Source of the DNA: Maribacter polysaccharolyticus
GTDB taxonomy: Bacteria > Bacteroidota > Bacteroidia > Flavobacteriales > Flavobacteriaceae
Direction: 5' to 3'
NCBI RefSeq assembly: GCF_028882255.1
Contig: NZ_JARBUY010000003.1
Span: 581,018-645,017 of the forward strand
DNA: 64,000 nt
The position numbers and the translations under genes are program-made. The notes below the pieces were generated by a model. The model was not told the DNA's origin. It did no database searches and saw only the letters and a list, made by a program, of their open reading frames with translations. Shown in pieces: positions 1 through 64,000 of this stretch (its first letter is position 1; each line of letters starts with the position of its first letter).

Positions 1-261
1 GGGAATCTGTAATGTGGTTTTGACCCTAGGGCAAGAAAAACGGGTGACACCCATTTGTGTGGGGGTTTTGGGCAGGTAACCCGGCTTTTAAAAAAGAAAG
101 GGAAGCTATTTCGGCTTCCCTTCTTTAAAACACAATTATGAACAGCAATAAGAATTAAAGGTGGTATTGGGGGTTTTCACTTTTGTGGTTTGGTATGGTT
201 TTTTAAATAAACTGGTCTTAAAAATTATATAAACACCCTTTACATCCTAATTTGGATATTC
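1..261. other. Intergenic region at the left edge
   Basis: No convincing gene is visible here. The stretch holds a GC-rich imperfect repeat zone (about 1-85) and one hairpin (94-126, listed separately). The gene feeding into the hairpin from the left lies outside the window. Confidence 0.5.
94..126. terminator. Bidirectional intrinsic terminator
   Basis: An A-rich/T-rich flanked hairpin: AAAGGGAAGC pairs with GCTTCCCTT across a short loop, with an A-run before and a TTCTTT run after the stem. The symmetrical flanks suit termination on both strands. It lies downstream of the minus-strand permease at 262-1395 and would also end any plus-strand gene left of the window. Confidence 0.6.
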
Positions 262-1395
262 TTATTGATTGTTCTCATTGGTTGAAATCATCGAAAATCC
301 TTCGGCTTTTTCTTCTTTTTTACTTGTTTTTAATTTTTGTATGAGCACGGGGGCAAAGGAAATGACCACCATGGCCATGCCTAAAAGGACAAGATTGATC
401 CCAGGGATGAAAAAATCACTGAATGAAAATACACCAATGATCAAAAGTGTCGAAAAAGGTAAGGAACAAGCCAATATATTCACCCCGAAATTGATGTCGA
501 ACGTGGGCTCTTTTTGCTCGTCTTTATCTTCCATGGAACTTATGGCACTCATATGGGCATAAGGCCAAAAGCTACATGAACTTTGAGGAAATACCACTAG
601 GAGTAAAATCATGGCCGGGGCAAGGCCGGGTACCAAGAAAACAAAGATGCCCGATAATAAAAAGGCAATTCCTGCACGTCTTACCAATAGGGATAGGATC
701 ATTCCGAATTCACCCGGGTTTATGCGCACGGCCATACCGATGAACAAAAGGACCAACGGGGTCATCAATACCTTCATACTTAGTACGGTGTTTTGAAGAA
801 AACCAGGCAATGAGCTTAAATCCAACCCAAAGCTAAGCATGATCATTCCTAAAACGATCACGATATTGATAGGTTCATTGATCAAGGACAAAAACAAACT
901 TTTTAGTTTGCCACCTGTAGAGGTGCCGGCTTCTTTGAGAGCCCTTTTATGGTACCAATGCATGGCCAATAGATATAACAGGATAAGACCGAAAACCTTA
1001 TTGCCTACATCTGCCAAGGCAGCCAAGGCAAGGGAGTCGTCCCCAATGTAAACAACAAGAAAGGGGAAACATGACAATCCTGGCGCCAAGGAAGGCAGTA
1101 ACATCATCAAGGTTCTTTTTTTTGCATTTTCCTCCGTTGGTAATGAGCTCGCAAGCACGTATTTTGATGCGAGTAACATCAAAAGGTTGAAACAGAGTGC
1201 CAATAGGGGGAAAACCAAGAGTGTTCCCTTTAGTTCTATTTTCAGTAAGGCGGCGAAAATCGTTGCGGGTAAGGCAACGCTGAGAACAAGTACTTTGACC
1301 CCTTTTAAATCCTGTTTCGCAACTTTTTTCTGCAAAAAAATTCCTAGCCCTATGATGATTAATAGTTCTAAAGTTTTTTGTAAAGCAAAATTCAT
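262..1395 (-). CDS. AEC-family (auxin efflux carrier-like) permease
   Basis: A polytopic membrane protein of about 377 residues with roughly ten hydrophobic segments and two halves, as in AEC/bile-acid-type carriers. Segments reading PSLAPGLSCFPF and PLVLLFIGMAV resemble the conserved Pro/Gly regions of that family. The C-terminus is a charged tail (KTSKKEEKAEGF). I place the start at the ATG at 1395; a TTG six bases upstream is a weaker choice. It is the last gene of a minus-strand set with a Tat-exported aminotransferase, a lipoprotein and a TonB receptor. It could carry the amino or keto acid handled by that locus, but the substrate is unknown. Confidence 0.75.
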   Translation of the reverse strand: MNFALQKTLELLIIIGLGIFLQKKVAKQDLKGVKVLVLSVALPATIFAALLKIELKGTLLVFPLLALCFNLLMLLASKYVLASSLPTEENAKKRTLMMLLPSLAPGLSCFPFLVVYIGDDSLALAALADVGNKVFGLILLYLLAMHWYHKRALKEAGTSTGGKLKSLFLSLINEPINIVIVLGMIMLSFGLDLSSLPGFLQNTVLSMKVLMTPLVLLFIGMAVRINPGEFGMILSLLVRRAGIAFLLSGIFVFLVPGLAPAMILLLVVFPQSSCSFWPYAHMSAISSMEDKDEQKEPTFDINFGVNILACSLPFSTLLIIGVFSFSDFFIPGINLVLLGMAMVVISFAPVLIQKLKTSKKEEKAEGFSMISTNENNQ

Positions 1396-1517
1396 ACTCA
1401 ATTAAGTTTTTGATGAAGCGTTCCTAATACATTTTTCAGTTGCCAACACTAAAGGCCCGAAGCTGGAAATGTTCGATATCCGGCTTCAAGCGCTTTGGTC
1501 AACAGTTCAAACTTAAT

Positions 1518-2714
1518 TTACACGAGTACTTTTCCGAGGGCGGCAGTAAACAATTTCATTTCATCCATGGTACCCATACTTACACGACACCACGTTTTAT
1601 CCATGAATTCAAAAGCCCTGACACCTACTTTTTCAGCTGTCATTTTTTCCAAAAAGGCCTTGCCTTCCATTTCGATAGGGAAAATCATAAAGCTGGTATG
1701 GGATTCAACGGGTTTGTGGCCCATTTCCTTTAGTGCTTCAAAGACATATTTTCTTGATGCGGCATTCAGGTCCCTTGATTTTTTCTGGAATGCTATATCG
1801 TCCATACTGGATAGGGCAGCAAATATGGAGGTGTAGGATATGCCCATTCCTCCCCTTGTTATTTTTTGGATCTTATCCAAAGTAGCGGGGGTGGCCACAC
1901 CATAACCTACACGTAGACCGGCCATACCATGTATTTTGGAGAATGTTCTGGCTACGATGACATCTTTGCCTTCATTGACCAAAGAAACCATACTCTGTTT
2001 GGAATGTCCGTCTTCCAAAAAGCCTAAGTAAGCTTCATCTACGAAGACAGGTACCTTTTCGGAAACTTTGGAACAGAAATCCCTTAATTTCTTAGCATCG
2101 GTCAATGTTCCTGTTGGGTTGTTCGGATTACAGATATAAACCAATTTGGTGTCGGCATCTATGGCTTTTTCCATGGCATCCAAATCGTGTGACCAATCAT
2201 CCTTTAACGGGATGGCTTTCCATGTACCTCCGGTGGCCTGGGCAACTTTGATCAAGGACATGTACGACGGATCGGCAGAAACGACATTACCACCATCTTT
2301 GAAAAATACCATGGCCGTTTTTTCCAAAATATCGGAAGAACCGGGGCCCATGATGATGTTTTTGGCATCTACCCCTTCATACTTGGCGATTTTATCCATG
2401 AGATCGAACAATTCTTGCCATGCATATCGGTTACCTTTTTTGGCTACTTTCTGCAAAGCCTCGATGGCCATTGGTGAAGGTCCGTAAGGGTTTTCATTGG
2501 CATTCAATTTTGCCATAAGGTCGACCGTATTGGTCACATTATACGGTAAATACTCTTTAAAGAAAGGAGTATAAGGTAGGTTTCCTTGGGCATCTAGCTT
2601 CAAGGGGGACGATGGGAATGCGCCATAGGTCAAATAAGGTGCTGCCATAACGCCAGCTGCCGTAAGCATACCTTTTTTAAGCCATTCCCTTCTGTTTACT
2701 GTTGTTGTTTTCAT
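1518..2714 (-). CDS. Tat-exported PLP aminotransferase (HisC-like, class I/II)
   Basis: A fold-type I PLP enzyme of 398 residues. The N-terminus has twin arginines R8-R9 in NRREWLKKG followed by a hydrophobic stretch (about 15-31) ending near an Ala/Gly region, which is a Tat signal. The catalytic core shows NENPYGP (about 73-79), NPNNPTG (196-202), VDEAYLG (225-231) and the PLP lysine K260 in ARTFSKIHG, with the substrate arginine R268 in GLRVGYG. The closest family is histidinol-phosphate aminotransferase, but those enzymes are cytoplasmic. Tat export implies that it folds with PLP in the cytoplasm and works in the periplasm. Only 32 bp separate it from the lipoprotein gene upstream, so the two are probably co-transcribed. 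The substrate is unknown; a role in processing an imported amino compound is inference. Confidence 0.85.
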   Translation of the reverse strand: MKTTTVNRREWLKKGMLTAAGVMAAPYLTYGAFPSSPLKLDAQGNLPYTPFFKEYLPYNVTNTVDLMAKLNANENPYGPSPMAIEALQKVAKKGNRYAWQELFDLMDKIAKYEGVDAKNIIMGPGSSDILEKTAMVFFKDGGNVVSADPSYMSLIKVAQATGGTWKAIPLKDDWSHDLDAMEKAIDADTKLVYICNPNNPTGTLTDAKKLRDFCSKVSEKVPVFVDEAYLGFLEDGHSKQSMVSLVNEGKDVIVARTFSKIHGMAGLRVGYGVATPATLDKIQKITRGGMGISYTSIFAALSSMDDIAFQKKSRDLNAASRKYVFEALKEMGHKPVESHTSFMIFPIEMEGKAFLEKMTAEKVGVRAFEFMDKTWCRVSMGTMDEMKLFTAALGKVLV

Positions 2715-2746
2715 AATATGTGTGTTTTAATTTATAAGCGATTATA

Positions 2747-3238
2747 TTAATTCGATTCTACGGGGTCGGCATTGCTTCCGATGTCCCCAGCGGCCAATAT
2801 CGTACCAGTGCTGTCATAAATGTTGATATGGGCATCCAATGTCGAAAGGGATTCGTAAAAATCGGTGTCGGTGACGGTATAAAACTTACTTTCGTCCAAT
2901 TCACCCGTACTGCCGTCCACATCATAGATAGACATTAACACCGATGATTCATCACCGATGGCCCCATCAAGTATACTTACCGGCAGCAATTCGGAATCCG
3001 TGGTGTTATATAAAGATACCTGTATAAGGGTCCGTGAAAGTGTAGGCTCTTCCCAGAAGACCACTCGTCCGTAAACGTCGGTTGCGGCATCGACCGAGCT
3101 GATGGTATAGGCCATATAACTAGATAAGGTTCCACCGCCTTCCGCAGTTTCCAATTCGGGTTCCAAACGGTCTTGTTCGCAAGAAAAAAGACCAATACTT
3201 AGGAGGATTATAAATATATTTCTAAAAGATATTTTCAT
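2747..3238 (-). CDS. Small acidic lipoprotein of unknown function
   Basis: The protein has 163 residues. A signal peptide ends in GLFSC with the lipid-attachment cysteine at residue 20. The mature part is acidic and apparently beta-rich (VYGRVVFWEEP, LIQVSLYNTTD), without a motif I can assign; it faintly resembles CHRD or SOD-like beta sandwiches. It sits 34 bp downstream of the TonB receptor gene and just before the Tat aminotransferase. It may be a surface partner of the receptor, in the place a SusD protein takes in other loci, but it is far too short to be SusD. Confidence 0.6.
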   Translation of the reverse strand: MKISFRNIFIILLSIGLFSCEQDRLEPELETAEGGGTLSSYMAYTISSVDAATDVYGRVVFWEEPTLSRTLIQVSLYNTTDSELLPVSILDGAIGDESSVLMSIYDVDGSTGELDESKFYTVTDTDFYESLSTLDAHINIYDSTGTILAAGDIGSNADPVESN

Positions 3239-3272
3239 AGTTGTGATATTTTAATTCATTTATTGACAAATC

Positions 3273-6227
3273 TTATAGGCTAAAAGTTATCCTTCCAAAA
3301 TAATATGCTCCATTGGAACCTTGCTGATAATTGGAATAAAGATAGAATCCTCTGTTCTCATTCCTTTGGATTTCAGGATACTGATTGAAGATGTTATTAC
3401 CTCCAACCGTTAGACTAAGTTTATCAGAAAAGGCATAGGTGATACCAAGGTCAACTGTAAATTCCGGTGTGTAGAATTGATCGGCATACCCATAGCTACC
3501 ATCTAACAAAGTACCTTCGTAAGAATCCAATGCGGTAACACCTCCCCAACGAACACCGGTCAGCATGGTAGACCATTTTCCTATTTTGTAATTTAAGGTG
3601 CCTAAGTATTTTGAACTTGGGGTTCCCTTTTCAAATTGGCCAATAGAGCCTCTGGTGATATACTTTTCTATAAGTTCCTCTTCGGTCAATACAGTATTTA
3701 AATCGGGTACAACAGCTTGGTCGAATTTATTTTCCCTAAGGGTAGCTGAAAGGGTAAAGTCCAATTTGCCATCGCCCAAACCGGTTTCATAGTTGGCCAC
3801 TATTTCTACCCCTTTGGTGCTGATATCCCCACCGTTGATCCTGAAGCTTGCTTGACCAGCGCCTATGATTGGATCAAGAACGGGGGCATCGCTTGAAGTG
3901 AATTGGGAGGTAGTAAAGATCCTATCCTTGATTTTAATGGAATACGCATCTACGGTCAGGTTAAAGTTATTGGTGATCTTTGCGGTAAATCCGACACTGA
4001 AGTTGGTCGATGTTTCTTGGTCCAATATATCCAAGCCTATGGCTTTGGCAGCTGCACTACCATTACGGTACAGCACGGCATCATAAGGGATTTCATCGAT
4101 AAAATAGGTGTAGCCTTGGGAATAGTTAAGCTCTTGTAAGGAGGGCGCCCTGTAGCCAGAACTGAAAGAACCTCTTAAAGAGAAATTATCCCCAATGGAA
4201 TATCTAGATGATAGTTTCCCTGTCACAACGTTTCCAAAGTCCGAATAGTTTTCTAAACGTACGGCACCGCCTAGGAAGAAATTTTCGGTTACATCAAGTT
4301 CCAAATCCAAGTAAGCTGCAATTACCGAACGCCATGAGTCACTTTCGTTTATGGGTGAAAATCCGTTGAAACACTGGCATCCGGGAGAGTAGCCTTTCGC
4401 TTGGTACTGGCTAATGCCGGCATATTCCAGCTCGATAGGGTCTCCATTTGAATCTACAAGTTGGTTCCCGTTTAAATCTTCCAAAGGAAATCCGTCAGGA
4501 CCTACAAGTTCTTGGTTATCCTCACTAGCGGTGATAAAACCGGCATCACCGGAAGTGTAACTTTCTTCCTGTCCGGCTATGATTTGATAATTTTCCACAC
4601 GGAATTCGATTCCACCGGCAACGTTTAGACCTTCCAAGATGTCATCGTAATACGTTGATACATCAAAGTTCCCCGTGTCTTGTAAGAAGCTGTGGGTACC
4701 CACGTTCATGTCGGTTGGTGAACTATCACCAAGACTTGCGTTCCAGGTGTTGAACATTCCGATATCCATGTTGTTCTTGCCAAAAGTATTACTGAAATCG
4801 AAATCAAAATCGCCTATCTTACCAGAAACCCCGGCAGTCAATCCTAAGTTGGTCTGGTTGGTGTACATTTGAGGTCTGAAGCCGTTCGGATATAAATAAT
4901 AACTGGTTCGGTCAGATTGGTCAGCCCTCCTATAGTAACAACTGAATCCTTCGGTGTACTTAAATCCAAGATCGCCGTAGGAATAAAAATCGACATCTTC
5001 GGAAATGGGAATTTCAAGATTGAACCCCAGTCCACCTTGATTGATCAAAGGGTTCCCTGCATAGGTGGCTACATCGTATTGTTCCAAGCCCCTAGCTTCC
5101 ATTAAGCCGGAAACCGTTCTGAGCTCATCGGCCAAAGCGGTGTCTCCGGCAGCAAGTGCACTAACCAATTCCGGGTTGGTAATGATGACATTGCCTTCGG
5201 TTGTGGTAGTTTCGTTATTGAGATAGCCATCGCTATATAGGGTAAACCTGTCTTCGGGAAGTACACTGGCACGGATGGTCCTATCGGCTTGCTTGAACAT
5301 CCCTGTAATATTTAAATAACCCCCGTTATCAAAGGAGAATCCGTAATTACCATCGAACTGGTAGTTTAATCCGTCGGGGGTTCCCGTACCGGCTTCTATT
5401 AGGCTTATTTCTTCGTCTGAAAGATCGGAGTAACTGAAATCGGGGGATTGGTTGGTATACCCACCCCCGGTCAACGTACCGGTAAATTTATCGGTTCCTT
5501 TTTTAAGGATAATGTTAATGACCCCGGCTATGGCATCTGAACCATATTGTGCAGAGGCCCCATCCCTTAAAATCTCAACACGTTCGATAGATCCTGAGGG
5601 GATGAAACTCATATCTACGGAGTTGGCATCGGTGCCTGTCTGGGTACCGGCCAAAAGTGCTGAAGTATGTCTTCTTTTTCCATTGATCAACACCAACATT
5701 TGGTTGGGTGCCAGACCTCTTAAAGAGGGTGCGATGACTTGGGAAGCCAAATCCCCACCTTGGGATTGGTAAGCCGTAAATGAAGGGGCTGTCTTGGTCA
5801 ACATTTGTGAGAGGTCGACATCGGGCATGTTCACTGCATTCTCACTGATCGAGATAACATCGATCGGAACCGCTGTCTTTAATTTTGTTCTTGGTTGCCC
5901 CCGTGAACCGATTACAATGGCCTCGGTCAATTGTTCGGCAGATTCCTTAAGGGTCAGATTGATAGTGGTCTGCCCATTAATCGCAACTTCTTCCGTGGCG
6001 TATCCGATATAGGAGAAAACCAAAGTACCCGTGCTAGGGGCGTTGGGAATGGAGTAGTTTCCGTCAAAATCCGAAATGACACCTATTGTCGAGCCTTTCA
6101 CCCGTATGTTTACACCAGGTAAAGGTCCTGTACTATCGTAGGTAGTTCCCGAAATGGAAATTTCTTGCGCAGTGGCAAGAAATACTGAGTTGATCAGAAG
6201 GAGTGTTAGTAAATGGATTTTCTTCAT
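3273..6227 (-). CDS. TonB-dependent outer-membrane receptor
   Basis: A protein of 984 residues with a signal peptide (1-20), a carboxypeptidase-regulatory-like beta domain (about 22-110, with GVNIRVKGSTIG and FDGNYSI), a plug domain (about 115-245, with LRGLAPNQMLVLINGKRRH) and a long beta-barrel ending in an aromatic segment (YYFGRITFSL). It imports a ligand across the outer membrane using TonB energy. There is no adjacent SusD. The neighbours downstream on the same strand are a lipoprotein, a Tat aminotransferase and an AEC permease, and an Lrp/AsnC gene lies divergently upstream. An amino-acid-like or peptide ligand is a reasonable inference, though a siderophore is not excluded. Confidence 0.9.
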   Translation of the reverse strand: MKKIHLLTLLLINSVFLATAQEISISGTTYDSTGPLPGVNIRVKGSTIGVISDFDGNYSIPNAPSTGTLVFSYIGYATEEVAINGQTTINLTLKESAEQLTEAIVIGSRGQPRTKLKTAVPIDVISISENAVNMPDVDLSQMLTKTAPSFTAYQSQGGDLASQVIAPSLRGLAPNQMLVLINGKRRHTSALLAGTQTGTDANSVDMSFIPSGSIERVEILRDGASAQYGSDAIAGVINIILKKGTDKFTGTLTGGGYTNQSPDFSYSDLSDEEISLIEAGTGTPDGLNYQFDGNYGFSFDNGGYLNITGMFKQADRTIRASVLPEDRFTLYSDGYLNNETTTTEGNVIITNPELVSALAAGDTALADELRTVSGLMEARGLEQYDVATYAGNPLINQGGLGFNLEIPISEDVDFYSYGDLGFKYTEGFSCYYRRADQSDRTSYYLYPNGFRPQMYTNQTNLGLTAGVSGKIGDFDFDFSNTFGKNNMDIGMFNTWNASLGDSSPTDMNVGTHSFLQDTGNFDVSTYYDDILEGLNVAGGIEFRVENYQIIAGQEESYTSGDAGFITASEDNQELVGPDGFPLEDLNGNQLVDSNGDPIELEYAGISQYQAKGYSPGCQCFNGFSPINESDSWRSVIAAYLDLELDVTENFFLGGAVRLENYSDFGNVVTGKLSSRYSIGDNFSLRGSFSSGYRAPSLQELNYSQGYTYFIDEIPYDAVLYRNGSAAAKAIGLDILDQETSTNFSVGFTAKITNNFNLTVDAYSIKIKDRIFTTSQFTSSDAPVLDPIIGAGQASFRINGGDISTKGVEIVANYETGLGDGKLDFTLSATLRENKFDQAVVPDLNTVLTEEELIEKYITRGSIGQFEKGTPSSKYLGTLNYKIGKWSTMLTGVRWGGVTALDSYEGTLLDGSYGYADQFYTPEFTVDLGITYAFSDKLSLTVGGNNIFNQYPEIQRNENRGFYLYSNYQQGSNGAYYFGRITFSL

Positions 6228-6768
6228 AAGTCTAGAGTGTTAGTTAGTTGCTTATTTAAACCATATCCTTTACGTGCAGAAGGTGTAGACCCATGCATTT
6301 TTTGTTTATGGTTAAGAAAAGTTCCGGACACTTTTTCTGTTGCTTCCTATGGTCGATAGACAACCAAAAGTCACACTAGCAATATTAGCTATTGTTCGAA
6401 TGAATTAAAAACAGGGAATTGGCAGAATTGCTGAATAAAATACACCATATTCAAAATAATATAAACATAAAGCAGAAATATTAAAAAAAACTGGTAATAA
6501 TTCAGAATTGGTTTTTGGAAACCCCAAAAACCTATTTAATCTGTATTTATTGGTTTTAAGACATTTTTATGAAAATAATAATTAGCCCTATGGGAGAATA
6601 TGTAATATGTATTGAAAGGGCATTTATATTAATAAAAAAACACCAAAAAATATAAAAGACTGAATTATATTTACTTAAAACCAGATAACTATTGCATAAT
6701 TGCAGATATTTTAAAGCTGTTTTGAATAATGGCCCATCAAGACCTTAACAGGAAAAACCATATGTAAC
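6228..6768. promoter_or_regulatory. Divergent control region between TonB receptor and Lrp genes
   Basis: 541 bp without a gene, very AT-rich between about 6400 and 6720. It must hold the promoters of the receptor operon (minus) and the Lrp gene (plus). I see several A/T runs but no clean TAnnTTTG element or clear inverted repeat, so no exact site is called. Lrp-type proteins bind loosely conserved AT-rich DNA, which fits the composition. Confidence 0.45.
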
Positions 6769-7230
6769 ATGAAAAATAAATTAGATCAAGTCGATTATAA
6801 GATCATTTCAATTTTAAGTGATGATGCACAGATGCCCTTTACCGAGGTGGCCAAAAAACTGATCGTTTCTCCGGGTACGATCCATTCCAGGGTTCGAAAA
6901 ATGAGGGAAATGGGATTGATTACGGGAGCTAGCTTAAAACTTGACTATGCCAACATCGGATGGAAACTGACCGTTTTCTTGGGTATTTATTTAAGTCAAA
7001 GTTCGTTGTATAAACAGGTCATGGACGATCTTATCGGTATCAAAGAGGTCGTAAGGATCCATCATACCACGGGGAAATACGACATTTTCATTAAAATGCA
7101 CACTCGGGACAGCATGCATTACAGGGAGGTGTACCAGGACCAGATCTTATCGATCGAAGGCATAAAAGGAGTGGAGTCTTTTATTTCGGTCGAGGAAAAA
7201 CTCAGTAGGCATATCGAATTCGGTATGTAA
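6769..7230 (+). CDS. Lrp/AsnC family transcriptional regulator
   Basis: The protein has 153 residues. The N-terminal winged HTH (about 4-65) begins LDQVDYKIISILSDDAQMPF, the hallmark of the family, and continues with the recognition helix region SPGTIHSRVRKM. The C-terminal ligand-binding RAM domain (about 70-150) includes GKYDIFIKMH and IEGIKGVESF. These proteins form octamers and respond to amino acids. It is divergent from the TonB receptor-lipoprotein-aminotransferase-permease set and is the obvious candidate for its local regulator. Confidence 0.9.
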   Translation: MKNKLDQVDYKIISILSDDAQMPFTEVAKKLIVSPGTIHSRVRKMREMGLITGASLKLDYANIGWKLTVFLGIYLSQSSLYKQVMDDLIGIKEVVRIHHTTGKYDIFIKMHTRDSMHYREVYQDQILSIEGIKGVESFISVEEKLSRHIEFGM

Positions 7231-7566
7231 AACCGCCCTTCCGTACCTTCCCTGAAACGGCTGCGCCTTCCCCTTAATGACGTAACTCTGATTTTACCTT
7301 CCCGGTTTGCTCCTGTTTTTCTTTTACTACGTTCATATTTGCCTTCAGGCGAATTCCATTTAGGGGCACCTCCGTATCGTATAGATTGATTTTTATATCA
7401 CAAAATGTGATGGCTGTAACAATTCTGTCGTGATTGTAATAATCCCATTGAATTTTCTGGGTTTTGATGTTAAAAAGGAATTCAAAAAATGAGAATATGA
7501 CAAAATAAAAGTGTATTTTTGTCATATTGATAAATTAATACATTCCATTTTATTAAATATACGGTT
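7231..7566. other. Intergenic region between Lrp gene and small secreted protein gene
   Basis: 336 bp. It holds a -7-like element TATTTTTG at 7514-7521, positioned to start a transcript about 40 bases before the next plus-strand gene. A minus-strand open frame (7274-7525) exists, but I do not accept it as a gene (see rejected items). Confidence 0.4.
7514..7521 (+). promoter_or_regulatory. Bacteroidota -7 promoter element (TATTTTTG)
   Basis: A perfect match to TAnnTTTG, 45 bp before the start codon at 7567. I cannot identify a clear -33 TTTG at the usual spacing, so confidence is moderate. Confidence 0.4.
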
Positions 7567-7908
7567 ATGAAAAAAATAGGTTTTCTACTTATAGCGATGA
7601 TTTTTATAGGTTCAGGTTGTATTTATGCGAATACGGAACCGATTACCACTAAAAAATTGACGAATCAGATCACTAAAATATTATTGAGCAAGGAAATTCC
7701 GGATGAAATAAAAGGTTCGGTTGCCGAATTACGATTGGCCATTGATAGTTTTGGGGAAATTCAGGTGCTTTCCATCAATACAACCGATAGGAATTTGGAG
7801 AATTATCTGATGGAAGCCGTTCATAACAACTTAGTGAACAAAGGTACCTTTAAGCCTGGTAAAGTATATCGTATTCCCATTTTGGTGAGTGCGGACAATG
7901 AAGAATAA
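7567..7908 (+). CDS. Small secreted protein of unknown function
   Basis: The protein has 113 residues with a signal peptide (MKKIGFLLIAMIFIGSGCIYA). The mature part is one small domain with the pattern AELRLAIDSFGEIQVLSIN followed by LENYLMEAVHNNL and KPGKVYRIPILV. This resembles the TonB C-terminal-like fold in which a residue linking to an outer partner precedes a last strand. It is found as a stand-alone gene with its own promoter and a strong terminator behind it. The lipoprotein at 59493-59972 has a comparable C-terminal pattern. The function is not known. Confidence 0.6.
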   Translation: MKKIGFLLIAMIFIGSGCIYANTEPITTKKLTNQITKILLSKEIPDEIKGSVAELRLAIDSFGEIQVLSINTTDRNLENYLMEAVHNNLVNKGTFKPGKVYRIPILVSADNEE

Positions 7909-7947
7909 CTTCGCGGTAAACGAATAGGATTATTTTTAGGAGTGCGG

Positions 7948-7980
7948 AAAGCCGATGTTATCTAACATTGGCTTTTTTTT
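7948..7980 (+). terminator. Intrinsic terminator
   Basis: AAAGCCGATGTTA pairs with TAACATTGGCTTT (one G-T pair) around a short loop, followed by a run of eight T. It lies 40 bp after the stop of the secreted protein gene on the plus strand. Confidence 0.85.
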
Positions 7981-8073
7981 AGTATGAAATTTTCCCCCGT
8001 ACGATGTGTAAAGTTGGATTAAGACAGGTAAAACGGGCATTTGTTAGGGCATAAGGATTTTTGGATCACAAGG

Positions 8074-8505
8074 TTATAAAGGCAAGAAAGATTTTTGATT
8101 ACTGATGTCCTCGGCCAAATCACCAACAGTCTTGTTTTCCAGATTTTCAAGTAGGTTTACCCGATATGCGGCGGCAAAATCATGTAGGGGACAAGGTTGT
8201 TCGGCATTGCAGTTTTCAATACTGAGTAAACAGGCATTTAACTTGTTTTCACCATCTATCACGGAAATGATATCGATCAACGGGGTTTTCATATTGTTTT
8301 CATTAAGATAGAAACCGCCATGGGGTCCGCGTGTCGAAGAAACGATATTGTGTTTGGTAAGATCTTGCAATAATTTGGAAATATACGCTTGTGGAACGTT
8401 TATGGGACCGCTGATATTCTTGGCCATGATTTTATTGGATTCACTGGAATTTACGGCCAAATACAGTACGGCTTTCAGGGCATACTTGGATGAATTGGAA
8501 AACAT
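8074..8505 (-). CDS. Rrf2 family regulator, NsrR-like (divergent from nos cluster)
   Basis: The protein has 143 residues with an Rrf2 winged helix (1-65; RGPHGGFYL is the wing) and three cysteines C92, C99 and C105 (C-x6-C-x5-C) of the kind that bind an Fe-S cluster in NsrR and IscR. NsrR proteins sense nitric oxide. The gene is divergent from the nos cluster, with a Rrf2-type operator candidate (8541-8553) and an FNR-like box (8559-8572) between them. The same cysteine spacing occurs in the second Rrf2 protein at 23944-24378. Control of nos and of itself is inferred from position. Confidence 0.85.
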   Translation of the reverse strand: MFSNSSKYALKAVLYLAVNSSESNKIMAKNISGPINVPQAYISKLLQDLTKHNIVSSTRGPHGGFYLNENNMKTPLIDIISVIDGENKLNACLLSIENCNAEQPCPLHDFAAAYRVNLLENLENKTVGDLAEDISNQKSFLPL

Positions 8506-8528
8506 ATGGTATAGGGAATTATATTCAA

Positions 8529-8536
8529 CAAAGATT
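8529..8536 (-). promoter_or_regulatory. -7 element candidate of the nos-divergent rrf2 gene
   Basis: Read on the minus strand it is AATCTTTG, one mismatch from TAnnTTTG. Its first base is exactly 29.5 bp from the centre of the FNR-like box at 8559-8572, the same spacing as on the nos side, so the box may serve both directions. The Rrf2 operator candidate at 8541-8553 lies just upstream of it. Confidence 0.4.
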
Positions 8537-8540
8537 AAAA

Positions 8541-8553
8541 GATATTTTTATCC
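8541..8553 (-). promoter_or_regulatory. Rrf2 operator candidate (site 1)
   Basis: Minus-strand reading is GGATAAAAATATC, matching two other sites in this window (23911-23924, 24426-24439) with consensus GGAYAAAAATRTCC. It sits between the -7 element of the divergent rrf2 gene and the FNR-like box, where a bound repressor would block both. Confidence 0.55.
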
Positions 8554-8558
8554 GAAAT

Positions 8559-8572
8559 ATGATTTATATCAT
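8559..8572. promoter_or_regulatory. FNR-like box before nos cluster
   Basis: A perfect palindrome ATGAT-TTAT-ATCAT, close to the FNR consensus TTGAT-N4-ATCAA. Its centre (8565.5) is 29.5 bp from the first base of TATTTTTA (8595-8602), which places it at about -41.5 from the predicted start of transcription, the class II activation position. The FNR-type regulator at 40601-41302 is the likely ligand. Confidence 0.7.
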
Positions 8573-8594
8573 TTTTCCATGGGTTAAACCACTT

Positions 8595-8602
8595 TATTTT
8601 TA
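8595..8602 (+). promoter_or_regulatory. -7 element of the nos promoter (TATTTTTA)
   Basis: It matches TAnnTTTG except for the last base. The predicted start is near 8607, which gives a short leader before the cytochrome c gene. Spacing to the FNR-like box is the same as at the cco and usp promoters. Confidence 0.55.
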
Positions 8603-8619
8603 CGGACTAATTTAATAAA

Positions 8620-9132
8620 ATGTTTAAAATGAAAATACCAATTGGAAGTTTAGCACTGCTTTTTTCCCTACTAATGCTTAGTTGTGGGGGTAAAGAAGAA
8701 AAGAAAAAAGAAGGATTTAGTGTAAGACCACAAAAGACTACCGAAAAGGTGGTCGAGACCCCAGTGGCCACGGAAACCAAAGCTTCAGAGCGCATAGACT
8801 TGACCAACAAAGGCATAGGGCCTGTTAAATCGTTGACCTTGGATGCAACCGTTGATGCCGCTATGGCTGCAAAAGGCAAGGAAGTGTATGATCAAATGTG
8901 CTTGGCTTGTCACCGAATCGGTAAAAAATTCATTGGCCCAGCTCCAAATGGGGTTTTGGAAAGAAGAACACCGGAATGGGTAATGAACATGATTCTGAAT
9001 CCACAGGAGATGGTTACGAAAGATCCTTTGGCCAAAGACCTGTTAACGGAATTCAATGGGTCCCCTATGGCAAATCAAGGATTGACGGAAGAGCAGGCGA
9101 GGGCCATACTTGAATACTTTAGGACACTTTAA
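8620..9132 (+). CDS. Lipid-anchored monohaem cytochrome c of the nos cluster
   Basis: The protein has 170 residues with a lipoprotein signal ending LLMLSC (Cys22). After a flexible charged linker comes a class I cytochrome c domain: haem motif C94-L-A-C97-H98 and a likely axial methionine M150 in GSPMANQG. It probably hands electrons to nitrous oxide reductase at the periplasmic face; a cytochrome c gene just before nosZ is common in clade II nos clusters. An ATG at 8629 is an alternative start and would give a more typical lipoprotein signal. It is the first gene of the nos operon, 11 bp before the FAS1 gene. Confidence 0.85.
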   Translation: MFKMKIPIGSLALLFSLLMLSCGGKEEKKKEGFSVRPQKTTEKVVETPVATETKASERIDLTNKGIGPVKSLTLDATVDAAMAAKGKEVYDQMCLACHRIGKKFIGPAPNGVLERRTPEWVMNMILNPQEMVTKDPLAKDLLTEFNGSPMANQGLTEEQARAILEYFRTL

Positions 9133-9143
9133 CCCAAAATCAT

Positions 9144-9725
9144 ATGAAAGCAACAACCAAAGTTAACTTATTGTTCAGTTCATTTTCAATGCTACTGGTA
9201 TTTGTAGGTTGTAAAAATGAAGCTAAGACCGGAACCGATCCAACTTCTTCAACAGCAACTGAAGTCGTTGAAAAACAGGGTCAAGCCTTTATCGAGGATG
9301 ATGGTTCTACCCCCAATGTATTGCAGATAGCCATCGGTTCGCCCGATCACACCACTTTAGTAGCTGCCGTACAAGCGGCAGGATTGGAGAATGCACTGGT
9401 AAATGCCGGGCCCCTTATGGTTTTTGCACCCACTAATGCAGCTTTTGAAGCCTTGCCGGAAGGGACTGTTGGGAATTTATTGAAGCCGGAAAACAAGGAA
9501 GCCTTGGCAAATATTCTGAAGCACCATGTAACTGCGGGAAATTATTCCAAAGATTTTTTAAAGAAATTCAAAAAACTGGGGCAAGCGAATGACCAGAACA
9601 CCACGGTTGAGGTCAAAGGAGAGGATGTATATGTAGGTGGAGCCAAAATCCTTGCAAGTATAAAAGCAGGTAACGGTATCGTACATGTGGTCGATAAGGT
9701 CATTATACCACCGACGGAAGAATAA
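9144..9725 (+). CDS. Fasciclin (FAS1) domain lipoprotein
   Basis: The protein has 193 residues with a lipoprotein signal (LVFVGC). A low-complexity Thr/Ser/Glu linker precedes one FAS1 domain (about 60-190) with the H1/H2-type motifs VFAPTNAAFEALP and HHVTAGNYS and the closing strand NGIVHVVDKVIIPP. FAS1 domains mediate adhesion or protein contacts and are not catalytic. The gene lies between the cytochrome c gene and nosZ, with about 30 bp to nosZ, so it is probably co-expressed. A role as periplasmic scaffold for NosZ is inference. Confidence 0.85.
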   Translation: MKATTKVNLLFSSFSMLLVFVGCKNEAKTGTDPTSSTATEVVEKQGQAFIEDDGSTPNVLQIAIGSPDHTTLVAAVQAAGLENALVNAGPLMVFAPTNAAFEALPEGTVGNLLKPENKEALANILKHHVTAGNYSKDFLKKFKKLGQANDQNTTVEVKGEDVYVGGAKILASIKAGNGIVHVVDKVIIPPTEE

Positions 9726-9755
9726 ACGACTCAAATTAACTTAAATACAATTACA

Positions 9756-11714
9756 ATGAAAAAAATCAATTATTCAATACTTGCCCTTTTAGGTCTTGTG
9801 ATGGTCTTTACCGGTTGCAATGATTCAGGTAAGAAATCCTCTAATGGGGCCCTTTCGTCCAACAATGCCGAAAAGGTATATGTTGCACCAGGGGAGCAAG
9901 ACGAATTTTATGCATTCATGTCGGGTGGTTATAGTGGAAACCTTACGGTATACGGTCTACCTTCAGGTAGGATGTTCAAGGAGATTCCTGTTTTTTCGCA
10001 ATTCCCTACTTCCGGGTACGGTTATTCCGAAGAAACCAAACCTATGTTGAACACTTCTTTTGGTTTTGTGCCATGGGACGATTCCCACCATCCCGATATT
10101 TCACAAACCAATGGGGAATTGGATGGACGATGGATTTTCATCAATGGAAACAACACGCCCCGTATCGCAAGGATAAGTCTTAAGACTTTTGAGACGGAGG
10201 AAATCATAGAGTTGCCCAACAGTGCCGGTAACCATAGCTCTTCTTTTATAACCGAAAATACCGAGTATGTTGTTGCGGGTACCCGTTTTTCCGTCCCGGT
10301 TCCCCAAAGGGATATGCCCATTAATGAATATAAAGGTAACTTTAAAGGAGCACTTTCTTTTGTAAGTGTGGATCCTGAAGATGGTAGATTGGATCTTAAG
10401 TTTCAAATAATGATGCCCGGATTCAATTATGACCTTTCGCACCCTGGACGGGGAAAATCCCACGGTTGGTTCTTCTTCACTACGTATAACACGGAAGAGG
10501 CGAATTCATTACTGGAAGTTAATGCATCACAAAATGACAAGGATTTCATCGCCGCGATCAACTGGAAGAAAATTGAAGAGTACGTGAACAATGGCGGAGG
10601 TACTAAAATGCCTGCCAATTATGCGCATAATGTTTATGATGAGGGGACCCATACGGCCACGTCGACCATGAAAAAAGAGGTGTTGACCGTTGATCCTACC
10701 AAAGTTCCAGGTGCGGTTTATTTCTTGCCGACCCCAAAATCACCCCACGGTTGTGATGTTGATCCCTCCGGGAATTATATTATCGGTAACGGAAAACTTT
10801 CAGCCGATTTAACCGTACACTCTTTTGATAGGATGTTGGCCGCTATTGAAGGCAAGAAGTTTGATGGTGAGGCTTACGGAATCCCTATCCTAAAATTCGA
10901 GGATGTTCTTGCCGGTACGGTAAAAAGCGGAGGTTTAGGCCCCTTGCATACCGAATTTGATGGTAAAGGCAATGCGTATACCACATTCTTCATTTCTTCA
11001 GAAGTGGTTAAGTGGAAATTGGGTACTTGGGAAGTAATCGATAGGAAACCAACATATTATTCTGTAGGTCACTTAATGATTCCTGGAGGCAACTCCGCAA
11101 AACCTTTCGGTAAATATGTAGTTGCTATGAACAAGATCACTAAAGATAGATATCTTCCGACAGGTCCTGAATTGGAGCATTCTGCACAGTTATATGATAT
11201 TACTGGCGATAAGATGGAGCTCATCTATGATTTTCCAACGCATGGTGAACCCCATTATGCAGCGGGTATTCCTGCGGAAATCCTAGCGCCTAAATCCCAA
11301 AAAATATATAAACTTGCCGAAAACAAACACCCTATGGCCACGTTAGGGGTGAACGATGCAAGGGTTGAACGCAAAGGAAACGAGGTGCATGTGTATATGG
11401 CAATGATCCGTAGTCACTTTACCCCGGATAACATCGAGGGGATCAAAGTTGGCGATAAGGTATATTTCCATATCACCAATCATGAACAGGATTTTGATGT
11501 TCCCCATGGTTTTGCCATGATCGGTGCCAACAACTCCGAATTATTGATTATGCCGGGACAGACTAAATCTTTGGTTTGGGAACCTAAGGAAGTTGGGGTA
11601 TGGCCATTTTATTGTACGGATTTCTGTTCGGCCTTACATCAAGAAATGCAGGGTTATGTTAGGGTGTCTCCTGCCAATTCAAATATTGACCTATCTTGGT
11701 CTTTAGGGGAATAG
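9756..11714 (+). CDS. nosZ: Nitrous oxide reductase, clade II (Sec-type)
   Basis: A protein of 652 residues that reduces N2O to N2. The N-terminus is a short Sec/lipoprotein-like signal (VFTGC, Cys21), not a twin-arginine signal, which marks clade II NosZ. The propeller carries CuZ histidine motifs, for example DDSHHPD (H111, H112) and SPHGCDVDP. The C-terminal cupredoxin domain has the CuA site: C620, C624, H628 and M631 in CTDFCSALHQEM. The maturation genes nosL, nosD, nosF and nosY follow. A good terminator hairpin lies 30 bp after the stop. No nitrite or nitric oxide reductase gene is in the window. Confidence 0.97.
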   Translation: MKKINYSILALLGLVMVFTGCNDSGKKSSNGALSSNNAEKVYVAPGEQDEFYAFMSGGYSGNLTVYGLPSGRMFKEIPVFSQFPTSGYGYSEETKPMLNTSFGFVPWDDSHHPDISQTNGELDGRWIFINGNNTPRIARISLKTFETEEIIELPNSAGNHSSSFITENTEYVVAGTRFSVPVPQRDMPINEYKGNFKGALSFVSVDPEDGRLDLKFQIMMPGFNYDLSHPGRGKSHGWFFFTTYNTEEANSLLEVNASQNDKDFIAAINWKKIEEYVNNGGGTKMPANYAHNVYDEGTHTATSTMKKEVLTVDPTKVPGAVYFLPTPKSPHGCDVDPSGNYIIGNGKLSADLTVHSFDRMLAAIEGKKFDGEAYGIPILKFEDVLAGTVKSGGLGPLHTEFDGKGNAYTTFFISSEVVKWKLGTWEVIDRKPTYYSVGHLMIPGGNSAKPFGKYVVAMNKITKDRYLPTGPELEHSAQLYDITGDKMELIYDFPTHGEPHYAAGIPAEILAPKSQKIYKLAENKHPMATLGVNDARVERKGNEVHVYMAMIRSHFTPDNIEGIKVGDKVYFHITNHEQDFDVPHGFAMIGANNSELLIMPGQTKSLVWEPKEVGVWPFYCTDFCSALHQEMQGYVRVSPANSNIDLSWSLGE

Positions 11715-11744
11715 TATACTTCTGATTATTTTTTAATTCAATAG

Positions 11745-11779
11745 AAAAGCGGGCTGCGTCTATGACCTGCCCGCTTTTT
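11745..11779 (+). terminator. Hairpin terminator after nosZ
   Basis: AAAAGCGGGC pairs with GCCCGCTTTTT around a 14-base loop, ending in five T. It could stop most transcripts after nosZ and so keep the maturation genes at lower level, or act as an mRNA-stabilising 3' end. Confidence 0.8.
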
Positions 11780-11840
11780 ATGGCTTTACAACAACTTTTT
11801 AACACCAACCCCATTACATAACCATCAAAAAGTATAAGTG

Positions 11841-12449
11841 ATGAAAAAAGCAAGTGTTTTAATGATCATAGGTCCTTTGTTTCTTTTGGGACTCTTCTTT
11901 AACCCACTATGGAATATTATGTTAGGTGCACCCCAATACCCGGAACCTTTGGGAATGAATATATATATTACGGGAATCAAAGGCGTATCGGAATTCGATC
12001 TTCAGAATATCGACGGACTCAACCACTATATCGGTATGAAGGTCATTCCAAAACCGGAGGATATGTGGGAGTTCACGGTCTTCCCTTATGTAATCGGGAT
12101 CATGGTTTTCTTAGGGGTCGCCATTGGTTTATTGGGGTATATGAACAAGGTAAGTTATAAATGGTTTTTAGGCTGGTTTATCCTTATGAGTATTTTAGGT
12201 ATCTTGGGAATGTACGATTTCAATGCTTGGCTTTATGATTACGGTTCCAACTTGGACCCCCATGCCATAATTAAAGTGGTGAACCCCGATGGCACGCCCA
12301 TGACCTATAAACCACCATTGTTGGGCTATCAGAAAATGTTGAATTTTGATGTAACCTCCCTACCCCATACAGGGGCGTATATGATGTTCTTAGGTATGAT
12401 GATGACGGTCGTAGCGTTCTTTGTAGGGAAAAAAGCACCCATAAAATGA
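11841..12449 (+). CDS. Nos-cluster membrane protein of unknown function
   Basis: About 202 residues with four hydrophobic segments (near 5-24, 78-98, 106-125 and 178-196) and a periplasmic loop region rich in Pro/Tyr (GAPQYPEPLGMNIYITG, DPHAIIKVVNPDG). I do not recognise a named domain, but a protein of this type is regularly found between nosZ and nosL in Bacteroidota nos clusters. The start is the ATG at 11841; the GTG directly before it is less likely. Histidines and methionines in the periplasmic loops could bind copper. A role in NosZ assembly or electron supply is inference. Confidence 0.7.
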   Translation: MKKASVLMIIGPLFLLGLFFNPLWNIMLGAPQYPEPLGMNIYITGIKGVSEFDLQNIDGLNHYIGMKVIPKPEDMWEFTVFPYVIGIMVFLGVAIGLLGYMNKVSYKWFLGWFILMSILGILGMYDFNAWLYDYGSNLDPHAIIKVVNPDGTPMTYKPPLLGYQKMLNFDVTSLPHTGAYMMFLGMMMTVVAFFVGKKAPIK

Positions 12450-12493
12450 AATACCCATAAGCTAATCAGTGCAACGTATTTAAATATAAACCC

Positions 12494-12931
12494 ATGTTGA
12501 GTAGATTCATTCTTTTTGTCGTGATACTTTTTAGTTTGGTATCCTGTACGGTAGGTCCGAAACCCATTGATTATGGTTCTGATGGATGTCATTATTGTTC
12601 CATGACCATTGTGGATCGGCAGCACGCTTCTGAGATCGTTACCCAAAAAGGCAAGGTCTTTAAGTTCGACGCCGTGGAATGTATGCTGAATCATATGAAG
12701 GATGTCGATATTGCTACGATCGGACTTTTTTTGGTCAATGATTATCAAAATCCCGGGGAGTTGATCAATGCCGAAGAGGCAACTTTTTTGATCAGTGAAA
12801 GTATACCGAGTCCTATGGGTGAATACCTTTCCGCTTTTAGCTCAAGAAAGTCAGCAGGGCAGATTGAAGCCGAAAATAATGGGCAGTTGTATACTTGGGA
12901 AGAATTGAAGGCAAGATTCAAGATAGAATAA
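12494..12931 (+). CDS. nosL: NosL copper chaperone lipoprotein
   Basis: The protein has 145 residues with a signal ending SLVSC (Cys18). The mature part begins with the NosL motif DGCHYCSM (C32, C35, M37), the copper-binding region, followed by VFKFDAVECMLNHM. NosL delivers Cu(I) to NosZ at the outer face of the inner membrane, working with the NosDFY complex encoded downstream. Confidence 0.93.
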   Translation: MLSRFILFVVILFSLVSCTVGPKPIDYGSDGCHYCSMTIVDRQHASEIVTQKGKVFKFDAVECMLNHMKDVDIATIGLFLVNDYQNPGELINAEEATFLISESIPSPMGEYLSAFSSRKSAGQIEAENNGQLYTWEELKARFKIE

Positions 12932-13008
12932 CGGTACTTATTTAAAGGTTGGTTATACGGTTTTATAATCCCTTTAATGGCCATGTAATTAACTGAAGAT
13001 CATTCGAA

Positions 13009-13302
13009 ATGTACGAGATAAACAATCAAATAGCGGAACAAGGCTTTGATAAATTCCAATTGCAAAAATTGGTAAAGGCTACCCATTATGAAGTCCTTAC
13101 GATTAGTTTGGAGCAAGGTGAGGTTTTTCCGGAACATACTTCCCCCACCCACGCCCATTTAATAGTGCTGCAAGGTGAAATAATATTCCATATCAACGGA
13201 GAGAACTATCGCTTAAAAGAACAGCAGTATTTTAATTTTCCCAAAGAAGAAAAACATTGGGTAGAAGCCGTGGTGGATTCTAAATTTTTGGTCGTTAGAT
13301 AA
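13009..13302 (+). CDS. Small cupin-domain protein
   Basis: The protein is a single cupin barrel of 97 residues, with HTSPTHAHLIVLQGEI as the first metal-binding motif and FNFPKEEKHWVEA as the second, so histidines for a metal are present. There is no signal peptide, so it is cytoplasmic. It overlaps nosD by one base (TAATG), so the two are translationally coupled. Its task in nitrous oxide respiration is unknown; sensing or protecting a metal is possible. Confidence 0.8.
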   Translation: MYEINNQIAEQGFDKFQLQKLVKATHYEVLTISLEQGEVFPEHTSPTHAHLIVLQGEIIFHINGENYRLKEQQYFNFPKEEKHWVEAVVDSKFLVVR

Positions 13303-14540
13303 TGGAGCATTTCCGTAAAGTCCTTGTTTTGATGTTGTTGCTTACGGGAACTTTCCTGTGGGGCAAAACCATTTCGGTGTGTTCTGACTGTGCGGTGAGA
13401 TTCATAAAGGAAGGGGTTGAAATGGCCGCTGATTTTGACACGCTTCTCATCAAAAAAGGCACTTATAAAGAATACAACATCCTTATAGATAAACCTTTGA
13501 CCTTGTTGGGGGAGAATTATCCGGTTATCGATGGTGGGGAAAAAGGGGAGATCATACGGATCGTTTCGGACCATGTTACGGTAGACGGACTCTTTCTAAT
13601 CAACGTCGGAACCAGTTATACTACCGATTATGCGGCCATACGGGTGGTTAAAAGTGAAAATTTCCTGATACGGAATGTGGTGTTGGAAAAACTCTTTTTT
13701 GGGATATATCTTGAGAAATCGAACAATGGCAGGGTATACCACAATAAAATAATAGGCGATGCCAAAGATGAGTATAATTCCGGCAACGGAATCCAATTAT
13801 GGTATTCCCATAATGTCGTGGTAGATCGCAATATCGTGCAAGGGGTGCGCGATGGTATTTATTTGGAGTTTTCCGATCATATAACCATCAATAACAATCA
13901 AAGTACCAACAATCTCCGGTATGGCCTGCATTTTATGTTTTCCAATGACGATACGTATACCAATAACACCTTTCAGAACAATGGGGCAGGGGTCGCGGTG
14001 ATGTTTTCAAAACGCATTGTGATGAAGGGCAACACCTTTAGGCAAAATTGGGGGTCGGCCGCTTTCGGTATGCTACTGAAAGAAATAAACGATGCCGAGA
14101 TCATTGACAACACTTTTGAAGAGAACACTATAGGAATAAATATAGAAGGCTCGAATCGTATTACCTATAAAGGCAATGATTTTATAAATAACGGATGGGC
14201 CGTAAAGGTTTTGGGAGCTTGCTATTCCAATTCATTTGAGAAGAATAATTTTTTATATAACTCTTTTGATATTTCGTATAACAGTAAGTTGAACGACAAT
14301 AAGTTCGAGAATAATTATTGGAGTGGTTATACCGGATATGACTTGGATAAGGATGGTATTGGAGATGTGCCGTACAGGCCGGTAAAATTATTCTCCTATA
14401 TTGTGAACAGAACCCCGGAGACGATAGTTTTGCTGCGAAGTCTCTTTATGGATATTATCGATTTTTCGGAGAAAGTATCCCCGGTCTTTACCCCGGACAA
14501 TCTTATGGATGCGATGCCCTTAATGAAAAAAACAGAATGA
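13302..14540 (+). CDS. nosD: NosD periplasmic copper-processing protein
   Basis: A protein of 412 residues with a signal peptide (1-22) and a right-handed parallel beta-helix built from short repeats (for example FLIRNVVLEK, NNGRVYHNKI, VVDRNIVQGV). The C-terminus has the family features NYWSGYTGYDLDKDGIGD and VPYRP. NosD docks on the NosFY transporter and receives copper from NosL for the CuZ site of NosZ. It overlaps nosF by four bases (ATGA). Confidence 0.93.
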   Translation: MEHFRKVLVLMLLLTGTFLWGKTISVCSDCAVRFIKEGVEMAADFDTLLIKKGTYKEYNILIDKPLTLLGENYPVIDGGEKGEIIRIVSDHVTVDGLFLINVGTSYTTDYAAIRVVKSENFLIRNVVLEKLFFGIYLEKSNNGRVYHNKIIGDAKDEYNSGNGIQLWYSHNVVVDRNIVQGVRDGIYLEFSDHITINNNQSTNNLRYGLHFMFSNDDTYTNNTFQNNGAGVAVMFSKRIVMKGNTFRQNWGSAAFGMLLKEINDAEIIDNTFEENTIGINIEGSNRITYKGNDFINNGWAVKVLGACYSNSFEKNNFLYNSFDISYNSKLNDNKFENNYWSGYTGYDLDKDGIGDVPYRPVKLFSYIVNRTPETIVLLRSLFMDIIDFSEKVSPVFTPDNLMDAMPLMKKTE

Positions 14541-15247
14541 TACAGATAGAGAATCTACATAAGAAATTTGGCAAGAACCAAGTGCTTTCCCATCTAGATC
14601 TGCAGATTGACGAAGGAGGGATTTTTGCCGTTTTGGGACCCAACGGGTCTGGTAAGACCACATTGATCAAAAGTATTTTGGGAATGGTTGTTCCTAATAA
14701 AGGGAATCTTAAAGTGCTCGGGACGTCTATCCGAAAAAAATGGAAATACCGCCAAGAAATAGACTATTTGCCTCAAATAGCCAATTTTCCGGGGAACCTA
14801 AAGGTGAAAGAGTTGGTCCGGATGATCAAAGATCTTCGCCAGAAACCCAGTAAAGAGGAAGAACTCATTAAACGCTTTGGGTTGGAACCTTATTTGGATA
14901 AGAAACTGGCAACCCTTTCAGGGGGCACCAAACAAAAAGTCAATATCGTATTGACTTTTATGTTCGACAGTCCGTTGATCATTCTTGATGAGCCGACTAC
15001 TGGATTAGATCCCGCATCATTGCTTAAATTGAAGGAATTGATCATGCAAGAAAAAGACAAAGGCAAAACGATTCTGATTACGACCCATATCATGCAATTT
15101 GTCGAGGAGATGGCCGATGAGATCGTATACCTCCTGGAAGGTAACATTTATTTTAAGGGTACGATCCACGAGTTGATGGCAAAGACCGGACAAAATGATT
15201 TTGAACATGCCATAGCGGCAATATCAACCCACACTACAGATGCTTAA
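14537..15247 (+). CDS. nosF: NosF ABC transporter ATPase
   Basis: The protein has 236 residues with Walker A GPNGSGKT (34-41), the signature LSGGTKQKVNI (128-138), Walker B LIILDEP (147-153) and an H-loop histidine in TTHIMQF. It powers NosY as part of the NosDFY complex needed for CuZ assembly. It overlaps nosD by 4 bases and nosY by 8 bases. Confidence 0.93.
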   Translation: MIQIENLHKKFGKNQVLSHLDLQIDEGGIFAVLGPNGSGKTTLIKSILGMVVPNKGNLKVLGTSIRKKWKYRQEIDYLPQIANFPGNLKVKELVRMIKDLRQKPSKEEELIKRFGLEPYLDKKLATLSGGTKQKVNIVLTFMFDSPLIILDEPTTGLDPASLLKLKELIMQEKDKGKTILITTHIMQFVEEMADEIVYLLEGNIYFKGTIHELMAKTGQNDFEHAIAAISTHTTDA

Positions 15248-16022
15248 GATCCTTAAATACAGTTTTTACGATTTAATGCGAAGTCGATGGAGTTATGTGT
15301 ACTTCCTATTTTATTTGGCTTTGGGGTTCGTGCTCCTTTTTTTGAACCATGATCTGTCAAAAGCCGTAATTACCCTAATGAATGTGATCATCATTCTTGT
15401 GCCTTTGATCAGTACGATCTTTGGGGTCATGTATTTTTACAATTCCAAAGAGTTTACAGAGCTCTTGTTGGCCCAGCCCTTAAAACGTTCGTCGATATTT
15501 TTGGGGCAGTATTTCGGCGTGGCAGGTTCATTGACCTTAAGTCTGGTTTTGGGGCTGGGGGTTCCATTCATGCTTTACGGTTTGTTTCGAAGCGATGTCA
15601 TCTGGGACTTTTCATTGCTATTGGTCACAGGGGCATTTTTAACCATGATCTTTACGGTATTGGCATTTAATATCGCCCTTGCCAATGAGAACAAAATAAA
15701 AGGATTTGGCTATTCGGTCCTGATGTGGTTGTTCTTGGCGGTCATTTACGATGGATTGTTTTTGTTGTCATTGATAATTTTTGAGGAGTACCCGTTGGAT
15801 TCTTTTTCTTTGGCGGCTACGACTTTTAACCCAATCGATTTATCACGGACCTTGATTTTATTGAAACTGGATATTTCAGCCCTATTGGGGTATACGGGAG
15901 CCGTTTTCAAATCTTATTTCGGGACCGACTTGGGATTGTTCCTTTCGTTGGGCATGCTGGTGTTATGGACCGTTCTTCCCATTTGGCTATTGACCTATAA
16001 ATCAAAACGGAAGGATTTTTAG
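15240..16022 (+). CDS. nosY: NosY ABC-2 type permease
   Basis: The protein has 260 residues with six hydrophobic segments and an ABC-2 permease layout. The segment MYFYNSKEFTELLLAQPLKR is the coupling-helix region seen in NosY and related ABC-2 proteins. It is the membrane partner of NosF. Overlap with nosF shows tight coupling. Confidence 0.92.
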   Translation: MLKILKYSFYDLMRSRWSYVYFLFYLALGFVLLFLNHDLSKAVITLMNVIIILVPLISTIFGVMYFYNSKEFTELLLAQPLKRSSIFLGQYFGVAGSLTLSLVLGLGVPFMLYGLFRSDVIWDFSLLLVTGAFLTMIFTVLAFNIALANENKIKGFGYSVLMWLFLAVIYDGLFLLSLIIFEEYPLDSFSLAATTFNPIDLSRTLILLKLDISALLGYTGAVFKSYFGTDLGLFLSLGMLVLWTVLPIWLLTYKSKRKDF

Positions 16023-16056
16023 GTAAATTCGATCTAAAAGGCAGTTTGTCGTTAGT

Positions 16057-17256
16057 ATGAATCTGAGAAACCATATACAATTGGCGCTGGGTTATTTTAT
16101 TATGGCAGCATTGCTCGGGTTGCTCCTACGATCATTCCATACCTTTGAAATTCCCATTGACTATAAATTCGTAGTGCATGGGCATTCCCATATCGCACTG
16201 TTGGGTTGGGTATATATGGGATTAACTACTTTGCTGTATAAGTTGTTCCTGGATCAACAAGGGCTCAATCGAAAATATCGACGTATTTTTTGGTTTACCC
16301 AAGTAACCTTGATCGGTATGTTGGTGACCTTCCCTTTTCAGGGGTATGCCCTTTTATCCATTATTTTTTCAACCTTGTTCCTTTTGGCTTCATATTGGTT
16401 TGCCTGGTTTTTCATAAAGAACGTACCTGTTGGGTTGAAAAGGGCAAATTCGTACCAATGTATCCGTTTTGCCTTGATTTATATGGTGTTGTCCAGTATA
16501 GGGCCATGGCTATTGGGCATTATTATGAATACCTTGGGTGCAGGGTCGATTTGGTACCGGTTGGCCATTTACTTTTACCTCCATTTTCAGTATAATGGAT
16601 GGATGGTCCTGGCCTTAATCGGTTTGTTTTTGTTTGTGCTGGAACAACGGGAAATAATAGTGCCGAAAAAAATATTCAGAAACTTTTTTTGGAGTATGAA
16701 CTTCGGAATCGTTTTTACCTTTTTTCTATCCACCCTATGGATACCCCCTTCGATTGTTTATAACATTTTGGGAGGTTTGGGGGCCTTGTTTCAACTTATG
16801 GCATTGGTACTGTTGACCAAGTTTGCATTAGGCGGTAACTTTGGTTTTAAGAATGTTTTTTCGGAGTTCCAAAGTAAAGCGTTGACCCTTGTGGTGGTGT
16901 TGCTTTTTGTTAAAATGGGCCTGCAACTGTTGACCGGTTTACCCTATTTTGCCAAATTGGCTTCGATATTTCTCGACTTTACCATAGCGTACCTACACTT
17001 GACATTTTTAGGGGTGATAACCATTGCATTGTTTACATTCCTTGATTATTTCAAATTATTGGAAATGGGGAATAAGACGTTTGCCTTGTTTTTAATGGGA
17101 TTTGTCCTTACCGAGGGACTTATATTTTATAAGGGTATTGCAGCTTGGTTGGGTTTTGGTATTTTTGAAGGTTATTTTGAATTTTTGGCCTTTGCGAGTT
17201 TATTGATTTTTGTTAGTTTGGTATCCTTGCTGGTACCAAGACGGTTGGGGACGTAA
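16057..17256 (+). CDS. Haem-copper-oxidase-like membrane protein without full CuB site
   Basis: A highly hydrophobic protein of 399 residues with about 11-12 transmembrane segments. Three histidine motifs fall where subunit I of cbb3 or NO reductase has haem or metal ligands: HGHSHIALLGW (H41/H43/H45) at the start of the second segment, YLHFQYNGW (H176) and AYLHLTFLG (H314). The paired histidines of the copper site and the HxH of the tenth helix are not seen, so it is unlikely to be an oxidase. It may bind haem, perhaps as a quinol-linked electron donor or an NO sensor. It lies 34 bp after nosY and 51 bp before the kinase. The family assignment is tentative. Confidence 0.6.
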   Translation: MNLRNHIQLALGYFIMAALLGLLLRSFHTFEIPIDYKFVVHGHSHIALLGWVYMGLTTLLYKLFLDQQGLNRKYRRIFWFTQVTLIGMLVTFPFQGYALLSIIFSTLFLLASYWFAWFFIKNVPVGLKRANSYQCIRFALIYMVLSSIGPWLLGIIMNTLGAGSIWYRLAIYFYLHFQYNGWMVLALIGLFLFVLEQREIIVPKKIFRNFFWSMNFGIVFTFFLSTLWIPPSIVYNILGGLGALFQLMALVLLTKFALGGNFGFKNVFSEFQSKALTLVVVLLFVKMGLQLLTGLPYFAKLASIFLDFTIAYLHLTFLGVITIALFTFLDYFKLLEMGNKTFALFLMGFVLTEGLIFYKGIAAWLGFGIFEGYFEFLAFASLLIFVSLVSLLVPRRLGT

Positions 17257-17307
17257 AAGGATGGATTCAATTTTTCAAAACCGGTAACGAATAAGAATAG
17301 TGTACGG

Positions 17308-18396
17308 ATGAATTCAACAGAGGCCATTTTAAAAGAAAGGATTAAGGAGCTTACCTGTCTGCATGAAGTAAACTCCATCATTGTTAATTCGGATTACGAC
17401 CAACTGCATCTATCGCTCGAAGCTATTGCTTATTGCCTAAAAAAAGCTTGGCAATTCAATACGTATGCAGAAGTTGAAATTAGAAGTGCGTCCTATTGGG
17501 TGAAAACCAAAGGTTTCAACCCGTCGATGGTCACCATTAAATCGGATATTAGGGTTTTTAATAAGGTTGATGGTCATATTCTCGTAGGATATCCAACAAA
17601 TAACTATTCAATATCCGATTTTTTGGAAGAAGAAGTAGCGCTGTTGGATAACGTTAGTCTGGTCGTTTCTAACCTTATGGAACGAAAACAGATAAAGGTT
17701 AGTGAGGAGAAGGTAAAGCGGCAGATAGAACGAACCGATAGGTTGCATATTCTTGGAGAGATTACCGCAGGCATTGCCCATGAACTCAATACACCTTTGG
17801 CCAATATTTTGGGGTTCGCCGAGTTATTGAAGGAAAGCATTCCTGACAAGGAAGCGGCTAGGGACCTGCAGAAAATTGTAGATAACACCATCTTTAGTCG
17901 TGAGATCGTTAAGAAACTGATGTTCTTCGCTTGTGAAATGCCCCAAGAAATGGATGTTATTCAGTTGAACCCCATTATTGATGATGTATTAAAACTGCTG
18001 CAACCTTCCTTTAAGGCTAAGAGCCTACGGTTGTCAAAGTCCTTTGGTGTAAATAACGTTCAGTTAAAGGCCGATACGGTACAATTGACCCAAGTACTTT
18101 TTAACCTCATTATGAATGCGGTTTATTATTCGCCGGTAGGAGGAAAAATAAATGTACAGATTGAAGAGGCAGGAACGAACATCCAAATTCATATTAAGGA
18201 TGAAGGGCCGGGAATTGATTCCGAGATCGGGGAAAAGATCTTTGAACCATTCTTCACTACCAAACCAATCGGTGAAGGTTCGGGGTTGGGGCTAAGCGTA
18301 GTCCATGGTATTATCAGTAGTCATAAAGGAAGCATCTCACATAGTCAAAATGAACCCCAAGGCACTATATTCACCGTCAATTTTCCTAAATTGTAA
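17308..18396 (+). CDS. Soluble sensor histidine kinase (NtrB-like)
   Basis: The protein has 362 residues and no membrane segment. The N-terminal 125 residues look like a GAF-type sensor domain with a short coiled region after it. The HisKA domain has H158 in GIAHELNTPLANILG. The ATPase domain shows the N box FNLIMNAVYY, G1 KDEGPGID and G2 GEGSGLGLSV. It senses a cytoplasmic signal and phosphorylates the regulator encoded two bases downstream. Its position after the nos genes suggests a redox or nitrogen-oxide signal, which is inference. Confidence 0.9.
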   Translation: MNSTEAILKERIKELTCLHEVNSIIVNSDYDQLHLSLEAIAYCLKKAWQFNTYAEVEIRSASYWVKTKGFNPSMVTIKSDIRVFNKVDGHILVGYPTNNYSISDFLEEEVALLDNVSLVVSNLMERKQIKVSEEKVKRQIERTDRLHILGEITAGIAHELNTPLANILGFAELLKESIPDKEAARDLQKIVDNTIFSREIVKKLMFFACEMPQEMDVIQLNPIIDDVLKLLQPSFKAKSLRLSKSFGVNNVQLKADTVQLTQVLFNLIMNAVYYSPVGGKINVQIEEAGTNIQIHIKDEGPGIDSEIGEKIFEPFFTTKPIGEGSGLGLSVVHGIISSHKGSISHSQNEPQGTIFTVNFPKL

Positions 18397-18398
18397 CT

Positions 18399-19721
18399 AT
18401 GCTACACAGGGAGAATATTTTGTTGGTCGATGATGATATCGATATTTTGGAGCTATTACAGCGCCATCTGCAATCAATGGATTATCACACCTATAAAGCG
18501 GTATCCGTAAAGGAAGCTTTATATATCTTGAAAGATGCCCATATTGATCTGTTGATCACCGATATTCAGATGCCCGAGGTCGATGGTTTGGAGTTGTTGA
18601 AATTTGCCGAAGAGCATTATCCGGAAATGCCGAAATTGGTAATTACGGGCTACCCCTCCGTTTCAGGGGCCTTGGAGGTCATTAAAGCGGGCGCTACGGA
18701 TTATTTGACCAAACCCTTTACCAAGGAAGAGCTAAGGAAAGCGGTTTTAAAGGCTTTTGAGCAAAGTTCACAACGTAAATATTCCAAGAATAAAAGCAAT
18801 AACCCTTTGGCGGGATTGCATGCTGATATGGTAGGTGAATCGGATGCGTTTGGGAAAGTAACCGATATCATAGAAAGGGTGAAAGATAATAAGGCAACGG
18901 TTTTGATCCAAGGGGAGAGTGGTACGGGAAAGGAAATGGTGGCAAGGGCTATCCACTATTCCGGAAAGTTTTCCCGGGCACCTTTCATTGCGGTCAATTG
19001 TGGGGCGATCCCGGAAAATTTACAAGAAGCTGAGTTCTTCGGTTATGTAAAAGGAGCCTTTACCGGAGCCAATGAAAACCGCGAAGGATTCTTTCAGGCA
19101 GCACAAGGGGGAACCTTGTTTTTAGACGAAATAGGAACAGCGTCTTTGGCTGTTCAAAGCAAGTTATTGCGAGCACTTCAGGAAAAAGAGGTTACCAAAG
19201 TGGGCGCAAGGAAAACAGAAAAAGTGGATATACGGGTGATAGCCGCTACCAATGTTAATTTGCTGGAAGAAATCAAAAACAAGGGATTTCGGGAAGATTT
19301 GTATTACCGCCTAACGGTAGTTGAGATCGATGTGCCCCCCTTACGGGAGAGAATGGCCGACATACCTATTTTAGTCGAAAAGTTCGTAAAGAAATACGGT
19401 ATCGAATATAAAGACCGATTATTGCGAATTACACCTGAAGTCTTTGATATATTGAAAAGATACCCTTGGCCCGGTAATGTGCGCGAGCTTGAAAATGTTA
19501 TTCAACGGGCCATAATCATGGGCGATGGCACCATCGAAGTAAAGGATTTACCCGATAAGCTGAAGTTTCAAATCGACTTTCCGGATACCCATTTGGTTTC
19601 CCTGGATGAAATGGTGAAAGATTACGTTCAAAAAGTGCTTATCCATACCAAAGGCAATAAGACAAAAGCGGCCGATATTCTTCAGATAGATCGAAAGACC
19701 TTGCGGGATAAATTAAAATAA
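18399..19721 (+). CDS. Sigma-54-dependent response regulator (NtrC family)
   Basis: A protein of 440 residues with a receiver domain (1-120; phospho-acceptor D55 in LLITDIQMPE), an AAA+ domain with Walker A GESGTGKE (172-179) and the sigma-54 contact loop GAFTGA (219-224), and a Fis-type HTH at the C-terminus (NKTKAADILQIDRKTLRDKL). It activates promoters of the -24/-12 class. One such promoter and a pair of tandem repeats lie directly downstream (19725-19865), so the next genes are probable targets. The gene is two bases after the kinase stop. Confidence 0.95.
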   Translation: MLHRENILLVDDDIDILELLQRHLQSMDYHTYKAVSVKEALYILKDAHIDLLITDIQMPEVDGLELLKFAEEHYPEMPKLVITGYPSVSGALEVIKAGATDYLTKPFTKEELRKAVLKAFEQSSQRKYSKNKSNNPLAGLHADMVGESDAFGKVTDIIERVKDNKATVLIQGESGTGKEMVARAIHYSGKFSRAPFIAVNCGAIPENLQEAEFFGYVKGAFTGANENREGFFQAAQGGTLFLDEIGTASLAVQSKLLRALQEKEVTKVGARKTEKVDIRVIAATNVNLLEEIKNKGFREDLYYRLTVVEIDVPPLRERMADIPILVEKFVKKYGIEYKDRLLRITPEVFDILKRYPWPGNVRELENVIQRAIIMGDGTIEVKDLPDKLKFQIDFPDTHLVSLDEMVKDYVQKVLIHTKGNKTKAADILQIDRKTLRDKLK

Positions 19722-19724
19722 CCT

Positions 19725-19759
19725 ACTGGGTAACAATTCCTCAACTGGGTAAAAATTCC
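19725..19759 (+). repeat. Tandem upstream-activator repeats
   Basis: ACTGGGTAACAATTCC at 19725-19740 is repeated as ACTGGGTAAAAATTCC at 19744-19759 (15 of 16 bases identical, 19 bp apart). They lie about 100 bp before the -24 element, the usual place for binding sites of NtrC-type activators. Confidence 0.6.
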
Positions 19760-19851
19760 CCATTCTGTTTTTGTTTCATTTTTTAATCAATCAACTAGAA
19801 TGGTTGACAATCAGCCTGTTAAAGGATTTTCTGTACTTGTTTGTTCTTTAA

Positions 19852-19865
19852 GGCACACCTTTTGC
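19852..19865 (+). promoter_or_regulatory. Sigma-54 -24/-12 promoter candidate
   Basis: GGCAC-ACCTT-TTGC has GG and GC twelve bases apart, as required by sigma-54 (consensus TGGCAC-N5-TTGC). It lacks only the leading T. It would start transcription near 19877, toward the Cys-rich protein and glutamate dehydrogenase genes. Confidence 0.6.
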
Positions 19866-20104
19866 CAAAATTGATATCGGAAACCAATGTATTGCGAGTT
19901 GAAAGCATAAAGAAGGTCACCGAATCCCGGGTATTCTTAGGTCAATATCCGATGACTGATCAGGTGAATCAAGGTTTGTTGGGCAATATGCATATTGGTT
20001 TGACGCTGTTGTCTATCCGGCTTTCCCGAAAGTGAATGGGTTGGTTTTTGTATGGGAGGTTGGTTATATAGGTAAGTCATTAAATGGAGCTAAAAATAAA
20101 ATAT

Positions 20105-20290
20105 ATGCGACGAAAATTCAATAGGAGTATTTGCTCTACATGCCAGTACATGTCTTTTTGTGAAATAACAACGGACAAAAGCAACATTACTATGTGCAGT
20201 GAATATGAGCATTATTTGGATGAGGTAAAAACTTACGATAAGCGTAGCGGTAATTACAAAAACGTTGAAAATCAAGCACAATTAGTTTAA
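20105..20290 (+). CDS. Cys-rich small protein of unknown function
   Basis: The protein has 61 residues. Four cysteines C10, C13, C19 and C31 (SICSTCQYMSFCEIT ... MCSEY) suggest a small zinc or Fe-S binding fold. The ATG at 20105 gives a basic start MRRKFNRS; an ATG at 20084 would add seven residues. It ends 12 bp before glutamate dehydrogenase, so they probably share a transcript from the sigma-54 promoter. No function can be assigned. Confidence 0.6.
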   Translation: MRRKFNRSICSTCQYMSFCEITTDKSNITMCSEYEHYLDEVKTYDKRSGNYKNVENQAQLV

Positions 20291-20302
20291 AATAATAAGT
20301 AG

Positions 20303-21595
20303 ATGATAACAAAAACGGCGAAGAATAAAAGGCAACAAAAACAGGGCATGTTGGAAAATGTTATGCGACAGTTCAACCATGCCGCCGATATAATCGGCCT
20401 AAACACCAATATTCGTAAAATATTGGAAGTCACCAATAACGAATTGGTCGTACATTTTCCTGTCCGAATGGATAATGGGGAAGTTGAGGTTTTCACGGGT
20501 TATAGGGTGCAGCATAATAATGCGTTGGGACCCTATAAAGGAGGATTGAGATATCATCCTACGGTCGATATCGATGCTGCAAGGGCTTTGGCCATGTGGA
20601 TGACCTGGAAAACGTCTTTGGCAGGCCTGCCTTATGGCGGGGCCAAAGGAGGAATACAATTACTTCCTTCAAAATACAGTCAAACAGAACTGGAACGTAT
20701 TACCCGTAGGTTTACCTATGCCTTAGGCGATAATATTGGTCCGGAGTTGGATATTCCTGCACCCGATGTCAATACGAACCCACAGACTATGGCCTGGATA
20801 TTGGATACGTATATGTCGACGAAATCACCAAATGAGCGATCAAAGAACATGCATGTCGTTACGGGTAAACCGATTGGTGTTGGTGGTTCAGAGGGTAGGG
20901 ATAGAGCCACAGGATTTGGGGTTTTCCTCAATATCAAGTTTTGGGCCGAAAATAAGAAAGTTGACCTTAAAGAGAAGAAATTCATCGTACAGGGTTTTGG
21001 TAACGTAGGGTATTGGACCGCATATTTTCTCGAAAAAGAAGGCGCAATATTAACCGCGGTCCAAGATGCGTATGGCAGTATTCATAATGAAGAAGGGATT
21101 TCAGTCGAAAAGCTCTTGGAATATTCCCAAGCCAATAACGGAAGTATCCTAGGCTATGTTGGAGCCTTACCGATAGAGAATAAGGATTTCTTTGGTTTGG
21201 ACTGTGATATCTGTGTGCCAGCTGCCCTGGGCAACCAGATAACCTCGGAAAATGCATCAAGTATCAAGGCGTATTTGATTGCCGAGGGGGCCAACGGACC
21301 TACCGATGTTGAGGCCGAGAAGATATTATTGGCAAAGGGAATAGATATCATTCCCGATATATTATGTAATTCAGGCGGTGTTATAGGTAGTTATTTTGAA
21401 TGGCTCCAAAATAGGAACGGTGAAATTTGGCATTTGGATGAGGTGATGGGCAAATTGGAAAGCAAACTCAGGGGGTCTTTTACCAAGGTTTTGAAAGTAT
21501 CCAAAGAAAGGGGAGTAGATATGAGGTCGGCTGCTTTTATCATCGCAATTGAAAGGCTGGAACAAGCGTATGAGCAACGTGGAATTTTTCCTTGA
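20303..21595 (+). CDS. Glutamate dehydrogenase (Glu/Leu/Phe/Val family)
   Basis: A protein of 430 residues that interconverts glutamate with 2-oxoglutarate and ammonia. The dimerisation/catalytic domain has PYKGGLRYHP and the catalytic lysine region LPYGGAKGGIQ; the Rossmann domain has VQGFGNVGYWTAY, followed by EGANGPTDVEAE and CNSGGVIGSYFEW. This length and the motif set fit the hexameric NAD- or NADP-linked family rather than a leucine dehydrogenase. The gene lies behind a sigma-54 promoter and an NtrC-type regulator, which would fit nitrogen control. The exact coenzyme cannot be read from the sequence with certainty. Confidence 0.93.
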   Translation: MITKTAKNKRQQKQGMLENVMRQFNHAADIIGLNTNIRKILEVTNNELVVHFPVRMDNGEVEVFTGYRVQHNNALGPYKGGLRYHPTVDIDAARALAMWMTWKTSLAGLPYGGAKGGIQLLPSKYSQTELERITRRFTYALGDNIGPELDIPAPDVNTNPQTMAWILDTYMSTKSPNERSKNMHVVTGKPIGVGGSEGRDRATGFGVFLNIKFWAENKKVDLKEKKFIVQGFGNVGYWTAYFLEKEGAILTAVQDAYGSIHNEEGISVEKLLEYSQANNGSILGYVGALPIENKDFFGLDCDICVPAALGNQITSENASSIKAYLIAEGANGPTDVEAEKILLAKGIDIIPDILCNSGGVIGSYFEWLQNRNGEIWHLDEVMGKLESKLRGSFTKVLKVSKERGVDMRSAAFIIAIERLEQAYEQRGIFP

Positions 21596-21794
21596 TAAGA
21601 TATCATGGAAAAAGAGTTTGGATAGATAGTCAAAATCTTTATGCTCCCCCTTTTGGGTTGGGTTCAAGGCATTGACCATGTTTATGAAGGTTGGGAATGT
21701 GGTTGATTCCTTGGGCCTTATGGCCCTAAGTTTATTGTAAAGGCGGGGTTATCCTTTTTTTTGGGGAAAGGACCCATAACTAAAATCAGGAAAA
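21596..21794. other. Spacer between glutamate dehydrogenase and Gre-like genes
   Basis: 199 bp. It contains a weak GC hairpin (GGGCC-TTAT-GGCCC, 21713-21726) without a T-run. No promoter can be called with confidence. Confidence 0.35.
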
Positions 21795-22214
21795 ATGAAA
21801 TACGGAAATTTGATCATAGAAAAGAGGGAATATGTTTTGCTGAAAAAATTAATGAATCTCTCCAAATATTACAAGGATGTTACCTTAGGAAAATCGATGA
21901 AAAAATTAAGTGGTGAGATCGAATCCGCAACAATTTGTGATGAAAAGGATATGCCCAATGATGTTATTCGCTTTAATAGCACCATAACCGTTGTATCCGA
22001 AAAGGGATGGAGTAAAAAATTCACCTTGGTCACACCTGCGGAAAGTAATATTGAGCATGGGAAAATTTCCCTATTGACCCCTATGGGTTCCGCTGTTATA
22101 GGTTATGCGGAGGGCGATACCATTATTTGGGAGTTTCCTTCGGGCGAGCAGCATTTGACCATTGGCAATGTGGAGCAGGGAAATCAAAAATTAAATGTTA
22201 GTATGGTATTATGA
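21795..22214 (+). CDS. GreA/GreB-like (Rnk-like) protein
   Basis: The protein has 139 residues. The C-terminal FKBP-like fold of Gre factors is visible: VIRFNSTITVV, KFTLVTPAESN, KISLLTPMGSAVIGYAEGD. The N-terminal part is short and lacks the long coiled-coil of GreA with its acidic tip, so it is closer to Rnk, which binds RNA polymerase without promoting transcript cleavage. It overlaps the next gene by four bases (ATGA). Confidence 0.8.
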   Translation: MKYGNLIIEKREYVLLKKLMNLSKYYKDVTLGKSMKKLSGEIESATICDEKDMPNDVIRFNSTITVVSEKGWSKKFTLVTPAESNIEHGKISLLTPMGSAVIGYAEGDTIIWEFPSGEQHLTIGNVEQGNQKLNVSMVL

Positions 22215-22598
22215 GTAGACGAATTTTTCATGAACACGAGTCCGATAGTCGAATCATGTTGAAGAAGGATAGGAAAGAGATGGAAGGCTGGACGGAAAGT
22301 CTGGATTTTATAGGCGAAGAATTGAATTATCTTATAGCCATTGAAAATCCCCTGTTGAACGATCGGACTTTATACCGAACTACTTAACATGCGTCGTGAG
22401 AATACCCTTAAATCGGGTACCATGTACCGTTATGAAACGTCGAAGTTGAATGCACATGAATGCGATGATATGGCTTGTGATGCTTTTTATTTGAATAATC
22501 ACGAGAAACATCGGGACTTATACTTGGAACATCTAAGAAAGTATAGGGCTTTAAAACGTAAGGTACTTTCCAAAATACTCTCAAAGGTCAAAAGGTAA
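22211..22598 (+). pseudogene. Frameshifted helical protein gene (two fragments)
   Basis: The first frame (22211-22387) encodes 58 residues (MSRRIFHEHESDSRIM... to NDRTLYRTT) and stops. The second frame starts at 22389 (MRRENTLKSGTMYRYE...) and runs to 22598. Reading the second frame upstream of its ATG gives LYTELLN, which joins smoothly to the helical pattern of the first part. One extra base, or two lost bases, near 22365-22376 therefore breaks a single gene of about 128 residues. The whole would be a charged coiled-coil protein with a small Cys pair (ECDDMACD). The cause may be true decay or a sequencing error. The function is unknown; it is coupled to the Gre-like gene. Confidence 0.65.
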
Positions 22599-22665
22599 TT
22601 GTATTGTAACCATTGTCTAATGACTGGGGTAGTAATTGGTTTTCCGAAAGGTTTATTCCATCTTT

Positions 22666-23127
22666 TTATGCCCAGAATTCGTCTTCCAAGTTATCCAAAA
22701 AGTCTTCTTCTTTGTGGAGGTCCCCTACCAAGTTAAGTTGCTCCTCTGTAGCTACTTCCTGTATTTCTTGGAACAATACCCGCTCTTCGAAACGAATATG
22801 TTCTTGCAAGGTTTCCACGATCATGTGCAATGCATGTTCAATGTTATCGCAATCGGTGAATAGGGCGATTAAGCTCCGGTGTTCTGCGAGGGCTTTTTTG
22901 ACCAATTCATGTTGGTTGCCCAGTATGGGGAAAATGTGTTTTTCCTCCAAATCAAAATGGGGCATTAGGTGCGTTTCGAAGAACCAATCGGTATACCGTT
23001 TGATTCGCTCTGTCGATATGTCCTTGGAGAACCCTGTTCGGATTTTCCAACAAAGGAGTAAGCCGTGATGATGATCACGACTTACCGGTATCAGGCCCTT
23101 ATTCCTTTTAATGGGTGATTTTTTCAT
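22666..23127 (-). CDS. Hemerythrin HHE-domain protein
   Basis: A four-helix hemerythrin-like protein of 153 residues. Di-iron ligands are seen in SRDHHHGLLL (H near 18-21), HFDLEEKHIFP, EHRSLIALF and HIRFEERVLF. Such proteins bind O2 or NO or store iron. It lies 15 bp after ric on the same strand, which supports a role in nitrosative stress. Confidence 0.88.
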   Translation of the reverse strand: MKKSPIKRNKGLIPVSRDHHHGLLLCWKIRTGFSKDISTERIKRYTDWFFETHLMPHFDLEEKHIFPILGNQHELVKKALAEHRSLIALFTDCDNIEHALHMIVETLQEHIRFEERVLFQEIQEVATEEQLNLVGDLHKEEDFLDNLEDEFWA

Positions 23128-23142
23128 GCTATGGTGAATTTA

Positions 23143-23874
23143 TTATCTGGGATCGCCCAATTGTTTTTCCAGTTCCGCTGCTTTGGGGAAAAGGATATTG
23201 TTTTCCAAATGAATATGATTGTGTAGGTCATTTTCAAATTCCTTTAATAGTGAAAATGTTACCCTATAGGTTGTGCATCCGTCCGCAGGTGGGGTGTAGT
23301 TATTGCTTAACGCAACTATTTGTCTAAATCGTTCTCCCTCATTATCGTGTTCCTGCATCATGACTTGTATGGGATTTTGGATGGTGCCAAAATGGAATTT
23401 ATCTAAAAGGGCACTGTTTTGGGTGGCTGCGACCATTTTCCTGACCGCTGGAAAAACAACCAATTCTTCCTTTTTCAAGTGTTTGGTCAGTTCGTCGGCA
23501 GATTTATTGAAATGTTCCCTTATTTCATATAGTTCGGGATGGTTGGTGCCATGTGTGTTGGCAAGTTTATCCAAGTATTGTTTTAAAACCGGTATTTGCT
23601 TTTCCACATATCTGTGGTGTTTTTTCTCAATATAGTCTGCAAGAAGATCCAAAGGCCATGATTTAAAATCGATGGTATCCGCTTTCGTTTGATTCAGGAT
23701 TTCATTGACTTCTTTCAAGAGTTGTTCGGCATCCAAGTTGTTCTTTTCGGCAACTTCCTGTATGCTTCGATTGCCCCTACAACAAAAATCAATATTATGA
23801 TTTTTAAAAACCTGTGCCGTGCGGTAGTCTTCTGCTACGATCTCCCCAATGTTCGTCTTTAGTGTATTTTCCAT
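23143..23874 (-). CDS. ric: Iron-sulfur cluster repair di-iron protein (Ric/YtfE/ScdA)
   Basis: The protein has 243 residues. The N-terminal ScdA/DUF542 domain has the double cysteine in HNIDFCCRGNRS. The hemerythrin domain follows with HHRYVEKQIP, HFNKSADELTKHLKKEE, MMQEHDNEGERF and HNHIHLENNILFP. Ric proteins repair Fe-S clusters hurt by NO or peroxide. A Rrf2 operator candidate (23911-23924) lies 37 bp upstream, matching known NsrR control of ytfE in other bacteria. Confidence 0.95.
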   Translation of the reverse strand: MENTLKTNIGEIVAEDYRTAQVFKNHNIDFCCRGNRSIQEVAEKNNLDAEQLLKEVNEILNQTKADTIDFKSWPLDLLADYIEKKHHRYVEKQIPVLKQYLDKLANTHGTNHPELYEIREHFNKSADELTKHLKKEELVVFPAVRKMVAATQNSALLDKFHFGTIQNPIQVMMQEHDNEGERFRQIVALSNNYTPPADGCTTYRVTFSLLKEFENDLHNHIHLENNILFPKAAELEKQLGDPR

Positions 23875-23910
23875 GATAGCTCTTGGTATTAATTGATTTG
23901 ATTTTAAATA

Positions 23911-23924
23911 GGATAAAAATGTCC
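23911..23924 (-). promoter_or_regulatory. Rrf2 operator candidate (site 2, before ric)
   Basis: GGATAAAAATGTCC, an imperfect palindrome preceded by TTTAAATA. It lies between the end of the second rrf2 gene and the start of ric. The same motif with the same AAATA prefix occurs at 24426-24439. Confidence 0.6.
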
Positions 23925-23943
23925 TGTTTATTGATAAATTTTT

Positions 23944-24378
23944 TTATCGTTTTAAATAGGTGAGGCCGACTTCCAGGCCTGTGGTCATTTCCAATAAGGT
24001 CGTTGTTTCCAACATATTTTTAAGTCCGTCGCGAATACCTACAAATTTATCATGTACCGGACAGGGTTTAGCGCCATTACATTCTTTTAAGCCCAGACCA
24101 CATCCATGATATACCTTATCACCGTCGATGGCGTAAACGATTTGACTGAGTTTTATGGTTTGTACATTCCTTTTTTGGATTTCAAAACCTCCCGAAGCCC
24201 CTTTGACCGATTCAACGATTTTATTTTTTGACAACTGCTGCAGGATCTTGGCCGTGAACGCAACCGGGGAATCGGTTTCCTTTGCGATATCTTTTAGGCT
24301 TGTCCGTTTGCCCTCAAGTGACTGCAAGGCAATATATGTTGCTGCCCTAATCCCGTATTCACATGCTTTTGAAAACAT
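23944..24378 (-). CDS. Rrf2 family regulator, NsrR-like (next to ric)
   Basis: The protein has 144 residues with a winged HTH (1-65; KGASGGFEI is the wing) and three cysteines C93, C100 and C106 in CGLGLKECNGAKPCP, the same spacing as in the other Rrf2 protein at 8074-8505. It probably binds an Fe-S cluster and senses NO. A motif before its own promoter and the same motif before ric point to autoregulation and control of ric plus the hemerythrin gene. Confidence 0.9.
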   Translation of the reverse strand: MFSKACEYGIRAATYIALQSLEGKRTSLKDIAKETDSPVAFTAKILQQLSKNKIVESVKGASGGFEIQKRNVQTIKLSQIVYAIDGDKVYHGCGLGLKECNGAKPCPVHDKFVGIRDGLKNMLETTTLLEMTTGLEVGLTYLKR

Positions 24379-24400
24379 TTATGCCAATCATTATTTGAGG

Positions 24401-24408
24401 CAAAGATA
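24401..24408 (-). promoter_or_regulatory. -7 element of the second rrf2 gene (TATCTTTG)
   Basis: Minus-strand reading is a perfect TAnnTTTG, 23 bp before the start codon. The Rrf2 operator candidate at 24426-24439 covers the place of the -33 element. Confidence 0.6.
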
Positions 24409-24425
24409 GTATTAATTTTTAAATA

Positions 24426-24439
24426 GGACAAAAATATCC
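24426..24439 (-). promoter_or_regulatory. Rrf2 operator candidate (site 3, before second rrf2)
   Basis: GGACAAAAATATCC, preceded by TTTAAATA as at site 2. It lies 18 bp upstream of the -7 element, over the -33 region, which suits repression of the regulator's own gene. Confidence 0.6.
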
Positions 24440-24478
24440 GAAATAAATGTTGTCTATTGGGCAATAGGGGGCGGGGCG

Positions 24479-24871
24479 TTATTTCGATCGGTGTTGATAC
24501 ATTTGCATGAATAACATGGTGCTCATTTTTTGGGCCCGGTTTTTTGCGATATAAACCGTATCCCCTTCAAACAATTCATCCAATGTTTCGAACCACAGGT
24601 TGAGCCAAAACCCAAAGTGTTCCGGGGTTATGGTCCGGTTCGTCATATCATCCACTTTTTCATGGGCCGTTACGGGGTTGCCAAGGTATTTTCCCTTTCG
24701 GAAGAATTGTGTTTCCCAGAAATCGGTCAACAGTTCCAAATGGGCATCCCAATCCTTGATGATACTATTGAAGATAGGGCCGAGGATCTTGTCTTTCCGG
24801 ACTTTTCCGTAAAAAGTGTTGACCAATAAAGAAACGTCCTTTCGGTCTTTTATATCTGTCTTTGTTGCCAT
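24479..24871 (-). CDS. Group III truncated haemoglobin
   Basis: The protein has 130 residues with the 2-on-2 globin pattern of group III: LVNTFYGKVRKDKILGPIF, DFWETQFF, a proximal histidine in AHEKVDD and FGFWLNLWFETLDELF. It binds O2 or NO at a haem and may detoxify NO or peroxide. It begins 27 bp after the last exporter gene on the same strand, so it may be the tail of that operon; it also neighbours the ric/rrf2 nitrosative-stress genes. Confidence 0.9.
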   Translation of the reverse strand: MATKTDIKDRKDVSLLVNTFYGKVRKDKILGPIFNSIIKDWDAHLELLTDFWETQFFRKGKYLGNPVTAHEKVDDMTNRTITPEHFGFWLNLWFETLDELFEGDTVYIAKNRAQKMSTMLFMQMYQHRSK

Positions 24872-24898
24872 TGGTCCATGTTTTGTTCCGGCATAAAA

Positions 24899-26020
24899 CT
24901 ACGTGAATTTTTTATAACTCATTACGGCCAAACCGTTCATGGCAAAAGCATACAGTAATGTCTTGGCAAATTGGGGAAGAATATCCGAAAAACCTGCACC
25001 TTTTAGCATGACCATGCGCATGACCTGGACAAAATATTTGATCGGGTTGGCCTCTGTCAATATTTGGGCCCACTGCGGCATGCTTTCGACAGGAGTGAAC
25101 AAACCACTCATCAAAATAAAAATGACCATAAAGAACCAAGCGATGAACATGGCTTGTTGCTGGGTGTCGGTAAAATTTGAAATGAACAAACCGATACCAA
25201 GTATGACAAGGATATAAATCACCGTATACCCATACATGAGAAAGATGCTGCCGACAATAGGGATATGGAACAATATTTTGGCAATGATCAAACCGACGGT
25301 CAGAAGCAGCAACCCCAAAATCAAGAAAGGGAATAATTTACCGATTATGAACTGATGTTTTTTGATTGGGGTAACATTTATTTGCTCCAAAGTGCCTATT
25401 TCCTTTTCCCGAACCACGTTCATCCCGGAAAGGAAAAGGGTGATCATCGTCACCAATAGTACCAAAATCCCGGGTACCATAAAGGTTTTGTAATTCAAGG
25501 TCTCATTGTACCAAAATAATGGAATGGTATCTATGATCTGTGGCTGTACGCCTGCGGTTCCCAGTTGGATTAATTGGACCTTGGTATTTGCATTGAAGCG
25601 TTCAACGATTTGGTTTACATAAACATTTTCAACACCCGCTGCGGCCCCATCTATGGCATTGATCGTGACCGATAGGTCGGTTTTCTTTTCTTTTATGAGG
25701 TTTCGGTTGAAATGTCGGGGGATTTCCAGGACCACATCAACATCACCGTTCAACATGGCCGATTTCGCCTGCTTGGAAGAGGAAAAGTCGGTGAGTACAT
25801 TAAAATACGTCGAGGCGTTGAAATTTTCGATCAGCTCCCTGGAAGAGGAGGTCCTGTCATTATCGATATATCCGAATTTGATGTTCTTTACCTCAAATGA
25901 AGCCGCATTCGAAAGAATGATCAGTTGGATCAATGGCATTATAAATATGATCGGCAACATGGCTTTGTTCCTGAAAATTTGGCGGAATTCCTTTTGTATG
26001 ATATAGCGAATGATGTTCAT
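24899..26020 (-). CDS. ABC-2 type exporter permease (second)
   Basis: The protein has 373 residues: one N-terminal transmembrane helix, a large extracytoplasmic domain (about 45-170) and five further helices, with the family segment VVREKEIGTLEQINVTP. This is the YbhR/YhhJ type. It overlaps the preceding permease gene by one base and probably forms a heterodimer with it. Confidence 0.9.
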   Translation of the reverse strand: MNIIRYIIQKEFRQIFRNKAMLPIIFIMPLIQLIILSNAASFEVKNIKFGYIDNDRTSSSRELIENFNASTYFNVLTDFSSSKQAKSAMLNGDVDVVLEIPRHFNRNLIKEKKTDLSVTINAIDGAAAGVENVYVNQIVERFNANTKVQLIQLGTAGVQPQIIDTIPLFWYNETLNYKTFMVPGILVLLVTMITLFLSGMNVVREKEIGTLEQINVTPIKKHQFIIGKLFPFLILGLLLLTVGLIIAKILFHIPIVGSIFLMYGYTVIYILVILGIGLFISNFTDTQQQAMFIAWFFMVIFILMSGLFTPVESMPQWAQILTEANPIKYFVQVMRMVMLKGAGFSDILPQFAKTLLYAFAMNGLAVMSYKKFT

Positions 26021-27126
26021 TACTCCAATCGAATTTTATATTTCTTAATACTAATGGCAATGAAGAACAAGGTCATTCCGATCAAGATCAGGGTTTCTTT
26101 CCATATAAAGTCCAATCCGACTCCTTTCAACATAATTCCTTTTATGATGATGATAAACCATTTGGCCGGAATGATATTGCTTATGATCTGAAGGGGCAGG
26201 GGCATACTGCTAATGGGAAATATAAAACCCGACAATAAAATCACCGGTAGCATTAAGCCCATTAAGGAAACCATCATGGCGGTTTGCTGGGTGCGGGCCA
26301 ACGTCGAGATCAGAATGCCCAATGATAGGGCGTTGATAATGAAAAGAATGCTTTCGGCCCCCAATAGGAACAAACTGCCTTCAACGGGCATTTTGAAAAC
26401 GAAAAGGCTTAATAGAATGATTACAACGGCATTGACAACGGCCAGTAGGATGTAGGGTACGACCTTTCCGATAATTACCTGAAAGGGTTTTAAGGGGGAG
26501 ACCAATAAAATTTCCATCGTGCCAAGTTCCTTTTCCCGGGTTATCGATATGGAAGTCATCATGGCCGAAACCAGCATTAGGATAACCGTCATGACCCCAG
26601 GTACGAACATAAAAACGCTTTTAAGTTCGGGGTTAAAGGCCAAGCGTACCTTGGGTTCTATTTTATAGGAGGTCTGTGCGGCTTTGTTCAGGTCTTGTTG
26701 GTAGTTCTTTAAGATCGATGAAGTATAGTTGCTTATGGTGTTGGCCGTATTGGGGTCAGTGGCATCGGTCAGGATCTGTAGGGTCGCTTTGTTCTCAGTG
26801 ATCAATTTTTTACTGAAATCCTTTTCAAAATTCAAGACCGCTTTGATGTGCCCCTTTTTAAAAGCGGGTTCTATGGCAGCTTCATTGGGTATGATCTGTT
26901 TAATGCTGAAATATTCGGAAGCGGCTATTTTAGCGATGATTTCTTTGGTGGTTGCATCTTTAGAATGGTCAAGGATGGCAATATCCACATTATTTATCTC
27001 ATTGGTAATGGCAAAACCGAAAAGCAAGACCTGCGCAATGGGCATTCCGAACAGAATGAACAATGAGCGCCTGTCCCTTAGGATATGGTAAAATTCCTTT
27101 TGTATGAATCCAATGAATCGTTTCAT
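26020..27126 (-). CDS. ABC-2 type exporter permease (first)
   Basis: The protein has 368 residues with the same layout as its neighbour (helix, external domain, five helices) and the segment SITREKELGTMEILLVSP. It resembles YbhS. Start MKRFIGFIQKEFYHILRDRR is typical of the family. It follows the second ATPase by four bases. Confidence 0.9.
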   Translation of the reverse strand: MKRFIGFIQKEFYHILRDRRSLFILFGMPIAQVLLFGFAITNEINNVDIAILDHSKDATTKEIIAKIAASEYFSIKQIIPNEAAIEPAFKKGHIKAVLNFEKDFSKKLITENKATLQILTDATDPNTANTISNYTSSILKNYQQDLNKAAQTSYKIEPKVRLAFNPELKSVFMFVPGVMTVILMLVSAMMTSISITREKELGTMEILLVSPLKPFQVIIGKVVPYILLAVVNAVVIILLSLFVFKMPVEGSLFLLGAESILFIINALSLGILISTLARTQQTAMMVSLMGLMLPVILLSGFIFPISSMPLPLQIISNIIPAKWFIIIIKGIMLKGVGLDFIWKETLILIGMTLFFIAISIKKYKIRLE

Positions 27127-27130
27127 TCCC

Positions 27131-27865
27131 TTATGCTAAGTTTCTTGCCAATTTTAAGAACACTTGGTCCATCGAATCCGCGTTGTATGTTGTCTTCAGG
27201 TTTTTGGGGGTATCCAAAGCCTCTATTTTTCCTTCGACCATAATCGATACCCGATTACAATATTCCGCTTCATCCATATAATGGGTGGTTACGAAAATCG
27301 TTTTGCCTTTGTCCGCTTCCCGATAGATCATTTCCCAAAATTGCCTACGGGTAATGGGGTCTACCCCTCCGGTAGGTTCATCAAGGAAAATAATCTGAGG
27401 GTCGTGTAAGAGCGATACCGAAAAGGCCACTTTCTGTTTCCATCCCAAGGGCAACGCACCTACAAGTTTGTTGGCTTCGTCGTGCAATCCCAGATCATCG
27501 ATCAAGGCGTGGGTCTTTGTTTTGATATCCGCTTTATTAAGTCCGTAGATACCCCCAAAGAAAGTGATGTTCTCCTTTATGGTGAGGTCATTGTACAAAG
27601 AGAACCGCTGACTCATGTATCCAATGCTTTTCTTAACGCTATCTGCCTGGGTGGCAATATCGAAATTGGCGACAAGGGCATTGCCCGAGCTCGGCTTTAA
27701 AATACCGATCAGCATTTTCATGGCTGTTGTCTTTCCAGCACCATTTGCCCCAAGAAAACCGAATACTTCACCTTTACCCACATGGAATGAGATATTGTTG
27801 ACCGCGGTAAAAGCGCCGAATGTTTTGGTCAGGTTTTCTACTTGTATGGCATTTTTCGTATTCAT
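27131..27865 (-). CDS. ABC transporter ATPase (second)
   Basis: The protein has 244 residues. Walker A is GANGAGKTT and Walker B IIFLDEPTGG. The signature loop is degenerate (LPLGWKQKVAF instead of LSGG), a known trait of one half of YbhF-type dimers. It likely pairs with the first ATPase, whose signature is intact. The 52 bp before it contain a 16-base copy of the end of the HlyD gene. Confidence 0.92.
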   Translation of the reverse strand: MNTKNAIQVENLTKTFGAFTAVNNISFHVGKGEVFGFLGANGAGKTTAMKMLIGILKPSSGNALVANFDIATQADSVKKSIGYMSQRFSLYNDLTIKENITFFGGIYGLNKADIKTKTHALIDDLGLHDEANKLVGALPLGWKQKVAFSVSLLHDPQIIFLDEPTGGVDPITRRQFWEMIYREADKGKTIFVTTHYMDEAEYCNRVSIMVEGKIEALDTPKNLKTTYNADSMDQVFLKLARNLA

Positions 27866-27917
27866 TCTTCGTTATGGGTCATCTGGTTCAAAATAGGGGA
27901 CGATGCTTTTTGGGGTT

Positions 27918-28820
27918 TTAATCGGACAATTCCATGAACGTATCTTCGATCGTGGGGCCGGTTTCGAAAACCTCAATATTCGTATGATGGTTTTCTTTAA
28001 GGAAATGGGTCAAATCTTGGGTCCTGAAGGCCGTCGTATTGGGGGTGAAATGGATATATTCCCCAAAGGGATAAGCACTATGGGTTTGTTCATAAGCCCC
28101 TAAATCTTGAATCAGTTTAAAGGTTTTTGTTGATTTTACCTTGTATATTTTATGGGGAAAGGAAGCTTTTATGCCTTCTGGCGTATCAATGCGTAAGATC
28201 TTGCCATTGGTGATCAAAGCTATGTTGTCACAAAGCGCTGCCTCGTCCATATAGGGTGTCGAAACGAAAATGGTAATCTGTTGTTCTTGCAGTCGCTTCA
28301 ACATTTCCCAAAACTCTTTCCGCGATACGGGATCGACACCTGTCGTGGGTTCATCCAAAAACAATACTTTGGGCTTATGGATCAATGCACATGAAAGGGC
28401 CAATTTTTGTTTCATACCGCCCGAAAGCCTTCCGGCCCTTCTGTTTTTAAAAGGTTCAATTTGAACATAAATGTCCCGTATAAGGTCGTAGTTCTCTTCA
28501 ATGGTGGTGCCGAAAATCGTAGCAAAGAACCGAAGGTTCTCTTCCACGGTAAGGTCTTGATAGAGGGAGAATCGCCCTGGCATATAACCAACGGTGTTTC
28601 TAATGGATTTATAATCCTTTACGATATCATATCCGGTTACGGAAGCGGTTCCTTCATTGGGGAGTAACAATGTCGTCAAGATCCGGAATAAGGTGGTTTT
28701 ACCCGCACCGTCAGGACCTATCAATCCAAACAACTCCCCGGATGGTACCTCTAAGGAAATATTGTCCAGGGCCTTTACCTGCTTATAGGACTTACTTATG
28801 TTTTTTACGATGATCGACAT
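27918..28820 (-). CDS. ABC transporter ATPase (first)
   Basis: The protein has 300 residues: Walker A GPDGAGKTT (from residue 35), intact signature LSGGMKQKLAL and Walker B VLFLDEPTTGVDP. The extra C-terminal 70 residues (to TIEDTFMELSD) are typical of drug-exporter ATPases. It lies 13 bp after the HlyD gene in the same operon. Confidence 0.93.
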   Translation of the reverse strand: MSIIVKNISKSYKQVKALDNISLEVPSGELFGLIGPDGAGKTTLFRILTTLLLPNEGTASVTGYDIVKDYKSIRNTVGYMPGRFSLYQDLTVEENLRFFATIFGTTIEENYDLIRDIYVQIEPFKNRRAGRLSGGMKQKLALSCALIHKPKVLFLDEPTTGVDPVSRKEFWEMLKRLQEQQITIFVSTPYMDEAALCDNIALITNGKILRIDTPEGIKASFPHKIYKVKSTKTFKLIQDLGAYEQTHSAYPFGEYIHFTPNTTAFRTQDLTHFLKENHHTNIEVFETGPTIEDTFMELSD

Positions 28821-28833
28821 GGGTAACGGGAGT

Positions 28834-29730
28834 TTATTCTTCGTTATGGGTAATCCAAATTTCTGCGGGCATCCCTATCTTTAGACTGCCGTCATTTTTC
28901 ACCAATACCTTAACGGCATAAACCAGGTTTACCCGTTCTTCCTTGGTTTGTATGATTTTCGGGGTAAATTCCGCCGTATCGGAAATCCATGAAACCGTAC
29001 CTTGGTAGGATTTCATTCCTTCCTGAGCATCGATTTTTACCGTTACTTGGTTTCCGGGCTTCACGTCGGTCAATTGGGGTTCACTGATATATACGCGGAG
29101 CTCCATCACATTAAGATCGGCGATTTTATATAAGGGCTTGCCAAAGGCGGTTACTTCGTGAGGTTCGGCATATTTTGTAAGGACCGTTGCTTTTAACGGA
29201 TTTACGATGATACTTTTTTTAATTTGATCTTCAATCTGTTGAATTTGTACTTCGATACTGTTGACCTCGGCAACGATGGGTGCATTTTGCGTCTCTATAC
29301 TGATCATTTGCTGTTTCAGGACGTCTATTTGCCCAGTGATGTCGTCCAATTGTTTTTGGGTAGCGGCCTTTTCGCGGATAAGGTTTTGGATCCTTTTGAG
29401 GTCATTTTCCGCAACTTTCAATTGTTCTTTAAGCACCTCCCGTTGGGAAAGCACATTACGTGATTTGGAAAAAACACTCTTTTTAGTGGCCATCAATTGG
29501 TCTCTTTTTAAGGATAATTGTATCGTATCGACCACACCGACCACTTGGTTTTCTTGGAGTACTTGGCCTTCTTCCACATCTAAAAACAACAATTTGCCGG
29601 TTGCTTCGGACGATATGGTGGTTTCGGTGGCCTCGAAGTTTCCGTAACCGTCGGCTTTATCCCCATTGCCGTTGCAGGATACCAAACTGATTGCGATGAT
29701 GAGTAGGGTCAATACGGTTGAATTTTTCAT
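28834..29730 (-). CDS. HlyD-family membrane fusion lipoprotein
   Basis: The protein has 298 residues from the ATG at 29730, which gives a lipoprotein signal ending SLVSC; a longer form from 29772 would overlap the TolC gene and is less likely. It has a biotinyl-lipoyl-like half (EATGKLLFLDVEEGQVLQ), a long alpha-helical hairpin (about 80-170) and a beta-barrel domain (VTVKIDAQEGMKSYQGTVSWI). It bridges the inner-membrane ABC exporter and the TolC channel. Confidence 0.9.
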   Translation of the reverse strand: MKNSTVLTLLIIAISLVSCNGNGDKADGYGNFEATETTISSEATGKLLFLDVEEGQVLQENQVVGVVDTIQLSLKRDQLMATKKSVFSKSRNVLSQREVLKEQLKVAENDLKRIQNLIREKAATQKQLDDITGQIDVLKQQMISIETQNAPIVAEVNSIEVQIQQIEDQIKKSIIVNPLKATVLTKYAEPHEVTAFGKPLYKIADLNVMELRVYISEPQLTDVKPGNQVTVKIDAQEGMKSYQGTVSWISDTAEFTPKIIQTKEERVNLVYAVKVLVKNDGSLKIGMPAEIWITHNEE

Positions 29731-29758
29731 GGTACAGGAGTGTTTGATAAGGTTCGAA

Positions 29759-31045
29759 TTAGTTGAGCCCATAAGTTCCGTTGGTTATTTGGTACGTTAT
29801 CTGTTGCATTAACAGCTGTATCTTATGCAGGTTTAAATTGCTTTTTGCTTCAAATAGGTCGGTGAATTCGGCGATATAGGCCGAGGAGGTTATCATCCCG
29901 TTTTTTAATTGGGATACGGCCGTTTCAACCATTCTTTCCCGAATCGGGATGATTTCCCGGTCTATGGCCAAATACCCTTCCAACTTTTCGATTTCCGATC
30001 GGAGTTGTACAAGTTCGAGGTTCGTATTGAGTTCAAAAGCCGCTTCTTGTGTTTTAATGAGTTCTTTATTGAGGGCTAGGGCTTTACTTTTGGTTTTGTT
30101 CCTATTCCAATCGAATATGTTCCAATTCAATTTTATCCCTGTCATGTAAAAGGTGGTAAAGGAATTGTCTAGCATGTTCAATCCGGGATTGCCATAACCC
30201 CCTTGGGCGAAAACATTCAACTTTGGTAATTTTGTTTTTTCCAATTGTAGTACGGAAAAGTCGATTTCTTCTTTTTGTAGATCGAATAAGGTAAGTTCGG
30301 GTCTTCGGGAATTATTTTCTACCGTCAAGGTGACCCTTGGGGTTTCCAAAACGACGTCTGCCTTAAGATCGCTTCCCATTAAGAGGGATAGTCTTTTGAT
30401 CAGACTTGTTTTTGAATGATCAAGCGCTATATATTTTTGTTTTATTTTCAAAAGTTCCACAAGAAGGGCATCTGCCGTGGAAGGAAGTAAAGTGCCATAT
30501 GCCACTCCGGCCGAAACTTCATCCAGGCGTGACTGCAATTGTTTCTCTTTGGCCTCCAATAATAAGTGGTTTTCCTGTAAAAGCAGTATCGAAAGGTATA
30601 CTTCATTGATCTTGTTTTTAAGGGTATAGAGATTGACTTCCACTTCCTGCAGTCCTACTCGCGCTTGACTTTCTTTGACCTTGGCCCTTGCTGCGATAAG
30701 TCCGCCATTGTAAATGGGTAGACTGGCATCCAAAGTGGCCTTGTATTGGTCTTTGTTTGCCGGGGTAACCGTGATGTTCGGGAGGTCAATGTTCAAATGG
30801 GTCACATCCGATTGATAGGAAGCTTGGGCGTTTATGTCGAATTGGGGTAGTTTTTCTTTACGGATCGCCGCGATATCCAAATCGGATTGTTCGTTCAGTA
30901 CTGTTTTTTGGGCCGCCAAGGGGTGATTTTCGGTGACCTTATCAAAACATTCATCAAGGGTCAATAGGTGTTGGGCTTCGAGTTTCGGTACAAAAAGTAA
31001 AAGGAAACTGCCTATGCTGATGACTTTATGTAGTGAAATGTCCAT
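29759..31045 (-). CDS. TolC-family outer membrane efflux protein
   Basis: The protein has 428 residues with a signal peptide (1-24, to KLEAQ) and two outer-membrane-efflux repeats rich in long helices (LTLDECFDKVTENHPLAA at the start, GMITSSAYIAEFTDLFEAKSN near the end). It is the outer channel of the exporter encoded downstream. It follows the TetR gene by 28 bp. Confidence 0.92.
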   Translation of the reverse strand: MDISLHKVISIGSFLLLFVPKLEAQHLLTLDECFDKVTENHPLAAQKTVLNEQSDLDIAAIRKEKLPQFDINAQASYQSDVTHLNIDLPNITVTPANKDQYKATLDASLPIYNGGLIAARAKVKESQARVGLQEVEVNLYTLKNKINEVYLSILLLQENHLLLEAKEKQLQSRLDEVSAGVAYGTLLPSTADALLVELLKIKQKYIALDHSKTSLIKRLSLLMGSDLKADVVLETPRVTLTVENNSRRPELTLFDLQKEEIDFSVLQLEKTKLPKLNVFAQGGYGNPGLNMLDNSFTTFYMTGIKLNWNIFDWNRNKTKSKALALNKELIKTQEAAFELNTNLELVQLRSEIEKLEGYLAIDREIIPIRERMVETAVSQLKNGMITSSAYIAEFTDLFEAKSNLNLHKIQLLMQQITYQITNGTYGLN

Positions 31046-31073
31046 TTTGAATTGGTTTGCTTTGTACTGATAC

Positions 31074-31676
31074 TTAAGTTCTTATACTTTCTATAAACCT
31101 GTCCGCTAATTCGGTTTTGCGCGCTATGAGCAATTCGTGATAGTGGGTGTCGGATATATCGAGGATGACCTTGAACAATGTTTCCCCTACAAAGGGAAAG
31201 ATGGTTAGTGAAAATAGGTTCAAAAGAAGTTGAACTGGGGGGATGTCTTTTATGTTTCCAGCTTTTATTTCTTCTTCGAACTGACGTAAAAGTGGTTTGG
31301 GATCGGGTTTGTTGGGGTGCGCCATAAGTTTTGTGGCAAATTGGGGGTCGTTGTTCAACTCGTGGATGATGAACGTGGGCAGATAGGGGTTTTCAAGGAC
31401 AAAGTCGATATAGCTTGATGTGAATTGCCTTATCTTATCGTACACATTGATCTCCATTGCGAAAATAATGTTCATTTGTGGGGCCAGTTTTTGAAATGCC
31501 TTCATAAGAACGGCCTCGAACAGTTGTTGTTTGTTCCTAAAGTAATAATGCAGCATGGCTTTGTTTATTTGGGCTTCATCGGCAATTTCCTGCATACGTG
31601 CCCCGGCCATGCCCTTTTTTTGAAATACCGTTATTGCGGCATTCAATATATTTTGTTCCGTGTTTATGTCTTTCAT
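31074..31676 (-). CDS. TetR family repressor
   Basis: The protein has 200 residues. The HTH (about 8-50) reads ITVFQKKGMAGARMQEIAD and INKAMLHYYFRNKQQLF. The C-terminal ligand domain is unassigned but resembles regulators of TolC/ABC efflux operons. It is the first gene of the exporter operon, so it represses itself and the pump. A palindrome directly before the gene (31689-31704) is the probable operator. Confidence 0.92.
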   Translation of the reverse strand: MKDINTEQNILNAAITVFQKKGMAGARMQEIADEAQINKAMLHYYFRNKQQLFEAVLMKAFQKLAPQMNIIFAMEINVYDKIRQFTSSYIDFVLENPYLPTFIIHELNNDPQFATKLMAHPNKPDPKPLLRQFEEEIKAGNIKDIPPVQLLLNLFSLTIFPFVGETLFKVILDISDTHYHELLIARKTELADRFIESIRT

Positions 31677-31688
31677 TAACTATATGGT

Positions 31689-31704
31689 TTAACCAAGTGG
31701 TTAA
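31689..31704. promoter_or_regulatory. TetR operator candidate
   Basis: TTAACC-AAGT-GGTTAA is a perfect inverted repeat with four central bases. It directly adjoins the -7 element TACTTTTG (minus strand, 31705-31712) and so covers the start of transcription, 13 bp before the tetR start codon. Confidence 0.75.
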
Positions 31705-31712
31705 CAAAAGTA
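31705..31712 (-). promoter_or_regulatory. -7 element of the tetR-exporter operon (TACTTTTG)
   Basis: A perfect TAnnTTTG on the minus strand, abutting the operator palindrome. Confidence 0.65.
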
Positions 31713-31836
31713 AAAAAATAATCGATCTCCAACACTGAATGGGGTTTTTATTCCCTTGAAGGGTGGTTTCAAGTCTTATTCGACCGGTATGGGTTCGTTA
31801 AAACCCAGGCGGGTGATCAAAATAGGGGGTAAAATA

Positions 31837-32541
31837 CTAAGGGTGGCATTCCATAGTGCTGGAGGTCATGTTCGTGACGGGTTTTGGAGAAATATAGGGT
31901 ATTCCCAGTCCAAGGCCCCTTAAAATGAACAATACCCCGATGATCACTACGAATACGGGAATGAGTTGTTGGATCTTTCGTTTTGCCGAGCGCTGTAAAA
32001 AACCGCTCATATAGATGGCGGTGGTCATTAGCGGTACCGTACCCAGTCCGAAAAGTACCATATAGAGTCCGCCTTTCAGGGTACTTCCCATGGCTATGGC
32101 CCCAAATAGCGCCATATAGACCAAACCACAGGGTAAGAAACCGTTAAGGAAGCCAATGGTCAGGAACGTATCGGGTGATTTTTTCTTCAATTCCTTGCCC
32201 AAGCGGCTTTTTATCCGCGATATGATCCGGAATAAGGGCTTCGAAAAATTATATGTATTGAATGATCTGTAAGGAATCAGGACAACGACGATCATTATAA
32301 TGCCTATGATTATCGATAGTTTCTGCTGCATACCGAACACATAAAGCCCTTTGCCCAAAAGTCCGAAAACAAGACCGATCATTCCGTAGGCCAGGAGTCG
32401 GCCAAAATGGTACAGGGTAACCTGCAAGATTTTCTTAATGTTGTTATCCCTATCGACCGGAAGCATGAAAGCTATCGGGCCGCACATTCCCACACAGTGT
32501 AAACTGCCCATAAGACCCAATACCAGTGCAGATAATAACAT
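31837..32541 (-). CDS. SafE/UreH-like membrane protein of the cbb3 cluster
   Basis: The protein has 234 residues and about six transmembrane helices. Motifs: LHCVGMCGPIAF (C16, C20) at the start and NGFLPCGLVYMAL in the middle, the pattern of the TauE/SafE-UreH/DsbD-like superfamily; the C-terminus ends in MECHP. In Bacteroidota and Proteobacteria such proteins sit beside ccoGHS and are thought to help copper supply for cbb3 oxidase. It starts two bases after ccoH. Confidence 0.8.
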   Translation of the reverse strand: MLLSALVLGLMGSLHCVGMCGPIAFMLPVDRDNNIKKILQVTLYHFGRLLAYGMIGLVFGLLGKGLYVFGMQQKLSIIIGIIMIVVVLIPYRSFNTYNFSKPLFRIISRIKSRLGKELKKKSPDTFLTIGFLNGFLPCGLVYMALFGAIAMGSTLKGGLYMVLFGLGTVPLMTTAIYMSGFLQRSAKRKIQQLIPVFVVIIGVLFILRGLGLGIPYISPKPVTNMTSSTMECHP

Positions 32542-32543
32542 GA

Positions 32544-32990
32544 TTAATAGGTGATGCTTTTTTTGAATAAATAGGGCTTGTCAAGATATTCCCAAGAAAT
32601 TTTAATGTCCCAGCGACCACCCAACAAACGATTGTCAGGTATGAGCAAATGTGTATTGGATAAACTTATGGGTAAGTCGAAATCCAAGTGCTTATTGGAT
32701 GGTCTGTATAGGGACACAGTGCCTTTGATTTTCTTTAAGTCGATTTCTTTGGGAAAGGCGACGGTTAAGCCTTCCGGTTTTTTTTCAATAATTACTTTTG
32801 AGGAGAGGTTGTTGGCGTTGGTTTCGGCATCGATCTCATTTTGGTATTTTAACTCCTGCTTGTAATATTCTTCGGTGACCAGATCATGGTTGGCATGATC
32901 ATCCATGTTCATACGTATTACGAAAAATAATATAAAGCTGATAAAACCGATAAATGCCAAGACAATCCCTGTTCCCCAATTGATCTTCAT
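32544..32990 (-). CDS. ccoH: FixH/CcoH family protein
   Basis: The protein has 148 residues: one N-terminal transmembrane helix (about 7-26), then MDDHANHDLVTEEYYKQELKYQNEIDAE, which is the FixH pattern, and a beta-rich periplasmic domain (KGTVSLYRPSNK). CcoH helps assemble and stabilise cbb3 oxidase. It lies between ccoG and the SafE-like gene. Confidence 0.88.
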   Translation of the reverse strand: MKINWGTGIVLAFIGFISFILFFVIRMNMDDHANHDLVTEEYYKQELKYQNEIDAETNANNLSSKVIIEKKPEGLTVAFPKEIDLKKIKGTVSLYRPSNKHLDFDLPISLSNTHLLIPDNRLLGGRWDIKISWEYLDKPYLFKKSITY

Positions 32991-33018
32991 AATAGTCTTT
33001 CTTTATTGTTTATATCCG

Positions 33019-34440
33019 TTAATTGTAACTCCTTGGAGCCAAAAACCTGGCTGTAGTGGTTTCTATTAATTTATCTCCACTATAGACCCCTATTTTCAAT
33101 TTGTCCTTATCCCCATTAAGGGCGGCATTGTTGATTTCTATGAATAAAGTACCTTCGGCCAGCCCTTGTGCCGGTACCTCAAAATTATTTTGGGTAACCA
33201 ACTTTATGGTCCCTTTATGGGATAATAATTTAAAGCTGACATCATCAACCTCCCTAGTGGTCTTGTTGATCAATTTATAGGTAAAAACGTTGCTGATGAT
33301 ATTGTTTTCCTTGTGTTCGTATAATTGGCCAGGAAGTCTCAGTATGTTGGCTTCAAGGTCATTTCTTAAGAACAGCATACCTATTAGAATACCGGTCAAA
33401 ATAAACAATACTGCCGAATAGCCTTTTAATCTTGGCGTGAATTTGAATTTTTCCTTTTTGGTGATCTCGTCCTCACTGGCGTAACGGATCAGACCTTTAG
33501 GAAGGTTTATTTTTTCCATAACCGTATCGCATTCATCGATACAGGCGGTACAGTTGATACATTCGAGTTGTGTCCCGTTTCGTATATCGATGTTCGTGGG
33601 GCATACATGTACACATTGTTTACAATCGATACAATCGCCATAACCCAAAGCTTCTCGGTCTTCGTTTTTCCGGAATTTTTTACGGCCATTCTCAGCTTCG
33701 CCCCGTTTATGGTCATAGGCAACGATAATGGATTTGTTGTCGAGCAGAACACCTTGCATTCTACCGTAAGGGCAAGCGATAATACAGACCTGCTCCCTAA
33801 ACCAGGCGAAAATAAAATAGAATACCCCTGTAAATACCAAGAGTGCGACCAATGTACTAAGATGTACCAAAGGGCCATCGGTAATATATTCTATCAGCCT
33901 GTCGCTACCTATCAAATAGGCCAAGAATACATTGGCTATAATGAAGGATATGAGGAAAAAGACAATCCATTTGGTCACCCTTTTCCTTATTTTCTCGGCG
34001 TTCCAGGGTTGACGGTCCAAGCGCATTTGGGAATGACGGTCGCCATCGATCCAAAACTCGATGCGTCTAAAGACCATTTCCATAAATATGGTCTGGGGGC
34101 AGATCCATCCACAGAAAATGCGCCCGAAAGCAACGGTAAACAGTGCGATGAAAATAACGCCTATGATCATAGAGATCACGAACAGATGAAAATCCTGCGG
34201 CCAGAACGGAAAGCCGAATATATTGAAACGCCGTTCCAATACATTGAACATTAAGAATTGGTTGCCACCGATTTTGATAAAGGGCGACAATATCAAGAAA
34301 GCCAGCAAAAAATAACTTACAACTTTTCTATACGTATAAAATCTACCACTTGGCTTTTTGGGAAATACCCAAGCGCGTTTACCTTCTTCGGTTATGGTGC
34401 CTATGCTATCCCGAAAATTCTCTTTTTCCTGTTCTGCCAT
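33019..34440 (-). CDS. ccoG: CcoG (FixG/RdxA) iron-sulfur membrane protein
   Basis: A protein of 473 residues with about five transmembrane helices, NapH-like motifs FCGWICPQ (C110, C114) and CIIACPYGRMQG, and two ferredoxin-type Cys sets: C270/C273/C276/C280 and C294/C297/C300/C304. The C-terminal part is an immunoglobulin-like periplasmic domain. CcoG reduces copper for the CuB site of cbb3 oxidase. Confidence 0.95.
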   Translation of the reverse strand: MAEQEKENFRDSIGTITEEGKRAWVFPKKPSGRFYTYRKVVSYFLLAFLILSPFIKIGGNQFLMFNVLERRFNIFGFPFWPQDFHLFVISMIIGVIFIALFTVAFGRIFCGWICPQTIFMEMVFRRIEFWIDGDRHSQMRLDRQPWNAEKIRKRVTKWIVFFLISFIIANVFLAYLIGSDRLIEYITDGPLVHLSTLVALLVFTGVFYFIFAWFREQVCIIACPYGRMQGVLLDNKSIIVAYDHKRGEAENGRKKFRKNEDREALGYGDCIDCKQCVHVCPTNIDIRNGTQLECINCTACIDECDTVMEKINLPKGLIRYASEDEITKKEKFKFTPRLKGYSAVLFILTGILIGMLFLRNDLEANILRLPGQLYEHKENNIISNVFTYKLINKTTREVDDVSFKLLSHKGTIKLVTQNNFEVPAQGLAEGTLFIEINNAALNGDKDKLKIGVYSGDKLIETTTARFLAPRSYN

Positions 34441-34471
34441 TGTCTAATCTTCTTTTGGGTAAAGAATATTA

Positions 34472-35422
34472 TTAATTCACGGCCACTGTTACTGAATCGG
34501 TCGCTTGTTCTGGTGTTTGTTCTTGTGTTCCTTCCTTTGCAGGTGCATTCTCGTCTACCCATAGGTCACCTTCCGGTGCTTTGGGGTTAGCGGGTGTGGT
34601 TCCTTGTAAACTAAGTACATAACTGGCTATCTGGGCTATTTCCGCAGGTTTGAAGTTCGATTTCCAGGATACCATTCCCTTACCGTCACGACCTCCTTCG
34701 GAAATGGTGTTGAAGACATTTTTGATGCCCCCACCCAGAATCCAATGGTCATCGGTCAGGTTGGGTCCGATACCACCACCACCATCGGCCATGTGACAAG
34801 CTACACAGGTGGTTTCGAATATGGCCTTACCTGCATTCAAATCGGAAGCATCGGTCAATAATTCCACCGTATTGGCATCGACGAGGTCCTTGGCGGTTCT
34901 CTTGTATTCCTCAATGGCCAGATTGGCGGCGGCAACTTCTTGTTCATATTCCAATTCTTGGTCGTAATCCCCATATATATGGAAACGGACCAAATACACC
35001 ACGGCAAAAACGGCAGTGGCATAGAACATCCATACCCACCAAGGGGGTAGGTCGTTGTCCAATTCCTTTATGCCGTCATAATTATGGTCGAGTATGATCT
35101 CGCCTTCTTCCTCAATGGGTTTGTGGGCGGTCATTTTGGCCCAAACTTTTTTGCCCCAAGGCCATTCCCACTGTTTTGCCTTTGCTTCCAGGTAGCGTTG
35201 TTTTCCCTCTTCACTTAAGGTTTGGAACATGACGCTTTCGATGGACTTCAATATCACTTCCATGGCAATCAATATCAAGAGTACCATCAACATAAAGAAT
35301 TGTGTAATGGGATACTCGAAAATTGCCAGTTGTTCTCCAGAGTCTATAAAGTACTCCATCAATCCGAAAATGATGAAGAAGGTTACGGGGATCCTGATCC
35401 ACCAGGGTGACATATTTTTCAT
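34472..35422 (-). CDS. ccoP: cbb3 oxidase subunit CcoP, monohaem form
   Basis: The protein has 316 residues. Two N-terminal membrane helices (about 10-60) are followed by the FixP N-domain (DGIKELDNDLPPWWVWMFY) with a further helix, then one cytochrome c domain with C206-V-A-C209-H210 and a Met in GKGMVSW. Classical CcoP has two haems c; only one CxxCH is present here. The tail is Pro/Glu/Thr rich. It overlaps ccoQ by four bases (ATGA). Confidence 0.92.
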   Translation of the reverse strand: MKNMSPWWIRIPVTFFIIFGLMEYFIDSGEQLAIFEYPITQFFMLMVLLILIAMEVILKSIESVMFQTLSEEGKQRYLEAKAKQWEWPWGKKVWAKMTAHKPIEEEGEIILDHNYDGIKELDNDLPPWWVWMFYATAVFAVVYLVRFHIYGDYDQELEYEQEVAAANLAIEEYKRTAKDLVDANTVELLTDASDLNAGKAIFETTCVACHMADGGGGIGPNLTDDHWILGGGIKNVFNTISEGGRDGKGMVSWKSNFKPAEIAQIASYVLSLQGTTPANPKAPEGDLWVDENAPAKEGTQEQTPEQATDSVTVAVN

Positions 35423-35613
35423 AATTCTAGTTTATTGTTTTGGTTGTTATCTTCTAAAGGGAGTGCGCTTACCTCATCAATGTATGCTTTGCGAGCGGTG
35501 AATACCCACCAAAAAAGCAATGCAAAGAAGACAAAGAATATGACTAACGATATCAAGGGATAGGTGGTTACCCCATCAATACTTTCCAGGTGACCTTTTA
35601 TGAATTTTAGCAT
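35419..35613 (-). CDS. ccoQ: CcoQ/FixQ small subunit
   Basis: The protein has 64 residues and one transmembrane helix (about 20-41; VIFFVFFALLFWWVF), followed by the RKAYIDEVSALPLEDN tail seen in FixQ. It stabilises cbb3 oxidase. It lies three bases after ccoNO and overlaps ccoP. Confidence 0.85.
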   Translation of the reverse strand: MLKFIKGHLESIDGVTTYPLISLVIFFVFFALLFWWVFTARKAYIDEVSALPLEDNNQNNKLEL

Positions 35614-35616
35614 GGC

Positions 35617-37818
35617 TTACTCGTTTTCGGTTAATAATTCCCCTGTTTCCTTTACTTTGATGTCGGTACCCAAACGCTGCAAGTAGGCGATTAAGGAAAC
35701 GATTTCACGATCCTTCATTTCCACAAAATCCAATCCGTTCTCTTGGGCGTATTGTTTATCGGCCTCATAGGATTTTACAAAATCGGGATCGGCGTAAAGA
35801 TTTTTCTCGATTTTTGTCGCTTGTGCGTCCATTAGCTCAAAGGCATTGGCGATCTCTTCTTCGGTGTACGGGACCCCTAGGCTCACCATGGCTTCCATTT
35901 TCGTCTGAATGGCACTGCGATCATGTTCATTGATGACCAGCCATCTATAGGCGGGCATGATAGAACCCGATGACGTACTTTGTGGGTCGTACATATGGTT
36001 TAAATGCCAGTTGTCGGAATATTTGCCTCCAACCCGTAATAAATCAGGACCGGTACGTTTACTGCCCCATAGGAAGGGGTGGTCGTAAACGAACTCCCCG
36101 GCTTTGGCATATTCCCCATAACGTTCTACTTCACTACGGAATGGGCGAACCATTTGGGAATGGCAGCTAACACAACCTTCACGTATATAAAGGTCCCTAC
36201 CTTCCAATTCCAATGGGGTGTACGGTTTTACGCTGGTTATGGTCGGGATGTTCGATTTTACCATGATGGTCGGTACGATTTCGATCATACCGCCGATAAG
36301 AATGGCCACTGTGGCCCATATCGTCATTTGTACCGGCTTACGCTCCAACCAGGTATGTAAAGTTTCACCGGCAGTTCTCCTGCTCGATACTCGCGCCAAT
36401 GCGGGAGCTTCTGCCAATTCGTCTTCTACTTTGCTTCCGGATCTTATGGTCGCGATAACATTGAAAACCAAGGTGAACATACCTAGAATGTACAAGCTAC
36501 CACCTATGGCCCGCATCCAATACATAGGAATGATCTCATGTACGGTTTCCAAGAAGTTTCCGTAGGCCAAGGTGCCGTCAGGGTTGAATTCTTTCCACAT
36601 CAAGGCTTGTGTAAACCCTGCAACGTACATGGGCAAGGCATATAGAATAATACCCAAGGTTCCTATCCAAAAATGGAAGTTGGCCATGCCAAGGGAATGC
36701 AATTTGGTCTTGAACATTTTAGGGACCAACCAGTAAATCATACCAAAGGTCAGGAAGCCGTTCCAAGCCAAAGCACCGACATGTACGTGGGCAACGATCC
36801 AATCGCTAAAGTGGGCAATGGCATTTACGTTTTTAAGTGAAAGCATTGGACCTTCAAAGGTTGCCATCCCGTAACCGGTAATCGCAACGACCATGAATTT
36901 TAAGGTGGGATCTACACGAACCTTGTCCCAAGCCCCGCGCAAAGTCAGTAATCCGTTGATCATACCACCCCATGATGGTGCGATCAGCATAACGGAAAAG
37001 GCAACACCCAAGTTCTGTGCCCAATCGGGTAAAGCGGAATACAACAAATGGTGTGGTCCTGCCCATATATAGATAAAGATCAAAGACCAAAAGTGGACAA
37101 TCGAAAGTCTATAGGAATAGACCGGTCTATTGGCTGCTTTAGGGACAAAATAGTACATAAGTCCCAAGAAAGGGGTGGTCAGGAAGAAGGCTACGGCGTT
37201 GTGACCGTACCACCATTGTACCAAGGCATCCTGAACCCCTGCATAAACGGAGTAACTTTTTAAGGCGCTTACCGGAAGTTCCAGACTATTGAAAATATGA
37301 AGTACGGCAACGGTCACGAAAGTGGCTAGATAAAACCAAATGGCCACATATAGGTGGCGTTGCCTTCTTTTGAACATCGTACCGATCAAGTTTACCCCGA
37401 AGGCCACCCATACTACGGCAATAGCGATATCAATGGGCCATTCCAATTCCGCATATTCCTTGGTAGAAGTATACCCCAATGGAAGTGTAATCGCTGCAGC
37501 GACTATGATCAATTGCCAGCCCCAAAAGTTGAACTTGCTCAAGAAATCGCTGTACATACGGGCTTTTAACAATCGCTGGGTAGAGTAGTAGACCCCTGCG
37601 AATATGGCATTCCCTACAAATGCAAAAATCACGGCATTGGTATGCAAAGGCCTAAGACGACCAAAACTTAACCATGGGATACCATCGGTGACATTGGGGA
37701 AAAGAAACATGAAGGCGAGCAAGAGCCCCACGGACATTCCCACAACGCCCCAGAAAATGGTCGCATAAAGGAAATTTTTTACGATTTTGTTATCGTAATA
37801 GAATTGTTGTACTTCCAT
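35617..37818 (-). CDS. ccoNO: Fused cbb3 oxidase subunits CcoN and CcoO
   Basis: The protein has 733 residues. Residues about 1-480 are CcoN, with low-spin haem ligand region RPLHTNAVIF, the copper/haem site WWYGHNAVAFFLTTP and HVHVGALAWNGF. Residues about 490-733 are CcoO: a membrane anchor and a haem c motif C549-V-S-C552-H553 in EGCVSCHSQMVRPF. The fusion is usual in Bacteroidota. This is the catalytic core of the high-affinity terminal oxidase used at low oxygen. It starts three bases before ccoS ends its frame (adjacent genes), so they form one operon. Confidence 0.96.
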   Translation of the reverse strand: MEVQQFYYDNKIVKNFLYATIFWGVVGMSVGLLLAFMFLFPNVTDGIPWLSFGRLRPLHTNAVIFAFVGNAIFAGVYYSTQRLLKARMYSDFLSKFNFWGWQLIIVAAAITLPLGYTSTKEYAELEWPIDIAIAVVWVAFGVNLIGTMFKRRQRHLYVAIWFYLATFVTVAVLHIFNSLELPVSALKSYSVYAGVQDALVQWWYGHNAVAFFLTTPFLGLMYYFVPKAANRPVYSYRLSIVHFWSLIFIYIWAGPHHLLYSALPDWAQNLGVAFSVMLIAPSWGGMINGLLTLRGAWDKVRVDPTLKFMVVAITGYGMATFEGPMLSLKNVNAIAHFSDWIVAHVHVGALAWNGFLTFGMIYWLVPKMFKTKLHSLGMANFHFWIGTLGIILYALPMYVAGFTQALMWKEFNPDGTLAYGNFLETVHEIIPMYWMRAIGGSLYILGMFTLVFNVIATIRSGSKVEDELAEAPALARVSSRRTAGETLHTWLERKPVQMTIWATVAILIGGMIEIVPTIMVKSNIPTITSVKPYTPLELEGRDLYIREGCVSCHSQMVRPFRSEVERYGEYAKAGEFVYDHPFLWGSKRTGPDLLRVGGKYSDNWHLNHMYDPQSTSSGSIMPAYRWLVINEHDRSAIQTKMEAMVSLGVPYTEEEIANAFELMDAQATKIEKNLYADPDFVKSYEADKQYAQENGLDFVEMKDREIVSLIAYLQRLGTDIKVKETGELLTENE

Positions 37819-37820
37819 AA

Positions 37821-38036
37821 TTACAATTTTTGACTTTGTTTTAGTTGGTTTGTTTTATTCTTCTTCTCTTTGTTTTTGGATGGGACCTTCTTAACTATCT
37901 CATCTTCAAATAGCATACGCACAGAGGGCGTATACGAATCATCGTACTGCCCGCTGCGAACGGAAATTATAAAAATCGTGAAAAAGACTATAGCAACGAC
38001 AAGGCTAATAGCCAATAACACATAAATAACACTCAT
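37821..38036 (-). CDS. ccoS: CcoS assembly protein
   Basis: The protein has 71 residues with one transmembrane helix (MSVIYVLLAISLVVAIVFF) and the CcoS-type segment SVRSGQYDDSYTPSVRMLFEDE. CcoS is needed to insert cofactors into CcoN. It is the first gene of the structural operon, with the FNR-driven promoter just upstream. Confidence 0.88.
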   Translation of the reverse strand: MSVIYVLLAISLVVAIVFFTIFIISVRSGQYDDSYTPSVRMLFEDEIVKKVPSKNKEKKNKTNQLKQSQKL

Positions 38037-38056
38037 ACCTTACCTGAAATTCGACT

Positions 38057-38064
38057 CAAACATA
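38057..38064 (-). promoter_or_regulatory. -7 element of the cco operon (TATGTTTG)
   Basis: A perfect TAnnTTTG on the minus strand. Its first base is 29.5 bp from the centre of the FNR-like box, as at nos and usp. Confidence 0.65.
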
Positions 38065-38086
38065 TGTATACACCTTTGTGCATACT

Positions 38087-38100
38087 ATGATATTTGTCAT
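38087..38100. promoter_or_regulatory. FNR-like box before ccoS-ccoNO
   Basis: ATGAT-ATTT-GTCAT (plus strand), a near-perfect palindrome of the FNR type. It lies between the end of ccoI and ccoS, at about -41.5 from the predicted start. Confidence 0.7.
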
Positions 38101-38111
38101 GTTTTTTTACA

Positions 38112-40484
38112 TTAATTTATTTTTCTTCCTAAGGCATTTGTGGCCAGCGTCGTGAACCCAACTACGCTTATGGAGCTCAAAGGCATTAGAATGGCTGCAA
38201 TAACCGGTTCTAACTGCCCGGTAACGGCAAAATACAAACCGACAACATTATAAACAAAGGAGAGTAAAAAACTCAGTTTAATGATTTTCATTGCTTTTTT
38301 TGAAGTCAGGATATATTGGTTCAGTTCTTTGAATTTTGAGGCGTCTAGTATGCCATCGCATGCCGGCGAAAAAACGTTGACATTCTCCGATATGGCTATT
38401 CCCACATTGCTTTGTGCCAAGGCACCGGCATCATTGAGTCCGTCCCCGACCATCATCACCTTTTTACCCTGCTCTTGGAGCTTCTGGATAAAATGGAGTT
38501 TATCCTTGGGTTTTTGGTTGAAATACATGGGGGTCAGCGGAGGTAATAGGTTCTCGAGCCTGTTTTTTTCCCCTTCATTGTCCCCTGATAAAATGGCAAG
38601 ATCCAAATGTTGCCCCATGGCTTTAAAAACATGGGATAGGCCATCCCTATAATGGTTATGGAAAACAAAACGACCTTTATAGGTGTTGTTCGAGCTAATA
38701 TGCACCGATGTTGTTTCTGTCTCTTGATCTGTGGTATTGCCAACAAAATCGGCCGACCCTACCTTGATCGATCCTTTATCTTTTTGGCCTTCGATACCTT
38801 TGCCCAAATGTTCTTGAAAATCATCAAGGGGTACGATATTGTGTTCGGCCAACATATCGTATAATGTTCGGCTCAGGGGGTGGTTGGATGCCCGTAAGGT
38901 GTTCTTCAATAGGGATTCTTCGGCTAGGGACAATTGCATGCCTTCATAGGTGGCACTGCTTTTTTGGGTAGTGGTAATGGTGCCGGTCTTGTCAAAAATC
39001 GCAGTGTCCAATTGTGCCAATTGCTCAATGGTCTGTGTGTTTTTCAAATAGAATTTCTTGCGGCCAAAGATCCGAAGCATATTCCCTAGGGTAAAGGGAG
39101 CTGCCAGGGCTATGGCGCAAGGGCAGGCGATTATAAGCACGGCCGTAAAGACATTCATGGCCTTGCTGCTGTCATGATACAGCCAAAAGGCGGTGGTTAT
39201 GAAGGCTATGGTCAAAACGGCCCAGGTAAAACGCTTTCCGATACTATCGGTCAAGGTTTGGAACCTACTTTCCTTGTCCTGGCTAAAAACGGTGCTGCTC
39301 CAAAGTTGGGTCAAATAACTTTGTGAAACGGTTTTCAGGACATCCATTTCAATGGCGCCGTCCAATTGTTTGCCCCCTGCATAGATCTTGTCTCCCGATG
39401 CTTTGAAAACCGGCTCGGATTCGCCGGTGACAAAACTATAATCGATCTGTGCCTTACCGTTGATAAGGATGCCATCGACCGGAATCAGCTCCTCATTCCG
39501 AATCAGTAGTCGATCGCCTTTTTTGATATCGTATACCTGCACGGTCGCTTCCTTGCCATTGTCGATCTTGGTCACGGCAATGGGGAAATACGATTTATAA
39601 TCCCGCTCAAAGGAAAGGAAGGAATAGGTTTTTTGTTGGAAGAACTTGCCGACCAAGAGAAAAAAGATCAGTCCGGTTAAACTGTCAAAAAAACCAGACC
39701 CCCAATCAAAGATGATGTCAACGGTACTTCGGAGGAACAGCGTCAAGATACCGAGGGCGATGGGTACATCGATATTCATGATTTTTGAACGCAGTCCTTT
39801 ATAGGCCGAAACCAAATAATCTTGGCCTGCATAAAAAACAACGGGTAAGGAAAAAGCGAACATCAGCCAGCGAAACAAAAATTTGTATTGATCGAGCCAA
39901 AATTCATTCACCTCAAAATATTCAGGAAAAGAAAGGAACATCACATTCCCAAAGGCAAATCCCGCTACTCCCAATTTATAGATCAATCCACGATCTACAT
40001 GCTTCTTGCCTTTGTCAAAATCATCAAGGGAAATATAGGGTTCATACCCAATGCGTGCCAATAAGATGACCAAGTCCTTCAGTCCTGTGGTTTGCGGATT
40101 AAAAACGATACGCACTGTTTTTTTGGGGAAATCCACTTGAGAACTACTGATCGAGGGATTCAGTTTGTTCAGGTTTTCCAAAATCCATATACAGGAACTA
40201 CAATGGATGTGGGGTATATGAAGATTTATGATTTGAAGGTTGTCCTCATTGAATTCCAATAGTTTTTCGATGATCTTTTGGTCGTCCAGAAAGTCATATT
40301 TGCTTTCAACCTCTTTAGGGGTCGCCCCGGCAGCGGATTGCAACTCGTAATAATGCTCAAGGTCGTTGCTGGAGAAAATTTCGTATACCGTTTTGCAACC
40401 ATTGCAACAGAAATCCTTCCCATCATATACGATGGGATTCCTGCCACAATCGTCACCACAGTGATAACATTGGACCTTATCCAT
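38112..40484 (-). CDS. ccoI: CcoI-type copper P-type ATPase
   Basis: A protein of 790 residues. The N-terminus has a Cys cluster (CYHCGDDCG and DFCCNGCKTVYEIF) typical of Bacteroidota CcoI, then an HMA domain with HCSSC (C95, C98). P1B-type core: ACPCAIALAAP in the membrane, phosphorylation motif DKTGTITT, and GDGLNDAGALAQSNVGIA. It exports copper to the periplasm for cbb3 oxidase. The gene is divergent from the FNR-type regulator and shares with it an FNR-like box. Confidence 0.95.
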   Translation of the reverse strand: MDKVQCYHCGDDCGRNPIVYDGKDFCCNGCKTVYEIFSSNDLEHYYELQSAAGATPKEVESKYDFLDDQKIIEKLLEFNEDNLQIINLHIPHIHCSSCIWILENLNKLNPSISSSQVDFPKKTVRIVFNPQTTGLKDLVILLARIGYEPYISLDDFDKGKKHVDRGLIYKLGVAGFAFGNVMFLSFPEYFEVNEFWLDQYKFLFRWLMFAFSLPVVFYAGQDYLVSAYKGLRSKIMNIDVPIALGILTLFLRSTVDIIFDWGSGFFDSLTGLIFFLLVGKFFQQKTYSFLSFERDYKSYFPIAVTKIDNGKEATVQVYDIKKGDRLLIRNEELIPVDGILINGKAQIDYSFVTGESEPVFKASGDKIYAGGKQLDGAIEMDVLKTVSQSYLTQLWSSTVFSQDKESRFQTLTDSIGKRFTWAVLTIAFITTAFWLYHDSSKAMNVFTAVLIIACPCAIALAAPFTLGNMLRIFGRKKFYLKNTQTIEQLAQLDTAIFDKTGTITTTQKSSATYEGMQLSLAEESLLKNTLRASNHPLSRTLYDMLAEHNIVPLDDFQEHLGKGIEGQKDKGSIKVGSADFVGNTTDQETETTSVHISSNNTYKGRFVFHNHYRDGLSHVFKAMGQHLDLAILSGDNEGEKNRLENLLPPLTPMYFNQKPKDKLHFIQKLQEQGKKVMMVGDGLNDAGALAQSNVGIAISENVNVFSPACDGILDASKFKELNQYILTSKKAMKIIKLSFLLSFVYNVVGLYFAVTGQLEPVIAAILMPLSSISVVGFTTLATNALGRKIN

Positions 40485-40506
40485 TAACTCTTGCTTATAC
40501 CTTTAA

Positions 40507-40514
40507 CAAATATC
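40507..40514 (-). promoter_or_regulatory. -7 element candidate of ccoI
   Basis: Minus-strand reading GATATTTG differs from TAnnTTTG only at the first base. It lies exactly 29.5 bp from the centre of the FNR-like box at 40537-40550. Confidence 0.45.
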
Positions 40515-40536
40515 GATAACTTTAATGAAATATTAT

Positions 40537-40550
40537 ATGATAATTGTCAC
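40537..40550. promoter_or_regulatory. FNR-like box between ccoI and fnr
   Basis: ATGAT-AATT-GTCAC. It is at the class II distance from a -7 candidate of ccoI (minus). On the plus side a weaker TATTTAGG (40572-40579) is one base closer, so the box may also serve autoregulation of the fnr gene. Confidence 0.6.
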
Positions 40551-40600
40551 CTTTTCAATATTTTTATACCATATTTAGGAAAGTCCAAACAACATTAATT

Positions 40601-41302
40601 ATGGATGAGGGAAATCATAGCAGGTGTGAAAACTGTATTATAAGGCAGTTTAACTCTTTTCGTGCCATGAGCAAGGCGGAGTTAAAGAAGGTTTCGGACA
40701 CAAAGGTCACAAAAAAAGTCAAGAAAGGGGAAGCCCTTTTTGAAGAGGGGGATAAACTGGACGGGGTTTTCTGTGTCAGGGATGGTATTTCCAAACTATC
40801 AAAATTAAGTGCGAACGGAAAAGATCAGATCGTAAAATTGGCCAGCAAAGGAGAGGTCATGGGACAAAGGTCCGTGATCGCCGAAGAGTATACCAACTTA
40901 AGTGCCGTGGCTGTCAGTGATATGGAGGTCTGTTTCATTCCAAAGGATAGCATTGTGCATACCCTCAATAGAAATCCCGATTATGCGGTTGAAATATTGC
41001 GACATATGGCCCATGATCTTAAGGAGGCCGATGATGTCATCGTGAACATGTCACAGAAAACCGTGAAGCAGCGTATTGCCGAAGCTTTCCTGTACCTTAA
41101 AAGCAATTATGGGGAAGATGAACAAGGCTTCCTTGTACTTACACTTTCCCGAGAGGATATCGCCAACGTAGTCGGTACCGCTACGGAATCGGCCATACGG
41201 ATCATTTCCGAATTCAAGAAGAAAGGGATGATCAAGACCTCGGGTAAAAAAATTGGGGTTTTGAACGAAAAATTGCTCCAAGAACTTACGGAAGGCTTTT
41301 GA
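40601..41302 (+). CDS. Crp/FNR family regulator
   Basis: The protein has 233 residues from the ATG at 40601. An upstream ATG (40544) lies inside the FNR-like box and is therefore unlikely. It has an N-terminal Cys pair C9-x2-C12 (RCENCIIRQF), a cyclic-nucleotide-type effector domain (VKKGEALFEEGDKLDGVFCVRDG) and an HTH (LSREDIANVVGTATESAIRIISEF). The Cys pair and other cysteines could hold an Fe-S cluster as in FNR, but the classic four-Cys pattern is not complete. It neighbours the cbb3 genes and probably activates nos, cco, ccoI and usp. Confidence 0.88.
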   Translation: MDEGNHSRCENCIIRQFNSFRAMSKAELKKVSDTKVTKKVKKGEALFEEGDKLDGVFCVRDGISKLSKLSANGKDQIVKLASKGEVMGQRSVIAEEYTNLSAVAVSDMEVCFIPKDSIVHTLNRNPDYAVEILRHMAHDLKEADDVIVNMSQKTVKQRIAEAFLYLKSNYGEDEQGFLVLTLSREDIANVVGTATESAIRIISEFKKKGMIKTSGKKIGVLNEKLLQELTEGF

Positions 41303-41385
41303 AACCTTCATTTTATTTCCTGTTTTTTTCTAAATACATCCTTCAAACATCCTTATTATAAGGGGGTTGTGACTTTTTGTAAAAA

Positions 41386-41399
41386 CTGATATAAGTCAT
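41386..41399. promoter_or_regulatory. FNR-like box before universal stress gene
   Basis: CTGAT-ATAA-GTCAT. Its centre is 29.5 bp from the first base of TAATTTTA (41422-41429), the same geometry as at nos and ccoS. Confidence 0.65.
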
Positions 41400-41421
41400 A
41401 GTTTAGGCTCCTACCTTCCGA

Positions 41422-41429
41422 TAATTTTA
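41422..41429 (+). promoter_or_regulatory. -7 element of the usp promoter (TAATTTTA)
   Basis: It matches TAnnTTTG except for the last base. It gives a start near 41434, about 19 bases before the ATG at 41453. Confidence 0.5.
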
Positions 41430-41452
41430 CACCAAAATAAAAATTGATTGGA

Positions 41453-42352
41453 ATGAGAAATATATTATTGCCTACGGACTTTTCTGAGAATGCTTGGAAT
41501 GCAACCAAGTATGCGATTGAATTGTTCAAGGATGAGAAATGTGTTTTTCATCTACTCAACACCTATACCCCTGCTATTGTAAGTAGTAGGTTTATGGCGA
41601 CCCATGTAGGACATGCACAGGAAAAGAACGTTCGTGAAATTTCTGAACAGGGACTGGAGGAAGTGGTTCGTAAAATCGGGAAAAGTTATAATTTCCCAGG
41701 GCATACTTATAAGACCATTTCGTCTTTCAGTCTTCTTGTCGATGAAATAAAGGATATTGTGGAAAGGGAAGGGATCGATATGGTGGTCACCGGTACCAAA
41801 GGGGCTTCAGGGTTGGATGAGGTCTTTATGGGAAGTAACACCGTGCGTATCATTAAGTCCGTAAAGAACTGTCCGGTATTGGCGATTCCGCAATATTTTG
41901 AGTATATAAGTCCAACACAAATCGCCTTCGCGACCGACTTCAATAGGTTTTATTCCCTTTCGGAATTACAGCCGATCATAGATTTGGCCAAGGCTTTTAA
42001 AGCGGCCATACGTATTGTTCATGTGCAATATGAGATCAAGGCGTTGACCGAGATCCAAATGTTCAATCTGAATATGTTGCGAAAATACCTCAATGAGGTG
42101 GAACATTACGTACATACGGTTTCAGAACTGAACTCGGTTTCCAAAACCTTGGATGTGTTCACCAAAGAATTGGATATCCATTTGATGGCCATGCTGAATT
42201 ACCAACATAGCTATATGGAAAAAATGACCCGGGAGGCTGTGGTCAAGCGTATGGCTTTCCATACCCAGATACCCTTATTGGTCATTCCCGAACTCGGTAT
42301 GAACGCACCGAGAAAATCTTCACTGAACAGAAAAAATGCCGTAATGGATTAG
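41453..42352 (+). CDS. Universal stress protein with tandem UspA domains
   Basis: The protein has 299 residues. The first UspA domain starts MRNILLPTDFSENAWNATKYA and contains the ATP-site-like GTKGASGLDEVFMGSNTVRII; the second domain (about 150-285) starts TQIAFATDFNRFY and is more divergent. The start is the ATG at 41453; a TTG nine bases before is less likely. The FNR-like promoter suggests induction at low oxygen, as for other two-domain Usp proteins. Confidence 0.9.
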   Translation: MRNILLPTDFSENAWNATKYAIELFKDEKCVFHLLNTYTPAIVSSRFMATHVGHAQEKNVREISEQGLEEVVRKIGKSYNFPGHTYKTISSFSLLVDEIKDIVEREGIDMVVTGTKGASGLDEVFMGSNTVRIIKSVKNCPVLAIPQYFEYISPTQIAFATDFNRFYSLSELQPIIDLAKAFKAAIRIVHVQYEIKALTEIQMFNLNMLRKYLNEVEHYVHTVSELNSVSKTLDVFTKELDIHLMAMLNYQHSYMEKMTREAVVKRMAFHTQIPLLVIPELGMNAPRKSSLNRKNAVMD

Positions 42353-42573
42353 TTAGATCGGCCTATGGGGTGATCTTCGTAAAAATCCTTGAAAGTCTTG
42401 GTCGTGGTATACTTATCGGTCAAGACCTTGTAAACCATATAAACTACCATGAATTGCCCCAATACGGTAACATAGAATACCCAATTGAAAGGGAAGTTCA
42501 TGGTGGCCATTATCGTTAAGATAACCAGGGTAATGGTGGTATTGGCGACCCAGAACATTGCCGTGTTTTTCAT
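42349..42573 (-). CDS. Small membrane protein of unknown function
   Basis: The protein has 74 residues with two transmembrane helices (MFWVANTTITLVILTIMATM and FYVTVLGQFMVVYMVYKVL) and a charged tail (TFKDFYEDHPIGRSN). It is convergent with the universal stress gene, overlapping its end by four bases. I do not recognise a family. Confidence 0.65.
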   Translation of the reverse strand: MKNTAMFWVANTTITLVILTIMATMNFPFNWVFYVTVLGQFMVVYMVYKVLTDKYTTTKTFKDFYEDHPIGRSN

Positions 42574-42784
42574 GTTTTATTCTTAAGGTACGAAAAATCG
42601 GTTTTTTCATAAGTTAATAAAAGAATAAAAATGATTGATCGTCTTTTTTAACCGGATGTATAATTACATCAATTTCGATAAGGCGGCTCGATTGATCGTT
42701 AGACCCTATAAAGTGAAAGAATAGCTTTTAGAATTGTTCCGAACTGTATCAGGAATACGAAAAACCTTTGTATATTTGCATTGT

Positions 42785-42877
42785 TGTGTTGAGCTTCGAT
42801 TTCGGTCGGGGCTATGGTGAAAATGTCTTAGGGCATTATCCAATGAAAGGCTTTCCTAATTCTGGGAGGCTTTTTTT
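42785..42877 (+). ncRNA. Candidate small RNA
   Basis: Predicted start about seven bases after TATATTTG, end at the terminator T-run. Within it, TGTC-TTAG-GGCA can form a small hairpin. The terminator stem (GGCTTTCC with GGGAGGCT) needs G-U pairs that exist only in the plus-strand RNA, which favours a plus-strand transcript. It matches no RNA family that I can name. Confidence 0.35.
42849..42877 (+). terminator. Intrinsic terminator of candidate small RNA
   Basis: GGCTTTCC-TAATTCT-GGGAGGCT followed by seven T; several G-U pairs in the RNA. Confidence 0.6.
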
Positions 42878-42997
42878 ATGCCTTTTCCCGAAATATCGGC
42901 CCATATAATGAAAAGGCGATCCATAATTCACGGGATTGTATTTTATTGGCAGGATAGATTGTCGTATTTTTAATAAGTACAACAAAATCATGCAATT

Positions 42998-44155
42998 ATG
43001 CCTCTATATCATACATTGGGGGACATACCCCATAAACGACATACTGTTTTTAAAAAGGCGGATGGTTCCTTGCATTATGAGCAGCTCTTCGGGACTATTG
43101 GTTTTGAGGGGATGTCATCATTACTGTATCACTTGAACCAGCCTACGATGGTAAAAGCGGTGGGTGTACCTAAGGATATTTCCCCAAAAGCAGCGGTAAC
43201 CTATAATATCACATCGCGATTATTGAAAGGGTTCCAAGTTGAGCCCGAGGATGATTTTTTGGAAAGTAGGAAGGTTGTCCTTTTCAATTCCGATGTGAAT
43301 GTGGGTCTTGCGGCACCAAGGAAATCAATGACCGATTATTTTTATAAAAATGCCGATGCCGATGAATTGTTGTTCATACACAAAGGCAAGGGGACATTAA
43401 AAACATTCTTGGGGGAGATAGCGTTTGAATATGGGGATTATATTTTAATCCCTCGGGGGATGATCTATCAGATCCAATTTGATTCGGAAGACAATAGATT
43501 GTTGGTCACCGAATCGTATAGCCCCATCTACACCCCCAAACGATATCGAAATTGGTTCGGACAGCATTTGGAGCATTCCCCATTTTGTGAGCGCGATTTT
43601 AAACTGCCCCAAAATTTACCCACACATGATGAAAAGGGTAAGTTTGTGATAAAAGTCCAAAAACAAGGGCAATTGCACGAGCTTGTATATGCTTCGCACC
43701 CTTTTGATGTCGTGGGTTGGGACGGGTATAATTATCCCTATGGTTTTTCGATCCATGATTTTGAACCCATCACGGGACGGGTGCATCAACCCCCTCCGGT
43801 ACATCAAACATTTGAAACCAATGCATTTGTGGTTTGTTCCTTTGTACCTCGCATGTATGATTATCACCCACAGGCCATTCCGGCACCCTATAACCATTCC
43901 AATATAGATTCTGACGAAGTACTGTATTATGTGGACGGGGATTTTATGAGCCGAAAGAATATCGACAAAGGGTATATATCATTGCATCCGGCAGGGATAC
44001 CCCATGGTCCGCATCCGGGGACTTATGAGGCAAGTATCGGCAAGGCCAAAACGGAAGAACTGGCCGTTATGATCGATACTTTTAAACCGCTAAAGCTTAC
44101 TCAGGCCGCATTGGATATTGATGATAAAACGTACTATAGGTCTTGGTTGGAGTAG
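42998..44155 (+). CDS. hmgA: Homogentisate 1,2-dioxygenase
   Basis: An iron(II) ring-opening dioxygenase of 385 residues, acting in tyrosine and phenylalanine breakdown (homogentisate to maleylacetoacetate). Conserved parts: VNVGLAAPRKSM, DELLFIHKGKGTL, GDYILIPRGMIYQI, GWDGYNYPYGFSIHDFEP, GRVHQPPPVHQTFE, NIDSDEVLYYVDGDF and HPAGIPHGPHPGTYEAS; the last two carry iron ligands. No other gene of the pathway is in the window. Confidence 0.93.
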   Translation: MPLYHTLGDIPHKRHTVFKKADGSLHYEQLFGTIGFEGMSSLLYHLNQPTMVKAVGVPKDISPKAAVTYNITSRLLKGFQVEPEDDFLESRKVVLFNSDVNVGLAAPRKSMTDYFYKNADADELLFIHKGKGTLKTFLGEIAFEYGDYILIPRGMIYQIQFDSEDNRLLVTESYSPIYTPKRYRNWFGQHLEHSPFCERDFKLPQNLPTHDEKGKFVIKVQKQGQLHELVYASHPFDVVGWDGYNYPYGFSIHDFEPITGRVHQPPPVHQTFETNAFVVCSFVPRMYDYHPQAIPAPYNHSNIDSDEVLYYVDGDFMSRKNIDKGYISLHPAGIPHGPHPGTYEASIGKAKTEELAVMIDTFKPLKLTQAALDIDDKTYYRSWLE

Positions 44156-44215
44156 TCATGGGCATCGATTGGTTTTATTCCGTTAATTCGGGTCAGCGTT
44201 AAGGCGGTCAGGGTC

Positions 44216-44235
44216 CCATGGAAGGATATCCATGG
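44216..44235. repeat. Inverted repeat after hmgA
   Basis: CCATGGA and TCCATGG separated by six bases form a perfect 7-bp stem. No T-run follows, so it is either a weak terminator or a binding site. Confidence 0.4.
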
Positions 44236-44349
44236 CCTTATTGTGGAATATTGCCCTCTCTTGGTTAGGTTTTGGTATTTAGAATGGTGATTTGGTTATA
44301 ACTATACAAAACTTGCTTTTAACAAAGCTGAAATTGTTTAAAAACCAGT

Positions 44350-44357
44350 TATCTTTG
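44350..44357 (+). promoter_or_regulatory. -7 element TATCTTTG
   Basis: A perfect TAnnTTTG about 165 bp before the PLP-enzyme gene. It lacks a clear -33 TTTG. It implies a long leader. Confidence 0.4.
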
Positions 44358-44522
44358 GGGTTTCGTTTTTTATGAAGTCCCAAGAGTGGTCACACTGCAA
44401 ATTTTTGTGGGTTGTACAGCGGGGCCGGTTATACGAATTACGGTTTACAGGGTATTGGCTTTTATGGGTAATATTCCCTTTTGAAAATTATGTTTTGAAG
44501 AATGTTTTAATATAAAACACCT

Positions 44523-46592
44523 ATGACAGATAATATACTTATTGAAAATCAATACAAAAGAACCAGTTTGTTCGAGAAGGAAAACGTGAATTATCTGGTT
44601 CGCGTTTTAAAAAGATTCAATACCGTCCCGAAGATAAACAACATCAATATCATTGCCTCCAATAGAAAGCCCGATCTATTTGAAATTGTGCCGAACAAAA
44701 CGATCAAAATCGGTACGTTGTTTTTGGAAAAGCCTGTCCTTGCCTTGGTTTATTTAAGATATGGCATTGAATGGCAACTTTGGTACAAAGCTTTGGGTAA
44801 CGATAAACGGGACACCCTTTTATGTGATGTCGCTGCATTGGAAGTAACACGCATATTTTATGATCTATTGCCTAAAACCGATAAGGAAAAGCTGGAATCG
44901 GTCGATGATTATTTAATTGGTCTGATCAAGAAAAATGAAGGGTTGAATGCCGAGTCTTTAGTGAAATATGAAAAGTTGCAGGCTTACCACGGATTGAATA
45001 GTACCCAAAAGGAATTCAAGGAATCTTGGAGGCCCATCGTGGAAAACCTGGCAAAACCTACGGAGTACTTATTAATGGCAGGTGGCGATCTTAGGTTGAA
45101 TATCGATGAAATCGATTTGTTGAATAAATACGGATGCCGACCATTCCCCAGACCGGAAGCATTTACTTTTGCCTCATCAACGGCAACGAGTGTATCGAAT
45201 TTTGCTTTTGATAAAACGGACAAGGTCAGAAGTATCCTTATCAGGGATAGTTTAAAAAATGGATTTAAGAAAACCACCATTGCGTTTTCCGAATTGTTGA
45301 AAAACAATCTCAGGAAAATATTTAAATTATATGATGGGTGTGAGATCATTTTTTCACCCTCAGGCACCGATTCGGCACTTCAAATAGCGGCCATAACCCA
45401 AATTGTATCCAAAAGTGACATTACCCATGTCCTTGTGGCTTCTGATGAAACCGGGAGCGGGGTGCCCGCCGCATTGAAAGGATGCCATTTTGAAAACACC
45501 ACGGCCTTGAACCATCCGGTAAATAAAGGGGATAAGATCGAGGGTTTTAGGGATGTCGATGTTATCAAAATCACCTTTAGGGACGAACAAGGGGCCTTAA
45601 AATCGACCAAACAATTGGACGAGGAGGTATTCAATGCCATTTCCAAAACCAATGAACTGGGGCGACATGTTGTTTTGCATACCATGGATCAGTCCAAATT
45701 GGGCTATCAATCCCCTAGTGACGATCTTATCCGAAAATTGCATACGCTTGATAAATTGTCAATGCAGATCATCGTGGATGGCTCTCAACTCCGGTTAGAT
45801 CCCAAAGACGTAAAAAAATATTTGAATAAGGGGTATATCGTTACCATAACGGGAAGTAAATATTTTACGGGCCCTCCTTATTCAGGGGCCTTGATCTTGC
45901 CAAAAAGTGTCGGTGAATTGGTGCATTCCGTAAAAGATAAGCTACCGGAAGGTTTGACCAAATATTACAATCATTCCGATTGGCCAACTTCCTGGTTCTG
46001 TTCAAACGATTTGCCCAGCGGATATAATTATGGTTCCTATATGCGTTGGAACGCCGCGATGGTTGAAATGGATAGATACTTTAGGACACCGATCCTATAC
46101 CGGAATATGGGCATCGAGATGTTCTGTAATTTTGTGGAGGATTCCATTAAAGATGCGACTTTTTTAGAACCGATATACGGGAGTGAAACGAAAACCAACA
46201 GTTTTGACAGTGAAGAATTCGGAATTCGGAACATACGTACCATTTTCCCTTTCTTTATCCTAAAGGATAATGAACCCTTAGCGATCGATAAGGTCAAAAA
46301 ACTTTATACGTTGTTGAATTCCGATTTGTCCGGTCAATTTCAGGATTCCCCTTTGGAAACCATTAGGCTTGCAGCCCAAAAATGCCATATTGGTCAAGCG
46401 GTCAGTGTAAAATATGATGCTATTGACAGTGCTGTTTTAAGGATCAGTTTGGGTGCAAGGGTCATATCCGAAAGTTGGGTCAATAGGGATGTCAGCCTCT
46501 ATTTTAGGAATATAGAGATACAAATGGATCAAATCACCGTAATCATCAAAAAAATAGAATTGATCCTCAATACGCCTGGGTTGTTGGATTGA
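44523..46592 (+). CDS. Large PLP-dependent enzyme of unknown reaction
   Basis: The protein has 689 residues. Residues about 210-690 look like fold-type I PLP enzymes: phosphate-binding loop SPSGTDSALQ (about 278-287), pyridine-nitrogen aspartate D419 in IIVDGSQLRL and the Schiff-base lysine K446 in ITGSKYFTGPPYSG. The first 190 residues are an extra domain (EWQLWYKALGNDKRDTLLCD, then helical) that I cannot place. The closest relatives by feel are cysteine-desulfurase or aminotransferase V enzymes, but the motifs are unusual. There is no signal peptide, so it is cytoplasmic. It stands alone with its own promoter, between hmgA and a sulfatase. Confidence 0.75.
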   Translation: MTDNILIENQYKRTSLFEKENVNYLVRVLKRFNTVPKINNINIIASNRKPDLFEIVPNKTIKIGTLFLEKPVLALVYLRYGIEWQLWYKALGNDKRDTLLCDVAALEVTRIFYDLLPKTDKEKLESVDDYLIGLIKKNEGLNAESLVKYEKLQAYHGLNSTQKEFKESWRPIVENLAKPTEYLLMAGGDLRLNIDEIDLLNKYGCRPFPRPEAFTFASSTATSVSNFAFDKTDKVRSILIRDSLKNGFKKTTIAFSELLKNNLRKIFKLYDGCEIIFSPSGTDSALQIAAITQIVSKSDITHVLVASDETGSGVPAALKGCHFENTTALNHPVNKGDKIEGFRDVDVIKITFRDEQGALKSTKQLDEEVFNAISKTNELGRHVVLHTMDQSKLGYQSPSDDLIRKLHTLDKLSMQIIVDGSQLRLDPKDVKKYLNKGYIVTITGSKYFTGPPYSGALILPKSVGELVHSVKDKLPEGLTKYYNHSDWPTSWFCSNDLPSGYNYGSYMRWNAAMVEMDRYFRTPILYRNMGIEMFCNFVEDSIKDATFLEPIYGSETKTNSFDSEEFGIRNIRTIFPFFILKDNEPLAIDKVKKLYTLLNSDLSGQFQDSPLETIRLAAQKCHIGQAVSVKYDAIDSAVLRISLGARVISESWVNRDVSLYFRNIEIQMDQITVIIKKIELILNTPGLLD

Positions 46593-46796
46593 TCAGGAAG
46601 GTCTATCTTGTTCCAAAGGCTGTTTTTTGAGACTCCAGTGCGACCTTATGTCAACTTCTTAGGCGTAGGTTTGGAAAAGGTAAGGTCTATGTATTCATCC
46701 CGTTGTTACTTCTGCCATCAACACGAAGGTTATGCGGGATTGTGAGGTAAAGTAAATGGGCCAATTCATAATAACCGCGGGAATAATTCAATTTAA

Positions 46797-48143
46797 ATGA
46801 TCAATATGTTGAAAAACACAGGACTGCTCTTGATCGTTGTTTGTCTATTATCATGCACGGACAAGAAGGAAGTCGGGCCCAAGATGCCCAATTTCGTTAT
46901 CATTATGGCAGATGATTTAGGGTACGGGGATATTTCATCTTATGGCAATCCATTAACACAGACCCCCAATATCGATCAACTGGCCAAGGAGGGGACACGG
47001 TTTGTTGATTTTCATTCCAATGGGGCGGTATGTAGCCCGACCCGTGCAGCATTGATGACCGGCAAATACCAACAGCGAACCGGGATTGAGGGTGTGGTCA
47101 CTTCAAAAAACCATAGGGATGTAGGTCTTCCATTGGATGAGATTACCCTGGCCGAGGAATTGAAAAAATACGATTATACCACGGCCATATACGGGAAATG
47201 GCATTTAGGGTATTCAACGGAATTCAATCCTTTGGAACAGGGGTTCGACCATTATGCGGGCTTCGTCAGTGGGGGAGTGGACTACCATGCACATATAGAC
47301 CAAGAGGGTTACAAGGATTGGTGGAAAGGGAAAAAGATGGAGGATGAAAGTGGTTATACCACCGATCTGATCACCCGATATGGTGTTGGGTTCCTTAAGG
47401 ATAACAATCCCAAGGTAACGCACAAACCCTTCTTTTTGTACTTGGCACACGAGTCGCCCCACAGGCCGTATCAAAGACGTATTGACAGGGTATTGAGGGA
47501 AGTCGGTAAACCGGGTAACCTTTTTGCCCAAGATAGTATCCAGGATATTTACAAGGAGATGGTCGAGGTTATGGACGAAGGGATTGGCGATATCATGGAT
47601 ACCCTCAAGGAAATCGGGGCGTATGAAAATACGGTAATCATATTCTTGTCAGACAATGGAGCCAATAGTTATGGAAACAATGGGGTCTTAAGGGGTTTTA
47701 AAAACCAGGTTTATGAAGGAGGTACAAGGGTGCCCGCGATCATTACCTACCCCGGGCACATTAAGCCAGGGACCATAAATGCCGAAACCGTGCTTACGAT
47801 GGACCTACTTCCTACCGTTCTTGATTTTATAGGTAAGAAGCCCGAGGCCCATACCATTGATGGGGTCAGTATAAAAGACAACCTGATCAACGAAACCGAC
47901 TTACAGGAAAGGGATGTGTTTTTTGATTATGGCAATAAAAGCGCCATACGTAGGGGGAAATGGAAGATGCTTCGAATCAAAGAGGGGGAGGACTTCATAT
48001 ATGATCTTTATGATCTGGAGAATGATATTTCTGAGAGTGAAAATGTCGCACTGGAGCATCCGACTTTGTTAAACGAAATGAAAAACAGGCTTGCGCATTG
48101 GGATGTTGAAGTGAGAAAAGGAGTCCAATTAGTGACCCATTAA
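46797..48143 (+). CDS. Type I sulfatase lipoprotein
   Basis: The protein has 448 residues with a signal ending VCLLSC (Cys20). Sulfatase features: metal-binding ADD (39-40) in IIMADDLGYGD, the formylglycine motif C79-S-P-T-R83 in GAVCSPTRAALMTGK, GKWHLG and SDNGANSYG. It removes sulfate from a sulfated sugar, perhaps an algal polysaccharide, in the periplasm or at the surface. The cysteine needs conversion by a formylglycine-generating enzyme, which is not in this window. No SusCD pair or glycoside hydrolase lies beside it. Confidence 0.92.
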   Translation: MINMLKNTGLLLIVVCLLSCTDKKEVGPKMPNFVIIMADDLGYGDISSYGNPLTQTPNIDQLAKEGTRFVDFHSNGAVCSPTRAALMTGKYQQRTGIEGVVTSKNHRDVGLPLDEITLAEELKKYDYTTAIYGKWHLGYSTEFNPLEQGFDHYAGFVSGGVDYHAHIDQEGYKDWWKGKKMEDESGYTTDLITRYGVGFLKDNNPKVTHKPFFLYLAHESPHRPYQRRIDRVLREVGKPGNLFAQDSIQDIYKEMVEVMDEGIGDIMDTLKEIGAYENTVIIFLSDNGANSYGNNGVLRGFKNQVYEGGTRVPAIITYPGHIKPGTINAETVLTMDLLPTVLDFIGKKPEAHTIDGVSIKDNLINETDLQERDVFFDYGNKSAIRRGKWKMLRIKEGEDFIYDLYDLENDISESENVALEHPTLLNEMKNRLAHWDVEVRKGVQLVTH

Positions 48144-48253
48144 TCACACGATGTATGGGCCGGATTAGGTTCTGCCCCATCCAAACCATTGGTAAAAGGT
48201 TGCCTTATTGCCGATGGTCATGGGTATCGTTCGGACCTGAAAATCCCCAAAAC

Positions 48254-48274
48254 CCTTGAAAAGGGCATTTTTTG
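48254..48274 (+). terminator. Intrinsic terminator after sulfatase
   Basis: CCCTT-GAA-AAGGG followed by CATTTTTT. The stem is short, so efficiency is uncertain. It lies between two converging genes. Confidence 0.5.
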
Positions 48275-48292
48275 TCTTGCCTATTTTTCCTT

Positions 48293-49237
48293 TTAGAGTT
48301 TGCGCATCACCAGATGTACCAAGGAAGCCGCCAGTTTGGCGGTTTGATGGTCAATATCGTAGGTGGGGTTCATTTCCGCAATATCCAAGGACAACAATTT
48401 CTTCGACCTGATAAGGATACTCAAGCAATGCATGACGATATCGGGGGAAAAACCCATAGGTGATGCGGCGCTGACCCCAGGGGCATAGGCCGATGAAAAT
48501 CCGTCCAAATCTATGGTCGTATAGATATAATCGACCTTGGATATGAACTTGTCAATGGTTTTTGTGACGGTTTTTAAATTGTGGAAACTGAATTGACTGT
48601 TCCTTAGAAAATCCACATTCAAATCAATGGCCTTTTCAAACAGTATTCTGTCATTGGAATCCGGTCGTATGCCCAAGCAGAGGTATTCAAAGGGCATGTC
48701 TTCATCTTGGCAATCCTGGGCAATTTGATAAAAAGGGGTTCCGGAATTAGGACCGTCTTCGCAGTTCCGAAGATCAAAGTGGGCGTCAAAATTGACGATG
48801 CCGATGGTTTTCCCTTTACCTACATGCGCCAATAGTCCTTTGTAATGGCCATAGGCCATGTCATGACCTCCGCCCAATACGATGGGAATGGCCTTTTGTT
48901 TCAATAGCTGGGAAACTTTTAGAGAAAGCGAGTTATGTGCCGCTTCGATATCCCCATCCTTACATTCGATGGTGCCGCAATCAAAGGTTTTGCGTTCCGG
49001 GGCCAAATGGTTCGGCATTTTCCCGAGTTGGGCCCTAATGGCATCAGGTCCGGCGATGGCCCCGATCCTACCTTGGTTTCGCTTAACGCCTTCATCACAA
49101 GCATAACCCAATAGGGCTATCGAATTGGGAGTGACCTTTTCAATCGCACTACACGTTATTTTTTCATGCATGTAAAGTTGCTGTCCGGAAATCCTTCCCG
49201 ACCAGTTTTTTTGGGTTGGTTTTTTAAATGTAGCCAT
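48293..49237 (-). CDS. hutG: Formimidoylglutamase (arginase family)
   Basis: The protein has 314 residues from the ATG at 49237, two bases after the hutU stop. Arginase-family manganese motifs: LGGGHDMAYGH, IVNFDAHFDLR and TIDLDGFSSAYAPGVSA. It splits N-formimidoyl-glutamate to glutamate and formamide, the last step of histidine breakdown in the hutHIUG order here. Confidence 0.92.
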   Translation of the reverse strand: MATFKKPTQKNWSGRISGQQLYMHEKITCSAIEKVTPNSIALLGYACDEGVKRNQGRIGAIAGPDAIRAQLGKMPNHLAPERKTFDCGTIECKDGDIEAAHNSLSLKVSQLLKQKAIPIVLGGGHDMAYGHYKGLLAHVGKGKTIGIVNFDAHFDLRNCEDGPNSGTPFYQIAQDCQDEDMPFEYLCLGIRPDSNDRILFEKAIDLNVDFLRNSQFSFHNLKTVTKTIDKFISKVDYIYTTIDLDGFSSAYAPGVSAASPMGFSPDIVMHCLSILIRSKKLLSLDIAEMNPTYDIDHQTAKLAASLVHLVMRKL

Positions 49238-49239
49238 AA

Positions 49240-51264
49240 TCAATCGAATATATTATCCAATAATCCTTTTTCAACTAAATTAGGTAATGTTACCTTAAGT
49301 TCGGGCGTTCGCTCCATTTCCCGTTTAATGGCAAAAAGAGCTTCTTTGTTTCGGGCCCAACTTCTTCTCGAAATACCGTTGTTGACATCGTAGAACAACA
49401 TGTTCTTGAGTTTTTTTGAAGCTGCATCCGATCCATCCAAGACCATCCCGAAACCCCCATTGATGACTTCGCCCCAGCCTACTCCCCCGCCATTGTGGAT
49501 CGATACCCATGTGGCGCCCCTAAAGCTGTCCCCGATGACATTTTGTATCGCCATATCGGCAGTGAATTTACTGCCGTCATGGATATTGCTGGTTTCCCGA
49601 AAAGGGGAATCGGTGCCACTTACATCGTGGTGATCCCTTCCCAAGACGATGGGCGCGGATATCCCACCTTTTTTTATCGCTTGGTTAAAGGCCTCGGCGA
49701 TACTGGCGCGACCTTCGGCATCGGCATACAAAATGCGGGCTTGGGACCCTACCACCAATTTATTCTCTTCTGCTTCCTGGATCCATGTAATGTTGTCCTG
49801 TAGCTGTTGTTGAATTTCCTTTGGTGCTTCTGTCTTGATCTGTTTCATGATGGTCAATGCGATGGCATCGGTCTTGCTGAGGTCTTCAGGTTTACCAGAG
49901 GTGCAGACCCAACGGAAAGGCCCGAAACCATAATCAAAACACATGGGCCCCAAAATATCCTGAACATAGGAGGAGTATTTGAAATCGATGTTGTTCTCAG
50001 CCATTATATCGGCCCCCGCACGGGACGCTTCCAATAAAAAAGCATTTCCGTAATCAAAGAAATAGGTGCCTTTGGCAGTATGGTTATTAATGGCGGCAAC
50101 CTGTCTTCGTAACGATTTTTGCACCGCGGCCTTAAAGGCTATGGGGTCTTTGCCCATCAAATCGTTTGATTCCTCAAAACTCATTCCGACAGGGTAATAC
50201 CCCCCCGACCAAGGATTGTGCAACGAGGTTTGGTCCGATCCCAAATGCACGAAGATGTCATTGGCATCGAAGGCTTCCCATACATCCACAACATTTCCGA
50301 TATAACCCAAAGACACCACTTTGTGGGCGGCAATGGCCTTTTGGGTCCTTTGTACCAGTTCGTTGATATCATCGATCAATTCATCTACCCAACCTTGGGT
50401 GTGTCTCTTTTTTGCGGCGACCGGATTGATCTCGGCACAAATAGTGATACATCCGGCAATGTTACCGGCTTTCGGCTGCGCCCCGCTCATTCCCCCCAAT
50501 CCGGCGGTCAAGAAAATTTTGCCTTTGGGCGATTCGTTTTTCCGTAACACCTTTCGAAAGGCATTCATTACCGTAATTGCCGTACCGTGTACGATACCTT
50601 GGGGTCCAATGTACATGTAAGATCCAGCGGTCATTTGTCCATATTGGGTCACCCCAAGTGCATTGTATTTTTCCCAATCATCGGGTTTTGAGTAATTGGG
50701 AATCATCATACCATTAGTGACAACCACTCTAGGGGCATCTTTAGAGGAGGGGAAAAGACCCATGGGGTGTCCCGAATAGATATGCAGTGTCTGCTCCTCG
50801 GTCATAGTGGCCAAATAGTGCATGGTCAACAGGTATTGCGCCCAATTTTGGAAAACCGCCCCATTGCCGCCATAGGTAATCAATTCTTCGGGATGTTGGG
50901 CAACCGCGGGATCCAAATTGTTCTGGATCATCAACATAATAGCCGCCGCTTGGGTGCTTTTGGCCGGATATGCGGAAATGGGTCTTGCATGCATCCCATA
51001 TCCCGGGATAAAACGATACATGTATATTCTGCCGTAGGTGTCCAATTCATGGGCAAACTCCTTGGCCAATTCGGGATGCCAGGCTTTAGGGAAATACCGA
51101 AGTGCATTTTCCAAGGCCAGTTTTTTTTCCTGTAATGTAAGGATGTCCTTGCGCCTTGGGGCGTGACTGATCGTGGGGGTCCGTTTTCTTTTCTCGGGTA
51201 AAACTTCCGGGATCCCCTGAAGGATTTGGGATTTAAAATCCGATGCGACCATATTGTTTTTCAT
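49240..51264 (-). CDS. hutU: Urocanate hydratase
   Basis: The protein has 674 residues, longer than the usual 550-560 because of extra N-terminal and inserted segments, as in other Bacteroidota forms. Conserved segments: ITYGGNGAVFQNWAQY, TAGSYMYIGPQGIVHGT, LTAGLGGMSGAQPKA, HLGSDQTSLHNPWSGGYYP and GRDHHDVSGTDSPFRETS. It binds NAD and turns urocanate into imidazolone propionate. It lies 8 bp after hutI. Confidence 0.95.
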   Translation of the reverse strand: MKNNMVASDFKSQILQGIPEVLPEKRKRTPTISHAPRRKDILTLQEKKLALENALRYFPKAWHPELAKEFAHELDTYGRIYMYRFIPGYGMHARPISAYPAKSTQAAAIMLMIQNNLDPAVAQHPEELITYGGNGAVFQNWAQYLLTMHYLATMTEEQTLHIYSGHPMGLFPSSKDAPRVVVTNGMMIPNYSKPDDWEKYNALGVTQYGQMTAGSYMYIGPQGIVHGTAITVMNAFRKVLRKNESPKGKIFLTAGLGGMSGAQPKAGNIAGCITICAEINPVAAKKRHTQGWVDELIDDINELVQRTQKAIAAHKVVSLGYIGNVVDVWEAFDANDIFVHLGSDQTSLHNPWSGGYYPVGMSFEESNDLMGKDPIAFKAAVQKSLRRQVAAINNHTAKGTYFFDYGNAFLLEASRAGADIMAENNIDFKYSSYVQDILGPMCFDYGFGPFRWVCTSGKPEDLSKTDAIALTIMKQIKTEAPKEIQQQLQDNITWIQEAEENKLVVGSQARILYADAEGRASIAEAFNQAIKKGGISAPIVLGRDHHDVSGTDSPFRETSNIHDGSKFTADMAIQNVIGDSFRGATWVSIHNGGGVGWGEVINGGFGMVLDGSDAASKKLKNMLFYDVNNGISRRSWARNKEALFAIKREMERTPELKVTLPNLVEKGLLDNIFD

Positions 51265-51272
51265 CTTTTATT

Positions 51273-52514
51273 TCAGTGTTTGTTGTAAACCAATTCCCCT
51301 TTTTTCCAGACCATGCACGGTTTGAAATTTCCCTGATTGTATAGGATTTCTTTATAATCCCCGGTATGGAAAATGCCGATATCGGCCAAACAGCCCGATT
51401 GCAGTTGTCCTCTATCGGTCAATTTCAAAGCGGCTGCGGCCCTCGTGGTAATTCCGGCAAGTACCTCTGCGTTCGATAACTTCTCAAAAGTGCCCAAAAT
51501 AGCTGCTTGTGTCAGAAGATCGCCCATGGGGGCCGAACCGGGGTTATGATCACTTGCGATGGCCACGGCACCACCGGCATCAAGGAGCTTACGGGCCGGT
51601 GCGAAAGCGCAACCCAATCCGATGGAAGCCCCGGGCAGGGCCGTTGCAATGATCGGGCTCTGGGCCAATAGCCCGATTTCGACATCGGTACTGGCCTCTA
51701 AGTGATCAGCGCTTAGGGCATTGTATTTTAGGGCAACTTGGCTTCCACCGGTCGAAAATTGGTCGGCATGTACCGTAATATCGAAACCAAGTGCCTTGGC
51801 TTTGTCAAAATAGGGCGCAATAAGGGATGGGGAAAAGGCGCCTTCTTCGATAAAAGCATCTATCCGATTCGTAAGCTTTTCGACTTTAAGGGCGGGCAAT
51901 AATTCTTCGGCCATCTGTTTTAGGTAATCCGCCGCACTCCCTTTAAAATCCTTGGGGACCATATGTGCCGCCAAACAGGTGGCTATCAAATCCACGGGAA
52001 GCAGGGCATCGGCCGCCTTGATGGCATACAGCATTTTCAATTCCTCGTGGACAGACAGGCCATACCCACTTTTGACTTCGATTGTGGTTACCCCATTGGT
52101 CAAATGTCTTTTGGCCCTTTTTACGATGCCTTTGATCAATGATTCTTTGGACGCCTTTCGGGTTTGGGTAACGGTATCCCAGATGCCACCACCGGCTTTG
52201 GCGATTTCCAAATAGGTCTTCCCCGAATTGCGCAGTGCATAATCATTGGCCCTGGATCCTGCAAAACAGATATGGGTATGGGCATCTACAAAGCCCGGAA
52301 GGCATGTATGGTCTCCATGCAGCTCTATGATTTCCGTATTATCGGGCAATGCTGCCTTTGTCAGTGCATCGAAGCTCCCCACTGTTTTTATAAGGTCACC
52401 TTCTATAAGGATTCCGCCATCTTCCACGATGACCAATTGATTATCGGCCAACGCTCCTTTTGGGGGGAGTCCGGTCATGGGGATTATTTGTTTAAAAGGA
52501 CCTATGAGTTTCAT
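51273..52514 (-). CDS. hutI: Imidazolonepropionase
   Basis: An amidohydrolase of 413 residues with the metal site PGFVDAHTHICFAGSR, further ligands in TVHADQFS and the late aspartate in AIASDHNPGSAP. It opens imidazolone propionate to formimidoyl-glutamate. Confidence 0.95.
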   Translation of the reverse strand: MKLIGPFKQIIPMTGLPPKGALADNQLVIVEDGGILIEGDLIKTVGSFDALTKAALPDNTEIIELHGDHTCLPGFVDAHTHICFAGSRANDYALRNSGKTYLEIAKAGGGIWDTVTQTRKASKESLIKGIVKRAKRHLTNGVTTIEVKSGYGLSVHEELKMLYAIKAADALLPVDLIATCLAAHMVPKDFKGSAADYLKQMAEELLPALKVEKLTNRIDAFIEEGAFSPSLIAPYFDKAKALGFDITVHADQFSTGGSQVALKYNALSADHLEASTDVEIGLLAQSPIIATALPGASIGLGCAFAPARKLLDAGGAVAIASDHNPGSAPMGDLLTQAAILGTFEKLSNAEVLAGITTRAAAALKLTDRGQLQSGCLADIGIFHTGDYKEILYNQGNFKPCMVWKKGELVYNKH

Positions 52515-52574
52515 GTTGCAACATTAAATTAATTTAAGCCAATAAGTTTAGGGGGGAAGGTGAAAAGGATGCCA

Positions 52575-54155
52575 TTAAAATACCTCAAATTCATCGGAAT
52601 AAGGGGTCTTGAATGAAATCTTTTTCTCCTTTTTCGTCTTTTCGATGATTTTAATGATCGTATTGTCCTTGATCATGGCAATACCAATGGCAATATCATC
52701 GGCAAATACCCTATCCTTGGGGGCAAAAGCGACCTTTTCACGAACCCCTTTATATACTTCATCCATTAATATGCCCGATTTTAAGGGTTTCCGATATTCA
52801 AAAGCCTGTGCCGCTGTCAATAATTCAATAGCCAATATTTTTTGTACGTTATCGAGTACCTGCAAAGCTTTTCGACCACTGATCGATCCCATGCTCACAT
52901 GATCTTCCTGACCCAAAGAGGTCGGAATACTGTCTGCACTTGACGGAAAGCATAACCCTTTGTTCTCACTGGCCAAGGCAGCAGTCGTATATTGCAGGAT
53001 CATATAACCGGAATTGATACCGGTATCCTTCATTAAAAGTTTGGGCACGCCCGGACTGTTTCCCTTTAAGGCCAAATAAACCCTGCGGTCGGAAATATTG
53101 CCTATTTCCGAGGCAGCCAGGCAGGCATAATCCAAGGCCATGGCCAAGGGTTGGCCGTGAAAGTTTCCACCGCTTATGGTAAGTTCATCATCAATGATGA
53201 CGGGATTGTCGGTCACCGCGTTCAATTCAACCTCCAACAACTCCTTCAAATGCAACCATGCATTTCGTGAGGCCCCGTGCACTTGGGGTATACAACGTAA
53301 GGAGTAAGGGTCTTGAACACGTTCACAGGCGGCATGGGCCTCCATGATTTCGGACCCCTTCAACAAACGCTTTATCCTTTTGGCAACGTGGATATTGCCT
53401 TTGAAAGGCCGTAACTTATGCAGTTCATTGTAAAATGGTTTTATGGAACCCTGCAGGCCCTCGATCATCATGGCTCCGATGATATCGGCCTGTGAAAGGC
53501 AACTGTGGAATTTCTCTATTACCTTAATGGCATGTGCCGCAATAAATTGGGTGCCGTTAATGAGTGCTAAACCTTCTTTGGGGCCTAGCGCTATGGGTTC
53601 CAAACCTGTTTCTTCAAAAAGTTGGGTCGTTGATATGGTTTTTCCTTTATAGGCTACTTTCCCAAAACCTATCAAAGGAAGGAACAAATGGGATAAAGGG
53701 GCAAGATCGCCCGAAGCCCCAACGGAACCTTGGGAAGGTACAACGGGAATGGCGTCATGTTCAATGTGCCAAATGATCCGTTCCAAGGTGGTTTGGGCAA
53801 TCCCGGAAAAGCCTTTGGCCAAGGAGTGTACTTTTAATACCAACATCAGTTTGGCAATTTCCCGGTCAATGGGTTCGCCAACGCCTACACTATGACTTTG
53901 GAGTATATTGTTTTGTAGGATTTTTGTCTCCGCCTTTGATATTCTGGTGGTACATAGCGGTCCGAAACCGGTGTTGATACCGTAAACCGGTTGATCTTTA
54001 GCGACGATCGTACTGACGATTTTCCAACTTCTGTCAATTTTTTGTCTTGTGTCTTTGGATAGCCGTATGGCCGTATGACCTTGGGCAATGGCTAGGGCCG
54101 TACTGGCGGTTAACCAATCCTCGCCTAGACTGAATGTTGTTGGTAATGAAATCAT
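52575..54155 (-). CDS. hutH: Histidine ammonia-lyase
   Basis: The protein has 526 residues. The MIO cofactor forms from A147-S148-G149 in GSVGASGDLAPLSHL. Other conserved parts: YGINTGFGPLC, NGTQFIAAHA and EDHVSMGSISGRKALQ. It removes ammonia from histidine to give urocanate. It is the first gene of the operon hutH-hutI-hutU-hutG and is divergent from a LysR gene. Confidence 0.96.
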   Translation of the reverse strand: MISLPTTFSLGEDWLTASTALAIAQGHTAIRLSKDTRQKIDRSWKIVSTIVAKDQPVYGINTGFGPLCTTRISKAETKILQNNILQSHSVGVGEPIDREIAKLMLVLKVHSLAKGFSGIAQTTLERIIWHIEHDAIPVVPSQGSVGASGDLAPLSHLFLPLIGFGKVAYKGKTISTTQLFEETGLEPIALGPKEGLALINGTQFIAAHAIKVIEKFHSCLSQADIIGAMMIEGLQGSIKPFYNELHKLRPFKGNIHVAKRIKRLLKGSEIMEAHAACERVQDPYSLRCIPQVHGASRNAWLHLKELLEVELNAVTDNPVIIDDELTISGGNFHGQPLAMALDYACLAASEIGNISDRRVYLALKGNSPGVPKLLMKDTGINSGYMILQYTTAALASENKGLCFPSSADSIPTSLGQEDHVSMGSISGRKALQVLDNVQKILAIELLTAAQAFEYRKPLKSGILMDEVYKGVREKVAFAPKDRVFADDIAIGIAMIKDNTIIKIIEKTKKEKKISFKTPYSDEFEVF

Positions 54156-54177
54156 TGTAAATGTTTTATAGTATAAA

Positions 54178-54199
54178 ATTATTGATTAAGTTTGATAAT
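54178..54199. promoter_or_regulatory. LysR binding-site candidate between hutH and lysR
   Basis: ATTAT-N12-ATAAT, an inverted repeat of the T-N11-A kind used by LysR regulators, in the 77 bp between the two divergent starts. Confidence 0.45.
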
Positions 54200-54232
54200 T
54201 ACCAATACCAAAAACATCAACATTCAATACTT

Positions 54233-55117
54233 ATGGGTTATCAAATAGAGCTTCGACATTTCGCTTATTTTTTGGCGGTGGCCGAAGAGCTCCATTTTAG
54301 AAAGGCCGCTGAGAAATTGTTTATTTCCCAGCCCGGGCTGAGCAGACAGATCAAACAAATGGAGGAAATACTGCAGGTACAGCTATTTATACGGGATAAG
54401 AAAAAAGTAGTGTTGACACCTGCGGGTCATTATCTTAAAGGCAAATCAGAAGAGCTATTCCATGGGATAAAGGACATCAAGCGTCACGTACAGTTGATCG
54501 GGGAAGGGGACTCAGGGGAAGTGCGTATCGGGTTTTTAGGGTCGGCCATGCAAAATGTAATTCCTACACTGCTGTTGGAATTAAAGGACAAATACCCAAA
54601 GATAAAAACCTCTTTGGAGGAACTGTCCAATATGGATCAGGTGGAGGCCGTATTGAAAGATGAACTGGATATGGGTTTTGTAAGGCTGTCCAGGGTTCCG
54701 GCCACCTTGCAAATGACAACGGTTTACGAAGATACATTTTCGTTGGTGTTGCCAGAGAATTATCCCATGCTTACCCGTAACTATGTGGGTATGCATCAAT
54801 TTGCCAATGATAATTTTATTTTGTTCAGTAAGGAGTATAGCCCTTTTTATTTTGAAACGATCATGGGTATATGTTCGGATGCCGGTTTTGTTCCCAAAGT
54901 ATCACACAAGACGGTTCATGCACATACTATTTTTAAGCTCGTTGAAAACAATTTGGGAATAGCCATTGTACCCACCGCATTGAAATTCGGTTTTCAAATG
55001 CGGGTGAAATTCATTGAATTGAAGAACATTGATCAACGGGCATTGTTATCCGTTATTTGGAAAAAGGACAATCCCAACCCCGTCTTGAAAAATTGTGTGG
55101 ATTTACTTTTGAAGTAA
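54233..55117 (+). CDS. LysR-type regulator of the hut operon
   Basis: The protein has 294 residues from the ATG at 54233; an upstream start at 54161 would almost abut hutH and is unlikely. The HTH (about 2-60) reads LRHFAYFLAVAEELHFRKAA and LFISQPGLSRQIKQME. The effector domain has two periplasmic-binding-like lobes. It is divergent from hutH and probably responds to urocanate or histidine. Confidence 0.88.
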   Translation: MGYQIELRHFAYFLAVAEELHFRKAAEKLFISQPGLSRQIKQMEEILQVQLFIRDKKKVVLTPAGHYLKGKSEELFHGIKDIKRHVQLIGEGDSGEVRIGFLGSAMQNVIPTLLLELKDKYPKIKTSLEELSNMDQVEAVLKDELDMGFVRLSRVPATLQMTTVYEDTFSLVLPENYPMLTRNYVGMHQFANDNFILFSKEYSPFYFETIMGICSDAGFVPKVSHKTVHAHTIFKLVENNLGIAIVPTALKFGFQMRVKFIELKNIDQRALLSVIWKKDNPNPVLKNCVDLLLK

Positions 55118-55158
55118 GCCCTATAAAATAGTAGATTTAAAATCTAAAACAGTAAAGT

Positions 55159-55713
55159 ATGATTCGCGACTTGATCAAGGAAAGACGATCGGTCTTTCCC
55201 GTACAGTATATAGATATGGTGATTCCCAAAGAAAACCTGCAACAGATCTTGGAATCGGCCAACTGGGCACCCAACCATAATAATACCGAACCTTGGCGAT
55301 TTAAGGTGTTACAAGGGGAATCCAAGACCAAATTAGGGGAATTTTTATCAAAAAAGTACCAAGAGGTGGAAGAGCACCCCAAACAGGTAAAGATAAAGAA
55401 GTTGAAATCGAACCCTAAAAAATCCGCAGCGGTAATTGCCATATGCATGCAGCGTGACCCAAAGGAATCGGTACCGGAATGGGAGGAATTGGCGGCGGTT
55501 GCCATGGCTGTCCAGAATATGTGGCTTACCTGTACCGAAATGGGCATCGGATGTTATTGGAGTTCCCCTGGGATCATTGAATATATGGACGAATTTTTCG
55601 ACTTGGCAGAGGGGGAAAAATGCCTTGGCTTCCTGTACATGGGGTATTATGATGAAGAGTTGCCCCAAGGAAAGAGAAAACCCATTAAAGATAAAGTCGT
55701 TTGGCTCGATTAG
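55159..55713 (+). CDS. Nitroreductase family protein
   Basis: The protein has 184 residues with the FMN-binding pattern: IKERRSVFPVQY at the start, LESANWAPNHNNTEPWRF, AAVAMAVQNMWLTCTEMGIGCYWSSP and FLYMGYYDE. It reduces a nitro, quinone or flavin substrate with NAD(P)H. The true substrate is not known. It is followed by a convergent DUF456 gene. Confidence 0.9.
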   Translation: MIRDLIKERRSVFPVQYIDMVIPKENLQQILESANWAPNHNNTEPWRFKVLQGESKTKLGEFLSKKYQEVEEHPKQVKIKKLKSNPKKSAAVIAICMQRDPKESVPEWEELAAVAMAVQNMWLTCTEMGIGCYWSSPGIIEYMDEFFDLAEGEKCLGFLYMGYYDEELPQGKRKPIKDKVVWLD

Positions 55714-55725
55714 ATTCTGTTTAAC

Positions 55726-56241
55726 TTAATTGAAAAAAGGAAACAAGGTAGCTTTGTATTCCCAGGCTGTGGTTAAAAAAAGGCCTAGGTATACGATAGT
55801 GACCAAAAATTTCAGAAAGGTCCCGGTCAAAAAACCGATAAAAGAACCGAAAGCGGCCTTTGTGGCCGTTTTTCTATCGGCCTTGTTCAAAAGTTCTCCG
55901 ACCAATGCCCCGATAAAGGGCCATATGATGATCCCGAAAGCACCTAGGATAGGAAAAATCAAGGCAACCAATAATCCCAAAGTCGTTCCGAGCATACCTG
56001 CTTTGGTTCCCCCGAATTTTTTGGTCCCCACGGCTGGGATCACATAATCGAGCGCAAAAACAACCAAGGCGATCACCAAGGTAATACCCAAGAAGACCCA
56101 ATCATCGGGCACGGCTTTTGAAAGGTACAAAAGCAAAAGGCCGATCCAACTTATTGGAGGGCCGGGCAAGACGGGAAGAAAGCTTCCCAGAATACCGATC
56201 AACATAAGGATGAATCCGAAAATCAATAAAACAATATCCAT
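55726..56241 (-). CDS. DUF456 membrane protein
   Basis: The protein has 171 residues with four to five hydrophobic segments and Gly-rich turns: GILGSFLPVLPGPPISWIGL, DYVIPAVGTKKFGGTKAG and GPFIGALVGELLNK-like segments. These are the marks of DUF456. The function is unknown. It has a well-placed promoter (56264-56293). Confidence 0.88.
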   Translation of the reverse strand: MDIVLLIFGFILMLIGILGSFLPVLPGPPISWIGLLLLYLSKAVPDDWVFLGITLVIALVVFALDYVIPAVGTKKFGGTKAGMLGTTLGLLVALIFPILGAFGIIIWPFIGALVGELLNKADRKTATKAAFGSFIGFLTGTFLKFLVTIVYLGLFLTTAWEYKATLFPFFN

Positions 56242-56263
56242 GGATGTGTTTTTTACTATCAGA

Positions 56264-56293
56264 CAAATTTAATGGACAATTGTTACAGACAAA
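56264..56293 (-). promoter_or_regulatory. Promoter of the DUF456 gene (TTTG-N18-TAAATTTG)
   Basis: On the minus strand a -33 TTTG (56293-56290) and a -7 TAAATTTG (56271-56264) are 18 bp apart, close to the Bacteroidota consensus. The start would be near 56259, before the ATG at 56241. Confidence 0.6.
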
Positions 56294-56354
56294 ACCAAAA
56301 TACCCCTTACATTTCAACTAGGATAAGTAAATTTGAAAAAGATTGGGTCAGGTA

Positions 56355-56795
56355 ATGAAAATCCTCAAAACATATCGAATCTCCAAGTTGCGACAAATGG
56401 GATGTACTGTGCTATGTATATTCTATGTATTGGGGCTATTCAATGGTCTGGTTATGGAAACATTGCATGGGGTCTCACATATCATGGGGCCAAAAACACA
56501 CCAACATTATTTTGCATTTGGCCATGAAGCGATTGATTATGCCGCTTTGGAAGGTATGGCAGGGCATTCACACGAAGCTTTGGAGGCTTTGAAAGAGTTG
56601 TTGGAAGCCAATCAACCAGATGAACAAGAATCCAAGGGTGAACTCAGTCTTAAATTGGATAAACACCTTGTTAAGGATGCCAATTGTCCATTAGGGACGA
56701 ATATTCCAATTGTTCGGAACAACAATTGGAAAAACCAAAGCGTAAACACTATTTGGCACCTTGGGGTCAGTACTCCCCCTCCTCAAAATAGCTGA
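56355..56795 (+). CDS. His-rich membrane-anchored protein before TonB receptor
   Basis: About 146 residues. One N-terminal transmembrane helix or signal (near 15-36) is followed by a His-rich region HGVSHIMGPKTHQHYFAFGHE and later GHSHEALEALKE, which could bind a metal. The start is the ATG at 56355; a TTG 12 bases upstream is weaker. It lies 109 bp before the TonB receptor and is likely in the same unit. No named family is recognised. Confidence 0.6.
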   Translation: MKILKTYRISKLRQMGCTVLCIFYVLGLFNGLVMETLHGVSHIMGPKTHQHYFAFGHEAIDYAALEGMAGHSHEALEALKELLEANQPDEQESKGELSLKLDKHLVKDANCPLGTNIPIVRNNNWKNQSVNTIWHLGVSTPPPQNS

Positions 56796-56904
56796 CATGG
56801 GCCAGGCCAAAATTTTAAAGAACAGGTTCCAAACTGCATGGAACAAGGTCTAGGCTTCCTATTGTTCAGATTTTATTACGCAAATCAATTTAAAATATAA
56901 GGAC

Positions 56905-59130
56905 ATGAAATATTATATGACGGCATTTTGCATGCTGTTCATGGGTGCTGTTGCTGCACAAAACTTAAAGGGAAAATTAATGGATGAATCCGGTTCGCCT
57001 TTAGAGGACGCAGGCGTATTCAATAAAACCAGTGGTCAACATAGCCATACCGATGGTACGGGACATTTTGTGTTGGACAGAACCACCGTTAACGATACGG
57101 TTTACTTTTCCAGATTGGGGTATGCTACCCAAACCAAAGTGGTACGCCCTGCTGATTTGGAGGGGTCGATAACGATAGTACTCCAAGAAAGTGCAATTTC
57201 TTTAGATCAAGTGGTTTTGGTATCCGGGGTGGATACCATGAGTAAAGTGGTGGATGTGGACGTAAAGACGAACCCTGTAAAATCGTCACAAGAAATCCTA
57301 AGAAAAGTTCCAGGGTTGATCATTGGTCAACACGCAGGGGGCGGAAAGGCAGAACAATTATTTTTGCGGGGTTTTGATGTGGATCACGGTACCGATGTGG
57401 CCATCAATGTAGATGGAATGCCCGTGAATATGGTGTCACACGCCCACGGGCAAGGTTACGCCGATCTGCACTTTGTAATTCCCGAGACCATAGAAAATGT
57501 AAATTTTGGAAAAGGACCTTATTATGCCGATCAAGGTAATTTCAATACGGCAGGTTACGTAAACCTGAAGTTGAGAAAAAGTTTGGATGAAAGTATATTA
57601 TCCGCTGAAGTGGGCCAATATGGAACTCGGAGGTTTATGGGGATGTTCAATCTGATCGACCATCAAAACAGCAATGCCTTTTTGGCCTCCGAACTGTATT
57701 TGACGGATGGTCCGTTTGATTCCCCCCAGCATTTTAATCGAATCAATATCTTGGGGAGATACCGCTATGCATTGCCCGGGGAACAGGAATTAATGTTGAC
57801 CGCTTCTCATTTTTCCAGTAAATGGGATGCCTCCGGTCAAATTCCGCAAAGGGCAATTGATCAAGGTTTGATAGGTCGTTTTGGTGCTATTGACGATACC
57901 GAGGGCGGACAGACCAGTAGAACCAATTTCGTTTTGAACCACAACAAAATCCTAGGGATGGGCAGATCCTTGAACACCATGGCTTTTGTGTCCCATTATG
58001 ATTTTGAACTCTATTCCAATTTTACCTATTTTTTGGAAGATCCGGTCAATGGGGACCAGATCAAACAGTATGAAGATCGTTTATTGGCCGGAGCCAAAAC
58101 GGAATTCAAAAACAATTCGGCAAGTTTGGGGGATTTGCATTTTAAATACAATGCCGGGATTGGTTTTAGGTACGATAATGTGGACGATAACCAGTTGTCG
58201 CATACCGCAAATCGACAAGAACTGTTAGAGCGTTTGGCCTATGGGGATGTGGATGAGGTGAACAGTTATGCTTTTGCCGGGGGCATTGTTAAATCAGGAA
58301 AATTCACTTTTGAACCAGGGGTTCGTTTGGATTATTTTAGGTTCGATTACATTGACAAAATGAGTGAACTGTACGATAGCCAAAGTGAAGAAAAAGTGGC
58401 ATTCAGTCCAAAGTTCAATATGGTTTACAGTCCAACGGAGAATACACGGTTATTCCTTAAATCAGGAATCGGTTTTCACTCCAACGATACCCGGGTTGTA
58501 GTGGCAAACGGTGGCGAAGAGATTCTGCCAGCCGCTTATGGAGTGGATTTGGGAACCATCTTAAAACCAATGGACAAACTGGTTTTGAATGCCACTTTGT
58601 GGTCCTTGTTCTTGGATCAGGAGTTTGTGTACGTGGGTGATGCGGGAATTGTGGAACCCAGTGGAAAAACCAGAAGAATGGGACTTGAAGTAGGGGCAAG
58701 GTACCAGCCTTTGGATTGGCTTTACATCTATTCTGATGCCAATTACACGCACGCACGTAGCACTGAAGAGGCCGATGGAGCGGATTACATTCCATTGGCA
58801 CCCGATTTTACAATGGCTGGTGGAGTAACCTTGGGAAGCAATCAAGGCTTTTCAGGAGGACTTAATTATAGATATATTGATGATAGACCGGGCAATGAGG
58901 ACAATTCCATAGTGGCAGAAGGTTATTTTGTGACCGATGCAACGCTTAATTACAGTGTGAACAATTGGACGTTTGGCCTTATTGTGGAAAACCTTTTCGA
59001 TGCGGAATGGAACGAAACCCAGTTTGCCACCGAAAGCCGGCTTTTTGATGAACCGGAGGCTGTGGAGGAAATCCATTTTACACCGGGTACACCTTTTTAT
59101 CTAAGGGGGAAAATAACGGTAACCTTCTGA
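56905..59130 (+). CDS. TonB-dependent receptor (possibly for a metal)
   Basis: The protein has 741 residues. A signal peptide (1-18) and a carboxypeptidase-regulatory-like domain (about 20-100, with QHSHTDGTGHFVLDR) are followed by the plug (SQEILRKVPGLIIGQHAGGGKAEQLFLRGFDVDHGTD) and a barrel ending in FYLRGKITVTF. The plug is His-rich (VSHAHGQGYADLHF), and the gene follows a His-rich protein, so a transition-metal ligand is possible. A terminator follows. Confidence 0.9.
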   Translation: MKYYMTAFCMLFMGAVAAQNLKGKLMDESGSPLEDAGVFNKTSGQHSHTDGTGHFVLDRTTVNDTVYFSRLGYATQTKVVRPADLEGSITIVLQESAISLDQVVLVSGVDTMSKVVDVDVKTNPVKSSQEILRKVPGLIIGQHAGGGKAEQLFLRGFDVDHGTDVAINVDGMPVNMVSHAHGQGYADLHFVIPETIENVNFGKGPYYADQGNFNTAGYVNLKLRKSLDESILSAEVGQYGTRRFMGMFNLIDHQNSNAFLASELYLTDGPFDSPQHFNRINILGRYRYALPGEQELMLTASHFSSKWDASGQIPQRAIDQGLIGRFGAIDDTEGGQTSRTNFVLNHNKILGMGRSLNTMAFVSHYDFELYSNFTYFLEDPVNGDQIKQYEDRLLAGAKTEFKNNSASLGDLHFKYNAGIGFRYDNVDDNQLSHTANRQELLERLAYGDVDEVNSYAFAGGIVKSGKFTFEPGVRLDYFRFDYIDKMSELYDSQSEEKVAFSPKFNMVYSPTENTRLFLKSGIGFHSNDTRVVVANGGEEILPAAYGVDLGTILKPMDKLVLNATLWSLFLDQEFVYVGDAGIVEPSGKTRRMGLEVGARYQPLDWLYIYSDANYTHARSTEEADGADYIPLAPDFTMAGGVTLGSNQGFSGGLNYRYIDDRPGNEDNSIVAEGYFVTDATLNYSVNNWTFGLIVENLFDAEWNETQFATESRLFDEPEAVEEIHFTPGTPFYLRGKITVTF

Positions 59131-59136
59131 ATAAAT

Positions 59137-59163
59137 ATCCGCCGGCACCCTAAGCTGGCGGAT
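59137..59163 (+). terminator. Hairpin after TonB receptor
   Basis: ATCCGCCGGC pairs with GCTGGCGGAT (one mismatch) around a seven-base loop, followed by TTCTGATT. Confidence 0.65.
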
Positions 59164-59315
59164 TTCTGATTCCTTTTCAACTTAGGGGTCAATGTAGGTC
59201 GATGCCCTAAGATGCAACCGGGAAAACAAAAAGGGAGAGTAGTGGATGTTCCCTATTCGATTCCCATTGTGTTTGTACTTGACTGATGTATTGGGCCCAA
59301 GTTATATTCGGATTA

Positions 59316-59429
59316 GTGGTTATAGTTAAAAAACCCTACTAATTTCCACTCCTCCCAATAAAAACGCGTCCACAGTTATAGGATCGCTAGCTGGTTTTGG
59401 CCCCATTTATCGAATGGGGCTTGTTTTTT
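59316..59429 (+). ncRNA. Candidate small RNA between TonB receptor and lipoprotein genes
   Basis: About 110 bases from a predicted start after TTG-N21-TATATTCG to the T-run of a perfect terminator. There is no open frame of note inside. No RNA family is recognised. Confidence 0.3.
59400..59429 (+). terminator. Strong intrinsic terminator
   Basis: GCCCCATT-TATCG... pairs perfectly with AATGGGGC, followed by TTGTTTTTT. No protein gene ends directly before it. Confidence 0.8.
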
Positions 59430-59492
59430 CGATATGAAGGTATTGGTGAAGCTCCTTAAAAAATCGTAATTTCCGCCCTAGAAATGGGGTTC

Positions 59493-59972
59493 ATGAGAAA
59501 GTCTTTAGCCATACTGCTTTTATGTTCTTGCCTTTCCTGTGGTTTCTTCGAATCCAAGGAGGCAAAGACCCAAAAATTGATCAATCGGGAAATGCGGGCC
59601 ATTGACTGGAACGATGTTGACAATTACCCCTTGTTTGAAAACTGCGATGAATCAACCTCCAAAGCAAGTCAAAAAGCATGTTTTGAAAGGGAATTGCTCG
59701 GTTATTTTTCGGCAACTTTGCGAGAGTTTGAATTTGTCATCGATCCCGGTACGGATACTACGGTATATGTTGATTTTCTGATAGACCAAGAGGGTAGGAT
59801 AGGCGTAGTGAATATTCAAAAGGACCGGAAAATAGAGCAAACGATGCCGGAATTCGATCGTATTATTTCCCAAAGTCTAAGTAATTTGCCCTCTTTGGCA
59901 CCGGCATTGAAAAGAGGGATTCCCGTACGGGCAAAATTCAGGATTCCCATTGTGCTCCATGCGAACCAATAG
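59493..59972 (+). CDS. Lipoprotein with TonB-C-like domain
   Basis: The protein has 159 residues from the ATG at 59493 (an ATG at 59484 would add three residues). The lipoprotein signal ends SCLSC. The mature part begins with charged helices and closes with a domain like the C-terminal part of flavobacterial energy transducers: DTTVYVDFLIDQEGRIGVVNI, FDRIISQSLSNLPSLAPALKRG and IPVRAKFRIPIVL. It lacks a membrane-spanning TonB N-terminus. The function is unknown. Confidence 0.65.
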   Translation: MRKSLAILLLCSCLSCGFFESKEAKTQKLINREMRAIDWNDVDNYPLFENCDESTSKASQKACFERELLGYFSATLREFEFVIDPGTDTTVYVDFLIDQEGRIGVVNIQKDRKIEQTMPEFDRIISQSLSNLPSLAPALKRGIPVRAKFRIPIVLHANQ

Positions 59973-60062
59973 GCAAAACACGGAATCAAGAAAAGGTGTT
60001 GGGCAACATAAAATCAAATAAGGCAAGAACATTTCCATTTTCAGCAACTAATAAAGAAGAAT

Positions 60063-60617
60063 TTGTCGAACGAAAGAATCATATTGGGAATCGATCCGGG
60101 AACCACCATCATGGGGTTCGGGATCATTAAAGTGGAGAACAAGCAAATGAAGTTCGTTCAGATGAACGAGTTGTTGCTTCAAAAGTATAGTGACCCCTAT
60201 ACCAAACTCAAACTCATTTTTGAACGTACGATCGAATTGATAGATACCTATCATCCCGATGAAATAGCGATTGAGGCGCCTTTTTTTGGTAAAAATGTCC
60301 AATCCATGCTAAAATTGGGACGTGCCCAAGGGGTGGCCATGGCGGCGGGGTTGTCGCGGCAAATCCCCATTACCGAATACCTCCCCAAGAAAATTAAAAT
60401 GGCCATTACGGGGAATGGAAATGCAAGTAAAGAACAAGTGGCACGTATGCTACAGAGTACCCTTGGATTAAAGTCCTTGCCCAAAAATTTGGACAGTACC
60501 GACGGACTTGCAGCTGCGGTTTGCCATTTTTACAATGAGGGCAAGATAGATATCGGAAAAAGCTATTCCGGTTGGGATGCCTTTGTAAAGCAGAATGAAA
60601 GTAGGATCAAGAAGTGA
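60063..60617 (+). CDS. ruvC: Holliday junction endonuclease RuvC
   Basis: The protein has 184 residues with the RuvC catalytic set: D11 in ILGIDPGTT, an acidic residue in [14 protein letters not shown] and the late acidic pair in [12 protein letters not shown]. It resolves Holliday junctions with RuvAB. The only suitable start is the TTG at 60063; no in-frame ATG exists between the upstream stop near 60009 and the catalytic motif. Confidence 0.93.
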
Positions 60618-60646
60618 TCGGGTTACAATGTACGATTAGCAATTGG

Positions 60647-60835
60647 CAGTGAATAGTGAACAGTAAGCAGTAGGCAGTTGGCAGTAAACAGTAAGCAGTG
60701 AACAGTAAGCAGTTGGCAGTGAGCAGTAAGCAGTGAACAGTGAGCAGTAAGCAGTGAGCAGTGAGCAGTAAGCAGTGAACAGTGAACAGTAAGCAGTTGG
60801 CAGTGAACAGTAAGCAGTGAACAGGAAACAGTGAT
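60647..60835 (+). repeat. Heptamer array, 27 degenerate units (CAGTnnn)
   Basis: Twenty-seven consecutive 7-base units begin CAGT (two are TAGT or CAGG) with variable last three bases, mainly AAG, GAA, GAG and TGG. The array starts 30 bp after ruvC and ends 38 bp before the four-helix gene. It is not a CRISPR array because there are no spacers. Confidence 0.9.
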
Positions 60836-60872
60836 GAGAAGGCACTTGTATTAAAATAAGTAATGATTAAAA

Positions 60873-61238
60873 ATGAAATTTCAAGACCTTTTAGCATATC
60901 AAAAATCATTTGCTCTGGCCATGTCTATTTTTAAGATTTCACAGGGTTTTCCCCAAGAAGAAAGATATTCGTTGACTGATCAAATTAGAAGGTCTTCTCG
61001 CAGTGTTTCGGCCAATATTGCCGAGTCTTACGCAAAGAGAGTTTACCCAAGATATTTTATTAGTAAACTAACAGATGCAGACGCAGAAAATCTGGAAACC
61101 CAAAGTTGGTTGGAATTTGCCTTGGCATGCGGTTATATTAACAATGTACTATTTGAAGATTTGTCCATGCAAAGTAAAGAAGTCGGAAGATTAATGAATT
61201 TTATGATGAACAATCCTGAGAAATTTGGTTCAAAATAA
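60873..61238 (+). CDS. Four-helix-bundle protein (23S rRNA IVP / bAvd-like)
   Basis: An all-helical protein of 121 residues. Family signature: [42 protein letters not shown] and [24 protein letters not shown]. Members are found in intervening sequences of 23S rRNA genes and as Avd partners in diversity-generating elements; many are free-standing as here. The stand-alone function is unknown. The gene is bracketed by two heptamer arrays in opposite orientation. Confidence 0.9.
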
Positions 61239-61254
61239 TTATAATGTCTATTTT

Positions 61255-61329
61255 ACTGACCACTGACCACTGACCACTGACCACTGACCACTGACCACTG
61301 ACCACTGACCACTGACCACTGACCACTGA
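61255..61329 (-). repeat. Heptamer array, about 10.7 near-perfect units (inverse orientation)
   Basis: On the plus strand the unit is CACTGAC; on the minus strand it reads CAGTGGT, so it is the same CAGTnnn heptamer as the left array but reversed. Copies are practically identical. The array ends three bases before the hemW start codon at 61333. Confidence 0.9.
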
Positions 61330-61332
61330 TAT

Positions 61333-62466
61333 ATGAGCGGAATTTACATCCATATACCCTTTTGCAAGCAGGCCTGTCACTATTGTGACTTCCATTTTTC
61401 GACCAGTATGGCGAAGAAAGATGCGATGATCGCTGCGTTGCAAAATGAGTTGGTTTTGCGAAAGGATGAATTCAGGAATGAAGTGGTAGAAACCATCTAT
61501 TTTGGGGGAGGTACCCCATCGGTTTTGGAAACGAATGAAATCAATGGGCTCATACATACCGTTCGATCCAATTACGAGGTCATCGAAAACCCGGAAATAA
61601 CCTTGGAAGCCAATCCGGATGATTTATCCCAAAGGAAGATCGGGCAATTGGCCCAAAGTGAGGTCAATAGATTAAGTATTGGGGTGCAATCATTCTTCGA
61701 GGAAGATCTGAAGATGATGCATCGTGCCCATAATGCGGAACAAGCCTCAAATTCCTTAAAGTGGGCAACGCAGCATTTCGATAATATCTCGGTGGATCTC
61801 ATCTATGGTATTCCCGAAATGACCGATTTGCGCTGGAAACAGAACATCGAAAAAGCCCTTTCTTTCGGGATACCCCATATTTCTTCCTATGCATTGACGG
61901 TGGAACCAAAAACGGCCTTGGCCAGTTTTATCAAAAAAGGATTGATCCCGCCTGTCGATGATGCATTGGCACAGCGACACTTTCAAGTATTGTATGATAG
62001 GCTGGTCGAAGCAGGCTATGATTGTTATGAGGTATCGAACTTTGGAAAACCGCACTATTATTCCAAAAACAATACGGCGTATTGGTTGGGTAAAAAATAT
62101 ATGGGTATAGGCCCATCGGCACATTCCTATGATGGAAAAATTAGAAGTTGGAATATCAGTAACAATCCAAAATATATCAAAATCATCGGACAAGGGCAGC
62201 TGCCAACGACCCGTGAAACACTTTCAATGACCGATAAATACAACGAATATGTAATGACCGGTCTGCGAACCATTTGGGGCATTTCCTTAGATAGGATACA
62301 ATCGGAATTCGGGGAAAAATACTACGTTTATATAACCCGGGAGATGGAAAAATACATAGAACAGGAACTCTTGATGTGGTCTAAAGGGCAGTTGATCGCC
62401 ACAAAAAAAGGAAAATTCTTGGTCGATGGGATTGCCAGCGATTTGTTTATGGTTAATTTAGGATAA
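61333..62466 (+). CDS. hemW: Radical SAM haem chaperone HemW
   Basis: The protein has 377 residues. The radical SAM cysteines are C11, C15 and C18 in CKQACHYCDF. Further family motifs: TIYFGGGTPSVLE, RLSIGVQSFFEEDLKMMHRAH, DLIYGIPEMT and SNFGKPHYYSKNNTAYW. HemW carries haem rather than oxidising coproporphyrinogen; the CxxxCxxC motif with a following Asp-Phe is the HemW type. The array directly before the start replaces any normal leader. Confidence 0.92.
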   Translation: MSGIYIHIPFCKQACHYCDFHFSTSMAKKDAMIAALQNELVLRKDEFRNEVVETIYFGGGTPSVLETNEINGLIHTVRSNYEVIENPEITLEANPDDLSQRKIGQLAQSEVNRLSIGVQSFFEEDLKMMHRAHNAEQASNSLKWATQHFDNISVDLIYGIPEMTDLRWKQNIEKALSFGIPHISSYALTVEPKTALASFIKKGLIPPVDDALAQRHFQVLYDRLVEAGYDCYEVSNFGKPHYYSKNNTAYWLGKKYMGIGPSAHSYDGKIRSWNISNNPKYIKIIGQGQLPTTRETLSMTDKYNEYVMTGLRTIWGISLDRIQSEFGEKYYVYITREMEKYIEQELLMWSKGQLIATKKGKFLVDGIASDLFMVNLG

Positions 62467-62617
62467 AATTATCCATGGTCTCCCAATCGTATGATCTGTA
62501 TCGATCAATTCAGTTGGGAAGCCAATATCGATAGGTTTTTGGCTGTTCGAGCGAAGTCAAACACCGGAACTTATAAACCCACAATGTCTCGGTTGCGCTC
62601 GACGGGACGATTTTTTT

Positions 62618-63373
62618 ATGCTTGCAACATTAAAAGTCAACAATAGAAACCATACGATAGATCTTTCAAAACCCTTGGATATCTCAATACCCATGAAGGG
62701 GAATGCATCCAATGTAAATGCGTGGTACATTGGACATCCCAGAATAGAACCGCACACCGAAGGTGATTTTGTGGGGGCGGTGGCCCAAGGGGCCGCGGTA
62801 AATTTCAACGATATTTGGTTCAATCCCCATTCACATGTTACACATACCGAATGCTTGGGACATATAACCGAAGAATTCAATTCGGTCAATAAAAACCTTA
62901 TGCAATATTTCTTTTATGCCGAAGTGGTCACCATTGCCCCGGAAAAGCTGAACGGGGATTTTGTAATTTCGAAAAAACAGCTGCATTATGCCTTTGGGAA
63001 CAAAAAAAGGGATGCTGTCATAATACGCACCTTGCCCAATTTAAGGGATAAATTCTCCAGGCAATATTCAAAAACCAATCCCCCTTATGTGACTGAAGAT
63101 GCGGCTAAATTTTTGGTGGAGAAAGGGGTAGAACATTTATTGATCGATCTACCCTCGATCGATAAAGAACGCGATGGTGGGGAGCTCCTGGCCCATAGGG
63201 CATTTTGGGGCCTAGGATCAAAGATCAGAAATCAAGCAACCATTACGGAGTTTATATATGTGCCCAATAGTATTGTTGATGGCACCTATTTCCTTAATTT
63301 ACAAGTGGCGCCCTTTGAGAACGATGCCTCTCCGAGTAGACCTGTATTGTATGAAAATATTGTTGAGGAGTAG
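62618..63373 (+). CDS. Cyclase family protein (kynurenine formamidase-like)
   Basis: The protein has 251 residues. The metal-binding motif of the cyclase family (H-x3-H) is seen in NPHSHVTHTECLGHI; VEHLLIDLPSIDKERDGGELLAHRAFWG is the second motif. Such enzymes hydrolyse amide or ester bonds. The substrate is not known. Confidence 0.85.
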   Translation: MLATLKVNNRNHTIDLSKPLDISIPMKGNASNVNAWYIGHPRIEPHTEGDFVGAVAQGAAVNFNDIWFNPHSHVTHTECLGHITEEFNSVNKNLMQYFFYAEVVTIAPEKLNGDFVISKKQLHYAFGNKKRDAVIIRTLPNLRDKFSRQYSKTNPPYVTEDAAKFLVEKGVEHLLIDLPSIDKERDGGELLAHRAFWGLGSKIRNQATITEFIYVPNSIVDGTYFLNLQVAPFENDASPSRPVLYENIVEE

Positions 63374-63445
63374 GACTTGCCCAAGCTATCCATATAATCG
63401 TTGTGCCGAAATAAGCACGGAAACCCACTTAACGAAAAGCATGAC

Positions 63446-63805
63446 ATGAAAATATTGATTAAATTGGAAGAGTTCATGATGTTCACCCTAGGATTGTTCA
63501 TGTTCGGGCTATTGGGTTACCAATGGTGGTGGTTCTTGGTCTTGATAATGGTCCCCGATATTGGAATGGTAGGGTATTTGTTCGGTAATAAGGCAGGGGC
63601 TATTGCCTATAACGTATTTCATCATAAAGGGTTGACCATTGTTTTATATTTTGCAGGCATGTTTTTTTCGTCACCCATAATACAGTTGGCTGGGGTCATC
63701 TTGTTTTCCCATGCCGCCTTGGATAGGGTATTGGGCTATGGCCTAAAATATAATAAAGGATTTAAGTATACCCATTTGGGGGAAATCGGAAAGAAAAATG
63801 GATAG
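63446..63805 (+). CDS. DUF4260 membrane protein
   Basis: The protein has 119 residues from the ATG at 63446. It has three to four hydrophobic segments; LKLEEF-type start, VPDIGMVGYLFGNKAGAIAYN and HAALDRVLGYGLKY are typical of DUF4260. The function is unknown. It overlaps the next gene by eight bases. Confidence 0.85.
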   Translation: MKILIKLEEFMMFTLGLFMFGLLGYQWWWFLVLIMVPDIGMVGYLFGNKAGAIAYNVFHHKGLTIVLYFAGMFFSSPIIQLAGVILFSHAALDRVLGYGLKYNKGFKYTHLGEIGKKNG

Positions 63806-64000
63806 TATATTAGAGATGTTTCTTGGCCTTATTTTAGGGGCCATTCTTATGTATTGGGTCTTTAGCCTGTTCCGAAAAAGGCAAAATAAGGAACTTACCG
63901 AACGGCAATCAACGGTGCTTTTGGAAAAGATACGAAGTGTCTGTAAACTTATTTCGGTGGAAGGTGATTTCGCGGAAATTTATAAATACGAAAACACCAA
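63798..64000 (+). CDS. DUF4230 protein (partial, runs off the window)
   Basis: Sixty-seven residues are visible: an N-terminal membrane helix (MFLGLILGAILMYWVF), a basic stretch and VLLEKIRSVCKLISVEGDFAEIYKYENT, which is the beginning of DUF4230. The frame is open to the right edge. The function is unknown. Confidence 0.75.
   Translation, partial: MDSILEMFLGLILGAILMYWVFSLFRKRQNKELTERQSTVLLEKIRSVCKLISVEGDFAEIYKYENT

Follow-up and report, generated by a model that had tools for sequence, protein, structure and literature searches.

The window analyzed here is a stretch of 64,000 nucleotides from the genome of Maribacter polysaccharolyticus (Flavobacteriaceae; contig NZ_JARBUY010000003.1, positions 581,018 to 645,017 of the forward strand). 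Within it, a small gene encoding a four-helix-bundle protein is located between ruvC and hemW and is flanked by two inverted arrays of CAGTnnn heptamers (table 1). This organization, with a degenerate left array and an almost perfect right array that ends three bases before hemW, had been proposed in a preliminary description, and all of its parts were recovered by the family searches and by TRF. Both arrays have a period of 7, with 26.9 copies and 76% matches in the left arm and 10.7 copies and 100% matches in the right arm, and the three bases after position 61329 are followed by the hemW ATG at 61333.

Table 1. Genes and arrays in the ruvC–hemW region of the window
Feature	Position	Strand	Evidence
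ruvC, upstream host gene	60063..60617	+	PF02075, E 3.3e-40
Left (upstream) arm, ~27 degenerate CAGTnnn heptamers	60647..60834	+	TRF
S23 / 23S_rRNA_IVP four-helix-bundle gene, 121 aa	60873..61238	+	PF05635, E 1.7e-29; TIGR02436
Right (downstream) arm, perfect heptamers (10.7 units; ACTGACC on +) in inverted orientation to the left arm	61255..61329	-	TRF
hemW, downstream host gene	61333..62466	+	TIGR00539, E 1.1e-78

The encoded protein (S23) matches PF05635 (23S_rRNA_IVP) with 102.6 bits at a cut-off of 33.8 as well as TIGR02436 (“four helix bundle protein”), has solved relatives (2gsc and 2rld), and displays a dN/dS of 0.144 relative to the copy in genome G001. Between the arms, a family match was obtained for S23 alone; the transposase of an insertion sequence with terminal inverted repeats was not found there, nor was anything resembling a recombinase or a reverse transcriptase. 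Three minus-strand ORFs crossing the arrays contain no Pfam family above cut-off. The left and right arms are predicted to form a duplex of -79.4 kcal/mol, and the predicted MFE fold of positions 60618-61332 contains 54 arm–arm pairs. The element shares two properties with the intervening sequences (IVSs) of 23S rRNA: complementary termini that form a long stem in the predicted fold and an S23/IVP ORF (PF05635 over cut-off). It is not inserted in a 23S gene, since rRNA is absent from positions 59400-62700 in Pfam, family-model and Rfam searches; Rfam gave one match in the interval, to a snoRNA, at chance level.

The arrays were described initially as flanking only the four-helix gene, which does not hold for the genome as a whole. 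The triple CAGT pattern CAGTNNNCAGTNNNCAGT matches the genome at 128 (overlapping) positions, including 30 inside the two window arrays, compared with 14 for the reversed control pattern, and CAGT arrays occur in the genome beyond chance. Arrays of at least nine CAGT units are found without an S23 gene in at least five other places (L035-L039). In two of these arrays (L035:2911-3526 and L039:2851-3436), CAGTnnn blocks alternate with CAATTAG-, AGCGATA-, and GGAATTT-type blocks, and a higher-order repeat of ~100-150 bp is visible by eye.

Four S23 genes are encoded in the genome. The other three (L041-L043) are located between leuC and leuD, between gmd- and fcl-like nucleotide-sugar genes, and beside recJ (neighbors named by eye). 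None of these three genes has a CAGT run; each is flanked on both sides by its own 7- or 8-nt repeat units in inverted orientation, as judged by eye. Beside recJ (L043), eight perfect TCAAGTG units (2527-2582) are present on one side, with a degenerate inverted version at ~2985-3010 (by eye).

S23 genes lie between inverted heptamer arrays

S23 genes were found in 9 out of 12 genomes of the genus, 113 out of 149 of the family, and 157 out of 198 of the phylum, often in several copies. Further S23 genes were taken from named contigs (best 80 of 586 confirmed stretches, mostly Bacteroidota and a few others). The flanks were analyzed in 251 loci, with the 30 loci found by CAGT pattern matches left out. 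After removal of incomplete flanks, short genes, genes without a start and identical copies, 233 S23 hits gave 218 distinct genes, 160 of which were non-redundant at 75% identity. The loci stem mostly from top-scoring matches and well-kept S23 genes are therefore over-represented. A total of 300 other ORFs of the same loci served as controls; their flanks may include coding sequence, and separate intergenic controls were used in addition.

Within the 90-bp flanks of the 160 S23 genes, the fraction of bases identical to the base seven positions further on is 0.400 upstream and 0.395 downstream, compared with 0.310 and 0.311 around the 300 control ORFs and 0.294 and 0.295 in dinucleotide shuffles. 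Among periods 2-22, only 7, 14, and 21 are clearly prominent in both flanks. Period-7 arrays that are significant in the shuffling test (p ≤ 0.05) flank 84 out of 160 S23 genes on both sides, and 3 out of 160 control ORFs (the first 160 of the 300). Strong arrays were identified in 36 upstream and 46 downstream flanks of the 160 genes, relative to 42 out of 446 intergenic regions without S23, and strong heptamer arrays are consequently not exclusive to S23. C is scarce in the upstream flank and G in the downstream flank, where self-structure is also weaker than in control flanks (-9.5 vs. -15.7 kcal/mol).

An inverted match between a gene's own two flanks (ungapped, score ≥ 11) was identified around 121 out of 160 S23 genes. 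The same match was found in 189 out of 1589 swapped flanks (12%), in 25 out of 160 S23 genes in direct orientation, and in 29 out of 300 control ORFs; 39 S23 genes have no clear own-flank match. Among the 84 loci with arrays on both sides, 75 show a better agreement of the units when these are compared as inverted rather than as direct repeats, and the arrays have a median distance of 13 bp to the start codon on the upstream side and of 6 bp to the stop codon on the downstream side. A core of 3-5 nt is usually common to both arms and the other positions vary (by eye). The two arms of each element match, and an S23 gene between inverted heptamer arrays is the general anatomy.

The lineage of the window S23 (A-type) is present in 58 out of 299 genomes of the family (E ≤ 1e-25) and keeps the CAGT core at several different sites (17 of the 27 loci with an assignable core, from a total of 32 A-type loci). 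Four out of 30 loci of this lineage (L284, L298, L305, and L309) contain in-frame stops, so that the downstream flank taken there falls inside the gene. Among other S23 lineages, pairs of proteins that are 60-75% identical and are encoded at different sites have a common core in 26 out of 179 cases (14.5%; baseline 2-5%). The cores turn over outside the window lineage while the arms still match, which indicates that the agreement of the arms is kept and not a fixed sequence. Recognition of one fixed unit by the protein is, given this turnover, not general.

A second set of S23 genes was collected by way of Treponema and alphaproteobacterial loci and presumably represents two further phyla; a few of its genomes had also contributed loci to the first set. 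S23 was found in 42 out of 198 genomes on the Treponema side (33 over the family cut-off) and in 62 out of 398 on the alphaproteobacterial side (58 over). Own-flank matches were inverted in 17 out of 34 genes and direct in 12 out of 34 in the Spirochaetota part (swapped flanks 5.4%), and inverted in 25 out of 40 and direct in 6 out of 40 in the alphaproteobacterial part (swapped flanks 9.8%). The peak is again at period 7.

An Rfam search of 59 different loci, some of which had been selected for near-identical S23 copies as a hint of rRNA operons, placed three loci inside 23S rRNA: L364 and the pair L402/L403, in which two rRNA operons of a single genome carry the same gene for S23. The S23 gene of L402 (106.7 bits, well over the family cut-off) starts 1193 nt into the 23S gene and is flanked by inverted ATTCAGG/AATCAGA-type heptamers with a predicted arm duplex of -50.7 kcal/mol. 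L364 carries a broken copy (30.8 bits, below the cut-off, one stop) between inverted heptamers of the GACAGAT type, the unit that has been printed for Coxiella. The same anatomy is therefore present around S23 genes inside the 23S rRNA of two genomes. In both L364 and L402 the insert is directly followed by the stretch GGTAGAGGAGCGTTCTG, which we take to be the helix 45 region.

The available part of the Coxiella study describes an IVS in helix 45 of 23S rRNA with a 28-bp terminal stem that is excised by RNase III, and tandem GACAGAT heptamers before the S23 start whose number varies between strains (PMC4990558). Together with this build, the rRNA-embedded S23 genes with inverted heptamer arms argue that intergenic S23 cassettes form one class with the rRNA IVSs that contain an S23 ORF.

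Occupancy, age, and placement of the elements

The hemW side was compared in 25 out of 30 loci, and ruvC was adjacent in 21 of these. Empty, differently filled and remnant sites were found in this comparison, which had been suggested as a check in the preliminary description. An S23 gene of the window type with CAGT/ACTG arms occupies the ruvC–hemW interval in four genomes (G000, G001, G009, and G011), and in two others (G004 and G022) the S23 protein is only 27-33% identical to that of the window and the arms are of the CAAT/ATTG type. The outermost units in G004 are CAGT as in G001 and the inner units are CAAT (by eye). The gap between ruvC and hemW is <60 bp without S23 in 9 out of 21 loci and 79-150 bp without S23 in three genomes (G010, G012, and G018). 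G003 contains a remnant and G006 a second remnant next to hemW, where ruvC was not found (both by eye), and G024 carries a heptamer array without S23. In G007 another ORF fills the interval, and a different ORF at this place in one congener (L080) suggests that the site is generally permissive. Occupancy of the ruvC–hemW site is patchy. No target-site duplications were seen by eye at this site among the compared genomes, which are too diverged to judge.

Two further observations concern the same interval. In two other genera, hemW is immediately preceded by a perfect array of TTATTCG-type (L087) or ACACTCA-type (L096) units, next to which no S23 gene was found. In two congeners (L075 and L079), the ruvC end of the interval carries a GC-rich CCCCC..CCCCCAAAGGGGGAG stretch, which looks like a different dispersed repeat family.

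Synonymous divergence suggests that S23 genes are younger than their neighbors at several sites. At the leuC–leuD site, S23 of the source genome differs from that of G001 by a dS of 0.092, compared with 1.14 for leuC and 1.10 for leuD (pS at this site 0.09 vs. 0.55 and 0.58), and from that of G003 by 0.125, compared with 0.89 and 0.94 for the neighbors. Relative to the more distant G010 the values are 1.3 for S23 and 2.5 and 1.9 for the neighbors, which is near saturation. The window S23 has a dS of 0.77 relative to G001 (hemW 1.35, ruvC 1.38). Among 23 same-site pairs, which were chosen by neighbor divergence alone and with no gene used twice, S23 is the least diverged gene at synonymous sites in 14, ranks between its neighbors in 5 and is the most diverged in 4. 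Some of these pairs combine close neighbors with S23 genes that are far apart, as after replacement. A nucleotide profile of 19 same-site pairs that were picked for low S23 divergence places S23 closer than both neighbors in 14. The largest site cluster contains 54 out of 243 S23 genes, and five of nine pairs (those with dS < 1.4) display purifying selection on S23 (dN/dS 0.12-0.23).

S23 genes are strongly biased to sense placement within operons. A total of 145 out of 154 are located in sense between two co-directional neighbors and two are antisense to both (six of the 160 were set aside, four at locus edges and two with far neighbors), compared with 143 out of 241 other genes of the same loci that are between co-directional neighbors. 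The bias is weaker in the second set from two further phyla, with 56 out of 76 classified genes (16 more are at edges, far from neighbors or in rRNA). Such a bias would be expected of a cassette relying on host transcription.

Inverted heptamer hairpins without S23 were identified in 16 out of 334 intergenic regions between co-directional genes and in 1 out of 112 others; shuffling gave a single hairpin in five rounds of 446. For 10 of the 16, the unit is common with S23 of the same locus (p ≤ 0.05 relative to 264-266 other loci). In this test, two of the 16 had no S23 arms for comparison, some hairpins are from the same locus, and L133 was trimmed to the array part. At least four S23-less hairpins of one genome (G100) are built from AGTA, the unit of the S23 element in this genome.

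Heptamer arrays without S23 were found 52 times in 1.74 Mb of loci. Triple CAGT patterns are present in 12 out of 12 genomes with the window S23 type (1 to 206 matches, which include the arms of S23 elements, as do all six in G115), in 4 out of 8 genomes with other S23 only (one with 107 matches), and in 2 out of 12 S23-free genomes (at most 4 matches); three further genomes were unclassed. Triple AGTA patterns have at most 3 matches in 12 S23-free genomes (4 of them positive) and 2 to 62 in 12 others. S23-free genomes almost lack these two array patterns. Arrays spread through the genome without such genes, which the preliminary description had named as an argument against a cassette, accordingly give a divided result: CAGT arrays without S23 do occur in the source genome (L035-L039), and across genomes the two patterns track the carriage of S23.

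Interpretation and relation to known elements

We consider it probable, with some reserve, that the window element is an IVS-like cassette without a recombinase, consisting of an S23 gene between inverted heptamer arrays and carried in host transcripts, and that rRNA IVSs are the members inserted in rRNA. The cassette would have no promoter of its own and would be transcribed as part of the host operon. Pairing of the arms in the transcript would give an extended stem made up of short helices (4-5 bp for the core, 2-3 nt for the spacer), with a loop that contains the S23 gene. Cleavage of this stem by RNase III, as published for 23S IVSs in the accessible text of PMC4990558, would set free the host messages on either side with little damage. 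The ring protein S23 may recognize the RNA or the DNA of the element and aid its spread using borrowed enzymes. S23-less array hairpins could be non-autonomous derivatives, and 23S rRNA IVSs with an S23 ORF would be the rRNA-inserted members of the class. By analogy with the IVSs, an RNA-level cassette that is cut by RNase III and for which S23 is a dedicated binding protein is favored, and we infer that the cassette spreads without its own recombinase. The idea of a mobile cassette or an RNA-level element in the preliminary description is supported in part, by empty and differently filled ruvC–hemW sites, by other S23 genes that are flanked alike, and by rRNA members of the same build. A wider claim, which we put forward only tentatively, is that S23 is the core of a large RNA-borne mobile class without its own recombinase, in which a private and fast-changing heptamer co-evolves in inverted arrays, which enters rRNA and mRNA, leaves miniature hairpins, and is the source of many heptamer repeats in bacteria.

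Two tests of pairing in the sense RNA were negative. G·U combinations between the arms are not enriched relative to A·C (106 vs. 169, the reverse of enrichment), a comparison that may be confounded by the A-richness of the upstream arm, perhaps for translation. A stability advantage of the sense strand was likewise rejected (sense more stable in 74, antisense in 86).

These two outcomes, together with the arms being inverted copies at the DNA level, are what would be expected if the arrays were multi-site terminal inverted repeats that are bound by S23 as DNA and moved by a host recombinase, without any role for RNA pairing; antisense RNA would pair equally well and no wobble signature would arise. 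We regard such a DNA-level element as unlikely, as the bias to sense placement and the members embedded in rRNA, of a kind that is cut from RNA (PMC4990558, as far as its available part goes), both point to the transcript; the C-poor upstream flank and the G-poor, less self-structured downstream flank also speak against it. A further alternative is that S23 is an ordinary operon gene that is not mobile now, and that the arrays are regulatory, for example autoregulation sites of the ring protein or mRNA-processing stems. Purifying selection on S23, the sites that are filled in many genomes, and the proximity of the arrays to the start and stop codons agree with this alternative; it conflicts with the empty sites and swapped occupants at ruvC–hemW, with S23 genes that appear younger than their hosts at several sites, with the S23-less hairpins elsewhere, and with the members inside 23S rRNA, and we judge it to be quite improbable.

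STRR heptamers are intergenic repeats of cyanobacteria and resemble the arrays studied here as 7-nt tandem arrays scattered over distant groups. TAACTGA heptamers of the Beggiatoaceae share these features; in the part of that paper available, they are direct repeats with one inverted case and are not paired arms around a gene, and S23 and four helix each have no mention (PMC4679880). Such arrays, and the S23-less arrays in our own loci and intergenic regions, would fit plain short tandem repeats that expand by slippage and for which S23 is incidental. Slippage does not make inverted copies of one private unit, and the arrays are tied to genomes with S23; this explanation, already disfavored by the matching of the arms, is given very little probability.

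Among the closest known systems are the 23S rRNA IVSs with an S23 ORF, such as the Coxiella IVS, which has this ORF in the loop, a terminal inverted stem, and heptamers before the start, and is called selfish (PMC4990558, available part). The window element differs from it in its location between protein-coding genes instead of in rRNA, in its arms, which are expanded arrays, and in the purifying selection on S23, whereas the Coxiella S23 is described in the same text as undergoing reductive evolution and probably not expressed.

The family of Avd, a protein of diversity-generating retroelements, is a related four-helix-bundle family. The window S23 is below both Avd cut-offs (bAvd, 34.7 bits at a cut-off of 40; DivGenRetAVD, NF033474, 26.1 bits at 80). 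REPIN–RAYT systems consist of a gene for a Y1 (HUH) transposase flanked by inverted repeats (REP palindromes), with gene-less copies of the ends in the genome. The S23 elements resemble them in the gene between inverted repeats and in the gene-less end copies elsewhere (the 10 out of 16 hairpins, G100, and the CAGT arrays), and differ in that the ends are heptamer arrays with a private unit and not REP palindromes. No Y1 (HUH) transposase was found in the element: S23 belongs to PF05635 with PF22296 below cut-off, and the minus-strand ORFs of the arrays are without a Pfam family.

Taken together, the data point to one widespread family of small mobile elements that has so far been described mainly from ribosomal RNA. 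Inverted heptamer arms around S23 genes of operons and 23S rRNA alike would join rRNA intervening sequences and intergenic heptamer repeats, which have been treated apart, into one testable class. We know of no function for S23, and its cassettes offer a concrete system for how an element without a recombinase spreads, and raise the questions of why its ends go on matching as they change in sequence, and what role a heptamer repeat plays for a pentameric four-helix bundle.

We found no open-access PMC paper that describes intergenic S23 genes as array-bounded elements, and among open-access PMC titles and abstract openings S23 and heptamers are joined only in the Coxiella paper (PMC4990558). 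As far as the available parts of these papers go, S23 IVSs in rRNA, heptamers in one of them (PMC4990558), and heptamer repeats without S23 (PMC4679880) are already in print. The element had been called not yet named, which is accurate except for the rRNA form, known as IVS and with its Coxiella heptamers published. Two entries in other studies are of note: the domain legend of a figure in a paper about rare CRISPR-Cas systems names 23S rRNA IVP (PMC10910872), and both Flavobacterium columnare genomes contain, within regions called phage elements, a four helix bundle gene between the guanylate kinase and nicotinate mononucleotide adenylyltransferase genes (PMC5524665).
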